Below are positions 1 through 64,000 of a DNA stretch of 64,000 nucleotides, in pieces. Source of the stretch: Symbiodinium sp. CCMP2592 (taxonomy: Eukaryota; Sar; Dinophyceae; Suessiales; Symbiodiniaceae); the NCBI GenBank assembly GCA_905221615.1, contig CAJNDT010005869.1:733733-797732 (forward strand). The letters run 5' to 3'. A program made the translations under genes and the position numbers. Under the pieces are notes generated by a model. It worked only from the letters and a program-made list of their open reading frames with translations. It was not told the DNA's origin and did no database searches. Within the stretch, counting starts at the first letter, position 1. Each line of letters opens with the position of its first letter.

Positions 1-1300
1 TGTACAAAGCAAAGGGAACAGAGTGAACTACAATTGAATCTGTTTTTCTTACGGAGAAGAAATAAACAACAACGTCTTCTCCGACACACTAGAAGGAGAA
101 GCCGCAGAAATTCGCTTGACGGTACGTGGTTATAGCGAAGAATGAAGTCAAATACAATCGAAACGTCTTCTCCGACAGAAGAAGCAAGCCAGATGTACTC
201 GCTTACGGGCGAACAAAGCAAAGTGAATCTCTTCAGCGCCCCGCAGAAGCCTGCGTGCAGAACCAGAAGCGACAGACAGAGACATATAGCATGACGTTCA
301 GCCTCTCGGACAGTGTGTGCCGCAGCCTACTCCGACGCAAATTATTTGTCGATTTCGTCAGACATAAGACGAAGTTCTTCCATCGTTTAAATGGGAAGTG
401 AATTCAAAGCATTGACCAGGCGTGTTCGGGTATCCGCATTCAATTTCGAAGATAGTCTGACCAGTCTTCGCGAGAAACGAAGTTTTCGCGAGACGTGAAG
501 TCGTGAAACAGACGTATAGGCAGTATTGGTCATTTCTGAGTGGAGACTGTTGCAGTCTTGCAAGCTGCCCCTGTTGCTGTCCTTCCCCGCCGCCAAGAAA
601 CCGGCAAAGACTTGGAGGCCACTCGGGGGGCCTGACACCACAGGCGCTGTTATCGTGCTTGCCTGGTCTCGCTGCAGCTGCGATGCGTCGCCCTCCAGGA
701 TTTCCTCTGGGGCAGGCCCAAGGCGGATGGTCAAGAGCCGTGGCTGGTTCTCATCATCAGTGTCTTTGGTTTTGTGTACTTCCTTTGTTAGCCACGGTAG
801 GCGGATGCTACTGGTGATGACGATGAAACCACCAGCGAGGGCGACTCCGCAGAGGACCCTGGATGGTAATCCCGAACATCTCGGCCCTGATGGGCTTCCA
901 TACAATCGTGCCAGCAGCCTGAACCAAATCCAAAAACGCTGCACCTCGTACACGCAGAGCCTGGTTTATAAGGTGTAGGGACCTCATACGCCTAGAAACC
1001 GTAAAGCTTCCTCAGCACCTTGGAACCTTGCCCTTTCGAAACGGGCTTTCAATTTCGCTCCAACATTGTGTAGGATCCCATATCGGAGCCTGAATATTGT
1101 CCCAAACACCGACCCAAGCACCTGGCCCTTGAACCCTATAGGTTGTAAGGCCCTACAGCCCAAATCCCATAGTCCTTACCCTGAGGGCTCAAGTGCGTAA
1201 ATAGCCATGCACTCTCCCAAGCATCAACCTACAGAACTATATATTATCTAAAACCCAGGTATCAGGTGCTGTCGGCCCTTAGGGTTATGTAATTGGGGCG
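1..1300. other. Left flank, no supported gene
   Basis: I see no gene I can support here. The first 560 bases contain recurring short pieces built on CTTCTCCGAC and GAAGAAG (for example near 75, 160 and 330), like decayed repeat DNA. From about 560 to 950 both strands carry open frames (a 188-codon frame on the - strand, 387-953), but neither shows a known domain or convincing splice context. 1000-1300 is CCCTAAA-type intron or spacer DNA. Confidence 0.4.
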
Positions 1301-1307
1301 ATCGCAG

Positions 1308-3245
1308 CTTCCGATCCGAGGCTGCAGCGCGTGCTCATGCTGTCGGAGCTTCCCGAGTCGGGACCCGAGCAAAGCGGACATGATGGTTTTTATAAACACC
1401 CATAGAGGTTTTTATAAAAACCTCTATGTAAGATGCACGCGTGCCCCTAAAAGATTGGGTTTTCAGCCGCCCTCAAGAGCCGACATCTGGAGGGTGGGTA
1501 GTTTGGGCTACAAGTAGGGTTTACAGTAGGGTTTCTAGGACTCAAGGCTTATTTGTTGAGAATAGTCTGTGCGACTCTGAGATTAGTTTCTTGTTCCAAG
1601 GGCTCCGACAAGTCTCAGAGGTGGCTCCAATGCAGCTGCGAGGAGCCATCGAGTTGATGGATTCGTGGTGAGGGTGAGGGTTTCAGTGCTGCCACTTCCT
1701 CGCTAACACATCCACCCTGGTCGGGGCATAGTATGATCGCTTGAATGAATCGTCTGAGTATGTGTCCCGAAACTCAAGACTATGCATCAACATTATGGCC
1801 CCTAGGTCCCGCTCTAGATCCTGTCTTGCAGCCTGCACACATGGAAGCCAAGTTGTTTTCTGCGACGGCCGACTGCCACATTGCTTGCTGGGCATCAGCA
1901 AGCGAACCAAGATGGATTTCCGCATTAGGGCACACACCGTTCAGGGGACTCCTCACGATGCTGGTGCCAACGACATGCTGAAGAGCGTGGGTTTCAAACT
2001 ATCGGCATCTGCTTCGCTACCGGCACTTCCAGATGGCATGGCGGACAAGAGCACTTTGATGAAGGTGGCCAAGAAGTTCCTGAGAGCCTCGCTCCAGAAA
2101 CTTGTGCGGAGACATGCAAATCCAAAGTGTTGTTTATCAAAAACACCGAGAATATGATACTTGCGGGAAACGAAATGTTTGCGGCTGTTGAGACCCATGC
2201 TGTTTAGGGTTTAGGAGGTTTAGCGCATAGGGTATCCTGTTCTGAGTGCGTACGGCAACATGGTGTTATGATCAACTAGACTTCGGGGGAACTCTCACCC
2301 GGCAAGAACATGCCCGATGAGGTGTAACAGGCCTATAAAGCCATTCAAGAAGCCAGACCTTGCAACGCCCTCCGAAGCCCCTAGAAGACACCTTGTCACA
2401 CCCTGTGAAGACGTGTAAAAGCTTGGCAACATCTTATGCGCGCGCACGCAAAGTTACACACCTCTATATAGATCCCCTAAAGACCCCTTCAAGGAACCCT
2501 TGAAATACCCTACCTTTGTATAAGAACCCTTTGAAGGAACCCTATTGTACATTGCAACCCATGGATGCCCCATTGTGGAGCTGAGGTTTCGGCGATTTGT
2601 CCGGCTTCGGGAAAATGTGTTCGCAGTGCCCAGCCCCAGTTCTGCGAGAGTCGGTTTTGCACGGCTGGAGTTCAGGCTGCAGGGATGGAGGAGATTTAAA
2701 AGGAATATATATTATATATACCGCATATTGGCGAAGCATACATGTACACATGTTATATAGTGCCGGTTAGGTCAGAGCACCTTGTGACTAGAGGGAAACG
2801 TAGAATCTTCAAATTCTGGTTTTGGGCCGTGCAAGGCGTAAGACAAGCAACGCATCGCACGGCGTGGCTTTGATGTAGTCAAGTATCGGCGTTTCGCATT
2901 TACAGCATTGGCATGGCACTGCAAAGGCTTTGGTGTTTTGCAACCGCCTGGCCTGCATATTTGCATGACCAGCACAGCATCGCAACAGCTACCGGAAAGC
3001 GAGGCATCGCCACGATATGGTTGCCTCGATCTCCGGATGATGCTGCCTATGTTTGACGGCCATATATGAATATGACACCGCTTTGCACAGCATCTAATGC
3101 CCAGCTCAATCCGAGCATTCCGCGCTTCCTCGCGGCAGCTGTGCAGAAGGATGCGCGACGCACAGCTACGGCACAGCATTCCCGACTTGGACGGTCGCCT
3201 TGAGCTGGTCTGGCTTCGCGATGTCTCCATGGGCACTTGTTTTGG
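1308..3245 (+). CDS. Possible multi-exon gene of unknown function
   Basis: Four exon-like segments keep phase when joined: 1308-1385, 1601-1667, 1806-2126 and 3105-3222 (or 3245). Each has AG before it and GT after it. The third is the longest and encodes a basic, Ala/Leu-rich stretch ending near KVAKKFLRASLQKLV. I do not recognise a family. The last segment ends about 115 bases before the left end of the 11-kb transposon, so if the gene is real the transposon lies in its next intron or just downstream of it. The evidence is frame and phase agreement only, so this may be wrong in part. An antisense frame at 1683-1937 was judged a shadow. Confidence 0.28.
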
Positions 3246-3358
3246 GTTATGAGTTGAGGGCACGGGGTGTCGGGGCTTTAGGTCGAGGGCTGCAGCTTGA
3301 GCTTGAGGAGGGTCAGGGCCCATAAAGCTTCCAGTTTCTGGTGAACTTTGAGCTTGAG

Positions 3359-3395
3359 TACACAGCGGAGACATCAGTTAGATCAGAGTTATAAC
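3359..3395 (+). repeat. Left terminal inverted repeat
   Basis: Reads TACACAGCGGAGACATCAGT and onward to GTTATAAC. It matches the reverse complement of 14332-14368 at 35 of 37 positions. The leading TA is probably the target-site duplication. TAACCCC-type motifs follow inside the end. Confidence 0.9.
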
Positions 3396-3440
3396 CCCAT
3401 TTAACCCCATTATAACCCCGGCATAACCATGTTATATCGA

Positions 3441-3485
3441 GTTATAACTCCGGCTAACTTTATAAAGTTAGCCGGGAGTTATAAC
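3441..3485. repeat. Subterminal palindrome
   Basis: A 22-base arm (3441-3462, GTTATAACTCCGGCTAAC plus four bases) is followed at once by its reverse complement (3463-3485, one extra G). The GTTATAAC and GTTAGCCGG words recur to 3570 and, as GTTAGCCC/GTTATAAC, at the right end (14310-14340). Subterminal repeats in CACTA-type elements bind transposase proteins, so these are candidate binding sites. Confidence 0.6.
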
Positions 3486-3681
3486 ATAGTTAGCGACACG
3501 CTCCAAAAAGTTAAAGTGGAGTTAGGGGGAGTTATTTTTTTTGTGTTTAGGAAGGTAAAAAAGTTAGCCGGTGTTAAGATCGATCGAAATCCGCATCGTT
3601 TTAGCTTCCTGGATTACCGTAAGTTGTGCGGAATGTAACATGTTTTGCATGGTTTTAGCAGGGTTTATGTAAATGTAGGAA

Positions 3682-3706
3682 TCCGTGGCATTTTTTGGCT
3701 CCCAAG
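3682..3706 (+). other. Possible relic of a dinoflagellate spliced leader
   Basis: TCCGTGGCATTTTTTGGCTC CCAAG (written here in two parts) resembles the 22-nt dinoflagellate spliced leader, with one substitution and a few single-base indels, and lies 20 bases before the ATG at 3726. Relic leaders mark genes that went through an mRNA copy. With the indels it could be chance. Confidence 0.3.
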
Positions 3707-3725
3707 CTGTAAAGTTGTGGCCGCA

Positions 3726-5288
3726 ATGGCGGCCGTTGTGAAGCAACTTCTGGCTTCACAAAACTTTTTGAAGCAGGTTCGACACCTGCAGAACTTCGAG
3801 CAGCTACAGCAGAAGCAGCACGTGGTCCTGAAGTCTTTACTGGCGAAGACAGCCACCCTGTCGGCGGACGAGGCGTGCCGCATCTACGATGCACAAGACC
3901 GGAACGTGTGGACGGATGCACAAGTGCAGGAGGTGCAGGCAGCGGTCGCGGCGATCCCCTCCAGCGAGGCGTGCATGAAGAAGGGGCAGCTGCAGGACTT
4001 TGCGGCATTTGTGCCGTTCTTGAAGAGGAGCCAGTGGCAGGAGCTAGAGGGATGTCGCATGCAAGACCAGGTGAGCGTGAAAGTGTTGAGGTACTTAGCT
4101 GAGCTTGGCCTGCGACATCCGACGGAGCCTACTCTGGGCAATGTGCTGATCTTCAGCATCCTGATGCTGGAGATGCCGCTGCCGGATGCCGAGACGTTCC
4201 AGACGGAATTTGAAAGTTTCAAGCCGGCAGCTCGGCGCTTGCTTACTGCTCACGGCAACCCGCTGTTTCACTTGCAGATGCTGCCCGAGACTGCGGCTGC
4301 GTTGCCGGTTCAAGTGGCCCAGGCTGTGTATGTCCCGGAGGGCCCGGCGAGAGGTAAGGTGAGCATGGAGCAGCTCGGTTTCGCTGCTTCCAAGTTACCG
4401 CTTCGGAAGAGCAGTGCACAGCTGAAGAAGCAGCCGGAAAACGCAGGGCAGCTCCTGGGCGCCCTCGTGCAAGGACTGTCGAGTAGCTTGAGTAGCGGGT
4501 CGGGGCGGCCACCGGCTTTGCCTGTTGCACAACCGCCCAGAGCGAAGCAGCCGCTGGCAATCCTGGACCGTGAGCCCCTGGCAATCCTGGATCGCGACAG
4601 CGAGGCCCCGCCGGCCGTGGAAGCGAAGGTTGCGGAGGAGAAGACCAACGAAGCCCAGGCTTTGGAGGAGCCGGCGGCCGTGGAAACGGCGGAAAGTCAC
4701 CTCGAGCGGCTTCAGAAAGCTCTGTATGGCGACAAGCCCCAAGCTTCGCGAGGGAAGAAGCGAAAGGCTGAGGCAGAGCCGATGAAGGGACCTGCCGCAG
4801 CGAAGCAGCTCCAGAAAGCTCTGCGAGACGACGAGCCAGAAGCTTCGGGAGGGAAGAATCCAGAAGCTGAGGAGGAGCCAGAGCCAATGAAGAGACCTGC
4901 CGCAGCGAAGCAGCTCCAGAAAGCTTTGCAAGGCGACGAGCCAGCAGCTTCGGGAGGGAAGAATCCAGAAGCCGAGGAGGAGCCAGAGCCGATGAAGAGA
5001 CCTGCCGCAGCGAAGCAGCTCCAGAAAGCTTTGCAAGGCGACGAGCCAGAAGCTTCGGGAGGGAAGAATCCAGAAGCTGAGAAAGAGCCAAAGCCGATGA
5101 AGAGACCTGCAGCGAAGCAGCCTTCGCCGGCCTTGAAAAGACCTGCTGCGGCCGCGAAGCCACCCGCCGCTCCGTCTGGCAGGGCAGCTGTGCCGGGCAT
5201 GACCTGGGAGGATCGCATAAGCGCCCGTCCGTCCGGGTGTGCCAAGTGTCGTTACCTGCCAGGATGTACGCCCTCGTGTTTCCGCTGA
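3726..5288 (+). CDS. Transposon accessory protein with KRPAA repeats and Cys-rich tail
   Basis: About 520 residues starting at the ATG at 3726; the frame is open from 3645, but this Met begins the coding-like part. The N-terminal third is a helical, charged region without a domain I recognise. The middle is Pro/Ala/Glu-rich. From about residue 354 come three perfect-length 35-residue repeats (KRPAAAKQLQKALQGDEP and onward), preceded and followed by partial copies. The Lys/Arg-Pro-Ala blocks look like DNA-binding or nuclear-localisation tails. The C-terminus is a short Cys motif, CAKCRYLPGCTPSCF, of a type I associate with dinoflagellate repeat-borne proteins. As the first gene of the transposon, it may be a TnpA-like end-binding helper; that is inference. 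Confidence 0.6.
   Translation: MAAVVKQLLASQNFLKQVRHLQNFEQLQQKQHVVLKSLLAKTATLSADEACRIYDAQDRNVWTDAQVQEVQAAVAAIPSSEACMKKGQLQDFAAFVPFLKRSQWQELEGCRMQDQVSVKVLRYLAELGLRHPTEPTLGNVLIFSILMLEMPLPDAETFQTEFESFKPAARRLLTAHGNPLFHLQMLPETAAALPVQVAQAVYVPEGPARGKVSMEQLGFAASKLPLRKSSAQLKKQPENAGQLLGALVQGLSSSLSSGSGRPPALPVAQPPRAKQPLAILDREPLAILDRDSEAPPAVEAKVAEEKTNEAQALEEPAAVETAESHLERLQKALYGDKPQASRGKKRKAEAEPMKGPAAAKQLQKALRDDEPEASGGKNPEAEEEPEPMKRPAAAKQLQKALQGDEPAASGGKNPEAEEEPEPMKRPAAAKQLQKALQGDEPEASGGKNPEAEKEPKPMKRPAAKQPSPALKRPAAAAKPPAAPSGRAAVPGMTWEDRISARPSGCAKCRYLPGCTPSCFR
4785..5099 (+). repeat. Three 105-bp in-frame tandem repeats
   Basis: Units 4785-4889, 4890-4994 and 4995-5099, each 35 codons. They differ at a few codons (Glu/Ala and Glu/Lys swaps). 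A shorter diverged copy precedes (about 4710-4784) and a truncated one follows. Confidence 0.9.
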
Positions 5289-5499
5289 GTCATCCGAAAA
5301 AAATCGCTCGCAGATATCCTTGCATGCAAGAACAGTCGAGACCCTGCAGAGCTGCAAGCTAGAAGCTTCTAAGCCCTACTCCCTGTAGAGACCCTGCTGC
5401 ACCCCTCAACTGCCGCATCCGCAGCCGTCTGGCTCCGCTTTAGGTGGGCTGGGGGCTTGCCCTGCAACGGGCGAAGGCCCGTCCCGCCTTTTTCCTTGT

Positions 5500-5551
5500 A
5501 ATTGTAAATATATTAAAAGATAAATAAATACATAAATAAATAAATAAATAA

Positions 5552-5582
<31 letters not shown>

Positions 5583-6039
5583 TATGAGACCAACAGCTGG
5601 CCACGGCCGCGGTGGTCCGCAGGAGCCTGCAGGGGCAGGCTTCGGCCGCCTATGCTGCATCCAGCTCTGCGAGCAGGCTACGGCCGCTGCAGTAGAGCTG
5701 GCTTGCAGAAGCTCCTCGCAGCATGCCTGGCTACGGCCGGCACTATAGCCTCCTGCAGCGAGCTGGCTACGGCCGCCCCTGCAGGCAGGCTCCTGCAGCG
5801 AGCTGGCTACGGCCGCTGCTGCAGGCTGCGACTTGCAGTGGGCTGGCTACGGCCGCCGCTGCAGGCTGCGACGTGCAGTGGGCTGGCTACGGCCGCCGCT
5901 GCAGGCTGCGACGTGCAGTGGGCTGACGGCCGCCGCTGCAGGCTGCGGCATGCAGTGGGCTGGCTACGGCCGCCGCTGCAGGCTGCGACGTGCAGTGGGC
6001 TGGCTACGGCCGCCGCTGCAAAATCTAAATAATTAAATA

Positions 6040-6072
<33 letters not shown>

Positions 6073-6090
6073 ATATATATATACATATTA
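5500..6090. repeat. 40-bp minisatellite bounded by AT microsatellites
   Basis: A run of TAAATAAA ending in (TA)n at about 5560-5585 is followed by GC-rich repeats of GGCTGGCTACGGCCGCCGCT plus 20 more bases. Clean 40-bp units start at 5841, 5881 and 5958, one 37-bp unit at 5921, and degenerate units reach back to about 5640. A second (TA)n tract lies at 6038-6082. The open frames read through it (126 codons at 5652-6032) are repeat artefacts. Confidence 0.85.
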
Positions 6091-6150
6091 ACAACCCGCC
6101 AAACCCTAGACTCCCCCTAAACCCTTCCTTTGCCTTGCTCGCAGGTGCCC

Positions 6151-7451
6151 ATGCGCGACGACGAGGAGAAAGAAAAGAAAAAAGAAGAGGAGGAGAAGGC
6201 GGCTAAGGCCGCCGAAGCCGAGACCTCCTCCGAGGAGGAGGAGGAGGACGAAGAAGAGGAGGAGGAGGAAAAAAAAGAGGAGGTGGAGAAAAAAAAAGAG
6301 GCGGCGGAGCGGCCTCGAGACCCGAGGATACCGGGGCCCTCACAGGTGAGCCGCTGCTCGAGAACCCGCTCTCGCGGCCGGGAGAAGCGGGCGGAAGAGA
6401 AAAAAAAAGAAAAGAAGGAAAAGGAAAAAAAAGAAAAAAAAGAAAAAGAGCGGAGCCGCCGCTCCCGCCGAGACCGCAGCCGCAGCGAGCGGAGCCGCGG
6501 CAGAGTACGGCTGTGCCGCCGCTCTCCGGAGCCGGCGAGGCCACGTAGCCCCGAAGACGGGCCGAGTGCTTTAGCACTCGCACGGGCGAGGAGGCGGGAG
6601 GCGGAGCTGAAGGCTCAGCTGCACGAGCAGCTTCAGAGGGCCTCGCCAAAGAGCTCGCCGGCAGCAGCCGCCCGGGACACGACGAGGGCCTCGCAAAAGA
6701 GCTCGCCGGCAGGAGCCCCCCGGGACACGACGGACGCCTCGGAGGCTACAGCGAAGGGGAAGCGGGGACGAGGGCGGCGAAACAATGCAGCGAGGACCTA
6801 CCGCTGCAATCGCTGCCACCAGTACCTGGTGCCGACGGTGGCAGGCCACAGGTCCCATCGTCGCAGCGCCCTGTGCTTGGCCTGGCGAAGATGGGAACTG
6901 GGGGCGAGACCCTGGGACACTTGCGTGTCCCGGGGCCAGGCCGACTACGAGGCCTGGTGCAACGGGCACTTCCCCTTTTCGAGGACTCCGACTGCCCGCC
7001 GGACTTGGAGGAGGCGATGCAGACGGCGGCCAATGCAGCACCGGCTTCCTCCGTGGCTTCGAGTCCCAGCGGAAAGCCGCCTGCGAACCGCGGCAGCATC
7101 TGGACGGCGCCTCCTCCGCTGCCGGCAGCCTTGCAGAAGCCGGCCTCGAAGCCGAAGCCTGCTCACGTGCAGCCGCCGCCGAAGCCCGTGCAGCAGCAGC
7201 GAGAGCCGGCGCCGGCGAAGAAGCTGCGGCGAGCGAGCAGAGCGAGCAGCTCGGACAGTCGCCGCAGACGACGTAGGAGGCGATCGAAGGCCCGGTCGCG
7301 GTCTCCGGTCAAAGACCGGGACAAAGACCCACGAGATCCGGGCGGTGGCGGCGGCGGTGGCGACGGCCCAGGCGGCGGGCCGAGTGCTGCTGCTGCACTG
7401 TTTCGGATGGTGTGGCAAGACACCATGAAGCAGCTGCTGCAGCAGCAGTGA
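6151..7451 (+). CDS. SR-like charged protein with CxxC finger, frame broken near 6980
   Basis: The ATG at 6151 follows TTGCCTTGCTCGCAG, a good (trans-)splice acceptor. The first frame gives long Glu/Lys runs, then Arg/Ser-rich blocks like splicing-factor RS domains, then a Cys/His cluster (YRCNRCHQYL and about 20 residues to SALC) that could bind zinc. Near CCCCTTTTCGAGG (about 6972-6985) the coding signal moves back by one base. The new frame continues with FEDSDCPPDLEEA, a Pro/Ala linker, another Arg/Ser block and a Gln-rich end, stopping at 7449-7451. The old frame beyond this point becomes Arg-rich nonsense. A one-base indel in this copy, an assembly error or programmed slippage would all fit; the classical slippery heptamer is not in the required frame. 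Function unknown; probably RNA- or DNA-binding. Confidence 0.55.
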
Positions 7452-8070
7452 TCGTGCCACGGCATGCATCCATCCGCCCGCTGCCACGGCAGCTGCACGG
7501 CGGCAGTGAGGGGGGAGCACGGAAGCCACTAGCCCTCCGGCAAAACCCCACCAAAGCCTCACAAGCACAAACCAGCTCCGCAAAACCCTAAAGCCTCAAG
7601 CACAGCACAGCACAGCTCCTCCCTCCCTGAAGCCAAGGAGCCCTTTTGCGACTCGCCGTCCGCTCCAGAAAAAAATCCGACTGCCTGGCTTTTAGGGGTT
7701 TAGGGTTTAGGGTGTAGGGGTTTAGGGCTTCGGGGTTGAGGCTTGTTGGGTTTTCCTCCTAGGGTTTGTGCAGGGTTTCGGGTTGGAAGGGTAGGGTTTG
7801 TGCAGGGCTTCTGTAGTAGGGTGTACAGGGATGCCGAACCCTAAACCCCTAACTCCCTAACCATAAATATAGACCGGTTTATAATAACCCTAAGCCTGGG
7901 GGCTCTATATCGTAAATTATGCAATCCTCTAGAACCGTATGCAGCCCTATAGAAACCTTGCACCTCTCCTATCGGCCCTAAACCCTAAACCCTAAACCTT
8001 AAACCCTAAACCCAAAGCCCTCAACCCTAAACCGAAAACTTGAAGAGGAGACGTTGCGAAACTTGCCCTG
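7452..8070. repeat. Spacer with telomere-type heptamers inside the transposon
   Basis: TTTAGGG-type heptamers at 7690-7740, then other unique sequence, then CCCTAAA heptamers in the other direction at 7978-8010 and 8018-8035. No gene seen. The two orientations could pair as a large imperfect hairpin. Confidence 0.6.
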
Positions 8071-8121
8071 CATATGGCCGCAGCTGCTGGCTCCCTTTTT
8101 TGTGTTGGGGCTTGCCGCAGA

Positions 8122-8649
8122 ATGGCGGACTTCTCGCGGAGCGAGCTTTGCGAGCTGCGGAAGCGGCTCATGGAGCCCTGCGATGGCGAGGTGCCTCTGC
8201 CGCCGCCGGAGGAGTGGATAGACCACGAGCTGGAGCTGGTGCGTGAGACACTGTATTTCATCATGCAGTTCCGCTCGGTTGGCAATCGGGACGTGCTCGC
8301 CAAGTGCATCGGGGTGCTGGCGTGCCTGCGGTCGATGTGGGAGCAGCTGTTCGACGGCTGCCGAAACAAGAACCGCATGTGGAGCGGCTACTCTTTCGTG
8401 CCGCGAGATCCCGAGACCGACCTGGAGTCGTGGCTGCGGCAGGTGCCAGCCTTGCAGCTGCGGGATCGAGTGCGAGAGCTTCGCTTGTGCCTAGGCATCC
8501 TGCCGCACTACTTCGGCCGCAGACTGGGCACGGAATGGGACCAGAACTTCTCCACGGCGAGTCTTGAGGCCGCCAATGTGCTGCAGAGACTGCAAGAGCA
8601 GCCTGCTTTACAGGAGCTGCGAGCCGAAGTCTTGCATGAAATGGACTAG
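8122..8649 (+). CDS. Transposon accessory protein, about 175 residues, unknown
   Basis: The frame is open from an ATG at 8074, but the ATG at 8122 (MADFSRSELCELRKRLMEPC) follows an AG acceptor and begins the acidic, helical part, so I prefer it. The protein is Leu/Arg/Glu-rich with no Cys finger and no membrane segment. It contains PRDPETDLESWLRQVP near the middle and ends HEMD. It lies in the same orientation as all other genes of the element. I do not recognise a family. Confidence 0.5.
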   Translation: MADFSRSELCELRKRLMEPCDGEVPLPPPEEWIDHELELVRETLYFIMQFRSVGNRDVLAKCIGVLACLRSMWEQLFDGCRNKNRMWSGYSFVPRDPETDLESWLRQVPALQLRDRVRELRLCLGILPHYFGRRLGTEWDQNFSTASLEAANVLQRLQEQPALQELRAEVLHEMD

Positions 8650-8727
8650 CAGCTGCTGCTTTCGGTCCGGGCCCAGGTAGTGGTGCAGACGGGTGCGACT
8701 GTGAGCACCGAGCGGGTCAAGCCGGCC

Positions 8728-8860
8728 CCTAAAAGAGTCCAACAAAAGCTTCCGGACCAGTGAAAGACTACAGAAGTCAAACAGCTCTGAGCGGCTCCTG
8801 CCGAGTCCTAAAAGACTCCGAGAAAGGCTTCCGGACCAGTGAAAGACTAGCGAAGTCAAA
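8728..8860 (+). repeat. 79-bp-spaced direct repeat after the 8122 gene
   Basis: CCTAAAAGAGTCC at 8728 and CCTAAAAGACTCC at 8807 each begin a 54-base block ending GACTA..GAAGTCAAA, with CTTCCGGACCAGTGAAAGAC identical in both. Confidence 0.8.
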
Positions 8861-9085
8861 ATGAAGTCGGAGCCCCTGCAGGCAGGCTTAAGAACCTCCC
8901 GACTTCAGTTGAAGTCGGCACCTCCCGGATGCCTTCCTGTAGAGAAGTCCTGGTGAAGTTTGTAACCCCTCATAGGGACTGTGCAGCCAGGATCCCTGGC
9001 AGGGCCCTGACTTCAATTGAAGTCGGGACCTCCGGAACCCTAAACTGTAGCGAAGTCGAATCGAAGTCAGAATGAAGTCGAGCCC
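8850..9085. repeat. Cluster of GAAGTC/GACTTC words
   Basis: About ten GAAGTC or GACTTC words occur within 235 bases, two of them as tight palindromes (CTTCAGTTGAAG near 8901, CTTCAATTGAAG near 9011). The spacing is irregular. This looks like a protein-binding array in the inter-gene spacer, but no factor is known. Confidence 0.55.
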
Positions 9086-9254
9086 TGCCCTGAACCCTGG
9101 AATCCGGCATAGGGGTCTAAATTCGGGAGAGTAGGCTTTTCAGGGTTTGAGGGTTCCGCAGACTCGCAGAAAGCCTCCTGCTTTGCTGCAGCTTCTGGCT
9201 CGAGAGCCTTCGTTCCAGTTCGCCTCCAAGCCCTTCTAACCCCTCCTGCCTGAC

Positions 9255-10347
9255 ATGGCGCTCGAGACTGAACCGACCCAGCTTGTGGCTGCCCCTTCCC
9301 AGGAAGCACCGGCAGCCGAGACGGAGGAGCTGCAGTCGCAGCAGTCTCGTGCCGGAGCAAACCTGGAAGAGCCCACCAAAGAGGTCCAGACCTGCAAAGA
9401 GTGCAAGCAGGAGTACGCTGTCGAGGAGGACGACAAGCAGGTCTACAAGCACTGCAGAAACCTGAAGCTGCGGCTGTGGCGCCGGCTCGGTGCTTGGTCG
9501 ACCTTCAACTCCCTCAGCGACACCGAAAGGTTGTGAAGACGCAGGCACGTCCTGCTGGCGGACAATCCAGTCTCAGCTCGTCGAAACCTTGACTCGCCAG
9601 CGAGTCTCGGAGACTCGCAGCGAGACGGGCGGCTCCTACCTTCCTGCCTCGGTGCTGCTGACTCAAGGGTACACACAGGACGTGATCGACGCCTGCAGCG
9701 ACACGGAGGAAAACCCCGCCTTGGGCGGCACGACGTACCGCCTGAAGGTCCACTCCGAGTACTGTGTCGAGACGGAGAAGACCGTCCGCGAGGAGCTCTT
9801 GAACCGGGTGAAGCAGGTGTGTGCTGGCAAGCAGGTGCCCAAGGAGTGGGACGTGCAGCGGCCGGAAAAGCCGGGCAAGAACGAGAAGCCGGACCGTACG
9901 GACGAGAAGGAAGACAAGCAGAAGGCCAAGTTCCGGAAGGTCGCTCTGGCCCTGGCCAAGTCGGCCCTGCCTCAAGTGAGTGCTGCCTGGTGCAGCCTGC
10001 AGACGGCGGTGTCGGGGGCGGGCCTGCCGGCAGACCTGGAGGAGGCAAAGAAGGGCGAGTTGCTCGGGATGCTGCGGAAGCTCGGGGAGTGGAAGAACGC
10101 CTGTGAGCACACCCTGGCGAACAAAGAGAACTTGCAGGACCTGCCGGTGTTGCCCTTCCGCAAGGACGAGGTGAAGCCCACCTGCAAGGCTGCAGCGGAG
10201 CAGCTGAAGGACGTGAAGCTTTGCAGGGCCGCGGCCGCCAAGCTGAAGCGGGAGAGCAAGGCTGCTGAGAAGGCCAAGCAGGCCGCGGCGCCGGCAGGCG
10301 AGCCCAAGGCAAAGCGCCCCCGCACGGCCGCGAAGAGGGGTGCGTGA
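9255..10347 (+). CDS. Zinc-finger-like transposon protein, frame broken near 9535
   Basis: The ATG at 9255 opens an acidic region, then CKECKQEY and a CRNLKLRLWRRLG segment, a Cys-pair finger of a type I have seen in dinoflagellate repeat-borne proteins, ending FNSLSDTERL before a TGA at 9534-9536. The continuation is one base over (frame of 9490-10347) and starts in sense near CWRTIQSQLVETL. It runs through GGSYLPASVLLTQGYTQDVI, a Lys-rich helical middle, and an Ala/Lys tail ending AKRPRTAAKRGA, a probable nuclear signal. Joining the parts needs one base to be skipped between about 9527 and 9545, so this copy has a frameshift or a very small unrecognised intron. Whole protein about 360 residues. 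It may be a DNA-binding helper of the transposase; exact role unknown. Confidence 0.55.
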
Positions 10348-10830
10348 GCGAGCCAGAAGCCGTACAGTATTAATTATGTGCATGTATCTGCAGCCTTGAG
10401 CTGCCCGGCTGCTTCTGCATCCGGATATAATATTTATAAGAATGAACAACAACAGCGAGAGCTTTTGAGTCTGTAGTTTTTTAGAGTAGTTTTTTGCACC
10501 GGCGACCATGCAGGTGTGTGTATGTAGATATGTAATCATGCATGCAGCAGAGAAGGGTTCTTGAGAGTGTTGCTTGCAGACAGTCACTGCAGGGGTCGCC
10601 GGTAAACCGCACAGCTGCATGCTCGTTCTCCTTCGGGAGGGCCATACAATATAATTCGGTGTTGCTGACACTCGATCGCTCCGCCACTCCTGCGTTTAGA
10701 AAAAAATCCACGTTGCTAGTCGCAGTGCTGCCTTGCCCGCCCTGGAAGCTTTCGCAAAATCCTCAACCACGGCATGTTGTTGCTGTTTTGCTCAAGCCGT
10801 GCTCTCCTCCGCCTGTAGTGGGGGGACAGC
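10348..10830. other. Transposon spacer, no gene seen
   Basis: 480 bases between two genes. There is a GAAAAAAATCC word near 10698 that also occurs after the first two genes (near 5296 and 7668). Otherwise I see nothing. Confidence 0.5.
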
Positions 10831-11541
10831 ATGCCAAAGCGACGGAAGAAGGAGCCGGAGGCGGTCACTCGCTTGGACGAGCGGGGAGTCCACGTCTTCA
10901 AAGGTCCCGGACAGCAGGTGGAAAGCTTCCGAGACCTGCGCAGCGCCTTCCATGCCGGGAAGCCGCTGCCTGCTGAGGCGGCCGCAGAAGCAGGGGCGGG
11001 GAGCAGCAGCAGCTTAACTGCAGACGCTCCTGCGGTCGAACAGGTGCTGGCAGAAGACCGGCCTACTCTTGCAGAAGCCACGGAAGAGGCCCCGGCTCGG
11101 ACACCCTCTGCAAACCGCAAGCGGCCGCACACGGACACCGCTCTTGACTTCCTGGCGCCGTGCACCGAGACTCTCCGAACCCTGGTCGGAGCCGGGTCCT
11201 TTTCGGCAGCGGATCGGCAGGAAGCCGAGGAGCTGCTCGCTGCCGCGAGTGCAATCATGTCGGCGGAGCTCGTCGACGGCAAGGAGAAGCAGGATTGGCC
11301 GGAAATCTTGCGATTGCACACTGCCGCGACCGACTTGATGGCTCGGCTGCAGGACAAGCATCAGACGGCCGAGGCCACACAGCGGACGCCGCAGAGCCTG
11401 ATAGGCAGCCCCTGGCCGGCGACCAGTCCGCCCAGTCGTCTTCTTTCGGCGGATCTTTTTGCCTCGCCGCAGACCCTGCCTCCGACGCCTCTGCCGAAGC
11501 AGGAGAAGAAAAGAAGGACTCTGAGCCCCGACAAAGAGTAG
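10831..11541 (+). CDS. Transposon accessory protein, 236 residues, unknown
   Basis: Starts MPKRRKKEPEAVTRLDERGV, a basic opening that could be a nuclear signal, followed by an Ala/Glu-rich middle with a helical stretch (SAADRQEAEELLAAASAIMS) and a Ser/Pro/Thr tail ending KKRRTLSPDKE. No Cys finger, no membrane segment and no domain I recognise. One clean frame from ATG to TAG. It sits just upstream of the transposase in the same orientation. A regulatory or DNA-bridging role would be guesswork. Confidence 0.5.
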   Translation: MPKRRKKEPEAVTRLDERGVHVFKGPGQQVESFRDLRSAFHAGKPLPAEAAAEAGAGSSSSLTADAPAVEQVLAEDRPTLAEATEEAPARTPSANRKRPHTDTALDFLAPCTETLRTLVGAGSFSAADRQEAEELLAAASAIMSAELVDGKEKQDWPEILRLHTAATDLMARLQDKHQTAEATQRTPQSLIGSPWPATSPPSRLLSADLFASPQTLPPTPLPKQEKKRRTLSPDKE

Positions 11542-11584
11542 GTGCATGTTTTATACATGCAGATCTCTGAAATGTGTCGTGAGT

Positions 11585-11680
11585 TTTGCAGGGGTCTTTA
11601 TAGGGCCCGGTGCTGCTGCTGCGAAAGACGCGGGTCTCGCTGAGGAGCTCTCACATCCGCTGTGAGTATGCCGGTATGGA
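11585..11680 (+). pseudogene. Decayed duplicate of an internal transposase segment
   Basis: GGGGTCTTTATAGGGCCCGG and the next 70 bases match 12718-12822 inside the transposase gene (GGTGCTGCTGC, GGGTCTCGCTG, CTCACATCCGCTGTGAGT and GCCGGTATG are shared in order). There are small insertions and deletions that break the frame. It is a fragment of a second transposase copy or a local duplication. Confidence 0.8.
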
Positions 11681-11782
11681 AAACAAAGAGCTCCAGCACG
11701 TTTCCATGTACATGCAAGGACTTCTGTGCCGAAGCCGCCTTTCTCGTTCCGCACGTGGACATTTGCCGCGAGGCTCAGAGCA

Positions 11783-12086
11783 ATAGGCCGTGCACGACGG
11801 AGTCCAGCCTCACAGTCCTGCCGTGCAACACCCTAAACCTTGCAAGTCCTAAACAGAAAAACCACAGGCCATCCACGAAGGAGTCAAGCCTCATAGTCCT
11901 GCCCTGCAGCACCCTAAACCTTGCAAGTCCTAAAGAAAAACCACAGGCCAGCCAGCCTCACAGTCCTGCCGTGCAGCACCCTAAACCTTGCAAGTCCTAA
12001 AAGAAAAGCCACAGACCATCCACGAAGGAAACCAGACTCACAGTCCTGCCGTGCAGCACCCTAAACCTGGCAACTCCTAAACAGGC
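11783..12086 (+). repeat. Four copies of a ~79-bp tandem repeat before the transposase
   Basis: Each unit carries CCTCACAGTCCTGCCGTGCA then CACCCTAAACCTTGCAAGTC and an A-rich join. Units begin at about 11783, 11862, 11941 (12 bases shorter) and 12008. The 112-codon frame at 11662-12000 is an artefact of this repeat. Being directly upstream of the transposase, it could be regulatory. Confidence 0.85.
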
Positions 12087-12139
12087 AGACACAGACCTCG
12101 TAGTGAAACAGTTGTAGCAGCTTCTTAGGCCTCCTGGCC

Positions 12140-14092
12140 ATGTCGGGTCCCACGAAAAGAAAAGCAGGAGTCCTTGACCTGCCCACGGCACGAGAGCAGC
12201 TCAAAGACTTGCCAAGCCTTACGCCAAGGCTGCTGCAGCAGGTGCTCGCCCGACTGACGGGTTCGGAGGGGAGCAGAAAGCAAGCCGTGCTTCTGAAGGC
12301 CGAGCGGCAGCTGTTGTCCTTGCTTCCCCTTCCACTTGCAGGCGAGAAAAGGTCCGTGCAGCTCCCTGTTGTCCAGCTTGACCGGCTGGTGCAGGAGAAG
12401 TGCCGAGCTTGTCCTTCTTTTGGAGACCTCCTGAGTGAGGCCGTGCGGCAGGCGGGAACTGCGGGCATGAATGCGGTTCTCTACGTGGACGAAGCAGTGC
12501 CGGGGAACGTCCTCAGACCGGACAACCTGCGGCGGTCCTACTTAGTCTACGTGACTTGGATGGACCTGCAGCGAGCTTGCACGTCCGAGTTCGCCTGGTG
12601 CACGGTCGCCTGCATCCGGCAGAGTCTCCTCAACCAGGTTCAGGGAGGCCTGCCGGCGGTCATAGCTGCGATCCTGGACATGCTGCAAAGCAGTGTGTTC
12701 GAGGGTTTCGCTGTGGAGGGGTCTTTAGGCCCGGTGCTGCTGCGAACGACACGGGTCTCGCTGCTGGCGGACGAGCCGGCACTCACATCCGCTGTGAGTG
12801 CGAAATCGCATGCCGGTATGAGGCCGTGTTTAAGGTGCCGCAATGCTATCGCTATCAAGCATGGCGAAAGAGCAGACTTCGTGGATATATCATGTCACGA
12901 CTTCAATGCCTTTCTGCCACAAACGAAGCAGCAGGTTAGCGAATACATGCGGCTCCTCTCCGGCATCAGGGTGAAATCCAAGCTTGAGGAGTCCCAAAAA
13001 CTTTTGGGTTGGATATATAACCCCGACAGCATCGTTTGCCGAGACTCCTGTCTGCTGACGGTGGAAGGCTGTCTTTTCGATGCGATGCACTGCCTCTGGT
13101 GCAATGGCATCGTAGGACAAGAGGTCAGCCTCTTCCTCCGTGCTGCGAAAGACAGCATCGGCTTAAAGCAGCATCAGGTTGCTGCTTTGGGAGATCTGCC
13201 TTGGAAGCCAGGTGTTGGCGGCCGCTCCAAGGCAGGGCCCCTTCTCGATGCCAAGCTGTTGACCTTCGACTCAGACTACAGAGGGGATTCGAGCCAGACC
13301 ATGTCGCTGCTGCCCCTCCTGACGTATTTCGCCAGGATGGTTTTGCTGGAAAAGGGAGTGCCTGTTGCGGCAGTGGAAAGCCTTAGCCGGCTATGCCTGA
13401 TTTGCAATCTCGTGAAGCTTTGCAAATTGGAGGCTCGGCCCGAGCTTTGCTCCAAACTTCTGGAGCTGCAGCAGCAGCACCTGCAGGGCTTCAAAAAGTA
13501 CTACGGGCAAGACCAGGTCCGGCCCAAGCACCACTACAGCCTTCACTTGGGCGAACAAACTAAAGCAATGCGAAGGATGCTGGACTGTTTTGTTTGTGAA
13601 AGGAAAAACAAAACCTTCAAAGAGCAAGCTCGCAACCACAGCAACTTCGAAGGCACGACCTTCGAAAGCTCGGTGCTGTTGCGCCTCCTCAAGGTGGATA
13701 CCCAAGCTTCCGTCGGGTATGGCCTCTCGCCAAGGCTCGCTCCACCGATCCGGACAGATCCACTGCTGCAGCAGCACCTGGACTGCTCAGACCTGCGCTG
13801 CAGCTCTGCAGTGCTCGTCAAAGGAGGAGAGCTCACCGAGGGCTTCTACGTCTTGACGGCCGAGTTGGCTCTGCACGTGGATGCTTTTGTCCAGCGAGGC
13901 CAAAGCGACTTTCTGGCTCTGGCTAGAACCTTGTCCAGAACGGATGCGGCCGTCGCTCCGCTGGATTGCACCTACAGCAAGTGGAGGTTCAATGCCTCGG
14001 CCCCTGTGCTGGCCTACCTCAGTGACGTTTGCAACGTTTCTCGGCCTTGTTGGAGTCTCGCCGAAGGTGAGTTCGTGACCCTTCTGCACTGA
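12140..14092 (+). CDS. DDE transposase, Tnp2/CACTA-like
   Basis: 650 residues, one uninterrupted frame. Motifs in order: LYVDEAVPGNVL with first acidic residue D117; LLADEPAL with D211, followed by a Cys pair (CLRC, 230-233) as in Tnp2/KDZ-type transposases; LFDAMHCLWCNGIVGQEV (D314, H317), like the D-x-MH motif of Tnp2 proteins; then PKHHYSLHL (462-470) and DCFVCERKNK with the likely catalytic E487. Such enzymes cut at the terminal repeats and reinsert the element with a short target duplication, matching the 37-bp repeats and TA flanks here. The frame is intact and the candidate catalytic acids are present, so it may be active. Assignment is by motif layout; a related plant-type Tnp2 or a KDZ-type family cannot be separated by eye. 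Confidence 0.8.
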   Translation: MSGPTKRKAGVLDLPTAREQLKDLPSLTPRLLQQVLARLTGSEGSRKQAVLLKAERQLLSLLPLPLAGEKRSVQLPVVQLDRLVQEKCRACPSFGDLLSEAVRQAGTAGMNAVLYVDEAVPGNVLRPDNLRRSYLVYVTWMDLQRACTSEFAWCTVACIRQSLLNQVQGGLPAVIAAILDMLQSSVFEGFAVEGSLGPVLLRTTRVSLLADEPALTSAVSAKSHAGMRPCLRCRNAIAIKHGERADFVDISCHDFNAFLPQTKQQVSEYMRLLSGIRVKSKLEESQKLLGWIYNPDSIVCRDSCLLTVEGCLFDAMHCLWCNGIVGQEVSLFLRAAKDSIGLKQHQVAALGDLPWKPGVGGRSKAGPLLDAKLLTFDSDYRGDSSQTMSLLPLLTYFARMVLLEKGVPVAAVESLSRLCLICNLVKLCKLEARPELCSKLLELQQQHLQGFKKYYGQDQVRPKHHYSLHLGEQTKAMRRMLDCFVCERKNKTFKEQARNHSNFEGTTFESSVLLRLLKVDTQASVGYGLSPRLAPPIRTDPLLQQHLDCSDLRCSSAVLVKGGELTEGFYVLTAELALHVDAFVQRGQSDFLALARTLSRTDAAVAPLDCTYSKWRFNASAPVLAYLSDVCNVSRPCWSLAEGEFVTLLH

Positions 14093-14331
14093 GACTGCAA
14101 AAAAGATGCCCGCAGAGTTTTTAGGGTTTAGGGTTTCAGGCTTCATCTTCAGGAATTTGGGAGGGTTTTGCTTCGATTATCTTAAATGTCGTTATTATTC
14201 AGTTGTTTTGCTCACCTTCACCCACTTTACGTAAGTCACTAAATCAAGCCAATTCAAGCTGCACCATCCTTTTTGCTTAAACAGCCCTAAAAAAGTTACA
14301 CCATAGTTAAACCGAGTTAGCCCGTAACTAT
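14093..14331. other. Right subterminal region of the transposon
   Basis: AT-richer tail after the transposase, with TTTAGGG heptamers at 14121-14133 and AAAAAGTTACACC..GTTAGCCC words that mirror the left subterminal region. Confidence 0.6.
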
Positions 14332-14368
14332 GTTATAACCCCGATCTAACTGATGTCTCCGCTGTGTA
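14332..14368 (-). repeat. Right terminal inverted repeat
   Basis: Reverse complement of 3359-3395 with two mismatches, ending GATGTCTCCGCTGTG then TA at 14367-14368. Confidence 0.9.
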
Positions 14369-14605
14369 GGTACAGCTCTACAGGAGTCTTATACTGGCAC
14401 TGATCCTCAACCCTTAACCCCCAAACCTTGAGAACCTACGTAAACCCTCAAGCTCCATACATAGGTGGCATCCAGATTCAACGCTGGTGCCCTCAGAAGG
14501 AACCCGAAAAAAGGGAGCTCCTAACCCTAAACCCCCAACCCTCTAAACCCTCATAAACCCGAAACCCTAAACTCCCGAACCCTAAACCCTCAACGACCGG
14601 GCTAG

Positions 14606-14659
14606 GTGGTTCGGGACATCCTCAGCCGTTGCCTGGAGCCGACCCTGGCGATGATTCGG
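14606..14659 (+). CDS. Dynamin-related protein, exon from the end of the stalk
   Basis: AG|GTG opens VVRDILSRCLEPTLAMIR, which matches the dynamin stalk segment (VV-x-x-LL-x-RL-x-x-T-x-x-MI) that in the family stands about seven residues before A-YINTNHPDF. That block is found at 17042 on the same strand. The frame stays open to 14701, but the family pattern ends at MIR, so I place the exon end at CGG|GC (a GC donor); GT at 14702 is the alternative. The short exon that should link to 17042 was not found. The GTPase domain is not in the window; its exons should lie upstream, possibly beyond the 11-kb transposon, which ends only 238 bases before this exon. Confidence 0.55.
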
Positions 14660-15082
14660 GCGGCTGGGCCGCGAATTCTGCTCGAAGTCTCGGGCTTCGG
14701 GGTAGGGTCCCCTTTTAACGTTCATCAAAACGGGTTTCTTTGGGTAGCCTCTGAACTGGGATCCCTTTTGGAGTTCCTTAAAGGGGCCTATAAGGGTTAA
14801 GGGTTTCTATAAGGGTACTATGAGGGTGTGTACAGGGTTCTATATGGGTAGTTCTCCGAAATACGGTCCCAGTACTACCCATGTGCCTACATGGTATATA
14901 CCTAGGCCTTAAAGGGGTTCCTACAAAGGTACTTTAAGGGGTACCACAGGGTCCATGGTGATTTCTATAAGCATTCTAGGGCTCGTGGTTTGAGGCTGAG
15001 GAATCTAGGACTAAAGCTTAGGCTTAGGGATCAGAGGTTCGTAGTTTTATTTGTTGAGGACCTCGATCGGGGCTATACATGT

Positions 15083-15194
15083 AAACATGAACATATATAT
15101 ATATATATATACATATCTGCTACACACACACACTTATATATATATGTATGTATGTATGTATGCATTGTGTATATATATATACACACACATATAT
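15083..15194. repeat. (TA)n / (CA)n / TATG microsatellite cluster
   Basis: ATATAT runs, a CACACA run at 15123-15132 and four TATG units near 15145-15160, then more TATATA and CACACA. Confidence 0.85.
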
Positions 15195-15426
15195 CGCGTG
15201 AGACGCTGAAGCTGAGGATCTCGTCGCAATCGAGCCGCTTCGATGCATTTGTCGGGCCGGGCAAGTGGTGACGTCCTTTCGGGTTTTTCTTACAGGTTTT
15301 GGGTTTAGGGGAATAGCTATAGTAAGCATGTTCCTTCATGTGTTTTTTTGACTGTATGTAGGCCCAAAGTGCTGTCGCGAATGATAGGGCCCTCTATATC
15401 AGGATGGTCGGATTTAGTGTCTAATG

Positions 15427-15460
15427 CAAAAACAACAACAGCAGCAGCAGCAACGACAAT

Positions 15461-15494
<34 letters not shown>

Positions 15495-15512
15495 GCAACA
15501 ACAACAACAACT
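15427..15512. repeat. (CAA)n(CAG)n trinucleotide repeat
   Basis: Mixed CAA and CAG units with a run of about ten CAG/AGC units at 15462-15493. The frames read poly-Ala or poly-Thr, but the region is more likely intron. Confidence 0.8.
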
Positions 15513-16452
15513 GCCAACAAATCCGTGCAGAGGCACCGCTGGCAGCAGAGGAGGAGGTGTTAGAGGTGGAGGAAGGAGAAGCCGCAGCTGCAGCCGGAGG
15601 TGCTGGCAGTTTGAGCAACCGGACGGAGTGCTAGCATTTCGAGCAACCGGACCGAGCTGACGCGGTAAGAGATCTCAAAATGGTAGGTTTTTGGATAAAT
15701 AGACATATATATATATATGTATAGATACATAAATGCAGTTGAAGGTTTGAAGGCTTCTGCGTCTGCCATGGGCTCAAGAGTCGTACCCAGTCTGAAGCTC
15801 TCCCTGTCAAAGCCTCTGGGTAGTTAGACGACCATATCCTCCGAAATGCTTTTCTAAGTTACGTTTCTAGAGCCCTTTAAAGGAAAACTGTTCTAATGGT
15901 TAAGGCTCCTAGATTGTTTAAGGCTCCGATGGAAGTTTGACCCTAAATCCAAATGGCGAAAACTCCGACGTCCAAAGTCCTATACTAGGTTTCACAATCA
16001 AAACGCTAGCACTCCTAATTAGGTTTCTCGAGCTCGTAATATAGTTCCGTGACAGCCTCACCAGTGGCGGCGAAGGATTTGCAGGAGGCGTTCTATAAAG
16101 GAAGTTGCTGCAGGTTCTGGTGTGGTCTCTCGTTTCATCGTGCGCCTGTTTCGTTGAGCTCGGACCCCGACCCTAAACCCTAAGTCCTAAGTGCTAAGCC
16201 TTGCCAAGGCTGTTGCTGTGCTTCGGATGTAGTCTTGGCTGGCTGCTGTGCTTTGTCTTATGCTATGTGGTTGTGGCTGGCAGTATATGGCCGCTCCAAC
16301 AGAGACTGTGGTGGCCGACTCCTCACAGCACCCATGCAAAACCGTGGCGCTACGATTCTGACAGCTGGGGCCTGCTTATCCTGACACACGCTCATGTTTG
16401 CAGCTGAGCATCCCGTGGAATGTTCCTTGATCTTCTTGATCTTGGAAAGATC

Positions 16453-16648
16453 TTGCGAGGAATGGTGGCCAGGACACCGGTCAAGATGGACACTGCTGCC
16501 AGGGCTTTGGTCTGGGGGCCGGCATATCACGGAAAGTCAAAAACTTGTCCGGTCGGAGGGATTTGTGCTTTGCAGTTGGTATTTTGATGAGCATTGCGGC
16601 CACGGCGTTCATTGAATCCACGGCAGCCATGAACGCACCAAGAACCCC
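16453..16648 (+). CDS. Exon-like segments of unknown function
   Basis: Two segments read well on the + strand: from about 16453 (ILRGMVARTPVKMDTAARAL) and from 16574 after TTTGCAG (GILMSIAATAFIESTAAMNA, then a stop near 16648). They lie between the two dynamin stalk exons but do not match that family. A further exon-like piece is at 16065-16113. The antisense frames here also look plausible, so strand and frame are uncertain. Confidence 0.22.
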
Positions 16649-17041
16649 CTAAAGGAACGCAGTAGCTTATATACACACGGGCCCCATTCACACCCGAACA
16701 TTGCCCGGGTGTATTTGGCGTTGTAGGGCTTCGTCTCAACCCATGATACTAAACTGTAAATAAACCTCTACAGCCTGGCTACAGAGGCCACGATGCCTGA
16801 ACTCAGCAATGTAGCGATCTCATTTCCAGGGTCCTTCCATGTAATTCAGGGTAATAGAATCTGATAATTTCGGATTAAGGCTCCCTTATAGTTCTTACCA
16901 TTAGTGCTCTAACTTGGGGTCCCTCTTTGGTTTCAAAAATATTGCGACACCTTCGCCCCAGTACTTCTTAAGGCTCCTTATTGCACTGTGAAGGAGCCCA
17001 AAGCCTATTCTAAAAAATGGTTCCGACATTATTCTCCCCAG

Positions 17042-17136
17042 GATGGCCTACATCAACACCAACCACCCCGACTTTGCTGCTTCAGGGGCGCTTCGCAGCT
17101 CGGTGTCCGATCTGATCTTCTTTAAGGGGGCAAGGG
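17042..17136 (+). CDS. Dynamin-related protein, YINTNHPDF exon
   Basis: After TTCTCCCCAG the frame reads MAYINTNHPDFAASGALRSS and on to DLIFFKGAR, ending before GT at 17137. A-YIN-T-x-H-PDF is the signature near the end of the dynamin stalk, before the variable linker and the GTPase effector domain (GED). Entry phase 2, exit phase 1. Linker-like, Gly/Pro-rich open segments follow at 17808-17881 and 18001-18060 in compatible phase. The GED is at 31286 and 32697. Dynamin-related GTPases assemble into helical collars that pinch membranes; which organelle this one serves cannot be told. Confidence 0.65.
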
Positions 17137-17351
17137 GTTTGGGGTTTAGGCTTCACGGTTTGGGGTTTAGAGTTTACATGTAGGGTTTGGGGTTCAAGGT
17201 TTTGGGTTCAGGGTTTGGGGTTTAGTCTTTAGGCAGGTCCCTGTTGCCATCAAAGTGTTCAGGTTTGACCCCAGCTTTTTGTTCGGCCGTCTCTGCGCCC
17301 TGGTTTAGGAGGGCTTTTGGGCTGGTATCGCTCTCCTACCAAAGGTCGCCT

Positions 17352-17442
17352 TTGTTGTTCCTTGCTCTGACTAACCAATTCTATGGTTAAGATCCTCTAA
17401 TATCAAATTGGTTAACAAAAAAAGAACTACAATGGAGACTAT
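17352..17442. mobile_element. MITE family C, copy 1 (left end decayed)
   Basis: Right end AAAAAAAGAACTACAATGGA GACT is the family C terminal repeat; the left end keeps only TTGTTGTTCCTT. The centre has GGTTAA-type words shared with the copy at 34977. Confidence 0.55.
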
Positions 17443-20149
17443 ACGCAGACTGTGCCCTGACCCATCATCAGCCCTGGTGATTATAACCCCTAAACCCTGT
17501 TGAACCCGAAACCCTGATCATCAGACCTGACTATAGGGCACCAACCCCTGAACCCAAGAACCCTTAAGGGTACCTTAGGGTTCTACAGAAGGCGGTTCCC
17601 TTTAGAGGTTGAGGGTTTGGGGTTTAGGGTTTTAGGCTCGTACTCGCAGACCCGGGTACTCGAACATCAACCTCAATACTCAAGCATCTTTAAGAGGCTC
17701 CGGGATCTGCCCAGTTTAAGGCTGAAGCTACTAGCCGCGGGGACTCCACATAACTGTCACGACTGAGAGTCTACCTATACTGCAATCATTCACCCTCTGG
17801 TAGCAGGATTTGCGGCTGGACCAGCGTACAACGCCGACGCCCACTCGGAAGGCTCCAGACCGCCCCAAGAAGAAGACAAAATAAACTCCCCACTGTTAAA
17901 GACATAGTACCCCTAAACCTAAACCCTCACCCCCAAGCCCTAAACTCTAAACCCCTGAAGGAGGTTTTGGATGATATGATAGATTCCTGAGGCTCCGGAG
18001 GCGGACCACCCGGCCGAGATGGGGCAACGACTGCAGCTGAGCTGCCTCTAACGTTCGGCTTGGGGTTTCGGGTTTAGGGGTTTAGGGGCTTCGGGTTTTG
18101 GGCTTAGGGTTTCGGGTGTTGGGTTTGGGTTTAGTTGATGGTTCAAGTTAAGCTTTAGAGTTTAGGGTTTGGGCTTAGTTGAGACTTCAGGTCAAAGTTT
18201 TGGGTTTCGGGTCTAGGGTCTTGGGTTCAGTTGAGGGTTCACGTTTAAGTTTGGGGTTTGGGTTTGGGTTGGAAGGTTCTTGGGCTTGAGATCTTGAGTT
18301 GTTTGGGAACCCGAAATCTGCTTTGCTGCTGTTGCACTCGACACCGATAAACCCTCGCAGTAATGTCACTCATATATCTCCGAATGTTTTCACAGAACAC
18401 GAACGAAGCCCCCCCCAAAAGGCAGCTTTCTGCTAGCTGACCAGAGCTCTGCTGAGCCTTGAACACGGAACAGTGCATTCTCGACTTGAAGCAAGGCTGT
18501 CCAATGTAGTCTGAGCTGGACAGTGACAGAGTTCCGTTGTGTGTGCGAGCCTTCGTATATCCCGTAAGTGTTCTCTAGGATTCGGTTAACCGGGAACCCT
18601 GTCCAATGTCCTTGCAGAATTTCTTAAGTTGCTGCCCTAAGCCCTGAACCCGGAGTGCCTGATGTACAGCTTCCACAAGCCGTACCCGCACCCGCATTCC
18701 GAAAGGCTAACCCCGAACGCATGCACCCGATTGAAACCGTGTACAGACCTGCTTCTCGGGGAGGGGTATTTGCAGGTAGGGCGGTAGTTCCTGGAAGAAG
18801 GTGTGCAAGTTTCCGGCGTTAGGTTGGGGGCTCACAATACATAAGCCCTATAAGACCACAAACCCAAACTTCCGGGCACAACCCTTGATTTAGCTTGTTG
18901 CTCGGTCCACAGGCAGCTAGGTTCAGCACCAGCACCTTACTGAATTCCGGATGGACCTCCAACCCAGATGATCCCTGAAAAATGCGAGGGCAATAATTCC
19001 GAAGCTTGCAACACAGTCGGGATATGACATGAGGGTTCTGGACTTGCCCCCCCCATTCCGTAGCTTGAGTAATATGTGTCTATGATGGATTAGCCTGGAA
19101 TCCGTAAAGAATCCTCGTTCTTCGGTGTGTGCTTTCAACTGTTCCAACGCAGCTTGTGCTCCATGTGTCTTCCCTAAGTCCCTTGTCAAAGTATGCCAAC
19201 GGTGTGCGCAAAACCCTAAACTAGACCGGGTCTTGCGAAGCCGACCTGCCTCCGAAGGTTCTCGAAAGCGGTTCAAGTCTCCTAAAGCCTAAACCCTGAA
19301 CCCTAACCCCCTGAACCCCTCATAATTAGATCCCTTCAAGGAACCCCTTCTAGATGCCTTTTTGTAAACCTTAAGCCCGCCTTGTTCAAAGGTTCCCAAG
19401 AGCGACTCCAAATCGACTCTGGCAGGTCGGGGGCCCTCAGGTACGGGGTTCATTTAAAGGAACCCTTAAGGGAACTTTTAGGGATCTATAGGAATTCCTT
19501 TTAAGGAATCTATACGGGTTCCGTTTAAAGGAGCCCCTAAGGGCTCCTTGTAGGGTTCCATTAGGGTACCTTTAAGGAACCCTGAATGAAGGGTTTCCTT
19601 AGAGGAACCGTTGAAGGAACCCTTAAGGCTTCCATGTAGGGTTGCTTCTCCTTGAAGTAGCCCAGAAGGGGTTCAGGGTTATATAGTAGCCATTGAAGGA
19701 GCCTGTGAAGAAGCCCATAAGCGAGGTTCAGGGCCTGGGGTTCCTTTCAGGGCTTTAAGGGGTCTTTTAATGGGTACTATAGGGTTCTACGATAGGGCCC
19801 CCCTTGAAACCTCCACTGAATGTTGCATTAAATTTAGATATTAGGGTGTAGGGGTTTTCCAGGTTCCGTTGCGAAATCCCCGACAGGGACTCGGGCAGGG
19901 CCTACAGGACTATAGGGTATTTTGAGTATAGTGTCTTGAGTATGAGGTATGGTACACGGTCCGTGGGGCGGGATGGGGATCGAACAGACTGTAACTGAAA
20001 TCAAGAAAGTTTGAATTAGGATCAGCAAATTAAACTTGGATCAAAAGACTAAACTAGCCAAAATGCAAGGCAGCAAGGAAACAAGGAAGGAAGGACGGGG
20101 AAGGAAGGAATAACCGAAGGACCCAAGGAAGGAAGGAAGGCCTGTTCCC

Positions 20150-20620
20150 AACAGCTTGACACAAGACAGAGCCCTCGAAATTTTGTGCCACAGTAGCTTG
20201 GAGCAGGCCTTGCAAACTGAGGCAAAACAAAGTGTAATTCCCCAATATCTTGATGCAAAACACGGTCAGGCAAATTCAAAGTCCCCATAGCTTGACACAA
20301 GACAGGAGGCTTCGAAGTTGAAGCCCTCCCCCCTCCAAACACATACAATGTTTGAAGCAAAAGAAAGCCTTGCAAACTGGAGTTCCCTAAGAGCTTGATG
20401 CCAAGCAAGCCCACGAAAATTGTAATTTCCAGACAGCTTGACAAAAAAGAGCAGCCTCGAAACTGTAGCCCCCCAATAGCCTGAGACAACACAGAACGCT
20501 GCTAATTGCAATTACCCAAGGGCTTGACACAAGACAGCCTCGAAACTGTAATCCGGCAAAGCAGGGCCTAGCAAATTGTTATTCTCAATAGTTTGATGCA
20601 AAACAGGACAAATGCTGCAG
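20150..20620. repeat. Degenerate ~43-bp minisatellite
   Basis: About ten diverged units built on AGCTTGACACAAGACAG then CCTCGAAACTGTAATT. Starts seen near 20153, 20247, 20289, 20393, 20436, 20479 and 20521. The 147-codon - strand frame at 20049-20492 is read through these repeats and is not a gene. Confidence 0.75.
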
Positions 20621-22883
20621 ATTACACTATTTGCAAGGGGACCGCCACCGTTGGGAAAAAAAGCTTCGCCTGACACAGTGACATGCACAGCAACTACTTT
20701 CGACTACCAGTACCACTACTACTCCCCCTACTACTCGTAATATTGCTAATAACACGGTGACGACGAGACGACGACGACTAGTACTACTGCTACTACTCGA
20801 CTACTACGACCAGTTTTTGCTTTTGATCCCTCACCCTTTGGTTTTACAGGTACTTTTGTTTGATCATTTGTTATTTATGTTCATATTTGTGGTTTAGTTT
20901 TTGGATCCTAACTTAATGTTGTTCTGATCCGTCAGTCCCGGGGGGTCCAGATTTCTGGGGCTAGGGCTTCTGGGGTGACAAGGAGCCGAGGGCGTCGGGA
21001 GCTGATGGGGTTTCAAGACTTGGATTTAGGATTTCTCGTATAGGCTGCAGGGGACCGCGTTTTTGGGGGTGGTCAGGGCGTAGGGCTTTGGAGTTTAGCA
21101 TTTGGCCGTTGGGGGCTTGAAGGGCTGGTTCGGCGGTGTGGGATACTGTGAGGTTTGACAGGGTTGTAGATAGAGGTTTAGGGCTTCGATGGTTGTTGCT
21201 TTTTGTTGTTGGAGAGCTGGGGGCTGGGACTTACGGGACGCAGAGTTCTAGGGTCGGGGGTTTCTGGATGTAGGGGTTTATCAGGGCTCTAGGGCCTAGG
21301 GTTTGGGCTTTAAAGGCTCTCAGAAATTTGCGGCTTAGGGCTTAGGGCTTGTCGTGTTTATAGGTTTCCGGGCTTATAAAAGGGGCGACACTGCTTGGGG
21401 CCTTAGGCTTCTGACGTGCTGTAATGCAGAGATTTCATGTTTAAAGGGTTCGGGGTTTGGGTCTTAGGTGGTTCAGGACTTATTCTAAGGACTGGGGTGT
21501 AGAGGCAATATGGGAAACCCTAAGCACTGATTTTTTAGGGCTTCTAGGGACCATATATTCCTGGACCGTGAGGAATCTACCTTAACTCAGGGTTCCACAG
21601 TATGGTTTCCTTAGATAAGTCCAAAAAGAGGTAGGTTATCTGGGGATACGATCGGACTTATTATCTATGCTGGGTCTAGCATACTTGTATTTAAGTGTCA
21701 GGCTCTGCTTAGGTTGAGGGTTCATGTTGAAAAAATAGTTCGAGACCCTGATCCCTATCAAGGGTGCTATAGGGTTCCATATAGGGTGCTATAGGGTTCT
21801 GTAGTACGGTCCCCCTTAAGGATTGGGGTTTGGGGTTTCTCGACTGCAAGGCTTTTTGTAGGCTTCAGGGCTTATGTTTGGGCTTCTGCGGCTAAAGTCT
21901 GTAGGGTTTGCAAGTATCGTGGCTAATATTGCACCGGGAGGGACGAGGGTTTAAACATCTCTCGTGTCTAGCATTGAGACATCTAGGTTCAGGTGACCAT
22001 AAGTATCTGTTCAGGAGCTAGTTTCGCACCTATGTGTTGAAACCCTAAACCCTAAACCTTTGACCTTAGCTTTTGAAACTCTAAACCCTGAACCTTAAAC
22101 CTGTGTTTATCAATAGCCCCTTCTCCAGGATCGCTGAAGAAACCCCATTCCCTGTACCACTGGGGTCGTCGAGGGAAGTTTTCATGAAGCTGGTATATAT
22201 ACTTTGGCAGCCAAGTACCTAGACAGGGACTAGTCTAGGCCAAAGTAGAAACGACCACTACTCCTTCTCCCACTCCTGCTCCTACTCCTACTCCCACTCC
22301 TACTACTACTGCTACTACTACTACTACTACTACCATGGACCCTTAGAGGCCTTCAGAGGAACCCTTGACTTGAACGGAAAGGTTCAGACCCCTCTGCGGA
22401 GGCTCACCCACCAGGCTTGTGGAGGGACCAAGGCTTCCCTAAGTTTGGGAGTTGGGGGTATGGACTCTTGGGCTTTAGGGGTGTATAGGGTATGGATTCT
22501 TGGGCTTTAGGGTGTAAGGGAGGGATGCTGGGGGTATAGATTTTGGGGGCGTAAGGTATGGATTCTTGGGGGTTGGGGTTTAAGGATCTGGGTTTCCAGG
22601 CTGTAAGGTGCAGATTCTTGGGGTTTGGGGCTAAGGGGAGTAGCGTGTAGGGGTGTAGGGTATGGATGGATTCTTTTCGGGTCCTGCTTTGATTTAAAAC
22701 CTGAATCCCTCAACCCGTAGGCAATCTAGGTTGGGGAGCTAGGCAATATGTGCTTTACGGTTTTAGGTGCCTCGGAGGCAAACTGGTCATTCAAGCGGCA
22801 CTCGTTAGCTGACCTGCACCTCCCAATATGAAAAGCATTACAAGTTAGATCCTCGTTGTGCATTGGCTTGTTTCCCGTTTCAG

Positions 22884-25800
22884 CTCATTGGTTGGGCTTG
22901 CCGACAAAGAAGGGAATCCCCAAACTGTGTGCCCGGATTTTGGGGTGTCTTCCCGACCCCGCCCGGCGCGAAACTGGCCGGGCGTACTTCGGAGAACACT
23001 ACACCATACCAAGAAGGGAAGCGAGGAATTCCATCAGAATAGATTGCAGAAAAACCTGGTGGGAAGAGGGAGGGGGTGCTCAGCCCGAAGCCAGCGAAAC
23101 TGCACTGCCGCGTGCAACAAAATGGGAAGCGTCGCCTTTAACAGGTTACCAGTTCCGGTTCTTTGTTTTATGCACATGTGAGATTTCTTGCCCTCAAAGG
23201 AATATGTGGCCAGGTCACACGGCGAAGGGATCTGGTTTAACCGCTTGCCGGACATTGAAGAGTACTGGCGCCAGCGAGGCTTCAGGGGCCACGGCGCGAT
23301 GGTTCTGCCACTGAGCTCAACGGCAGGGGCCAGCGCTGCGAAACCGCTTAAGCTCAGTGGTGTGTGGGTCCAGGCCGAACTGGCGGCCCAAGAGCATGAC
23401 GAACAGCAAATGCCGTCGTGCTACGGGGTTTGCCACAAGGTTTGTGAAAGTTTGGGGATAGCATGAGTGAAGTAGGACTCCAGGACGGTAGAACTGGTAG
23501 AACTACCCTTTGTTCAGATGTTGCAAACCTCCATGTCATTTGTGTTTTGGGTTCAAACACGTCATGAGTTTTCGGAGTTTCCATTTCATCGGCCGAGGTT
23601 GTCTTCGGATGGTGTTTTTTCGGCTTACCAATTCCTCAAGGATGTCAAGTATACAGAATATGCTGAAGGGGTGTAGGAGTTTAGTACCCGTAGTGTAGTC
23701 TGCGGTGAGAGCCTTGTGCAAAAAATACTCCTAGTACTCCTGGTAGAGAGATCGGGTATGTTCGGGTTTCATTCACTTCAAGAGCCCTTGACAGAACCCT
23801 TTACGACCTGCTAGGAGAAACGCCAATCACTTCATCGGCTTCGACGGGGAATCTAGGCACGAGCAGCAGCCGGGCTTGTTGGGGATTTTGTGGGCTTCTT
23901 TGTTGCAAATGACTCTACCTTTACAGGTTCTTCTATAAATAGATAAAAAAGTGTATGTATATATATATATATATACACATATATATATATATATACATAC
24001 CTACACACACACATATATATATATATATTCTCATCTGCACGGCTTCTGGATTCGGGGCTGAGCATAAAATGTGAAGGTCCCTGGGTTCTTCCATCAGTTG
24101 CGGATGCTCTGTCCCGAAGATCTTCGTCCTGGCCGATGTTTGTTGAACCTACCCCGGGCTCTCCGATTTAAGATTTGTTGTCCGCAAATATTTCGAACGA
24201 AAAAGCACAAATCATCACGACATCCGAGCAATCCAAGTTGCACTTGATCCACAAGCCAGATATCCGGAACACTAACCTGAAACCTCCAAACCCGCGACAG
24301 GTAAACCCGAAGCCCCAAACCCGAAACTCTGCATCAGAGAGGCCTTCAAGGCGTTTTCTCGCGCCTAGGGGTTGACGAAAGGCCAGTACACGAGAGATGA
24401 ACACATAATCATAGAAGCGGTTCTGTATCTATGTTTATCCATATATGCCCATGTCCATTTCCTTATCAGTTTCCATATTCATATCTCTACCTACCTATAT
24501 GTATGTGTATTTGTATCCACATCTACATCAATATGTATGAGAACATGGAGCTTACGGGTTAGGGTCAACCAGGCACCGGCATTTTCTCTGCCTTCTTCCG
24601 CCGGCAATCCTCTGGAGGCCTCCTTGGTTTCGAAGATTTAGATAGTCAGTGGGAGAACTTTAAGTTTATTGACCTTACTATATTCCGGCGATTGACGAAG
24701 AGGTCTTAGGACCGGTGGGCTTGGTGCTACGGGCTTTAGGGGTTTGGAGATCCCACTATGGCCAACCGCGAGACGCAACGTTAGCGGATATCGGCGTATC
24801 TTAGCCTAGCATTTACTGCATCCTTACTACAGCGCAGAGATTGCAGTGCCTTTCAGTGTCCCATTGATGGTTAGAGATCTGTGGTCGGCAACTTGGGGTA
24901 AGGGTTTAGCTTGAATCGAAACAGAAACAGAATACAGACACCGTATCCTATAATCGCATGTTGGGATCGGAGACGTGGAATGCTGGCCGGTTGACGCTGG
25001 AGTTTCTTGTGGCCTTGGGCGCGCCACGTTGGTGGCATGGGGGCTTGGGGCTTGACAGTCGGCATCTTTGCTTTAGCATGACGGATTCTCTAACTCTAAC
25101 CGCTACACCCTGAAAGCTCTCCCTAAAGACTACTACGACACCCAGTCTGCAGACTTCCATACTTATGGTGTCCAATGTCAGGGTCTTAAAGGGTTTATGG
25201 CTTGATTGGTTAGGGCTGAGGGTTTGCATAAGGTCAGCATTTGGGATCAGATTTTCGGACTGTTACCAAAAGCTACATGGTGGGAAGAGTATACCTTTTA
25301 TCATGAAACGGACAAGGGGAGCCAACGTAAAAACCTTGCAAAGCATCTTGTGGAGTTCCTGTTCCATTGTGTCCCGGTGTTTTTTCAGGCCGGCTGCAAC
25401 GGCCAACGGAGGCATCGTTGCGGTCATGTATGGGGCTTTGTTGAGTAAATACTTGATATCGAATTACATGCGGGATTTATGATGCTTGAAGGGCTTAGGT
25501 TTGTGGGTTCGTGCTGGGGTTTAGGCCCGCCAGAGCTAAATCCTTGTTGTTAGGACAGCCAGAAAAGGAAGGGGGGCGCACCATGCCATGCTATCGAGAG
25601 CAAAGGATCTTAGTGTTTTGCCAGTCGTGCGGCTGATGGGTTCGCGAAGTTCGCTCCAGGATTGCGGAAAACTTCAAAAAGTTGATTGGAAGAACTCAAT
25701 GACGGCTTCCTCGGGCCAGGCCGAATTCTGTACGACCCCACTTCAACTTCAACTAAAGTGCTTTTCAATTATCGGTTTCCCGGTAAGGCCTATGACCGTA

Positions 25801-28800
25801 GTGGTGTCGGCCTATTCTTCTTGCATGTGGTTGCTGGTGCAGGAAACCTTCCCTGTGCAGTCTCCAAAGTTATGCGAATTTCAACAGCACTTGGCTCCCC
25901 AATGTTCTACTGTAAATGCCACCTGCGGTTTCCACACTAAATCCTCGACCTTGCAAACGCTAAACCCTCAACCCCAGACCTACGGGATACTACGACTAAA
26001 ACCATGGATCTCAGACTCAACCCGAAGCATCACCGCTAACTCGACAGGCAAGATCAAGCTTGCAGTCCAACACGCAAGACGGACCACAAAGCAACAAGCC
26101 AAGGGAACGTGTCGAGGCATGGTGAGGCATACTAATCTAGGGAGTGTGAGCGGAGAGATTCTGTTTCCATATGCACAGACCGCTGCACCACGCAGTTTTT
26201 CCCATGAACATAGGGGCCTTAATAACTACCTCTACTGCTTTGGGGCGGTTCCTTATTAAAACTATGGTATACCATACCGCCAAAACCCTATTCTATATTT
26301 ATCACGGCCCACATATTACTGTACGACCTTCTTTCTCTTTTCGCAGGGTCGGCTTCCAATAGTACTTTGCAGACACCACGCCCTATACCCAACACCCGAA
26401 CTCTGAGCCTTCCACCCAGAAGCCGCTAGATATCATAGCCTTAAACCCAAAAACCCTCAACCCCAAACCCCAAACCCAAGCCCCGAAGCCTTTTGTTTGT
26501 TTTGCTGCATCAGCTTGCGACCACGCCGTCGCCACCCAGCTCACCAGGACCCAAGCTGGGGGACCCAGATGCGTGCTCTTTGTTTGGGTTTGGGGCTCGT
26601 AGGGTTCAGGGTTTTGGGGTTTAGGGTTCTGGGATTTGGGTTTGGGGTTTAGGGTTGTTCCAGTATCTACAGAAATTTGCACAAAAGTGTGGTGTGCTCT
26701 GGTATTCCCAGAACTTGCTTCAGTGGCATTGTCATGCAATTCAGTTCTTACGGTGCCAGGCTAAGAACCGGTATCCCTCACCGCAAACCCTGCACCGCGC
26801 ATGCCAAACCCGCAGGCGCAGTGTCATGCAAACCTGAAGCCATGCCCAGATCACTCCAGACTTGTTGCTCATAACATGTCCATTTGGGTGGTTGTCGAAA
26901 TTGTGGTCCCTTTGGGGGTCCCTAACACAATACGCCACCGAAAATTTAGGGCACCAAAAAAGGGGCCCTAATTTTGACAACTTGTTAGCCGGCCGCCATG
27001 AGCCCGGATCCCGGTCATCGATAACGACGAGTTACTGCCGGTGGTCATAGTCGACAGCACGATAGCACTCAAACTTCAGCAAACCTGCTCATCAGCTCAT
27101 CACCGTGATGGTAGGAAGCGGTGCTGTGACGGCTATGATCTTTTGTCAATCATGTCTGTTGCCATTGCTGTTTCTTTCTTGCATCAAATTATCAGGACTA
27201 CCCTTCTTGCGATTGGAGCTTCTGCATTCACAAGCTTCGCAAGCTTAAGCCTTGAGGCCAAACCCGTCTGTAATCTAGAAACCGGTCATTGGGAATAGTA
27301 TCGCAGTAAGGCCCCCGTCAAAAACTACGGTAAAGTATGCACCAAAACCCTGCCCTAAGTACGGAGGTCGCATTTTTCCCCCTTACAGCCCCCCCCCCCC
27401 CCCCAGAGTATCCAGAACTTGGAGCTAAAACACTGCCCAAGTGCCGCAGCGCCCTGGAGACCTGAGCTCTCAACAAGCTACGAAGAAGGACGGCAGTTCA
27501 AACGCTAAGGCCTCACATCGAGTAAACCAGATCAGCAAGCATTAACCTTGCCAAATCCCTAACAGAGACCCGTGCAGCAGCAAGCGTCGCCTTTGAGAGC
27601 CTTGGAGCCAAGGGCGCGCGTAGTCGCACGCCGCTCGATGGGGGGTGAAGTCGATGCACGACGTGCGCGGGAGCAGGCGGCGGCTGATTCGCCAAGTCTT
27701 GATAGATTGGATTGAAGTTCGGATTGGAGTTTGGCGGATTGAGTGGCTCGGGTTTAGACTTCAGACCTAAGGTTTAGCCGGCATGGGTTTGGGATAGAAC
27801 TATAAAGCCCTTGTCGGCTAAGTTTCGGGAACTACAACTGACAGGGTGAGGGTTTCGTGGGAAAGCCTTGAATTTGCCCGTTTAAGGACTTATAGTTGTG
27901 ATAAGCGTTTGAAAGCGCGGTTGTATAGGGTCCAGTTACGGCCTGCACAAAGAAGCAGACCTTCACCCCCAGTTTACCTCAGGATTCTTTATACTATAGA
28001 TCAGATAGTGAGCCTAGTCAAGCGTAGTGCAGAAATCATGATGAACAGCACCTTCTCCCAACAAAAGGCGCGCTGGAGGGAGAAGGGTTGTTTCCCAGTC
28101 AACCCTAACCTTAAAACTCGACTTGAAAGTCCTTGGCCCTATAACCCTGTAGCCCTGTAACCCTATGACCCTAGAACCCTAAACCCTTAATCCTAGACTC
28201 TAAACCCTATGATCCTAAGCCCGAAGCCTAGAAAGCCAGGTACATTTTTATCAGATTTAAGGGCGAGGCCGAAGCCCCAAAACCCCAAAACGGCCCTTAA
28301 AGCGCACAGGGCCGGAACCCCCCCCGCCCATGGTTGTCCTTTGGGTCTCTGGGACGACTCTAAGGTTTAGGGTTTTGGCTTCAGTTGCAGGAGCTTGTGA
28401 GGTGTAGGGTTCATAAGGGCTTTACGACTTAAAGGTGTGGTATCCCAAAGAGCACCATCGATGTGGGGTTCTGTCCTCTGCACTCCCAGCCCAAATGCTG
28501 CACTCCGACCCACCAGAAGGCTCCAATGTCCTCAGCCTCAATTTTCTCTAGGCTCTTGTAATCCAAACTTTCTACCTCCCCCCGAACATAAACGATCATG
28601 TCGTTCGTACCAGCCTGATCTCTCAGAGAAAGTGTTGCTGCAAAACCATCAAGACCACGATTCTTACAGAAGCTTCCGTTGAAAGGCTGCATTGGAGAAA
28701 CCCTTAAGAAGGAAACCCCCTAGCTCCAGAATCCATAAACCCTAAACGCCGAGACCCCGCCGTCGCCAACTTGAGGCCTTCGACACCTCCAGCGGCTACG

Positions 28801-30134
28801 CCTCACGGGGCGGGCCGAAGCCGCTTTGATCAAAACTTCTCACGGTTCAGGGTTTATAGGGTCCAGGGTCTCTCCCCTCTCTCTCTGAGGTGGTGGCGGT
28901 CGTGAGGATCTTTTTTAGGACTTCGGGTTTAGGGTTTAGGGAGTTTAAGGCCCCGGCGTTTTGATCCCTGGCTGGAAGCCTTCGGAAGGTTGCCGCACGT
29001 GCCGCCGACGATCTGCCCGGGTGCACAAGAGCCCTCGGAGCGAGAAAAGGTCGAGGCGGCGGAGGGTTTTTGAGGTTGTGTGGAGCTAAGGGTGTGCATG
29101 GTTTGTAGGTGTCTGGGTTTCGGATTGGGCGTTTATGGTCCAGGGTTTATAAAGTTGAAAGGCTCTGGAAATGGGGGTTTTGGGGTCTATGATTTGGGGT
29201 TTAGGGCTTAAAATTGGCTGCACATGGTGTTCCCCCGATATCTTACGTGGATTCCTATGACGATTCAAGGGATCCTCCCTGAAGGACGACCCACGCACAC
29301 ACACGCAGACATGCCGGCCTTAGGTTTCCGGTGTTACAGGTTAGGGTTTCAGGGGCCTTGGGGGTTTAGGATTTGACGATGGGGGTTTGAGATTTACAAC
29401 GTGGGGAGGGGGCAAGGGTTTTCAATTGGGACACGGGTTACATGCATAGGTCTATGTGTGTATATATATATACAACTAATTATACATATATGTGTGTAAT
29501 TATGTGTAGCAATAGGCTTTCCTTGGCATGGTAGCAGCTAGTTGGTTTAAATGCTGAGTCATGTTCAACGTTTGATCTAGGTTATAGCACTGGGGTTTTG
29601 ATTGCGGATACGGTTACAGACAAACATACTTCCGAAGTAGACGGTTGAGAAAGATCGTGTGGATGTGGCAGGAGAAATGTTCGCGAGACTACATGGAAGA
29701 ATTCCACACAATCATAGTTGCAACGCTATTGCCTTTCCATGCAGTCAAACAGACCAGCATATAGGTGGAGAGAGAGAGAGGGAGAGAGTAACAACGATCC
29801 TAACCCGCAAACCCCCAACTCTTAGACCCTCGCCAGCAAGCACCATGGTGAAACGCTTGTCGTTGGGTTCTGCTCACTGACAACAGGTGAACATTGTCAA
29901 GAAGCCACTCGGCCCTTGTTACTGCAGCCTCTGCTTGCACGAGAGACCAGACTTATGACTCCATATCTACTGGGTATAATCTGCTTGAAGAATACAGTAG
30001 ACTATCCAAGGTTTTGGTTCGCATGCAAAGAACTTTCTTGTTCCATCCGAGACGCCGTTAAGTCCGGACTCTGCTGTAGGGCAGCTGGTAGTAGTGTGTT
30101 TACAGGGAGAACCGCATTCCATTACCCTCGCTAA
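22884..30134 (+). CDS. Chain of exon-like segments, unknown protein(s)
   Basis: Fourteen + strand segments keep phase when joined: 22884-23058, 23200-23427, 24098-24176, 24573-24663, 25238-25288, 25389-25444, 25693-25911, 26048-26121, 27581-27695, 28033-28086, 28776-28844, 28979-29065, 29654-29764 and 29887-30134 (TAA). The best are 23200-23427 (76 codons, includes GIWFNRLPDIEEYWRQRGF) and 25693-25911 (donor GTAAATG). Together about 550 residues with no domain I recognise. The caution is real: dynamin exons on the same strand lie on both sides (17042 and 31286), so this chain would be a nested gene, part of a very long dynamin linker, or partly false. An alternative next segment at 30175-30261 (donor GTAAAT) shows the 3' end is not settled. 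Confidence 0.28.
23947..24030. repeat. (TA)n / (CA)n microsatellite
   Basis: Alternating TATATA and CACACA runs on both sides of short spacers. Confidence 0.85.
26210..26318. mobile_element. MITE family B, copy 1
   Basis: Begins TAGGGGCCTTAATAACTACC, has TTCCTTATTA in the middle, and ends with AAAACCCTATTCT then GGCCC. It lies in the putative intron after 26121. Confidence 0.6.
26882..26990. mobile_element. MITE family D, copy 1
   Basis: Imperfect inverted ends: GGTTGTCGAAATTGTGGTCC at 26890 against AGGGGCCCTAATTTTGACAA at 26961. A related pair of ends is at 30676-30762. Confidence 0.45.
27388..27406. repeat. Poly-C tract
   Basis: A run of about sixteen C with little interruption; an assembly-length error is likely here. 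Confidence 0.8.
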
Positions 30135-30675
30135 CTTACAACGGGAACCGACAAAATAAGCCTAATTGTGATTCCAGGAGGTACGCTGGGCGCATGGGAC
30201 AACTCTATTATCCAGTGGCTCCATGTTTGATTTGGTTCATTCCACGTTTCCATTGTCCCGTGATGTAAATGTTTGAAATCCTGAGAGGTGGGTTGGCCAG
30301 CCCTCCAGACACCTTCAAAAGATGCATCTCCTTTAGCACACTCAAACTGCAGGGCCCGCCTCAAATATTTGGTGAAATGCCCACAACGCAACTCCGAATA
30401 ATCGTATCCCGTACGATCATGATGCCCCACGTGGCAATACGCTAGAGCTTACCTTCCTGGCCGCAGCGGGGAACATACAACCACTTGGGAAAACCACAAC
30501 TGGGCTCGGCAAAATTCAACACGGCTCCAACAAAAGCAACCTAGGGGCTTCGCAAACCCAACATCCCGTGTAGACCCGTCAACAAGCCTTCAACCTGAAA
30601 CTCCCCTGAAACTCCAACCCTTTGACACTACAAACCCTGGAGGCTCAGACTTATATAAGTAGAACTCGAAATCAG

Positions 30676-30762
30676 GGTCCCTTTTAGGGTGTTTTGTATA
30701 ATGGGGCCGTGCTATTTTGAGGACCTAAAAAAGGGACCCCAATTCAGAAAACTACTCTTATC
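30676..30762. mobile_element. MITE family D-like, copy 2
   Basis: AGGGTCCCTTTTAGGG on the left and AAAAAAGGGACCCC on the right form inverted ends around about 60 bases. Confidence 0.4.
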
Positions 30763-30837
30763 CAACACTGTAGAGCTTAATTTAGCCCAAAAAGCCTTAC
30801 AAGCCCGTCTGAAGCCCTCCGAGACCTGAAAATATCC

Positions 30838-30932
30838 TGCAGTCTCCACTGTAGCGATTTTTGAGTTTACCTTATAGGATCCTAAACTTATACTTGCATA
30901 GACCAACAAGTGGAACTACAATGGATACTGCA
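30838..30932. mobile_element. MITE family C, copy 2
   Basis: Left CAGTCTCCACTGTAG, right GGAACTACAATGGATACTG; about 95 bases with TTACCTTATAGGATCCTA inside. Confidence 0.55.
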
Positions 30933-31285
30933 TGCAATCTGAAACCAACCAAAAAACTAGCAAGCAACCTTAGATACCCCCATGAATGAAACCCAACACT
31001 TTTTGAGACCCCTCTTAAACCCCAACACCACTATGGACGAAACCTAAAACTAATAGAGACCCCCCATTAAACCCCAACGCCAGTCTACGTAGGCTGCTGG
31101 GACCCTTCACACGTTCCTTCCTGTCGGGCCTAAGAGGATCCTATCTACGAATATTTTGAAGAGGCTGTCCCGGAGCCACAGTTTGGGGTTCAGGGAGTTT
31201 GGGGTTCAGGGTTCAGGTTTAGAGTTTAGGGTTTAAGGCTGGTAACATGAATTCGCCCTCGAAATCCCACAATGCCGTCCCCGAG

Positions 31286-31334
31286 GTTGATGGAGAGCTA
31301 TCTGACCTTGGTCAAGAAGAACATCGCCGACTCG
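31286..31334 (+). CDS. Dynamin-related protein, first GED exon
   Basis: AG|G then LMESYLTLVKKNIADS and GT. This is the GTPase effector domain signature (L-I-x-S-Y-F-x-I-V-R-K-N-I-x-D-x-V-P-K). It exits in phase 0, and the exon at 32697 continues with VPKAIMLFL, exactly as the family requires. Entry phase 2. The intron to the next exon is 1.36 kb and holds a G-rich tract and two MITEs. Confidence 0.7.
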
Positions 31335-31439
31335 GTGAGATTGGGGTTTAGGACTTGTGGGGTTTGTGAGAAATTGTGAGGGTTTTTGGGGTGCAAGGGG
31401 CTTGGGGTTTGTTGTTGTGGTGTTCATGGTTCGCAGGGG

Positions 31440-31553
31440 ATGGGGTGAGTGGGTGGGTGGGTCTGGTCGGGTCGGGTGGGTCGGTGGATGGGTGGGGTGG
31501 GTGAGTGAATGGGTGGGTGGGCGGCCGGGGGCGGGTGGGTGGGCCGTGAGTGG
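31440..31553 (+). repeat. G-rich tract, (GGGTGGGT)n-like
   Basis: More than fifteen GGG or GGGG runs with 1-5 base spacers in 114 bases, all on the + strand within a dynamin intron. Strong G-quadruplex potential. Confidence 0.85.
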
Positions 31554-32489
31554 GTTATGCTGGCCCAGCTTGGGGTTCGTCGCTCTGGGTTTACGGTTGG
31601 GGATGTTCAGAGGTCAGGGTTTGACGACGTGGAGGGTCGGTATGATTCTTTACATATGCGGCCACACGGCTTTCGGCTTTGGCCTTTGGATGCGTTGCAG
31701 CTCCAGATGCCTGGGATTCTGTGATTATCGTAAGAGACTACTTTTGGTGGTTTGTAGATCGTCGCAGCACAAGCAGATATAATGCCAGTACGTGACAAGA
31801 ATAAGCAGCTGGATTGAACCAATCAGCGCAAGAAGGGTGTGAGGGGATGTAACAGATGTTGTTGCCTCGACCTCCCTGGGCGACGAGCACTCGTGTTATG
31901 GCCTCAGTGAACCTGAAAGGCGGAAACAACAGGAAGTAGCTACATGACAGAAGGTTTTTGTTAACAAACAGGTACGTACATCAGCAAATAGCACAAGCCG
32001 CAGAGGCAGCAAGGTTAGTAGTAGTCACCGCCTCTGCAGTAGTACCCGTCGACGTGGAGTAGCGATCGTCGTGTCGGTGGTAGTGGTAGGAGCAGCAGGA
32101 TCGGAGGCAGGACGAGCATCATCAGCAACGCAATGTGTAGACGCGGCAGCAAGAGCTAAATCCTAAACCCAACGTTCCACGCCCCCGGCCTTGAACCGAA
32201 AATCAAAAAGTCCAGGGAACCCGTCCAAAAAGCATAAGAGGCAGGCAACACCCTGTGAAGCACAGTAGAAGCTGTTAAGAACAGCAAGACAGTAATGTGA
32301 GTAAGAGCCAGCCTTTTTCCCCAAAGGGTCGGCGTAATAAAGCGTTTTAGGCTCTTAGTAGCCATTTGGGCCCCCAAAGTATGGACTATACTGCTACTTG
32401 GACCTATTTGGTTTCAACAAACAACCCTAAACCCTAAACCTGTAGCCACCGCCAATACTGATATCGGCTACAGCACCGCAACCCAACAG

Positions 32490-32579
32490 TAGGGACCGTA
32501 ATACAGTACCCTCAATAGTAGGATCCTTATAATAAAGACCCCCAAATAAGGTACCCCTTACTTGCCGAAACTCCCATAT
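32490..32579 (-). mobile_element. MITE family A, copy 1, truncated, inverted
   Basis: Lacks one end. Reads GGGACCGTAATACAGTACCC to CCGAAACTCCCATAT, the reverse of its neighbour at 32578. Confidence 0.7.
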
Positions 32580-32687
32580 ATGAATTTCCGAAAATTATGG
32601 TACCTTATTTTAGGGGTCCTTAGAAGAAGGATCCTACTATTCAGGGTACTGTATTAAGGTACCCCTTCCTTTCCGAAACTCCCATAT
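32578..32687 (+). mobile_element. MITE family A, copy 2
   Basis: Ends ATGAATTTCCGAAAAT and TTTCCGAAACTCCCAT are inverted repeats. The core GGATCCTACTATTCAGGGTA is shared with copies at 40041, 58762 and 61131. It ends nine bases before the 3' splice site of the next dynamin exon. Confidence 0.8.
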
Positions 32688-32696
32688 CGGTTGCAG

Positions 32697-32783
32697 GTCC
32701 CGAAGGCGATCATGCTCTTCTTGGCCGGCGGCTCAGAAGTGCGAAAGAGCTTCTCCTCGCTGTGCCTGCACCCAGCCTTGAGC
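32697..32783 (+). CDS. Dynamin-related protein, second GED exon
   Basis: After GGTTGCAG the frame reads VPKAIMLFLAGGSEVRK and on to LHPALS, 29 codons, with GT at 32784. VPK-A-I-M-x-F-L follows directly after the KKNIADS of the previous exon in the GED of dynamin-like proteins. The part after SEVRK does not match the usual GED helix, so either the protein is divergent here or the exon ends earlier. Further C-terminal exons were not identified. Confidence 0.65.
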
Positions 32784-34419
32784 GTTTGGGGTTTAGGGTT
32801 TGAAAATGTTTGGGAGTAGAGTTTATAGGGTTTGGGGTTTAGGGTTTAGGGTTTGGGAATGTTTGGGACTTTGGTTCCAAGCTCTTACGGTTTAGAGTTT
32901 AGTGGTGATACTAGCAGGGGTGACGTGTTTAAGGGGGCTTGCAACTCTATGAGTCGTTGAATGCTACAATACTACTATGACTACGATCCTGCTTCACAAC
33001 TACATCTCTGCAACGTTCCTAGTTGTATTTGTTGGTCTGGTTCCCTTAGCTATGGTTTCTATCAGCTCGTCGAGATGTCCTTTTATTTAAGGTGCATAGG
33101 GCATCAGGTCATGATCGTGCGGTGTGTTTCCAATTCCATGCTCGTCAGGGTGGTACGCCGTTGCAGTCATAGGCTTTCTTACCACACGTCATCTCCGAGC
33201 AACTCCTGGAGGCAGAAGTCCGAATCGAAGGAAAACCAGACAGACCGTGGCTACTGTTAGAATTTCACCGTGGTTGAAACAATGTGCACGGAGGAGCTTT
33301 TTGAACAGTTGACCCACACGCACAGACTTATGAATCCCAGTGCACGCACCACCATTGCATAAGGTTTTTGCAGTATGTTCATTGCAGAGCTCGGCTCATA
33401 TGCTCCGGTCCCTGTCGCAAATCTCACCTCAAACCCCACAAAACGCGAATCTCAAAAGAAAGCCATAAAGCCCCACCGAAATTCGCACTCCTATCCTAAG
33501 ATTCTCCAGCCGCCGCCCTGAACCACACCGCAAGTGAGTTTTGGGTTTAAGTTGTATATACATCCTCATCCCCAAACCTGAGCCTGCAAGAGAATCGCCA
33601 GGTGAGCGGCGCCGGCATGTCTTCCGACCCGGGCCGTGTCACGCAGATGCATTGAGAAGTCCATCGGGTGGTTTCTTCGAGGTAGGGGTCGACTCCGTTC
33701 TAAGGTTTCTGCTCTTTGGTTATGAAGCTACCAGGCGTTTCGTGGACAGAAGGCTGTTGCACAATTATTTAGAGTCATGTGGGGGTCCCCAGGCTTTTGA
33801 ACATCGCATCTCCAAGATCGGAGAATGCAGGTCCTGACAGTATCCCGACACGCTGAACTCAGGAACTTCAACCTTGAACCGGAAGCTAAACAAATGCTGC
33901 AGCCTCTGCAACATATTATGACATAATTACCCTGAGCCCTAAACCGGTTTAGGGTTAAGGGTTCAGGGTCCCATAATTGTACGTTTAACCGCTCCTGTGC
34001 GGAATGGTGCTCACAGCGACCCTAAACCCTAAACCTTAAAACGCTGAACCCAAAAGTGTTTCGACAAGGAGTCTGCAGCTGGTTGTGGCAATGCGGCATG
34101 TACGCGGCTAGTGATGCTAGCGGTGGGATCGTCGTGTTCGCATCACCGACATTAAACGCTACCCATGAGCGCTGCCACTCCTTCGCACCCACAGCTGTCG
34201 AGCCCGTTTTTGCTTAGGCAAAAACGTCTAGGCAGGGTTCAGGGCTTATAGGGTTGATGGCAGCTCGTCTGTACGTGATTGATGGTCCAAGCTTCGGCAC
34301 AGTGTGCCACTGCTTCGCGTACACCCGCTTGGTATGACATAATACACGTTCCACGTAGGTGCTAGATGTTTGCCGTCTCTTCCAAAGTCAGCAGGTCGTT
34401 CCCTTCGGTTGTTTGCCCA
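32784..34419. other. Intron or spacer, no supported gene
   Basis: CCCTAAA/TTTAGGG-rich. Open frames at 32961-33260 and 33541-33837 lack domains. A perfect 8-bp hairpin GTTTTTGC/TTAG/GCAAAAAC lies near 34207. Confidence 0.4.
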
Positions 34420-36239
34420 ATGCTGCGCATCCGGATGCTTTCAGGGGAGGAGGTGGCGAGCATGCCTGTGGAGCAGTTGAGCAATGCGAAGGCATTGAAA
34501 CAACAACTGAATCGCTCGCACGGCTTGCCCACCCGATTTCGGCAAAGACTCCTCCTTGACGGCAATCCTTTGGATGATTCTGCCCAGTTGGTGTCGGCCA
34601 TGGAGCTGGAATTGGTTTTACTTGCGTATTCCATAGCCTCACGGATGCATGCGGAAGAGCTGGCAGCTGCCTCCACAAACGGCTCCGCAACGGAGGTGTC
34701 GTCTTTTCCAAGGGTCCTACGTCTGACCCACTGCACCCTAAACGCCTTCAGTTCTGAACTCGATAAACGCTCTCTATAGGGCTCCAGCTACTTAATTACT
34801 AGGTTATACTTGTACCAGCCACATAAGCTATAATATGTACCCCAGTTATCCCATAGTGTTTGAATGAAATTGAAGCTCCAGGGTCTACATCCCAGGTCCC
34901 TCATATGACCGGTAACCGTGAACCATACACCCAAGAGTCTCGACTCCTCAACCCACAGCCCACATGGGTTTACCTAGAGTCTCCATTGTAGTTCCTTTTT
35001 GGGTTATCCAATTTTATGGGAGTGATCCTAGTATATAGTTTTTGGTTAACCAAAAAAAGGAACTACAATGGAGACTGTAGGTAGGGTCCAGGGCTTCTAG
35101 TCTAGGGTTTATAAAAGGGTTTAGGGATGCGCACAAACAGCAAGCAGGTTGAGGCCATCTTACAACAGCCCCAGCATCCAGACCTGGTGGATGAGTACGG
35201 CAGAAGTCCGCTGATGCTGGCATCGGCAGAAGGCCACGAGGAAGTCGCACGCTTGCTGCTGGAGGCCGGTGCCGACAAGGACTTAGCCGTGCATGGTTTC
35301 ACTGCCCTGATGGTGGCTTCTCATGCAGGCCACGAGGAAGTCGTGCGTTTGCTGTTGAAGGCCGGTGCCGACAAGGACTTAGCCGACAATGAGGGTGTCA
35401 CTGCCCTAATGGCGGCTTCTGAGCAAGGTCACGTGGAGGTCGCGCGCTTGCTGCTGGAGGCTGGTGCCGATAAGAACTTCACAAACAATCGCGGCGCACC
35501 TGCTCTCATGGCTGCCTCTGAAGGAAGTCACGTGGAAGTCGTGCATTTGCTCCTGGAGCTTGGTGCTGACAAGAACTTAGCCGACAATGAGGGTGCCACT
35601 GCCCTAATGTTTGCTTGCGAAGTCGGCCACGTCGAAACCGCGCGCTTGCTCGTTGCAGCCGGGGCCGACAGCAATTTAGCCACCAATCTCGGTGTCACTG
35701 CTTTGATGCTAGCTTCTCAAGACGGTCACAAGGAAATCGTGCGTTTACTGCTGGCTGCCGCTGCTGACAAGAACAGAGTCAGCCGAAATGGCATCACTGC
35801 CTTGATGTTGGCTTCTGAAGACGGCCATGTGGAAGTCGTGCGGTTGCTGCTTGATGCTGCTGCCGACCTGAACGTAGCCGACAGTCTTGGTGACACTGCG
35901 CTGTCGTTGGCTTCTCAAGACGGCCATGCGGAAGTGGTACGATTGCTGTTGGCAGCTGGTGCCGAGAAGAACTTCGCTAACAGTGACGGTGCCACTGCCC
36001 TTATTCGAGCTTCTGAAGAAGGACACTTGGAAGTCGTGCGCTTGCTGTTGGAGGCTGGTGCCGACAAGAACCTGACCAACAGCTCTGATGAAACTGCCCT
36101 GATGGCGGCTTCTCTAGGCGGCCACACAGAAGTGGTGCGTTTGCTGCTGGAGGCCGGCGCCGACAAGGATTCAACAAACAAACGCCGTCGCTGCTCCTCC
36201 GAGAACCTTCCAAAAAGCAGGGGTGAAGGCCCACCCTAA
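34420..36239 (+). CDS. Ubiquitin-like domain plus ten ankyrin repeats
   Basis: Two exons: 34420-34695 (92 codons) and 35148-36239 (363 codons plus TAA). The join is phase 0 (GAG|GT ... GCAAGCAG|GTT) and gives SATE-VEAILQQPQHPDL. Residues 1 to about 72 form a ubiquitin-like fold: IRMLSGEEVASMPVEQL, then KALKQQLNRSHGLP, FRQRLLLDG and MELELVLLAYS. Ten 33-residue ankyrin repeats follow, each with the T-ALM-x-AS-x-x-GH-x-EVVRLLLEAGADK pattern; the tail is basic (STNKRRRCSSENLPK). This UBL-ankyrin architecture is a very large family in Symbiodiniaceae. Ankyrin stacks bind proteins and the UBL may link to the ubiquitin pathway; the partner is unknown. The repeats are nearly identical in DNA, suggesting recent duplication or conversion. 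A family C MITE sits in the intron. Confidence 0.88.
34977..35078. mobile_element. MITE family C, copy 3, inside the ankyrin-gene intron
   Basis: AGTCTCCATTGTAGTTCCTT at 34979 and AAGGAACTACAATGGAGACT at 35057 are perfect inverted repeats, with GGTTA/TTAACC just inside. TA lies near both ends. Confidence 0.85.
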
Positions 36240-36479
36240 TCCTAAAGCCTAACATTTTTCTGATTTGGGGGTGGAGCATGTCGCAGGTCGAGAATTTGAG
36301 GGCTCAGGGCTGAGGGTGTCCAGCCTGGAATCCGCGAGCCCAACACAGAGTTCTCTATCATTACCAATCCGCCTATAGTCCCCGTTGCAAGTCGTACGAT
36401 TATATACCCGAAACCCATCTGCTAATGTCTAAGGCTCCCACATCATAGGGTTTAGGTTGGGGTCTCAGGCTTTCTCAAG

Positions 36480-39400
36480 AAACAAAGAAGCCGAATGCTC
36501 AAGTCTACTGATGCGGGAGCCTTCTCGACCGTATATACCCACTGTTGGGACCATATACCCCTAAAGGAGGGTACAAGGAGGGTCCTGGAGAAGTCGTTCT
36601 CATTTTCTGGTGACAATATTTCTAGTTTGTAAGTATCCAGTATCCTGTTACGGTTACTTGTATGTGTGATATATTGTGTCCCAAGCCCTTTCCTTATGTT
36701 GAAAGCCCTTGCATATCGGGGTAGGTTCAAGCTTACCCTAAGGCTCATGTGCCAAAAAAAGTAGATACTTACACCTTTCAGGTGTTCCTATATGGGCATT
36801 TTAAGTCCTAAGCACGCACTACATGGCTACATGGAGCCTCAGGGTTAGGAGGTTCAGGTCATTTCGGACCGTCCTCACAGCGCCCAAGACCCCCTTTGTT
36901 ACTTTGGGAGACCACATGCTTCAGTCAAGGGGGATTACGCCCTGCGGGAAATATGGGGGTCGGAATAAGTAGTAATGGCATCCCCTTGTTGTGCCATAGA
37001 AGTATACAATAATTAATGGACACCAAAACCAAAACCCTCTTCAACTTGTCATTTTGCTCTACGGCCCTTGTACAGTCTTCGATGATTCTATACACTACCC
37101 TGAGGTTAGCTCCCTCAAAGACGCAATCCAAAGCGAGTGCGTCACGAGGTGGGTGTCGGGTGGGGGCAGGCTTTGACAAGCTAATCATGTGAGATCTTTA
37201 TCTCTGCTGGGCTTAAATTCCGGGTTTTATGCAGTTTTCCCGGCGTTGTGCGCAGTACATATCTGCGTGGCACCGTAGGGGCTTTTTTACGGAGTGCTTG
37301 AGGACGATTTGAGGCAGTCATACACCCCAAAGCCGAAGCATCAGTCCCAGACCCAAAGCTACGGAGAGGGCATCGTTTTCGAGCCCCGTGTTTTGGTTGA
37401 GTTTTGTTAGGATGAGGTTTAGGGTTTAGGGGTGCATCGAGCGAAGTGCATCGGACCCTAAACCCTGCGCAAACCCAACATCCCTAAACCCCTAAACTCT
37501 AAACAGGTTGTACAAAGAGGAACTCTACGACTCCCTTCTGTGCGAAGAGGGCAATGTTTGGTGCTCAGAGCGGTTTAGGGTTTAGGATTTAAGATTTGCA
37601 GGGCTTTAGGTTTGTAACGTGTTGACTTTAGAACTCAGCATGTAGGGTTTAGCTGTATGCACTTTTCTAGTTCAGGCTTCGGGTCTCGTTTAAGTAGATA
37701 CGGTTCACGCTACAGTAGCAGCTTATTATGGGCTTGACTCTATATCAGCTAAACCTGCCAGGCAGGAGTTTGATGCTGGTCAGAATCACAACGGCGATGA
37801 ACCCGTCGCCATCACAAGAGTTTCCGGTTTAATCTTGCGATTCGCTGCCTGCAATGTAGCTTGACTGCCTCGGTGAATATACTATAGGGGCCTAAACAAT
37901 TACCAAAACTATTTAGGGTGGCGAGTGGGGTCGAAGCTGGTGGATTTTTCGGTCCGAGAGCAACTCATTTCCACGAAACGTGAGATCGACTCGGCGCGGA
38001 GGGTTCGTTATTGCAAGTATAGCATAATGGGCCCCAAAACCCCCCCTTAGTCCAATTATTAAGGCCACTTTAGTATTGCTTCTTTTCGTAACTTCTCGAC
38101 TGGAACATGATGACGTATTTGCCTACACGCTTGGCCGTATGTTGAGAAGATATTAATATTGGGCTTGCCTGTTGAGTTTGTTAGTCGGCACCTCGTCCTG
38201 AAGTCTTCCCGCATATGCAGGCATGCTACTAATCAGGTTGCATGGTAGGTCCCTTGCAAAACTGCAGTTGCAGCTTTGCTTTTGTCTTCTTGAGCCTCAA
38301 ATACCCTAAAACCTAATCCTAAACCGCCTGTATTTTCACATACGCCCAGGGTTCGGCCCTATAGCTTCATTTTTCCCGAGCCCAAACACCTGGTGTTCAG
38401 GCCAAGGCATGTCCGAAGCCTAAAATTCGGAACCTGAAGCTCCAAACCATAGCCCCCAAACCCAAAGCCCCAAACTTCAAAATGAATTACAAGATGGTTC
38501 CCTTACAGGGGTCTATAAGGGCTACTATCAGGGATATTATAGTGACTTAGTATTCGGGCCTAAATAACTACCAACACTATTTTGGGTGGCTCCTTATTAT
38601 GTTTATGGTATAATGGCCACAAAACTCTATTCGACTTACTCAGGCCCCTATAGTAGACCCCAAACCCAAAGCCCCAAACCTTCAGTCGGAAGCCTTCAAC
38701 CGTGAAGTCCAAATCTTGAACCCTGGCTCCGAACCCTACGCCCCAAGCCCCAAGCCTTAGTTATCAATGACCCAAGGCCCAAAGCCTACTAGTAGCCCTA
38801 AACCCTAAACCCCCTAAGCTCCAGACTCCAAACCCTAAACCCTGGCCCTAAAACCACCCAAAGCCACGAAGTCCCAGGTCAAGACACGAAGAGACTCCTG
38901 TCGGGCTACCTCGGTCGCAGCGAGCGGATTTTTACTTAGCGTTTAGGGATAAAAAAGCTAGCTAGCTATAGCTATAGATACAGATACAGATATAGAAATG
39001 GGTATTTAGGTTCTAGGGTTCAGGGACAATAGGTGCATATTTATGTATGTTTTGATAACTAGCTAGCAAGCAAGAAAGCTAGCTAGCAATCTGTAGATAT
39101 AGATACGAATATAGACAGATGGGTTCTATCATTCCATCAGGATTCTGTAGGGGTTCTACAAAATTATGAGGATTCGATTCTGGACCTTAGTGAGGTTGGG
39201 GCCCGGAGTGTGAGGCTTTAGATTTCGGGTTAGGGCACTGTGCTTGGATGTGATGCCCATAGGCTCCATAGTAGTTCCTTTTGGGGGTTACCTTATAGGG
39301 CTCTTAACATCTCTTAACATGAGGCCCCGAAAGGAACTACTATGGAGCCTATGGATTTTTGAGGCGCTCTTTGACTATTCCTTGGGGTTTACGGGCTTGC

Positions 39401-41075
39401 TGCAAGCCAGCTCGGCTCGCTTAGAATCCCGTGCCAGGTGCTGCACGTCATGGTTGATGGTGATGTTGGATTTAAATTTTGAAAGGGTTCAGAAAGGGCT
39501 TGCAGGGTTGTAGGGGATACATTCCAAATTCGCAAACCCTAAGAGCCTAAAGTCTGCTTGAACCCTGAGACCGCTAAACACCCACGCCCTTAGACCCTGA
39601 AGCTCTCAACACTCGAGGCCCTGAACCCCGACAGCCGCCAACACCCCCCCCCCCAACCCTTGGCTTTGAACCTACATCTCAGCAACCTGAACGTTTTCTT
39701 GAGAAAAGTTCCATGAGGACCGGATCATTATCGATGACAAGTCTTCACAACTTTTATGCAAAAAAAACATATGAACAACGTTTTCAGCAACACCTGACTA
39801 AGCATCGTTGTGCTAACTTCTGAAGACTTCATTGTTTCGGACATGGGAGAGCGAGTTCTTATTGAACAAGATTTTGGAAGTCGCCTTCCTGTCAGAGATC
39901 GAGCACAACAGTGACTTTGTATACGCTCGGGGCAACTGAAAGTCAGAACGGCTTTTGCAGATCAGTGCTGCTACCAACTCTCACACAATCACTCGTTCTG
40001 GACATCAGCGCTCCGCAAAGTCGCTGAAGTCTTAAGGGCGTACGGGAGTTTCCGAAAATGGGGGGTACCTTATTTTGGGGTCCTTATAATGAGGATCCTA
40101 TATACTATTTTGGGTACTATGTTAGGGTCCCCTATTTTCAGAAGCTCCCATACGGATCAGGATGAGGACGAGGACGCCGGGTCCTTGAGTTCCGTAACGC
40201 TCAACACCTAACCTTGGATCCCTGCGTCCTGTACTCAACATGCAGACCCTGCCCTGCAATGGTTAGGGTTTACCTAGACCCCCAAGAGTCGGCAAAATGA
40301 TGGCCCAAAACCTGCAAAAGGCTATTATTCTGAATCCTTGTGGCGTCCAGATAGGGTTGAGCTCCAACATCTTCAACATCCCGGATCCCTGGAACTTCTG
40401 CGGCCAGTTGAAACCCACAAGCCTGAGCCTCCAAAACCCTCAATCCCACGAGCTCTACATAAGCCTTAAACCGCCCAAGACATTAAACTCCCTTAATTGC
40501 AGGAATATGGATCCTGCTTGATTGAACTTCTAGGGCAAATGGATACTTTCAGTGGGCCGTTTGGGCAAGCGGAACTGGCGATGAGGGATGAACCTACCGT
40601 CGGGCTTATCGACACCTCCCGATCCCTATTATCATGGTTTCCTTGTATATGTCATATGTCCTTAAAGCGGTAAGTTATTGAGGGTAACAAGGAGCAGGGT
40701 TTAGAGCTTTCCTTTTCGACCCTACACCCAAAACCCAAACCCTAAACTCTTAGGGTTTGGGGTTTAGGACTTTCGGGTTATGGCGTTTATCAGCCCTAAA
40801 CTGTAAATTCTAAACCCCGAGCCCTAAAACCCTAAACCCCTAAACTACCCCCTAATTAAACCCTAAACCCCTAAACCTTTAACCCCTGAACCCTAAACCC
40901 TAAACCCCTAAACTCGAGCGAGGCCCTGTTTAGCTGGCGGCCGAAGCGAGCCCGCCGAGCCTCTGGCGACAGCCACCGAGATCAGCGCGGCGACAGTCTG
41001 GCTGAACGAGGTGGATCCGGTCTCTACCACGAAGAAGAGTTAGCTTCGAGTGCCGCGCCGCAATTTACAGCATGA
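36480..41075 (+). CDS. Multi-exon gene model, unknown protein
   Basis: Exon-like segments on the + strand after the ankyrin gene, most agreeing in phase: 36480-36530, 37256-37302, 37507-37572, 37762-37826, 37959-38002, 38185-38220, 38892-38926, 39407-39437, 39683-39740 (exit unsettled), 39826-39918, 40162-40194, 40503-40669 and 40934-41075 (TGA). Donors include GT, GC and GA. The strongest is 40503-40669, 55 codons ending at a consensus GTAAGT (contains MRDEPTVGLIDTSRSLLSWF). I recognise no domain. Introns contain MITEs of families A, B and C. Individual small exons may be wrong; the overall presence of a + strand gene here is better supported than its exact structure. Confidence 0.35.
37882..38074. 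mobile_element. MITE family B, copy 2, split around an exon-like segment
   Basis: Left half ATAGGGGCCTAAACAATTAC to about 37920. Right half from GGTTCGTTATTGCAAGTATA (38001) to AATTATTAAGGCCAC. About 80 bases of unrelated, coding-like sequence sit between them, where intact copies have only a few bases. Confidence 0.6.
38548..38655. mobile_element. MITE family B, copy 3
   Basis: GGGCCTAAATAACTACCAAC to TCAGGCCCCTATAGTA, with TTTTGGGTGGCTCCTTATTA inside. Confidence 0.75.
38950..39115. repeat. GCTA/GATA simple-repeat patches
   Basis: GCTAGCTAGCTATAGCTATA at 38960, then ATACAGATACAGATATAG, and again GCTAGCTAGCAAGCAAG at 39061. Confidence 0.7.
39258..39354. mobile_element. MITE family C, copy 4
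   Basis: CCATAGGCTCCATAGTAGTT at 39258 and AACTACTATGGAGCCTATGG at 39335 are a perfect inverted pair of about 25 bases. The inner part includes CTCTTAACAT twice in tandem. Confidence 0.85.
40041..40153. mobile_element. MITE family A, copy 3
   Basis: TACGGGAGTTTCCGAAAATG to TTTTCAGAAGCTCCCATAC, with GTACCTTATTTTGGGGTCCT inside. GTA and TAC at the outer ends fit a TA target site. Confidence 0.8.
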
Positions 41076-41344
41076 AAGGGTGCACAGGCCGTAAGGTTTA
41101 TATATTGTATTACCGTAAAGCCCTCGACCCCTAAACCTAAATGACAGGACCGTTAAAACCCTAAAATCCTATGCCCCCAAAACCCTAAAATGCTAATGCA
41201 CCCGAATACCTACAACATCCGAAAACGCCCAGCCGCTAAGATCCTAAAAGACCCAGGCCCAAAAAAGACAAAATCCTTATCCCCAAAAAAACCTAAAATC
41301 CGAAAGCGGCAGGGCCTAAGAGGCTTGGCTGCAGACATTGGCGG

Positions 41345-41660
41345 CAGCCCTGTCTGCTCCGCTCCCTCAAAGAACTCCGCAGCTGTTCCTCACCTCGCGA
41401 TTTTTTTGATGCTTTTCAGTTACACTTCCACAAGGACATGAGTCCCGCCTGTTATTCGAAGTTTCGCAGCCCTGTCTGCCAGGCTCCCTCCAAGAGCTCT
41501 CGCGATTTTTCAGCTACACTTTCTACTAGGACAGTCGTCCCGACTGCCATTCGAATATTCGTGCTGCATCCTGTAGCCCTTCGCGCAAGTTTTCCGTCCT
41601 CAAAGAACTGCGCGGCTGCTCCTCACTTGCGGTTTTTCCGACGCCTCTCACTTTGCCTTC
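41345..41660. repeat. Three diverged ~120-bp tandem units
   Basis: GCAGCCCTGTCTGC, then CTCCCTC..AAGA, then CTCGCGATTTTT recur at about 41345, 41465 and (weaker) 41590. The 163-codon frame 41438-41929 is read through them. Confidence 0.5.
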
Positions 41661-41890
41661 CATGGCACAGTCAAGTCAGCGGGGCTCCACCCCTCACTTC
41701 AACGTCTGCGGGAGAGGTCTCACCTGGAAATCCTCCATCGACAACGTCGAGAAACCTAACGCCTGTCATCGGCTGGGTTCGGCGCGCTAAACAATGCCAC
41801 GTCACCTCGACCGAGTCTTTGATCCTCCAGCCTTGCATGACACCTTTGAATATATTGAACCTCGGTCCAAGTGATTTCGAACATTCGCAG

Positions 41891-42541
41891 TCTTGCGTTG
41901 AAACTTCACAACAACACTTGTTTCTATAATGAAGAGTTCCAGGATACACCTGCGTGTCTTGGGCGCAACGGGCTCCAGTCTGTGCTCCTATTTCCGGGCT
42001 TGTCGAGGTGCAGGTTGAGAGTCACAGGAAAGACATGCTGCCGGTACACGGTCCTTCCGAAGCCCAGTGACCCAGTGCACGTAGCTTGTGGCGGATGCAG
42101 TTTGCTGCGTCAAGCCATAGTTGTACTTCAGGATACTGCAAATGATCCCAACGTGAAATGTGCATTTTTCTGAGCCGCTAAAGTAGATGCAGGCCTGCTG
42201 GGTCTGTGGTTTGCGCAACCACGGCAACAGCTGCTACATCAGCAGCTGCTCAGCTAAGCCCAGTTTGACGTCTTCATGCAGGGCCCATTAGGTAGTGGCC
42301 GATCCAGTTTGCAGAATCGGGTGAAGCTCAACAAGTCTGCAACTGCTCAGGTTTGTTGCAGGGCTTGTACCTCACAAACGCCATCGTTTGGAGGCTGATG
42401 CGAGCGAGTGAAGCCTGTCGCTACACTTCAGAATTCAACGGAATCCAGTACGGAAGGGATGCCCCGATGCTTAACCCCTATATAACCCCTAAAGCCTACG
42501 CTGAGGATTGCTCAGACTTCGAGGCGCTGCTGCAGCTCCAG
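41891..42541 (+). CDS. Exon-like segments, unknown protein
   Basis: 41891 onwards (LALKLHNNTCFYNEEFQDTP, open to a TGA at 42171-42173, or leaving at a GA donor near 42134) and 42362-42541 after TTTGTTGCAG (GLYLTNAIVWRLMRASEACR and on to DFEALLQLQ, consensus donor GTGGGT). Both are + strand. An antisense frame at 41988-42227 also looks plausible. No domain recognised. Confidence 0.32.
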
Positions 42542-42780
42542 GTGGGTAGGGATGTGAGGTTTAATTTTCCCAGAATGCCATCATCTACTACAATAGACTC
42601 TCAATAGACACATAGAGCGATTAGGGGCTCCTCCGTACGGCCAGGGGATTACTTTGCGTTATGAAATTCATATGCTAGTAACAGTAGGATTCCTGGAATA
42701 CACAAAAAAAGAAATAAAATTGAAAATAAAAATAATAAAAAAGAAATCGTCGCGAAATCGTCGAAAATCAACCCAAGAAC

Positions 42781-42940
42781 TGTTTCGATTTGTTGGTCAC
42801 AATTGAGAATCAAAAAATCGCTTCGATTTTGATGTTACATTTGAAAATCAAAAACAAAATCGCTTCGATTTTGCTGATACTATCGAAAATCAATAAATCG
42901 CTTCGATTTTGATGATACATTTGAAAATCAAACCAAAATC
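42781..42940. repeat. Four ~40-bp AT-rich tandem units
   Basis: Units of AAATCGCTTCGATTTTGATG plus ATACATTTGAAAATCAA start near 42781, 42817, 42858 and 42898. The flanks (42690-42780) are A-rich with TCGTCG words. This block is much more AT-rich than its surroundings. Confidence 0.85.
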
Positions 42941-43771
42941 GTTTCGGTTTGTTTGTTGGTCTCACGACTCACGACATCGTTTCGACTCGCTGGTTTCTTC
43001 CGAAGTTTAACATTACATCTCATTAAATACATTCTACAGCGAACGTAAGAGCATGTGAGTCTGGACCCCGGAAGATAGTGAACTATGCCTGCGAAGTGCA
43101 AAGTTGTCAAAGTCAGGGATATTTCTGGTGGAGGCTCGCAGTGGTGCTGACGTGCAAATCGTTAACCATCGAGTAGCTGGTTCCCTCCAAAATTGCCCTG
43201 AGGGTAGCTCAGCCAGAGTCAGCTCGAGCTAGAGTTGAACAGTGTTAGCATGTACAGCTAATGATTGGAGTCGATCCTGATCCAGCTTTGTGATACCATG
43301 CTGCATTCTTCGCGTACCACGAGCCTTGCTGGGTGGTGTTGCATCGGTGTTTGCATATGTACCCCAAACACAAAAAACTAAAACCCGATGCGACTGGAGA
43401 CAGGGTGGCCTTGGGGTGGGGTTTTAGCTTCCGCGCGACGCGCCGTGGACGACCCCCTTGGGTCGAGGCGCGGCGCTTCAGTTGGCAAGCCCTAAACCCT
43501 TGAACCATGAACCATAAACTTTTAAACCCTAAATCCCCGAAAACCCTAAACCCCTACACCTAGACACGGCCACAATTGACCTACCAAAATAAGCCCTTAA
43601 GCCACTGCCCAGGTCATCATCCTCAGCTTCGACTTCTTTGTTGCAAGGGGGGTGGGGGGAAGGATGATAACAAACATGTTCACGCACTTCGTATGCAAGT
43701 CGATGCTTCTTATTTCTAAGTCAGTCCGGTGCTGTCATGTGTGTGTTGTGTAGGAATGCGGGCTGCCGGCA

Positions 43772-43831
43772 AACATGTTCACATGCCTGTTCTTGCCAAA
43801 ACAAACATGTTCACATGCCTGTTCTTGCTAA
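43772..43831 (+). repeat. Two 29-bp direct repeats
   Basis: AACATGTTCACATGCCTGTT CTTGC occurs twice head to tail, 29 bases apart, just upstream of the exon at 43926. Confidence 0.9.
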
Positions 43832-43925
43832 GTTTTGGCCGAAGATGTGGACTCCACCTAGACAGCGTAGAATCAGTGAGGCTTCAAGCCCATACAGTGT
43901 TGCGAGCTCCCGGCTAGAGCTTCAG

Positions 43926-44240
43926 CTATGGTCTCCAATGTCCGTTCAGTCGTCGCCGGACCGTGCCGTGGCTCAGTCGTCGTCAGTCCGCCGTGCAGTA
44001 CCAAGTGATCCACCTTTTGCAGAAGTGCCACCGGCTGCAGCAACATGTGCAACATCTGTTGCTGAAGTGGCAGTGGCTGCGCAAGGATCTGCTGTCGGCG
44101 CCAGACTTGCACGTGAACATGGAGCAATGGACATTCCGGTGCAAGTCGGATTGTTACCTCTGCGTTCGCGAGAGCTACCTTTTGTGGTGGTGCCCGTGTG
44201 CTGGGCTTCTGCAGCTCGCAAGCTTGACTTCAGTGCCTGA
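43926..44240 (+). CDS. Terminal exon of an unknown gene
   Basis: After GAGCTTCAG a 104-codon frame reads LWSPMSVQSSPDRAVAQSSS, an Ala/Val-rich middle, and LPLRSRELPFVVVPVCWASA to a TGA at 44238-44240. It accepts phase 0, which the exon ending at 42541 also leaves, so both may belong to one gene. No domain recognised. A second frame on the same strand (43963-44271) is also open. Confidence 0.38.
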   Translation, partial: LWSPMSVQSSPDRAVAQSSSVRRAVPSDPPFAEVPPAAATCATSVAEVAVAAQGSAVGARLAREHGAMDIPVQVGLLPLRSRELPFVVVPVCWASAARKLDFSA

Positions 44241-44488
44241 AGCAGAAAGTTGGGGACTTCCTACGAACTAAAAGGTGAAAAAGTGCTTGCCCTAAGTTTG
44301 CATGTGCATGAACGCTGGCACGCACAGCGAAATCGGTAGGGCAGAAGTGGCCGCGCCAGGCCCTAAACCCTAAAACCCTAAACCTAAAGGGTTGTCCTTT
44401 TGAAATATGGGGCCATAATAATTATTTTGGGGTTCCTTTTTATGGCTAAGTATTAAGGCCCGTAGATTATGGCATTCCTTTTGAAAGA

Positions 44489-45493
44489 CTTCTTCGCCAC
44501 TCTGATGCCTCCGAGGTTCGACTCCAGGGCCTCCGGCGCGTCCTCGAGGCCCCGGAAGGATTTCGGTGGGTTTCAAGGTGCCTTAAAGGGCTTCCTTTAA
44601 GGGTTTTATAAGGGTACCGTAGGGTTTAGGGCTCTAGGATTTTAGGGCTTCAGGGTTTATAGGGTTTTAGGGTTTTGGGGTTTAAGGGTTTAGGGCTTTA
44701 GGGTTTCGGGTTTTTAGGGTTTAAGATTTTAGGGTTCAGCCCGAAACCCTATCTTAATTGCAATAACCTGCCATTTTGCGGCCTTGTATCAGAAAATCAT
44801 AAGTCATACGGATCCCCCAAAAAGCCAGGTTTTGTGTGTCCAGGTCGAAGCCCTAAATCGTAGAACCCCAAGCCTAAGATAAACGTCTGAATAATTCGAG
44901 CAGGGGTTCGGGGTGTATCTTATAAAAATCAGGAATTCGAAGGAATCATATTCGCAAGTTTTGAAGCTTCTATTGGTTTAGGGTTTAGGGTTACATGTGG
45001 GTTTGCAAGAAGGGCTCAGAGCTGTTTCTAGGCCTTTGCGATTGTTTCGGTTTGGGGATCCAGGCTCTAGGATTTGGGTTCCTTAGGAGTCGGATACTGT
45101 AGGTGCCTTATAATTACTTATCGTATTGTGGGCGTTCCTTCTTATAGTTACAGTATACTGGGCCTCAAAACCTTATATTCTAATTATTAAGGCCCTATAT
45201 TACGGACATGCAAGCAATGCAGGCACGCGCAAGAACCAGGTCAATGGGTCGACGGCGAAGCAAATCTCAGCTGTCGCATCCTGCACCCTTAGACGCCAAG
45301 CTTTCTATCATTCCGACGTACCGCAAACGCCTCCGTCGGTTCAACCCGAAGCGCCAAACCCCAAGCAACAGTTCAATCTTAATCCTAAAGTATTGAAACC
45401 TTTAACCCCAAGGATGCTGAAAATGCAGAAGCCCCGGATGTTTTCCTTTGAAAGGTCACGGAGCAAGTTCGAGACGTCATCGACACGCTGTAG
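44489..45493 (+). CDS. Short exon-like chain, unknown
   Basis: 44489-44565 (FFATLMPPRFDSRASGAS, donor GTGGGT), 45223-45338 (TRKNQVNGSTAKQISAVAS) and 45455-45493 (VTEQVRDVIDTL then TAG) agree in phase. The first segment reads equally well in a second frame. Weak evidence overall. Confidence 0.22.
45097..45202. mobile_element. MITE family B, copy 4
   Basis: TGTAGGTGCCTTATAATTAC to CTAATTATTAAGGCCCTATA, ending about 20 bases before an acceptor-like AG at 45222. Confidence 0.65.
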
Positions 45494-46319
45494 CTTCATG
45501 ATGTCGAAAAGTGGGGATTGGGGGTTAATCTACGGTTCCATACGAGTTTATGCGGTTTGTATTCGGGTTTTGTAAGGGTGTCCATACAGTGCTTTATCGG
45601 AGTTTCCATAAGGGTCTTAAGGTTGCATAAGGGGTTCTACAAGGGGCCCCTGAGGATGCTAGACGCTCTCAGGGTTCCCAAACAAACCTACCGTTTTCGG
45701 GACTTTTTAGAACGAAATCAAAATCATAACCCTACAAAAGGTAGGCTTTACAGGGTCCAGGTAAGGCTACGATAGAAGATGTGTAGTGGTCGCATGTTTC
45801 CTTGCCATATAGGGTCTATTCCGTTTCAAGCGCTGTACCCGGTCTGGTGATTCTGTACCATAACCACCTCCAGTGGTTTTGTACGTGAGTGGAACGAGCG
45901 ATAGCAGTGATCATTGTAAGCCCTGATCTCTTAACCGGAACCCTGGTGTTCAGAGCTCCCAATAAGGATCCTTCGGAGCAAAGGATTGTCTTCCAAGGTC
46001 TACCAACACTCCCTTGCTGGGGTTCAGGCTTTAGGTTTTCGGTCAGGGGTCACCAAGGTTTAACGTCTTTATAGATCAGGTGCGTAGGGGGTGACAGCAC
46101 GGTTGTGAAGTCTACGTTTTGGCGTTTTGGTGGTTGGGTCTTGAAAGGTTCATGCTCACGCCAGGGCTTGGGATCAGGTAGTCGGGCTCCGTGAGAATAT
46201 TTGCAGACTTTAGGGGTTTTTTGGTGTTTGGTGTTTGGGGCTTTTGGGTTTACGGCTTTGGATTTGGGGACTTATTGTTCTCACGGTACGGTCTGCACAG
46301 AGTTTTTTCGCTCTGGCAG

Positions 46320-47774
46320 AGAGCAACATGGTTGCATGCAGGAAGCTGCTTTGGCTCACATGAGGATATTTCCCATCTACCCCAGCAAGGCAAGAAGCCC
46401 TACTGTAAGCCACACGTTAGCCCCGGGCGCAGCGGACAAGAGCCACAACTGGCTAGCTCCAGAAGCCATACTAAAGCCTTAGAGACACGAGAGTCTTGCC
46501 ATAGCTTCATGAGAGCTTACAAACCCGATTCATCGAGCCGCATATGCCATACACCATACCCTCACCCGAGTCTCACAGACCTTTGGACCCTAAGTCTAGG
46601 CCGTTTGCCGAAGCTTTTTAGGGCGCTTCGGAAAGCAGAGGCGGGAATCAGGGTTTGCAGGCTTCATTCTCGTGAGTATTACCTTATGATCAAATTCGCT
46701 TCCTCGTTTCGGAAAGAACTCTGGGACAGTGGATGGGACACCTACAAGCCATAGATTTGATGTTGGCTCGTCCACCTCTTGTCACGCCTAGGGTTGGGGT
46801 GCAAGACAAGTTGGGTTGTGGTCATTCAGGTTGTTGGAGATTTGAGAACAGGCTTCTGGGCGTAGCGCAAACTTGGATTTCAGGGTCTACGGGTCATGGA
46901 GAGGGGGTACGAAAAAAACATTATGAGGCTATTATAAAGTTGCAGAAAGATGATGCGTAAATGCGCCGTGGCAGGATACTATACGTGGAGTTACTGTGGC
47001 ACAATTCTTTAGGGTTGGGGTGGTTGAGGATGTATTGCTGATTTCTGAACCCCATAGTAAAGGTCAAGTTTGTCATTGACTGCTTTGAGGTCGTGTGCAT
47101 GTGTGTGTGTGGCCTATCTCAGCGTAAATCAGCAGAGACCCAAAAGCCGAAAGAACTAGCCCTAAACCAAAAGTCTGTTTCTCTTATCGGGAAATGAGCC
47201 TTTTGAGTATTTGTTTGTGAGGGGGGAGAGTTCATGGTTATTGGCGGTCTTGGCGCACTAGCCCTCCAAGTCCCTGCAATCCTGTAAGGTTCAACATTGT
47301 CCGAAAGCCTTATGTAACGCAGACCTCGGGGCGAGTCCGTAGCGTTTTGGGGTAAACCCTCAACACCCCACATCAATATCCAGAGGCGTGACAGAGCTCT
47401 CATGGGCCTTCATCCATTTCGCTAGCGCTGGCTGCGTCAGAATCTCTGGGAAGATTCATTTGGACGGGGCCGTGCGGGTCGGGAGTATCGTGTGTAGGGC
47501 AAACGGGGCTTCAGTCGTAGAGTTTAAATGATGCGAGCTTCAGGGGATTGAAAGGGCTGTACCAAATCGCTAGTTCGGACTGGTGGTGTTTCCATGTCCT
47601 CTGTTTGTTTCGGACTTCGACAGGGTCCTGGAGTTGGGATGATTGGGGGTAGTTAAAGCCCACTCCGAGGACGCACAATCATTAAGCCATACAAGACCAG
47701 AAGACCTGCGATGTCGAAGCCTGAAATTGGAACTCGCCCCAGACCTTGAAGGCCTAGTAGAGCCCGTCAGCATG
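46320..47774 (+). CDS. Exon-like chain, unknown
   Basis: 46320-46404 (donor GTAAGC), 47231-47283 (FMVIGGLGALALQVPAI, hydrophobic, donor GTAAGG), 47323-47351 (PRGESVAFW) and 47659-47774 (HSEDAQSLSHTRPEDL and on to VEPVSM, donor GTAAAC) agree in phase, and three of the four donors are near consensus. No family recognised. The - strand frames at 47119-47403 and 47570-47977 are antisense to these. Confidence 0.33.
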
Positions 47775-48159
47775 GTAAACAGGAAATAATAGCCAGGATA
47801 TATAGCATTCAATCTTGAGCAGTAAATGGTAGTCTCACTGTTAGTGGGAACCACCCATGTTACAGCTGGGCGTTGGGGGAAAGAAGGGACCCCTAACATA
47901 GAGGCCACACCGTAGGATTTCCAGTCGTCTGAAACCCTCAGTGAATGTCGCGATGAAAATACGTGCAGCCCTCCCAATCCGCTAAGGCCATGCCTGTGGC
48001 AAGCCGTGCGAGGTTCGGCCTCAGATCACGAAGGGTACTTTTGTCTCTATGATGGTGGAGGTTTCATACTACCGACAACTCTAGAGATAGATATACATAT
48101 ATCATTGATGTAACTTTTGGGGTTTTGCTTCCGTGGGGCTTACTCTCTACTAGCTCTTA

Positions 48160-48252
48160 TATAAGCATGAAGCCAAATAAAGCCAAACAAAGCCAAATCA
48201 AAGCAACACCAAGCCAAATAAAGCCAACTAAAGCCACACAAAGCCAAATAGT
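48160..48252 (+). repeat. Imperfect AAAGCCAAAT tandem repeat
   Basis: Nine or ten copies of a 9-10 bp unit (AAGCCAAAT, AAGCCAAAC, AAGCCAACT and similar) in a row. Confidence 0.85.
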
Positions 48253-48487
48253 ATTGTCAGTACTGGCGGGCTTGGTCTCATACTCCTGTTGGTTTGCTAC
48301 TGTCATTCTCGTTCTCGTGCTGTCATTAGTGGTACGATCTATTGCCAGCATTGTTACAATTACTAGTATTATTAGTATTGTTGTTGTTAGTGTTGTTTGT
48401 TATAATAGTTCTGTTTTTATTAGGGCTTGATTGGTGCTATTACTGTTCTTTTGGTCTTCTTCTTATGAGTCGTAGCAGTGGTAGCAG

Positions 48488-48488
48488 C

Positions 48489-48531
<43 letters not shown>

Positions 48532-48620
48532 CTGGTACTGGTACTGGTACTGGTACTGGTACTGGTACTGGTACTGGTACTGGTACTGGTACTAGTACTA
48601 GTAGTACTAGTACTAGTACT
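48488..48620 (+). repeat. (TAG)n followed by (GGTACT)n microsatellite
   Basis: About fourteen TAG units (48488-48530), then about ten GGTACT hexamers to 48590, then ACTAGT-type units. The palindrome GTAC recurs every six bases. The frames read poly-Ser/Thr-Gly or Val-Leu and are artefacts. Confidence 0.95.
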
Positions 48621-48879
48621 TGTATTCGTGGCAGTGCCATTAGTATTTCGTGCATTTTGTTTGATTACTGTTAGTGGTGTTCGTAGTATATGTTGCTACA
48701 ATTTTGTATATGGAGCTGAGGGAGGGGGCTGCCTAAACTCCCCAGTTGCTCTTTTCAATGAACCCACGACTCCGCAGCGGCACTTTCGGAGTTCCTGGCA
48801 GCGCTTCTATAACACATGTAATATAGTAGCCTAAAGAGTTTTGTCGGGGGCTCTTTATTATGAGTATATCCCCCAAATG

Positions 48880-50286
48880 ATTATTCTAACCATAGGGCGC
48901 CATCGTAGGGTTGAGGGTGTAGGTTGTTCTGCTAAGCTGTGAGTTAACTTTCCCTTAGCGCTCCAGATACTTGAATAGCAGATTGCCAAGCATATAATAT
49001 GTAACCCGGCCTGCTCTCTCTTCTTTGATCTCAAGCCAGACAAACCCTCCTATATGTAGCCCAGTGACCCAGTAATTTCGACATGCCTTGTTTCGACTGC
49101 TCATTGCAGGCAGGATCCTACTGTTTAGGGTGAGGGCTTCGGGTATCTGAGGTTTACTGCTTCGGAGCCGAGGGCCGTGGTTTTTGTGTTCTGGCCTCGG
49201 GGCTTCCTCTTCGTAAGGTACATACTATGGGGGGCTTAAATAACTACCCATACTATTGTTGGGGGGTTCCTTATTATGATTATGGTAGAATATACCCCAA
49301 AACCCTATTAGGCCCAGACATTATATCTACCCCTGCGGAACAGACATTGTAGCACCTCAAGCTACCTTGCAAAATCATGAGCAAGCCCGTGCGCTCTCCT
49401 TTAATTCAGCAGGGCGTGCAGCCAGCTGAGCAGTTTTTTTCGAGTTTAGGGCCGGCCGAGAATCAAGAGGGTCAAGTATTTCCACCTTTGCAAGAAGCTT
49501 AGCGGCATATGGCTGCGTCTGTGAGCACTTTCCAACTCGCTTGTACTTGTGTTAGGGCTCTCATCTAGCAGAAACAGCAGTCACTAGTCCTCCAGATTCA
49601 CAAGCAGCTACACTAATTACATACATTCATATGCATACATGCGTGCATACAGACATGTGTCTATGTATATGTATATGTATATGTGCGCACATATTTGCAC
49701 GCGTATTTATGTGTATATCTGATGTATTAATATGCGAGTTGGTCTGTAGGAGATATGAGTAATATGTATGCAGACCGTCTATTGTATGACCATGGTCTAG
49801 AAGAAGCTCAAAAGCTGGGAGCTGCAGCATTTGGCTTTGCAGGGCACCAGATGCCCCCCCGAAGCGTGTACCCAAGACAAATACAAACGCTTTACCCTTG
49901 ACGCCTGAACCCTTAAACCCTTCAACTCTTAACCCTGTGCAGTCAAACAAATACGACAAGCACATATAAGCAAAGGCAGCAGCAGAACAACAGCTTCCCT
50001 AACATGTCCCGACAGTTGGCAGCAAGCCTTAAAGCCTTCAATCACAAACTGCTAAACCCTCTAGGCTACACTGCCCTTAACGCCTCAAGCCCTGAAGTCC
50101 TGAGCCCCATAAATCTTCTCAGCCCCATTAGCCCTATAAACTGCATAAGCTCTGAAGCCAAACATGTGCCAGGCAAAAACCCTGCACACCCTTTAGTAAA
50201 CCCGTTAAGCCCGAAATAATTAAACGCCCTAAGCACTCAATCCATAAATCCTAAATCTTAAAGCCAAGAATTCATGTGCCGGTTTC
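48880..50286. other. Spacer upstream of the sulfotransferase gene
   Basis: No supported gene. It holds the family B MITE above, a TATG/TGTATA-rich patch at 49625-49690 and CCCTAAA-type DNA near 50030-50250. Confidence 0.4.
49222..49325. mobile_element. MITE family B, copy 5
   Basis: ACTATGGGGGGCTTAAATAA to ACCCTATTAGGCCC, with GGTTCCTTATTATGATTATG inside. Confidence 0.6.
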
Positions 50287-53200
50287 ATGTGCCGGCTCCG
50301 TGTCCTTGCGACGGGCCTGGTTCTGCTCGCTATCTTTTCTCTCGTACCTGGTCACCTCGTTTACAGCTGCCGGAGTGTTGAGGTTCCTGTTAGGCATGGG
50401 ACCACAAAGGCTCCACCAAGAGTACCAGTTCATTTAAAGAGTTCCTCCACGGTTCTTAGGGGTATGAGAAGTTCAACTTTAATTTTAGAGCTTCAGGGGT
50501 TTTCTTTTCAAACGTTCCACCGAAGGAGTAGAGGCTTCGACTGTGGCTCGGAGCCGTAAACCGTAAAGCCCATCTACACCCGAAACACCCGCAACTGTAA
50601 AGGCCTGACGAGCCCGAAGCCCAACAACCCTTAATCGAAACCATGAACCCCTAAGAGCTGAAATCCTCAAGCATCAACTTCAGGTAATTCTGCAGAATGC
50701 ACTGACAAGACCGGCATGCCCCATCGTGGAGTCTGGTGCTCCCGCTGCCTCTGCTGCCGAACCTCCGCCGGCAGCTTCCGGGTAAATGTTGGGATGCTTG
50801 AAGTATGAAAAAAGCTTTTTTACCAGCCCTGGATAAGGTGTATATAGGGCTCGTTACGAGTTCTATCTATCTATCTATCTATCTATATATATATATATAT
50901 ATATTATATAAATAGGGCCCAATTTAAATGTCAGTGAGCGTGTATGCGGGGTTTTGTCATGGGTATGCTTGTAAAGACCCTGCATCGCTGTGTTCTGAGG
51001 TGCTATGACTTTTAATGGGGTTGTTTGATTTGACTTCATATGTCTTGGTTTACGGCACACTTACCGATCGCATGGAGAAGCTCACACCTTGAACTCTGCG
51101 GCCTAGGCCATTGATTCGAAGTTTTGACCCTTTGCCTTGAATCCAAATCTTCCAATCCCAAACCGTAAGGCCCTAAACCCTAAAACCTTTCGGTCCTTCA
51201 GCAAGAACCCAGGCTTTTCAGGTGGCCACTGCAGAGGTTCCCACGGTTACTGGGACGGGAACGACATCGCCGCCGTGTGTGGGGCCGAGATTGCACCTCG
51301 GTGTAGTGCAGCCGGCTCGTAAAAGTATTAAGGGTTCCTTGACAGGGCTCCACAAGGGATGCTTTGAGGTTTATATAAGAGCGTTTTGCAGCCCCTACGG
51401 CTTGCACGAAGCAGCCCAAGCCCACCCGAAATCCTAGAAGCCCTGAAGCCCTAAAACGCTGAAAGCCCCCACCCCCATCACACGAACACCATGCAAAACA
51501 GACCCTAAACCCGAAACCTTGAAACCCTCAGCTCTGAACGAGACAGGTCAGTGACTTGTGCGAAAGCTGCACCAAGGATTCTACACGTGGGACCGCACAA
51601 GACAGGAACTACGGCTTTCCAGGAGTTTCAGCGTTTATGGTTTGAGGTTTAGGCATTTAGTTATAGGGGCCAGTCAGGAGTTCCGCTGTACCTGGGCTTA
51701 GGCTTAGGATTGAGAGTTCAGGTGGTATGACATTTGGTTTGATTTTTTCTGATTGATCATAACCCCGTGCTCGTGGCTCATGGCTACGGATGCAGCTGCG
51801 TCATGCCTTGAAAAGAGTGTGCGTGCAAGAACCAGCAAGGGCAGGTGCGAGCGGTGCGCAAGAGCAATATGCAAAGCTCTTTGCGAGAAGTCTGCGCAAA
51901 AATTGGTGTGCGCGCAAGCATTCGCAAGAGTGCGCAAGGTCGGGCAAGTCATGTTCACTCATCTGAATTTATCGTCGTCAGCCCCTACATTATCATGGGC
52001 TTCACACAAGGTTATAGGATAATCATAAGATTTAGGACTTGGGTTTTGGGCTGTGGAGATTACGCCGGGGTTTCATGGTTGAGGGTTTCTACTAGATCCA
52101 TCACCAAAGACAGAAGACTTTGACTCCTCTTGCCAACTGGTCAAGTTGGAAATGCCATCAAGTCTTAACGTGGGGCTTGAATTATTTGTTCACGTATTCT
52201 TGAGGCATAAGTACATACATATATATGTATGTATACACATGTGTATTCCTAGTGTCCAGCCCTCCAATTTCCTGGTCTCACACTCAGGTCGAAGTACTAA
52301 AGCTTCGCCCTGTGGCCTTTCCTCAGGAGTTCTTGATCAAGCACGCCGACTGGCTCAAGGAGGAGTTCGGCGTGACTGTGGGCTTTCGTGAAGCCAAGGA
52401 AGGTGCAGGAAAGCTGAACCACATCATGAGCAAGTACCGCCAACTGAAGGGTCTCATACATTCCAAGGCTGAGATCTTGAAGAGGTCACTGGCGTAGAAT
52501 GCAAATTTTGTGTTTTGCACAGTGCCATGTTGAAGCCCATACCGAACACGTAACGAAAGCAAGTCGCATTAAAAGGGCTTGACGCCCTAAACCAAACTGA
52601 ACCCCACAAGCCCTAAGCCGTAAACCCCAAGCCCTAAACCCTATAAACCCGATGAGACTGTATAAACTCTAAACCCAAGGCCCTAAACCCGAACCAGGTT
52701 AGAAGTCGCCGTCCGCTTCACAAAGGCGGACTTACAGCGATCTTCCTTGGTGCTGGTCTCCGCTGAAGGATACAGCCAGTTCGATGCTGAGATGTGGACG
52801 CTCGGGATAAATCGGTAGGTTTATGTTTTAGGGTGTTAGGGTTGAGGGTTTAGTAGGGGTATTACATGGTTTGAAAGTGTTGTCACGAGTCGTATGGGCG
52901 CTACCGAATTATCAAGTTAACGTTAATGACTAGTAGGTTTTACCGTATCTTGTAGAGTTTTACAAGGGTGGTGATAGGGTTGTCTCGTGATTGCATGGTT
53001 TAACTTGGTGCTCTAGGGTGTCCTACCAGGGCTGTGAAACAGTGTTACCCCGAGGGTCCAAGCGACCCAGTAATTACAGTACGTGGCTCTTTGGTCTTAA
53101 GAAGGTACTTATATATCTTCGTACTTTGGAGGGCACATGATTATCCGACACTCAAGCCCTTAGGGTAATAGGGATGTCATAGAACACCTTGGAATTAGGC

Positions 53201-56200
53201 GCACGTTAGCGAGGGGTCATTGCAATTATAGTCAGCTTCCGCTATTTCAGAATTTCAGGTCGATATCAGGGTCCTTCATTTCTTGATTCGGCTCTCAACC
53301 CCAATGAACCCCAAGCCCGGAAGCAGCAAGGACATTCTTCAAGACGCTGTTTGATGCAGAGGTTTGCTTCTCTGTGGTCGTTCTTCACCGGGAGCCCACA
53401 TCCTGGATAGCATCTGGGCTCTACGGTTTAGGCTTCATGGTTTAGAGGTCGGGGTCTGCAAGTTAGGCTTCAAGCACGCGGTCTGGGTCAAGAAACCTGC
53501 AACGAGTAGGTTTCTTATGGAGAATGCAGTTATGGTTTTGTTTTTTTTGCAGTGTTCGCTAGTTGCTGCGCTCATATAGAGGTTTTTTTAACTCAAGTTC
53601 CGGCTTTCTCTCGTGGGTGGCTCATAGAATCCATTTCCGACTGAAATACAGTGCGGACGGTTCGGGGTCAGGGTTTAGGGCTTAGCCCCTAAACCCTAAA
53701 CCATATAACCCGGAACCCTCATCCAGCTCAGGGTTACTATAGGGGCCTCAATAATTACCAACACTATTTCGGGGCTTCCTTATTATAAGTAAAGTGTAAT
53801 CGGCCCCAAAACCCTGTTCTAATTATTAAGGCCCCTCTATGTTAGTACCCTTATACGAAACTTTTCAGGGAGCCCTAGTCTAGATTTCAAGGCCCCTACA
53901 TTAAAGAAGCAGAAGTTGGAATATCATTATCGTAACCCCTTTAAGGTAAATTATAGGGATCCTACCATTAATCCATATTCCAACTTTCTGGAGCTCCCTT
54001 TAAAGAAGCAGAAGTTGTGACTTCGTCTCCATGCTGGTTCCTTGTTGATTCAGAGACCAGGCATCCATGTGGGTGCAGATCAGCAAGATGAGCAGCGGCT
54101 TGGATGGGCTACTGGTAGCTAACACCCAAGCCCGAAACGCCTAATTTTTCCTTGTTTGTTTTTCCTTTTTTTGTGTTTAAGGTTGAGGGTTGCCACAAAC
54201 GCACACGGCTGAACTGGCAGACATAGCATTCCTGTGTTATTTGCGAAGAGCCATGCTCTCGTGTAATTCCTGTTCTGCGTATGAGTGCTGGGGTCTCCTT
54301 CGGAATTATGCTTCAGTTGTGTGCTTTACCTGCAAACCTGTGCGACGAAGGCACGAATCTACAAACATGGAAGTCTTTTCTTGCTGCAATTGCTGGAACG
54401 GCAACTCCAGATGAGCATGGGGATTCGGACCTTCAGTTACAGCTTCTGAACACGCTGACGGCGCAGTTTCCTGACTCGGTCGATGCAGCATCCTACGAGT
54501 ACCTGAAAGAGGTGACGTGGCGTTTCCGTTCAGGTGTTCTATCAGGCTGTTTAGGTTTGATGGCTTTAGGGTTCAGGGTTGAGGGTGTAGGATTTAAGGT
54601 TACGGTTGTACTTGACTCAAGAGGCTTCATACGGACCAAACCCTGAACCCTGAACCCAGACACCACTTCAGGTGAACTGCAGCATCGCAGCCTACGTCAT
54701 TTGCAACGCCACTCTCCGCCGGACTGGGCAATCGTGGGTCGACTGCAAAGATACCCTGAATCGCAAATCGGCGAAGAGCAACTTGGTCATATAGGTTTCA
54801 CTACAGCGGTTGAATTTTGCGGCTTGTAGGGTTTACTGGTCAAGTGTTGTAGGGCTACTAGGGAATATCCTTACTGTACTGTCCAACTCACTTTTTAAAG
54901 TAGCGATCCTATGCAAACCGTATCGCTGTATACAGTCCCAACAGTGTAACAGCCGAACGACAGGCAAAAACACGTCTCCACCCCACGCAGCTGTGGATGT
55001 CACAATTCTGGCGCGGAACTTCTACCTCGCGAAGCAGGCAGGCGATTCAAGATCGTTTTACATTTGTTCCCAAGCTGGTGAGGGTCCTACAAGAAGTTGA
55101 GGACCGTTTTAGGGTACAGAGACATGCAAAGATTCCGCCCAAAAGGCGCTCAGGACCCATGGCCCAAACAGTTTAGCTCGATTTCCGATAGACCCTGAGC
55201 CCGATAAGCAATAGAATTGATCCACTGACACCTTACACAGTTCCGACGCCCTAAACTTTATGAGCCCGGAAATCTAGAATTCACTTGCTCCTGAACCCGA
55301 TAATCCCAACCACGCTCTGAAGCGGAACTTGATAAGCCCCAAGTCTCAGAAACCCGAAGACCAAAGCTTCAGAAGCACGGGGACCCTCAAAAATGACCTA
55401 ATTTCCATACGCCCAAACCCCCTCCAGGCCCTAATGCCCGAATCCTGAGCAGTAGAAGCCAGCTACAACCCCGAGGGCCTTTACTTCAGGGTTGCAGGGT
55501 TGAGTGTAGACCTGAATCCTGAACGGTTTAGGGTTTTAGGGCTTAGATCGACGCCCTGCAAGCCCATAAACCTTAAACCCTGCGAACCCGACACCCACAC
55601 AACACCCCTTGGGACACACCGGCGAGAAGCGGCCCCTTTTTTAGGAAGGCATAGAGAGCGGTATAAGCTCGATTCCCTGTGTAAATCCGACAGGCATGTA
55701 CGACAAGTGCTACTCTCCATGAGCCCCGAATATTTATACTCCCTACATCCCAAAACCACAATCTCTGCTTCCGCTTTTGATATTGTTACCACCCCCACAC
55801 AACCCTCATAAAACCAACAACTCTGAAGCCTTTAAATTTACCACGAATCACCCTATAACACCCTTATAAAGCCTCAAGCTCTAAATTACCCTGTGCCGCC
55901 CTCATAGAACCTTTGTTCTCAAACCTAAACTTCCGAGTAATACTCACACAGAGCCCTTCTAAAGTCCCAAACCCTAAACCCCTAAATCCTAACCCCCTAA
56001 CCGCCTAAACCCCGAAACCCGAAGTCCGAAGACGACAGGCGATGAATGCGACAGCCTGCAGGAAGCCCTGGCCCGACTTCACAGCTGGCTCCGAAGGGGC
56101 AGTGTTCCTTGGGTCGATCGTTTAGGGGTTTGGGGGCAGGAGTGTGGTCTTTGTACCGTCAAGTGACTTGTGTGTTTTGGCCTGATTTCTGTTTGTGTTG

Positions 56201-58622
56201 GGTTTAGGGTTTAAGGTTTAGGGAAGTGTTTTTCCTTGCTTTGGCTTTCGTGTTCTTCAGAAGCTAGCTATCCTGTACATCAAACCCTCTTCCCACGAAA
56301 GGCCCGCAATATTCGTGTGTCAGCGTTCTGGGTAGGCTAGTCATCCTAGTGATCCGTCTGATTCTTGCTCGGTTCTGCTAGGTTTGTTCTTGCAGCTCCT
56401 ACAGTCTTGCAATCGGGTGCTGGAAATCGGAGGTTGGCTCTTGACGTGTGTTGTTGTACATCGTGTTGGGTAGGTTGAGGTTTTTGTGATGCTTTGGCTT
56501 GACAGGTTCAGAGTTTTGGCCCCGTGCTGCTCTTGTTGAATGGTCAAGCCAAGCAGATATAAGGTAACATGGGGCCAGCCGGAAGATTTTAATAGCGTGT
56601 CAGGTCTTTAGTTGTTTGGGGGTTTGAGGTTTTACTTGGTAACCCTAAACCCTAAACCGGGGTGGTCTTCGTCGGTATGTGTGGTCTCGAACCGAGGATC
56701 CCTTCAGAGCCGGCAGTGATGGAGGTTGCGAAGCAGATGCCCTTAGTCTGCGAACACATGGACGGACTCCCGTCGCCAACTAAGGTTAGATTTCAGGGTT
56801 TAGGAGGTGTGTTTTTTGGTTGCGGTAATTCATTTTTGCTTTGGAGGGTTCAGGGTTTACAGGGTTTACGGCAACTTTAGGGTCTTGCAGGGCCTTTGCA
56901 TCTAAATCCGGACTTGCAGGTTCATGGCACCCGCCAAGGCTGTTGTTGTTTGGGTGTTTGTGCCTCGGGGTCCAGGGGCTTCGGTGTCAGGTTTAGCTTC
57001 TGTTTGACACTTTATTGGGCTACACCCCAGACCAGAACCCCAAACTACCACAACGCCAGATTGCCAACTTCTGCAGACCCAATATACCTCGGATTAAGCT
57101 CCTGCTGAACCATAGAAACTCCGGTGAAACATCCATTCTAACCCCAAGCCCCATAAACCGTCAAGCCCCAAACCGAGACCTCAAATACGAAAGTTTGTAT
57201 ATCCCATAGGAGCACGGGGAAACCTAGAACTGTTTGTATCCCAGAAAGCCCAATGCTCTAAACACCAGCAACCAACAATAGCCAGGCTTTTCAAACCCCG
57301 AAACCCTGAAAACAAACGACCCCACACCCTAAGTCTAACCAACAATGCAAAACCTGTAGTAGTCTTCACAAGTCAAAGGAATTGATCTTGACATGTCAAA
57401 GCCCGGAAATCAGCAACAACACTTACGAAACCCCAAAGACCCATATATAACTTCATAGACCATTGGTACGAACCCCTGGAAACTCGTATGAAACATCACG
57501 AAACCTTACAGAACCAGTAGAAAATCCCTGAAAAGCATTCTAAGCCAGCTCCCAAAAAAACTAAAGCTTACTGATATTCTATTCTCTTCTTTTCCACAGT
57601 TTTGTTCTATCACACTGTATTCTTATACTCAAGTCAGCAGGACTGTTCGAGCCCCAGACAGCTGCATGGTTCGCGCGTACCGCTGCGCAAAGGCCACGGC
57701 GTGGCTCGTAGCCTGGCAGAAGCATCTCAATGGGCGCAGGGTATGGAGTTGAGGGTTTCGGGGTTTAGGGTTTTAGGGTTTCAAGCTTCCTTAAAAGCGC
57801 TTCCTTTACGGCTTTACGGGATCTATAAGGGTACTACAGGTTTTAGGACTTTAGGCTTGAGGGTTTAGGGTCTACAGGGTATTATAGAGGGTGTAGGGAT
57901 TAGGCTTAGGACTTTGGGGTTCGGGGTTAGGGTTGGGGGCTTGGGTTTGAAGTTTGAGGGTCAGGCTGTGGGGTTTAGGTTTAGGGCTGAGGGTATGGGG
58001 CCCTTTTTGTGAGGAGTTCGAGTTGATTTCTTGAGAGTCTCGAAGATCATGTGCATAATGTGTTCTTTTTTGTGAGGCTCTGGAGGTTATTAGGGGCCTT
58101 AACGATTCGAAGAGTGTGTATCGTCGTAGTTTACTCTGATTACTACAAGGAACCCGAAGAAGAAAGAGTTTTGGTGATTACTCGCGTCGAAGCAGTAGGG
58201 CGTGATAATGTCTTGCAGTGTGTTGGAGCTTTTCGTTTTCACAGCTTTGTCGCCAGTTGTAAGGTAGAATCCAAGTACGCAGACCTTTGGCATGTGAAGC
58301 ACCGACGGTCTCCATTGCAGCTCTTGCAGGTTATGCTATGGGCTCCATTTGTTCAACCAAAGAACGACCAACAGTGGAGACTATACTGCCTATAGTTTGA
58401 TGACACTGAACATCTAGTACCCTTAAACGGACAGTTCAGGCCCCAAGCTTAAAACCCTAAAGCGCCTTATAGAACCTACAAAGCCTTGTCAAACTCTTGT
58501 AACAGCCGTACACACACCAAACCAATCTTGTTCAGAGGCAGCCCATCTGCACAGTGGATATTGCCCGCCTGGAGCCAACTCACTGGCAGTTGATCGGCAA
58601 GTTGGTGCGGGATTGCTACTGA
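50287..58622 (+). CDS. Sulfotransferase family protein, about 17 exons
   Basis: Proposed exons: 50287-50382, 50684-50781, 51222-51324 (frame unsure), 51547-51622, 52327-52484, 52698-52814, 53331-53409, 54061-54114, 54317-54511, 54672-54777, 54991-55077, 56039-56119, 56708-56784, (possibly one near 56921), 57641-57740, 58150-58263 and 58536-58622 (TGA). Exon 1 starts MCRLRVLATGLVLLAIFSLV, a signal-anchor. Exon 4 gives RILHVGPHKTGTTAFQ, the 5'-phosphosulfate loop that binds PAPS. Exons 6-7 give LVLVSAEGYSQFD and VVVLHREPTSWI, matching the 3'-phosphate region. Exon 10 has CSIAAYVICNATLRRTG. About 540 residues. Family members move sulfate from PAPS to sugars or small molecules, usually in the Golgi lumen, which fits the anchor. 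Some donors are GC (53410) or GA (51623). Introns hold MITEs of families B and C. Confidence 0.65.
50866..50912. repeat. (TCTA)n(TA)n microsatellite
   Basis: Six TCTA units then a TATATA run, in intron 2 of the sulfotransferase gene. Confidence 0.9.
53736..53844. mobile_element. MITE family B, copy 6 (good reference copy)
   Basis: ACTATAGGGGCCTCAATAAT at the left and CTAATTATTAAGGCCCCTCT at the right are inverted repeats of about 18 bases. The middle carries GGGGCTTCCTTATTATAAGT and CGGCCCCAAAACCCTG. It is in a sulfotransferase intron. Confidence 0.85.
58306..58387. mobile_element. MITE family C, copy 5
   Basis: GGTCTCCATTGCAGCTCTTG and CCAACAGTGGAGACTATA form diverged inverted ends, 42 bases after exon 16 of the sulfotransferase gene. 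Confidence 0.5.
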
Positions 58623-58761
58623 TGTCCGAAAAGTGCGTGGCTCTGCGGACTCCAAGGGCTGTACACCGGGACGTCAGGAGAAGAGGAATTCTTGAGTTCA
58701 GTTTTCGGGCTCATGTTCCTGATGCTCTAAGCTGTGCTTCGTGCCATGTCGGTTCTACTAC

Positions 58762-58863
58762 TTGGGGAGTTTCCGAAAATAGATTTTGTGGTCCTTGTAA
58801 TCAGGGTCGGGTCCTACTATTTAGGGTACTGTATTAGGGTCCCTGATTTTCGGAAACTTCCAA
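58762..58863. mobile_element. MITE family A, copy 4
   Basis: TTGGGGAGTTTCCGAAAATA to TGATTTTCGGAAACTTCCAA with the shared core CCTACTATTTAGGGTACTGT. It ends 17 bases before the exon at 58881. Confidence 0.8.
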
Positions 58864-58880
58864 TTAGACCTCAAACGCAG

Positions 58881-58985
58881 CCTGCAGTGCCTTCCACTTC
58901 CTGGGTTGTGCTTCGTGCTATGGTTTGCTTCAGGCCACTTGAAGTAGCTTCCCCACGTGAACACCAGATGTACAGCCACCTGTAG
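58881..58985 (+). CDS. Terminal exon, unknown gene
   Basis: After CTCAAACGCAG a 34-codon frame reads PAVPSTSWVVLRAMVCFRPL to MYSHL and TAG. Its upstream exons were not found; it could also be an alternative end of the sulfotransferase gene 260 bases upstream. Confidence 0.3.
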   Translation, partial: PAVPSTSWVVLRAMVCFRPLEVASPREHQMYSHL

Positions 58986-59279
58986 CCCTAAAAAACCCTT
59001 ATGCAAACGACTCATTGAGCACTTCATGGAAACTCTAAACCCTAAAACCCTTATTATGAAACCCGTATCAAGCCATCCAACACAAGGCCTGTCCTGCAGC
59101 GCGTAGGCTTTAGGGCCTCAGTTGGGCTTGGGTGGGCGGTTTTGGGTTTGTTTTGGTGTTAGGAGTTTGGGGCTTGGGGTTCAGGGTGTAGGGTTTACGG
59201 TTCTGGCTTCGTTTTGGGGTTAGGAGTTTGGGGTTTCAGGGCTTAGTGAAGGCATCTTGATTGGGGTCCAAGTAATCTG

Positions 59280-59392
59280 GGGGCCTACGTGTAGTAGTTG
59301 CCTATAGTAAATTTTGGGGGGTTCCTAATTTTCAGTATAGTATACTATACTCCAAGACCCTATTCTAATCAAGGCCCCTACATACCTCTCCG
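59280..59392. mobile_element. MITE family B, copy 7 (diverged)
   Basis: TTTTGGGGGGTTCCTAATTT in the centre and ACCCTATTCTAATCAAGGCC at the right end; the left end is decayed. Confidence 0.55.
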
Positions 59393-59960
59393 CCCCGAAG
59401 CCCTAAAGCCCTAAACGCTAAACTCCAAACCCTCGACCCTAATCCGACGGGTGCATTTATATCCGAACCGACGCCGGGATTTGGACAGGCCCGAGGATGT
59501 GGGGGAATCGCCCTGGGAGGCCATACAGTTTTGGGGTTTAGGGCTTAGGATTTATTGGGTTTAGAGTCCAGGGTTCAGAGACTAAATTTGGAATGCGTGG
59601 TTCAGAACCTTTGTGTTTACAGTTCAGTGTTGTGAATGTTGGGTTTATAGTGAACCCCAGAAAGTTGGAACCGGGGTTTAAGAGGATTAGTGCTAGGACC
59701 CCTTATACTTTACTTTACGGGCATATCGAGAATAGTGTTCCAACCTTTTTGGCTTCTACCATATTAGGTTTTTGGGCTTTGAAACCTGGTTTGGAGTCTA
59801 GACTTCAGATTTTGTGTGTCGGGTTCTGTTGCGCGGGCGGCAGTCGAAGGGATCTGCGAGTGTATACCATGCCGGTTTCTTGCCTCAAAAGATCATTTTG
59901 CTGCATCGTGCAATGTCTGCTGGCGGTCCTCAAACCCTGAACCCTGGGCCTTGGGCTTTA

Positions 59961-60064
59961 CTGTAGGGCCCTTAATAATTACTTACGTTATTCCTTAGGG
60001 CTCCTCGTAATTATACCAGAAAGGACCCCAAAAACCCTAGTCTAATTATTACGGCCCCTACTTA
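59961..60064. mobile_element. MITE family B, copy 8
   Basis: CTGTAGGGCCCTTAATAATT and CTAATTATTACGGCCCCTAC are the inverted ends. Confidence 0.75.
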
Positions 60065-60555
60065 CCGTCTCGGGTTGAGGTCAATGTTTGGTTTTCTCTG
60101 GAAGCTTTAGTGGCCCTCAGGCATTGGGTTGTGTAGGGTTTAGGACTCATGGCAAGATTTTGACCCTAATGCCGATAAGAACTGAACACCAAACTGACGA
60201 ACTTGTTTGAATAGACGCGCTGAACCCCAAAACCTCAGGCCTAAGAACTCTAGCACCCTTCAGCTCGGATCTTTACTTGAGGGTTTTAAAGTTCTGGGTT
60301 TAGGGTTGTAGGCTTAGTAGCTGAGTAGGTAACCTTTAACCTTTTGGGGTTCTTATAACCCTACCCTGGATTCAAAAGCCTAGCCTTTTGTGGTCTCGCG
60401 TACTTAGCCCCTGAGTGGGAAATCACACACACTAAACTAAACTCCCTAAACCCCAAATCCTGCATCCTGAAGCCCAAACCCTACTCTCTTTCGTACATGG
60501 GAGTCTGTGACACTGTGAAGGCCCCAGACTTTGCCCCACGCTCCGCGTCTTGCAG

Positions 60556-60600
60556 GGGCTGGGCCAGCTGAATGCCGTGGGTACGAAGATGCCGGGCGCT
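60556..60600 (+). CDS. Small exon-like segment
   Basis: TCTTGCAG|GGGCTG reads GLGQLNAVGTKMPGA, then GTGTAG. Phase 0 in and out. A second small segment (VRPEKVGYGRSCDGPG) is at 60718-60766. No family recognised. Confidence 0.25.
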
Positions 60601-60867
60601 GTGTAGGGTCGAGGATTTTCGCTGTTTGGGGTTTAGGGGTTTTGGTTTCAGGGTTTGCGGATTAGGATGTGGCAGTTTTGCTGTTGGGCTTCGTGTTAAC
60701 ATCCTGGTCCAAGGCAGGTGCGGCCAGAGAAAGTTGGGTATGGGCGTAGCTGCGACGGGCCTGGGGGTTAACGGTTTGTAACCCTGAACCCCTAAACTCT
60801 GAACCCTAAACCCCTACACTCTAATCAATTTCACGAGGCACCGACTTTTCTCAAGGCGGGCGAGACT

Positions 60868-60977
60868 AGTATAAGGGCCTTAATAACAAGAATAGGGTTT
60901 CGGCGCTCATTATACCATATTTATAATGAGGAACCCCCAAAATAGTACAGTTCATTTCTAAGGCCCCTAAAAAGTAG
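60868..60977. mobile_element. MITE family B, copy 9
   Basis: AGTATAAGGGCCTTAATAAC to TCTAAGGCCCCTAAAAAGTA. The centre is inverted relative to the other copies (TATAATGAGGAACCCCCAAA). Confidence 0.7.
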
Positions 60978-61130
60978 TGGGTTTCTATCTCCCTGCAAAG
61001 CAGCCGGTACCTGAGTCCATAGGCCCTGGATCCGCAGAGCCCTTCGAAATGGGGTACTGGGCTACATATTCATATCAGTGTGGTGGGTAACTTCTTGTTT
61101 AAGCAGTTGCAAGCACCTTCAGTTTTTTTT

Positions 61131-61240
61131 ATATGGGGGTTTCCGAAAATTAGGGGTCCTCCATTTCGGGGCCTGTATAGTAAGGATCCTACTATTTAGG
61201 GTACTCTATTGGGATCCCCTATTTTCGGAAACTCCCATAT
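61131..61240. mobile_element. MITE family A, copy 5 (best inverted ends)
   Basis: ATATGGGGGTTTCCGAAAAT and ATTTTCGGAAACTCCCATAT are near-perfect inverted ends. The core is GGATCCTACTATTTAGGGTA. It ends seven bases before the acceptor of the exon at 61248. Confidence 0.85.
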
Positions 61241-61247
61241 ATTCCAG

Positions 61248-61389
61248 AGAGTCGGACATGTTTCTTGCCGTATCAGCAAGCCATGTCTTGGTCTGCAAGG
61301 TTGGAGAAGCAGAGCACTTCGAAGATGTCGAGGACGTGAATACCATCCAACCGCACATTACGAGATCGCAAATCCGAGCAGTTTGCTAA
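61248..61389 (+). CDS. Terminal exon, unknown gene
   Basis: ATATTCCAG|A then ESDMFLAVSASHVLVCKVGE and EHFEDVEDVNTIQPHI to a TAA at 61387-61389; 46 codons, entry phase 2. The polypyrimidine-poor acceptor lies directly after a family A MITE. No family recognised. Confidence 0.4.
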
Positions 61390-61997
61390 AGGGTTGCATG
61401 GGTTTGGAAGTGTACCAAACGTACCACAGTGTTTTGTTTTTCTTGAACGTTTAGGGTTCTTGGATTCGTGGGGCTTCTGCCAGGGTTTTAAGTAGACAGG
61501 CGAGGGAAGGTGTCATGAGAAGCCGTAGTGCGAATCCCGAGCCCCAAGCATTAAGCCCTCCGAAACCAGGACCCTGAACCCTAAACCTTATAGAACCATG
61601 AAGCCTCTAGAAGACCCTTCCAGAAATTTCGTGGAGCCCGTGTATACTCTTCAACCCTCAACCCTAAACCCTCCCTTCAGGAGCCCTAAACCTCAATTTG
61701 TCAAAAGGAGTAAGCTATGACCCGTGCCTGAGCCCCAACATAGCTTAGCTCAATCTTCTTAAACCCTTTCTTGGGATTAGAGTTAAAGCTTAAGAAGTTA
61801 AGGGTTTCGGGTTTAGGTAAGTAATAGCTTTGAAGAAGAGTGGCATGCTGAACTGCGCATCGGGCTCTGCAATTTGGCTGAAAAAGAAGCCTCCGACTCA
61901 TGTCTCGGAGGCCGCTCGGTTTCTTCATGAAGAGGCTGCTCCTGAAGGCCCTAAAGCCCGTAAAGCCCTAAACCCCGAAATCCTAAACCCGGGGCCA

Positions 61998-62230
61998 GAG
62001 TGAGCAGGATCCCATGGTCCAGCCCGAGGCCTTCAATCAACTCGCATAGAGTTGAACGCAATGGGCCACGTCTGCTTGGAAGAAGCTTCGGCGGCCGTGG
62101 CGGCAAACCAGAGTCCTGCAACCCTAAGCGCAAGACCCATCTGGAGGAAGGAAAAGAGATGATCCGCAAGAAGCAGGAATTGGAAGCAAGGCCCAAGGCC
62201 AGCAATGGACAGCGGCATGATGCGACATAA
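61998..62230 (+). CDS. Terminal exon of a basic protein, unknown
   Basis: GGGGCCAG|A then an open frame of 76 codons (VSRIPWSSPRPSINSHRV, later HLEEGKEMIRKKQELEARP) to TAA. Two other frames are partly open. The - strand frame 62033-62440 is antisense. No domain recognised. Confidence 0.3.
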
Positions 62231-62639
62231 TCTTGGAAGCAAAGAGGCCAAGACTGTCAACGCCTCACATCCCACGAGAAAAAGCGTCCGTTCTGTGTGA
62301 TCTTCCTTTCCTTTTGACATGTCGCTGTCGTCGTGTGTGGAAAGATGGGGTGAGACACGGAGCTGGAGGTTGTGGCTGACGCCCCCGCTCCTGGAAGCAA
62401 CAGCTGAAAAAGGCCGCCGCCAGGAGAAGTCCAGCTGCATCCCTGGCCTAAAATTTCCTCCTCAAAATGAAGAACTGCCGGAGAGCTGCGGCCTTTTGGT
62501 TGTAGCCCCCTGCAAAAAGGACATGTTCGTGTAACTTGAACCGCATAGTTTAAGCCGTCAACCCAAGCATCCTCCAATCGAGTCCTCGGTCCACAAGCCG
62601 TATGCATCTGCTCCAAAAGCCCTCGAGAAGCTTGTGGGC

Positions 62640-62935
62640 TTAGGGTTTGGGGATTTAGGGGTTAGGGATTTAGGGTTTGGGTATAGGGTTTGGGTTTAGG
62701 GTTTGGGTTCGCAGCTACATTATATTCCCATGAAGCAGCTGTATAGGCTTTATCCTAGCATGTCCGTACATGCAGCCTTCAACAAAGCCATGTATGAATA
62801 CCTAGCCTTACGAAGGCCTTGAGCCTCTTACAGAAATAAGGGTTAGGGTTTGAGGTTCAGGGTTTAGGGTTTAAGGTTTAGGGTTTAAGGATCAGGTTTT
62901 AGTGTTTAGGGTCTAAGGTTTAGGGTTTAACAAAG
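62640..62935. repeat. Dense TTTAGGG-type repeats
   Basis: Two blocks (62640-62712 and 62838-62932) of GGGTTTAGGGTTTAAGG-like telomere-type heptamers, all in the TTTAGGG direction. Confidence 0.85.
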
Positions 62936-62976
62936 GGATTAAGCCGTCAAAATGACAAACCTCTCGGCTTCGGAAG

Positions 62977-63089
62977 CCCGGCACGGAGGACGAGCTCAAC
63001 CCCTGTGTTACCCCCGACAAGGCGGGGTTTTCCTGTTGTTTGTCGTCTTTCCGCGAACAGCTTGCTTTCTTTGTTTTGGCATTTGCAGG
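62977..63089 (+). CDS. Internal exon, unknown gene
   Basis: CGGAAG|CCC reads PGTEDELNPCVTPDKAGFSC then LSSFREQLAFFVLAFA, exit phase 2 before GTGCTC. The mixed acidic and hydrophobic make-up looks like genuine coding sequence, but I do not recognise it. Confidence 0.35.
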
Positions 63090-63302
63090 GTGCTCAGGGC
63101 TTGTCACATCAACTTAACAGAACCCGAAACCCCCAAGCCCTAAGCCGCTAAACCCTTAACAGAACTTCTTGGAATGCTGGCTTTGGGTGCACGGCTTCCG
63201 ACTTGGCACTTAATAAGTTTCAACGCTTCGTGTCGTCCGCCTCGGCCCGGCTGTAGTTGAAGCAGACGCCAAGCACCAACCCCATAAACTTGCACCCTTA
63301 AC

Positions 63303-63675
63303 CGCGCACAAACGCGATGGCAATCAAGAAAGGGGGGCCGCGAGAAGAAGGGGTCGGAGTCCCCGTGGGAACCTCTGACCGCTTCGGCCGGCAGAGTTTC
63401 CTCGGCCGCTGGCAGCGAGGGTCACGGAGCAACGTGCGCACCATGCACGCTGTCTATGCGGAATACTGTTGCGAAGCTTCCTGCATGGAATGCCAACAGC
63501 TGGCGGTTGCCTGCTTTAAGTACAACGGAATCAACGGATGCTCAAGCACGGCTTCTGGCCACGATCGTGAATGCGGCCTTCGCAAGACCTGGTCTCTCAT
63601 GCATTTTACAGATCTCAGCCCACGAGGGCTACCGTACGGCGAACGAGTATCATCTCAAGATGAAGGCAGAAGCCC
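63303..63675 (+). CDS. Long exon-like segment, frame uncertain
   Basis: Open in two frames. The better one contains ARLLATIVNAAFARPGLSCI and EGYRTANEYHLKMKAEAQ before a GC donor near 63676. The other starts at an ATG at 63317 (MAIKKGGPREEGVGVPVG). They cannot be separated by eye. Confidence 0.3.
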
Positions 63676-63821
63676 AGGCTTCGTCATAATGCCAAACGGG
63701 CCTTGAATGCAGCTTTTCAAGAGGCCCTGCAAAATTCTACATGTAACCGGAGACGCACTGCGGGACGTGAGGAGGCAGCCGCAGCCTACGTTGAGGTTCA
63801 AGGGCTTAAGCTCTAAACCCT

Positions 63822-63926
63822 AATGTAGGGGCCTTAAAAAATAGAATACGAATTGGGGGTATACTATACTATAAATATAATAAGGAGCCCCCGAAATCCT
63901 GTTCTGAAAATTAAAGCCCCTACAGT
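63822..63926. mobile_element. MITE family B, copy 10
   Basis: AATGTAGGGGCCTTAAAAAA to TTAAAGCCCCTACAGT, with ATAATAAGGAGCCCCCGAAA inside. Confidence 0.7.
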
Positions 63927-63948
63927 AAACCCCTAAACTCTGCTTGCA

Positions 63949-64000
63949 GGGGTCCGGCGCCTTCGACGACGTTTGGCGCAACGAGGCTCGGAAACTAATT
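63949..64000 (+). CDS. Exon running off the window
   Basis: CTGCTTGCAG|GGG reads GSGAFDDVWRNEARKLI in phase 0 and is cut by the window end. It may continue the gene of the previous segment; a MITE lies in the intron between them. Confidence 0.4.

Follow-up and report, generated by a model that had tools for sequence, protein, structure and literature searches.

What kind of element lies at positions 3361-14366 of the window (the whole 64,000-nucleotide stretch of DNA analysed here), and do the genes between its ends take part in its mobility? An earlier note, made from the sequence alone, had seen in it a complete, unusually gene-rich, TA-flanked and CACTA-like transposon, with 37-bp inverted ends, an intact transposase and five further plus-strand genes. 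We find a DNA transposon of 11,006 bp whose terminal inverted repeats are nearly perfect and whose target duplication measures 2 bp; a new CMCT-type lineage with a conserved multi-protein cassette would be its best reading. Its features are the following.

3359..3360, no strand: left target-site duplication (TA), its 2-bp size seen at the empty sites of two sister copies
3361..3395, plus: left terminal inverted repeat (CACAGCGGAGACATCAGTTAG...), from arm comparison and genome-wide end search
3361..3600, plus: left subterminal repeat region, with GTTATAAC three times, GTTAGC four times and AGTTA twelve times (both strands counted)
3683..3706, plus: remnant resembling the spliced leader; 19 bases lie between its end and the start of gene 1
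3726..5288, plus: gene 1, 520 aa, with a conserved N-terminal part, KRPAA repeats and a C-terminal GCxKCRxxPGC (frame, relatives)
6151..7451, plus: gene 2, acidic/RS-like with a Cys/His finger; frame broken here, 430 aa in copies C779 and C2503
7170..8160, plus: segment diverging more than the rest from the sister copies (31/944 versus 39/10013 substitutions against C779)
8122..8649, plus: gene 3, 175 aa (191 aa from an upstream ATG at 8074), no known domain
9255..10347, plus: gene 4, CxxC...CxxC finger protein; frame broken here, 367 aa in C779, C1113 and C2503
10831..11541, plus: gene 5, 236 aa, basic N-terminus, detected in the window family only
12140..14092, plus: gene 6, transposase, 650 aa, open frame (frame, motif residues, aligned relatives)
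Codons 12488, 12770, 12827/12836, 13532/13544 and 13598, plus: gene 6 motif D117, D211, C230/C233, H465/H469 and E487 (relatives' alignment)
14237..14366, minus: right subterminal repeats, less marked than those on the left (motif counts versus shuffles)
14332..14366, minus: right terminal inverted repeat (arm comparison, sister copies)
14367..14368, no strand: right target-site duplication (TA), from copy comparison

Ends, sister copies and empty sites

The inverted arms (3359-3395 and 14332-14368), 37 nt long with the TA included, are 95% complementary and rank first among the 154 inverted pairs of the window. Their outer 20 bases, with up to three mismatches, occur at only these two places in the window, where shuffles predict none, and all eight perfect ends in the whole assembly fall within four copies of the element; together these results rule out a chance inverted repeat. 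The left subterminal counts of GTTATAAC, GTTAGC and AGTTA were each reached by none of 300 dinucleotide shuffles. At the right end AGTTA is found 5 times against 0.55 expected (0/300 shuffles) and GTTATAAC once (2/300), with no enrichment of GTTAGC (33/300). The ten 1-kb bins from 4001 to 14000 have a GC content of 0.56-0.61, versus 0.42-0.55 in the remaining bins, edge bins included. An Rfam search of the window gave no match.

A genome search with the ends, which the earlier note had put forward as a way of collecting full and deleted copies, yielded both. The host genome (1.098 Gb) holds four full copies, 99.3-99.8% identical (the window copy, C779, C1113 and C2503), all directly observed with both ends and with CACAG..CTGTG termini, and a 732-bp internally deleted relative that has kept both ends and is flanked by TA on each side. 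Five further end matches with one mismatch share a single sequence and were rejected as an ordinary repeat, their outer flanks being identical too; on C4534 two of them form an inverted pair with 20.8 kb between them. All four copies have a target duplication of 2 bp (TA, TG, TA and TT), TA flanking the window copy and C1113. The TG and TT of the remaining two rule out a TA-specific target, so that the description as TA-flanked is right for the window copy but not as a rule. Empty sites, again seen directly and put forward for comparison by the earlier note, carry a single dinucleotide for two of the four copies: the site of C2503 is found at C655 (100% over 300/300), that of C1113 at C191 (98% over query 601-904). 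Among the 40 of 232 candidates scored, none was an empty site for the window copy, and C779 gave only weak repeat matches (at most 78% among the longer ones), the join being crossed by at most 20 bases.

All six frames are open in C779 and C2503, while those of gene 2 and the transposase are broken in C1113. In the window copy the transposase frame (12140-14092) is intact, as claimed, and all five further genes are present, but small indels break the frames of genes 2 and 4. The divergence patch at 7170..8160, whose limits were set by eye, is probably a recombination tract, judging from its substitutions. With four near-identical copies and two matching empty sites, the view of a complete, unusually gene-rich transposon holds, and the element has been recently mobile. 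Such apparently recent copies, together with empty sites in the same assembly, make its activity directly testable.

The transposase and its classification

Gene 6 carries the D-D-C(2)C-H(3)H-E string of the CMCT clade (CACTA/Mirage/Chapaev/Transib), with RAG1-like spacing. In it, 94 residues separate the first D from the second, and 276 the second D from the E. The string is read directly from the protein, its seven residues being invariant in all 13 aligned relatives. The 19-residue D-to-C spacing recurs in 31/31 transposase loci searched, two of which (L030 and L032) are fragments of a single element. Of these 31 loci, 29 have the first-D box (not L030 and L032) and 28 the H-E box (not L030, L032 and L031); these three loci are all interrupted or partial. 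The first look at the genome gave 680 candidate places for the transposase, of which 68 were scored, and the catalytic family thus looks large in this host. No Pfam or NCBIfam model matched gene 6, and for the 13 relatives neither PF02992 nor another transposase model was listed at E <=10, a limit to be read with the HMMER filters, which discard most matches above E ~0.1. The transposase profile also gave a nonsensical match to interleukin-24, at 0.011.

An element of the Tc1/mariner type, inserting at TA, would account for the TA on both sides of the window copy, C1113, C5199 and four copies of the related families B and B1. Tc1/mariner transposases have about 34-39 residues between their last two catalytic residues. 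Gene 6 has 276, with C(2)C and H(3)H lying between the second D and the E, and the TG and TT at two of the four copies contradict TA-only insertion; the probability of this origin is close to nil. A true CACTA/EnSpm element would explain the CAC...GTG ends, the repeated subterminal motifs, and the C(2)C and H(3)H of the transposase. The termini are nevertheless CACAG and not CACTA, the duplication is of 2 bp instead of 3 bp, and no tnp2 (PF02992) match was found among gene 6 and its relatives within the sensitivity given above; these traits contradict a strict CACTA identity, which we consider very improbable.

The CMCT clade is defined by the order D, D, C(2)C, H(3-4)H, E, mostly with CA..TG termini and with duplications of 2-5 bp, as given in PMC12730594. 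The window family shares the motif order, has CA..TG termini in all four copies and a 2-bp duplication in all four, backed by the empty sites of two. The elements of families B, B1 and C open with bases other than CA; taking TA as the duplication, the termini of B/B1 are CC..GG. The catalytic motif, the ends and the length of the duplication make it, in our view, quite probable that this is a cut-and-paste transposon family of the dinoflagellate belonging to the CMCT group, apparently as a lineage of its own.

Accessory genes and their co-travel with related transposases

In Pfam and NCBIfam all five accessory proteins stay below every curated cut-off; searches with the proteins of the element gave weak or nonsensical matches under these cut-offs, among them DUF3467 (0.0062), HypA (0.0082) and Spc24 (0.013). 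A PDB search covering gene 4 and the N-terminal part of gene 1 found no match, nor had any of the six proteins a sequence match to a described family in Pfam, NCBIfam or PHROGs. The size and gene number might recall a virus-derived or Polinton-like element. Against this, the accessory proteins have no PHROGs match at E <=0.1, no polymerase, integrase or capsid match was found in Pfam (a sequence-level test), the duplication is of 2 bp, and no relative of genes 3, 4 and 6 turned up in the viral contigs, where the search could show only close relatives of the first two. A viral origin is rejected on the PHROGs and viral-contig searches, and we give the whole alternative a very small probability.

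The proposal that the accessory genes travel together was examined at 66 distinct transposase loci, counting neighbours upstream, on the same strand and within 30 kb (scored candidates: transposase 68/680, gene 1 83/3451, gene 2 98/4448, gene 3 42/42). At the 23 loci with transposase identity of at least 32%, gene 4 is upstream in 23, gene 1 in 20, gene 3 in 18, gene 2 in 16 and gene 5 in 4; at the 19 of these outside the window family, in four other families, the figures are 19, 16, 14, 12 and 0. The chance of such a neighbour is about 0.0009 per match. Gene order, observed directly, is constant and on the same strand at all 19, and the proposal holds for genes 1-4, in order as in orientation, but not for gene 5. 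At the 43 loci below 32% identity, gene 4 is detected at 7, gene 1 at 6, gene 2 at 1 and genes 3 and 5 at none, the genes being either lost or diverged past detection. The C2001 family and the C1968/C646 family gave no sign of gene 2 or gene 3. In the host dinoflagellate, genes 1 and 4 are present across at least five families, also accompanying more distant transposases, and genes 2 and 3 across at least three. Gene 3 probably starts at 8122 and not at 8074, because its relatives in other families align from residue 18-20 onward.

Could this instead be a transduplicate, in which an element with a transposase alone took up nearby host genes as passengers? Gene 5 would suit such an origin: phmmer found no relative of it among the ORFs upstream of 18 relatives' transposases, and its single other match is a 36-residue piece, with no relative detected at any other transposase locus. 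The 244-codon frame in the gene 5 slot of C114 has no convincing likeness to it (equalled by 18/500 shuffles), and ORFs of C1968 and C2001 show no resemblance (140/500 and 216/500). The lack of a known transposition domain in the accessory proteins (Pfam, NCBIfam) points the same way, as do the matches away from scored transposases (gene 1 32/70, gene 4 14/48) and a pN/pS near 1 among recent family B transposase copies (0.68-1.23 where computable), which shows no selection between them. Gene 3, on the other hand, with all 42 candidates scored, lies away from a transposase in only 4 of 23 matches. Moreover family B, with a transposase 36-41% identical to gene 6, keeps genes 1-4 in the same order, strand and similar distances: gene 4 is mostly 1.7-2.1 kb upstream, gene 3 3.3-3.6, gene 2 4.8-5.1 and gene 1 6.5-8.7 kb, and most accessory-gene matches in relatives have no internal stop. 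Capture of passengers thus appears unlikely. The loci C5048, C1218 and C5191 are stretched versions of family B.

Complete relatives in families B and B1 (C802, C591, C114 and C3580) measure 10.2-10.4 kb and have inverted ends, with a TA duplication in 4/4. For family B a 37-base pattern gave 12 three-prime ends only, five-prime ends being read from individual relatives. Families A, B and B1 each have, as is directly seen, subterminal repeats of their own, enriched at both ends.

The spliced leader is present in the host genome in 429 exact copies, versus none in the control, which marks the host as a dinoflagellate. The remnant before gene 1 scores 21 against a shuffle mean of 13.1 (equalled by 2/500 shuffles; 2 other window tiles of 852 score as high), and similar remnants lie 29 bases before the gene 1 start in family B (0/500) and 15 bases before it in B1 (3/500). 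A remnant is unsupported upstream of genes 2, 3 and 6 (417, 266 and 471 of 500), weak upstream of gene 4 (77/500) and possible upstream of gene 5 (12/500).

A putative multi-protein machine and known systems

In eukaryotic cut-and-paste transposons one or two proteins usually suffice. The conserved cassette suggests a multi-protein transposition machine, in which the gene 6 transposase would cut the element at both ends and join these to a TN target. By composition and co-occurrence, genes 1 and 4 are candidates for subterminal-repeat-binding proteins; as DNA-binding partners they would recognise the family-specific repeats and bring the ends together, in the way that TNPA serves TNPD in the maize element Spm/En. 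Genes 2 and 3 could be additional subunits, or influence transcription, the processing of RNA or silencing by the host, and gene 5 would be family-specific. The six co-oriented genes fit the unidirectional gene organisation of the host and may be expressed from one transcript. We advance tentatively, as a possibility below even chances, the fuller reading of an undescribed RAG/Transib-like DDE lineage whose mobility would depend on a heteromeric machine encoded by the co-oriented cassette of transposase and genes 1-4. In this reading the families would have exchanged modules, and the leader remnant may give the cassette entry to host trans-splicing. The remnant might supply a leader-bearing mRNA of the first gene, or be the trace of a cassette built from reverse-transcribed, trans-spliced mRNA. 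If this is true, these 10-11 kb elements would be a natural multi-subunit transpososome comparable with RAG1/RAG2 and TNPA/TNPD, and the group would put a name on part of the dinoflagellate repeat fraction.

Among known systems, Transib elements make a 5-bp target duplication, Mirage elements duplicate TA, and the VANDAL transposase is Mutator-like. Several proteins per element are also found in VANDAL of Arabidopsis (VANA/VANB/VANC), where one protein acts on family-specific noncoding repeats and anti-silencing is shown (PMC10398659); host and gene set differ, and an anti-silencing role here is conceivable. The fungal EnSpm-like ESTA share CMCT motifs and a 2-bp duplication with our element, but according to PMC12730594 theirs is always TA and some bear a TET/JBP gene, whereas the window family, which also departs from Mirage in this, inserts at TN and has unrelated accessory genes. 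From the CMCT clade at large the element differs in its multi-gene cassette and in having no detected similarity to Pfam models. In RAG1 (PMC4914335), D708 and C727 are 19 residues apart, the other motif residues being C727/C730, H937/H942 and E962; gene 6 has the same spacing, and both proteins have the C-x2-C, an H-x(3/4)-H and, 18-20 residues further, an E, but sequence similarity is undetectable and the duplication is of 2 bp. Plant CACTA elements, including Spm/En, lack six separate co-oriented genes, having TNPA and TNPD only, with CACTA ends, a 3-bp duplication and a tnp2 domain; yet, according to PMC2613891, they combine a catalytic protein with at least one separate protein expected to bind repeated subterminal motifs that differ by family, and have deletion derivatives, as does our element with its candidate repeat-binding proteins.

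Ends, copies and insertion sites

The inverted arms that the earlier note had described at the ends of the transposon (3361-14366) are real; they are 95% complementary and rank first among the 154 inverted pairs in the region.

Inverted arms of the window element
3359-3395: left inverted arm, 37 nt including the flanking TA, pairs with the right arm
14332-14368: right inverted arm, 37 nt including the flanking TA, pairs with the left arm

With up to three mismatches allowed, the outer 20 bases of the arms occur at exactly two places in the 64-kb window (0 expected). GC content is 0.56-0.61 in the bins of 4001-14000, against 0.42-0.55 in every other window bin, and Rfam at gathering scores gave no match in the window.

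We searched the assembly (G000, 1.098 Gb in 5383 contigs, the window being G000:C5007:733733-797732) with the first 240 bases of the element, and obtained four copies at about 100% and one at 74%. The end pattern, at up to three mismatches, gave 29 matches in the whole assembly: 21 with 2-3 mismatches, fewer than the control's 67, and 8 perfect ones, all of them ends of the full copies on contigs C5007 (the window copy), C779, C1113 and C2503. The last three are other copies sharing both ends, such as the earlier note had proposed to look for. The four are 10,911-11,006 bp long and 99.3-99.8% identical. A looser IUPAC end gave 22 matches, namely the 8 perfect ones, the two ends on C5199, a relative shortened to 732 bp by internal deletion and with TA at both sides, and 12 others at one mismatch (8 in the control). 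Five of these 12 were rejected as transposon ends, being one common sequence inside an ordinary repeat. That repeat (G000:C4534:160403-181205, C629:168224, C1667:11079, C2747:26096) is identical in sequence and also in its outer flanks, and C4534 carries two inverted copies 20.8 kb apart.

Empty sites were sought by joining the flanks of each copy, one dinucleotide kept, into a single query. Among the 40 of 232 candidates scored, the window copy had no empty site and C779 only repeat matches, with at most 20 bases across the join. The C2503 site is empty on C655 (100% over 300 bases) and, in diverged form, on C18 (81%, query 906-1189), and the C1113 site has an empty counterpart on C191 (98%). 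Both insertions are thus present at one place and absent at a matching place in the same assembly, either an allele or a duplicated segment. The bordering dinucleotides of C5007, C779, C1113 and C2503 are, in this order, TA/TA, TG/TG, TA/TA and TT/TT. Flanks and empty sites together therefore give a 2-bp duplication, TN and not TA in these four copies; of the earlier description as TA-flanked, the 2-bp duplication and the TA at the window copy stand, but TA is not the rule, as sister copies have TG and TT. Sister copies, empty sites and 2-bp duplications show that the element is of the cut-and-paste type.

Accessory genes and the transposases they accompany

Genes of the window element
Gene 1, + strand: 520 aa; KRPAA repeats, C-terminal GCAKCRYLPGC
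Gene 2, + strand: 430 aa in C779 and C2503; acidic, RS-like, one Cys/His finger
Gene 3, + strand: 175 aa
Gene 4, + strand: 367 aa in C779, C1113 and C2503; CxxC...CxxC
Gene 5, + strand: 236 aa
Gene 6, + strand: 650 aa, transposase

All six frames are open in C779 and C2503, and C1113 has a broken gene 2 and a broken transposase. An intact transposase and five further + strand genes had been reported for the window copy, and are there, but in genes 2 and 4 the reading frame is disrupted by small indels; this copy is thus not fully coding, though its transposase is.

A transposase search (68 of 680 candidates scored) gave 66 loci once pieces were collapsed, and element limits were read from comparisons of a given relative's copies across sites. 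Both ends were read for four relatives of 10.2-10.4 kb, on C802 and C591 (family B) and C114 and C3580 (family B1), all with TA at both sides and no additional duplication. The inverted ends start with CCTAGGTAGCCCCG or CCTAAGTAGCCCCG in family B and with CCTACGTCGCCCCG in B1, and are a third sequence in family C (five loci, L034-L038). Elsewhere in the window, short repeats at 34971-35083 and 39257-39354, with 97%-complementary arms and a common GTAGTTCCTTTT core, could be MITE- or introner-like elements; TACCTA...TAGGTA, the ends of the first one, resemble those of family B. An open frame of 370 aa at 35127-36239 consists of some ten ankyrin repeats (Pfam Ank_2, 1.5e-84) and is itself a 99-bp tandem array.

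Linkage to the 66 transposase loci was scored on the same strand, at most 30 kb upstream (chance about 0.0009 per match).

Accessory-gene matches (candidates scored), unlinked matches, and presence upstream at 23 loci with transposase identity of at least 32%, at 19 of these without the window family's four copies, and at 43 loci below 32%
Gene 1: 70 (83 of 3451); 32 unlinked; 20 of 23, 16 of 19, 6 of 43
Gene 2: 22 (98 of 4448); 3 unlinked; 16 of 23, 12 of 19, 1 of 43
Gene 3: 23 (42 of 42); 4 unlinked; 18 of 23, 14 of 19, 0 of 43
Gene 4: 48 (82 of 82); 14 unlinked; 23 of 23, 19 of 19, 7 of 43
Gene 5: 5 (73 of 73); 1 unlinked; 4 of 23, 0 of 19, 0 of 43

The gene accompaniment is kept across families. 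The question raised earlier, whether the genes always travel together, is answered in part: genes 1-4 are each present at 12-19 of the 19 loci, and all four at 8, but gene 5 at none, the 19 not being independent (13 family B copies, 3 B1, 2 of the C1968/C646 family and 1 C2001). Genes 1 and 4 were detected in four families besides the window family, and genes 2 and 3, outside it, in B and B1 alone, with gene 3 of B1 limited to C261. In family C, a gene 1 tail motif (KKPAA...GCSKCRRRPG) lies upstream of the transposase, no more than 1.5 kb away, at four of the five loci and was not matched at L036. The order is 1-2-3-4-transposase wherever two or more genes were seen, with distances alike across loci save the stretched C5048, C1218, C261, C5191 and C502; at C5048 some 19 kb is added to the distance between the accessory genes and the transposase. 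Most matches, not all, are free of stops; among the exceptions, gene 4 has a single TAG at C114 and C3580, and gene 2 a single TGA at C354, C802 and C348.

Some loci deserve separate mention. At G000:C5048:326758-355223 (family B), genes 1, 3 and 4 are displaced as if another element had inserted between gene 4 and the transposase. Two family B loci, on C636 and C4905, share the same flanks and could be a single place that was assembled twice. The stretch G000:C1015:58240-63661 has relatives of gene 1, gene 3 and gene 4 in order on one strand, with no nearby transposase among the matches listed; the element there is either truncated or has its transposase outside the scored candidates. Frames of ~220 aa at G000:C335:851776, C5207:998937 and C1890:1073998 hold relatives (43% identity) of the first ~147 gene 1 residues; they have no scored transposase nearby and are possible host or domesticated genes.

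The transposases of C261 and C114 are near-identical (12 differences over ~1692 sites compared). In C114 no gene 3 occupies its slot; another frame stands there, rich in Cys, with 150 codons from stop to stop and 118 aa when counted from a Met. Gene 3 of C261 is 84% and 58% identical to the window family's over two parts, in two frames, against only 36-41% for its other genes. Within the window copy, the 1-kb patch 7170-8160 is about 8 times more diverged from the sister copies than the remainder. This gene 3 contrast and the patch suggest that segments have been exchanged between elements.

The 21-base spliced leader of dinoflagellates has 429 exact copies in the assembly (0 for the reversed control), which identifies the host as a dinoflagellate; the window has none at up to three mismatches. 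Shortly 5' of gene 1, a spliced-leader-like remnant is found in three families (in 500 shuffles, a score as high came up 2 times for the window family, 0 for B and 3 for B1). The window element's remnant is its top-scoring tile on either strand; since, of the 852 tiles of the window over both strands, 2 others equal or exceed that score, the case rests on recurrence in three families. The shuffle test gave no remnant upstream of genes 2, 3 and 6. Upstream of gene 5, TTTTGCTCAAG (10786-10796) is a possible remnant, 12 of 500 shuffles scoring as high. According to parts of a review (PMC11453091), leader remnants upstream of genes support retroposition and unidirectional gene order is typical; the word "transposase" occurs 0 times in its main text.

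Placement, possible mechanism and known systems

Gene 6 of the window copy has no match in Pfam or NCBIfam and no credible one in PDB, and 13 relatives gave only two chance matches in Pfam at E up to 10. In all 13 of these aligned relatives D117, D211, C230, C233, H465, H469 and E487 are invariant. In a 31-locus set, which includes two loci from outside this genome and counts two pieces of one element (L030 and L032), the second D precedes the first C by 19 residues at every locus; the first-D box is present at 29 (not L030 and L032) and the H-E box at 28 (not these two and L031). The corresponding residues of mouse RAG1, in the portion of PMC4914335 that lists them, are D600, D708, C727, C730, H937, H942 and E962, and the 19-residue spacing is common to both proteins. 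Two contigs under bacterial metagenome records (L074, 3087 bp; L075, 3611 bp) encode gene 6 relatives (26%) and are probably eukaryotic contamination.

CACTA proper was rejected: the window element lacks three of its defining features (CACTA ends, 3-bp duplication and a match to tnp2, PF02992), and the earlier label "CACTA-like" does not hold in the strict sense. The CACTA/Mirage/Chapaev/Transib (CMCT) clade is defined, in the section of PMC12730594 concerned, by this motif order, mostly CA..TG ends and 2-5 bp duplications. Because its motif order, ends and duplication match that definition, we place the window element in or beside CMCT, by these features and not by sequence similarity. No such dinoflagellate element appeared in open PubMed Central titles and abstract openings among the matches listed; Repbase and the subscription journals lie outside this scope and may hold an entry.

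We regard our overall reading of the element as probable. Gene 6 would be the catalytic subunit. Genes 1 and 4, which are seen with the most distant transposases, could be its end-binding partners, a role we put forward tentatively. Genes 2 and 3 may be additional subunits or may counter host control, and gene 5 would be an addition particular to the window family.

The end-proximal repeats are enriched at both ends and family-specific, the motifs having been picked after the sequences had been seen: GTTATAAC/AGTTA in the window family (weaker at the right end), AGTTATGTTG in B and TTATAAGT in B1. Inside the window element, away from its ends, neither of the two tested motifs exceeds background. 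The pattern is as expected for recognition of these repeats by a protein that the element encodes, the part played by TNPA in Spm/En (PMC2613891).
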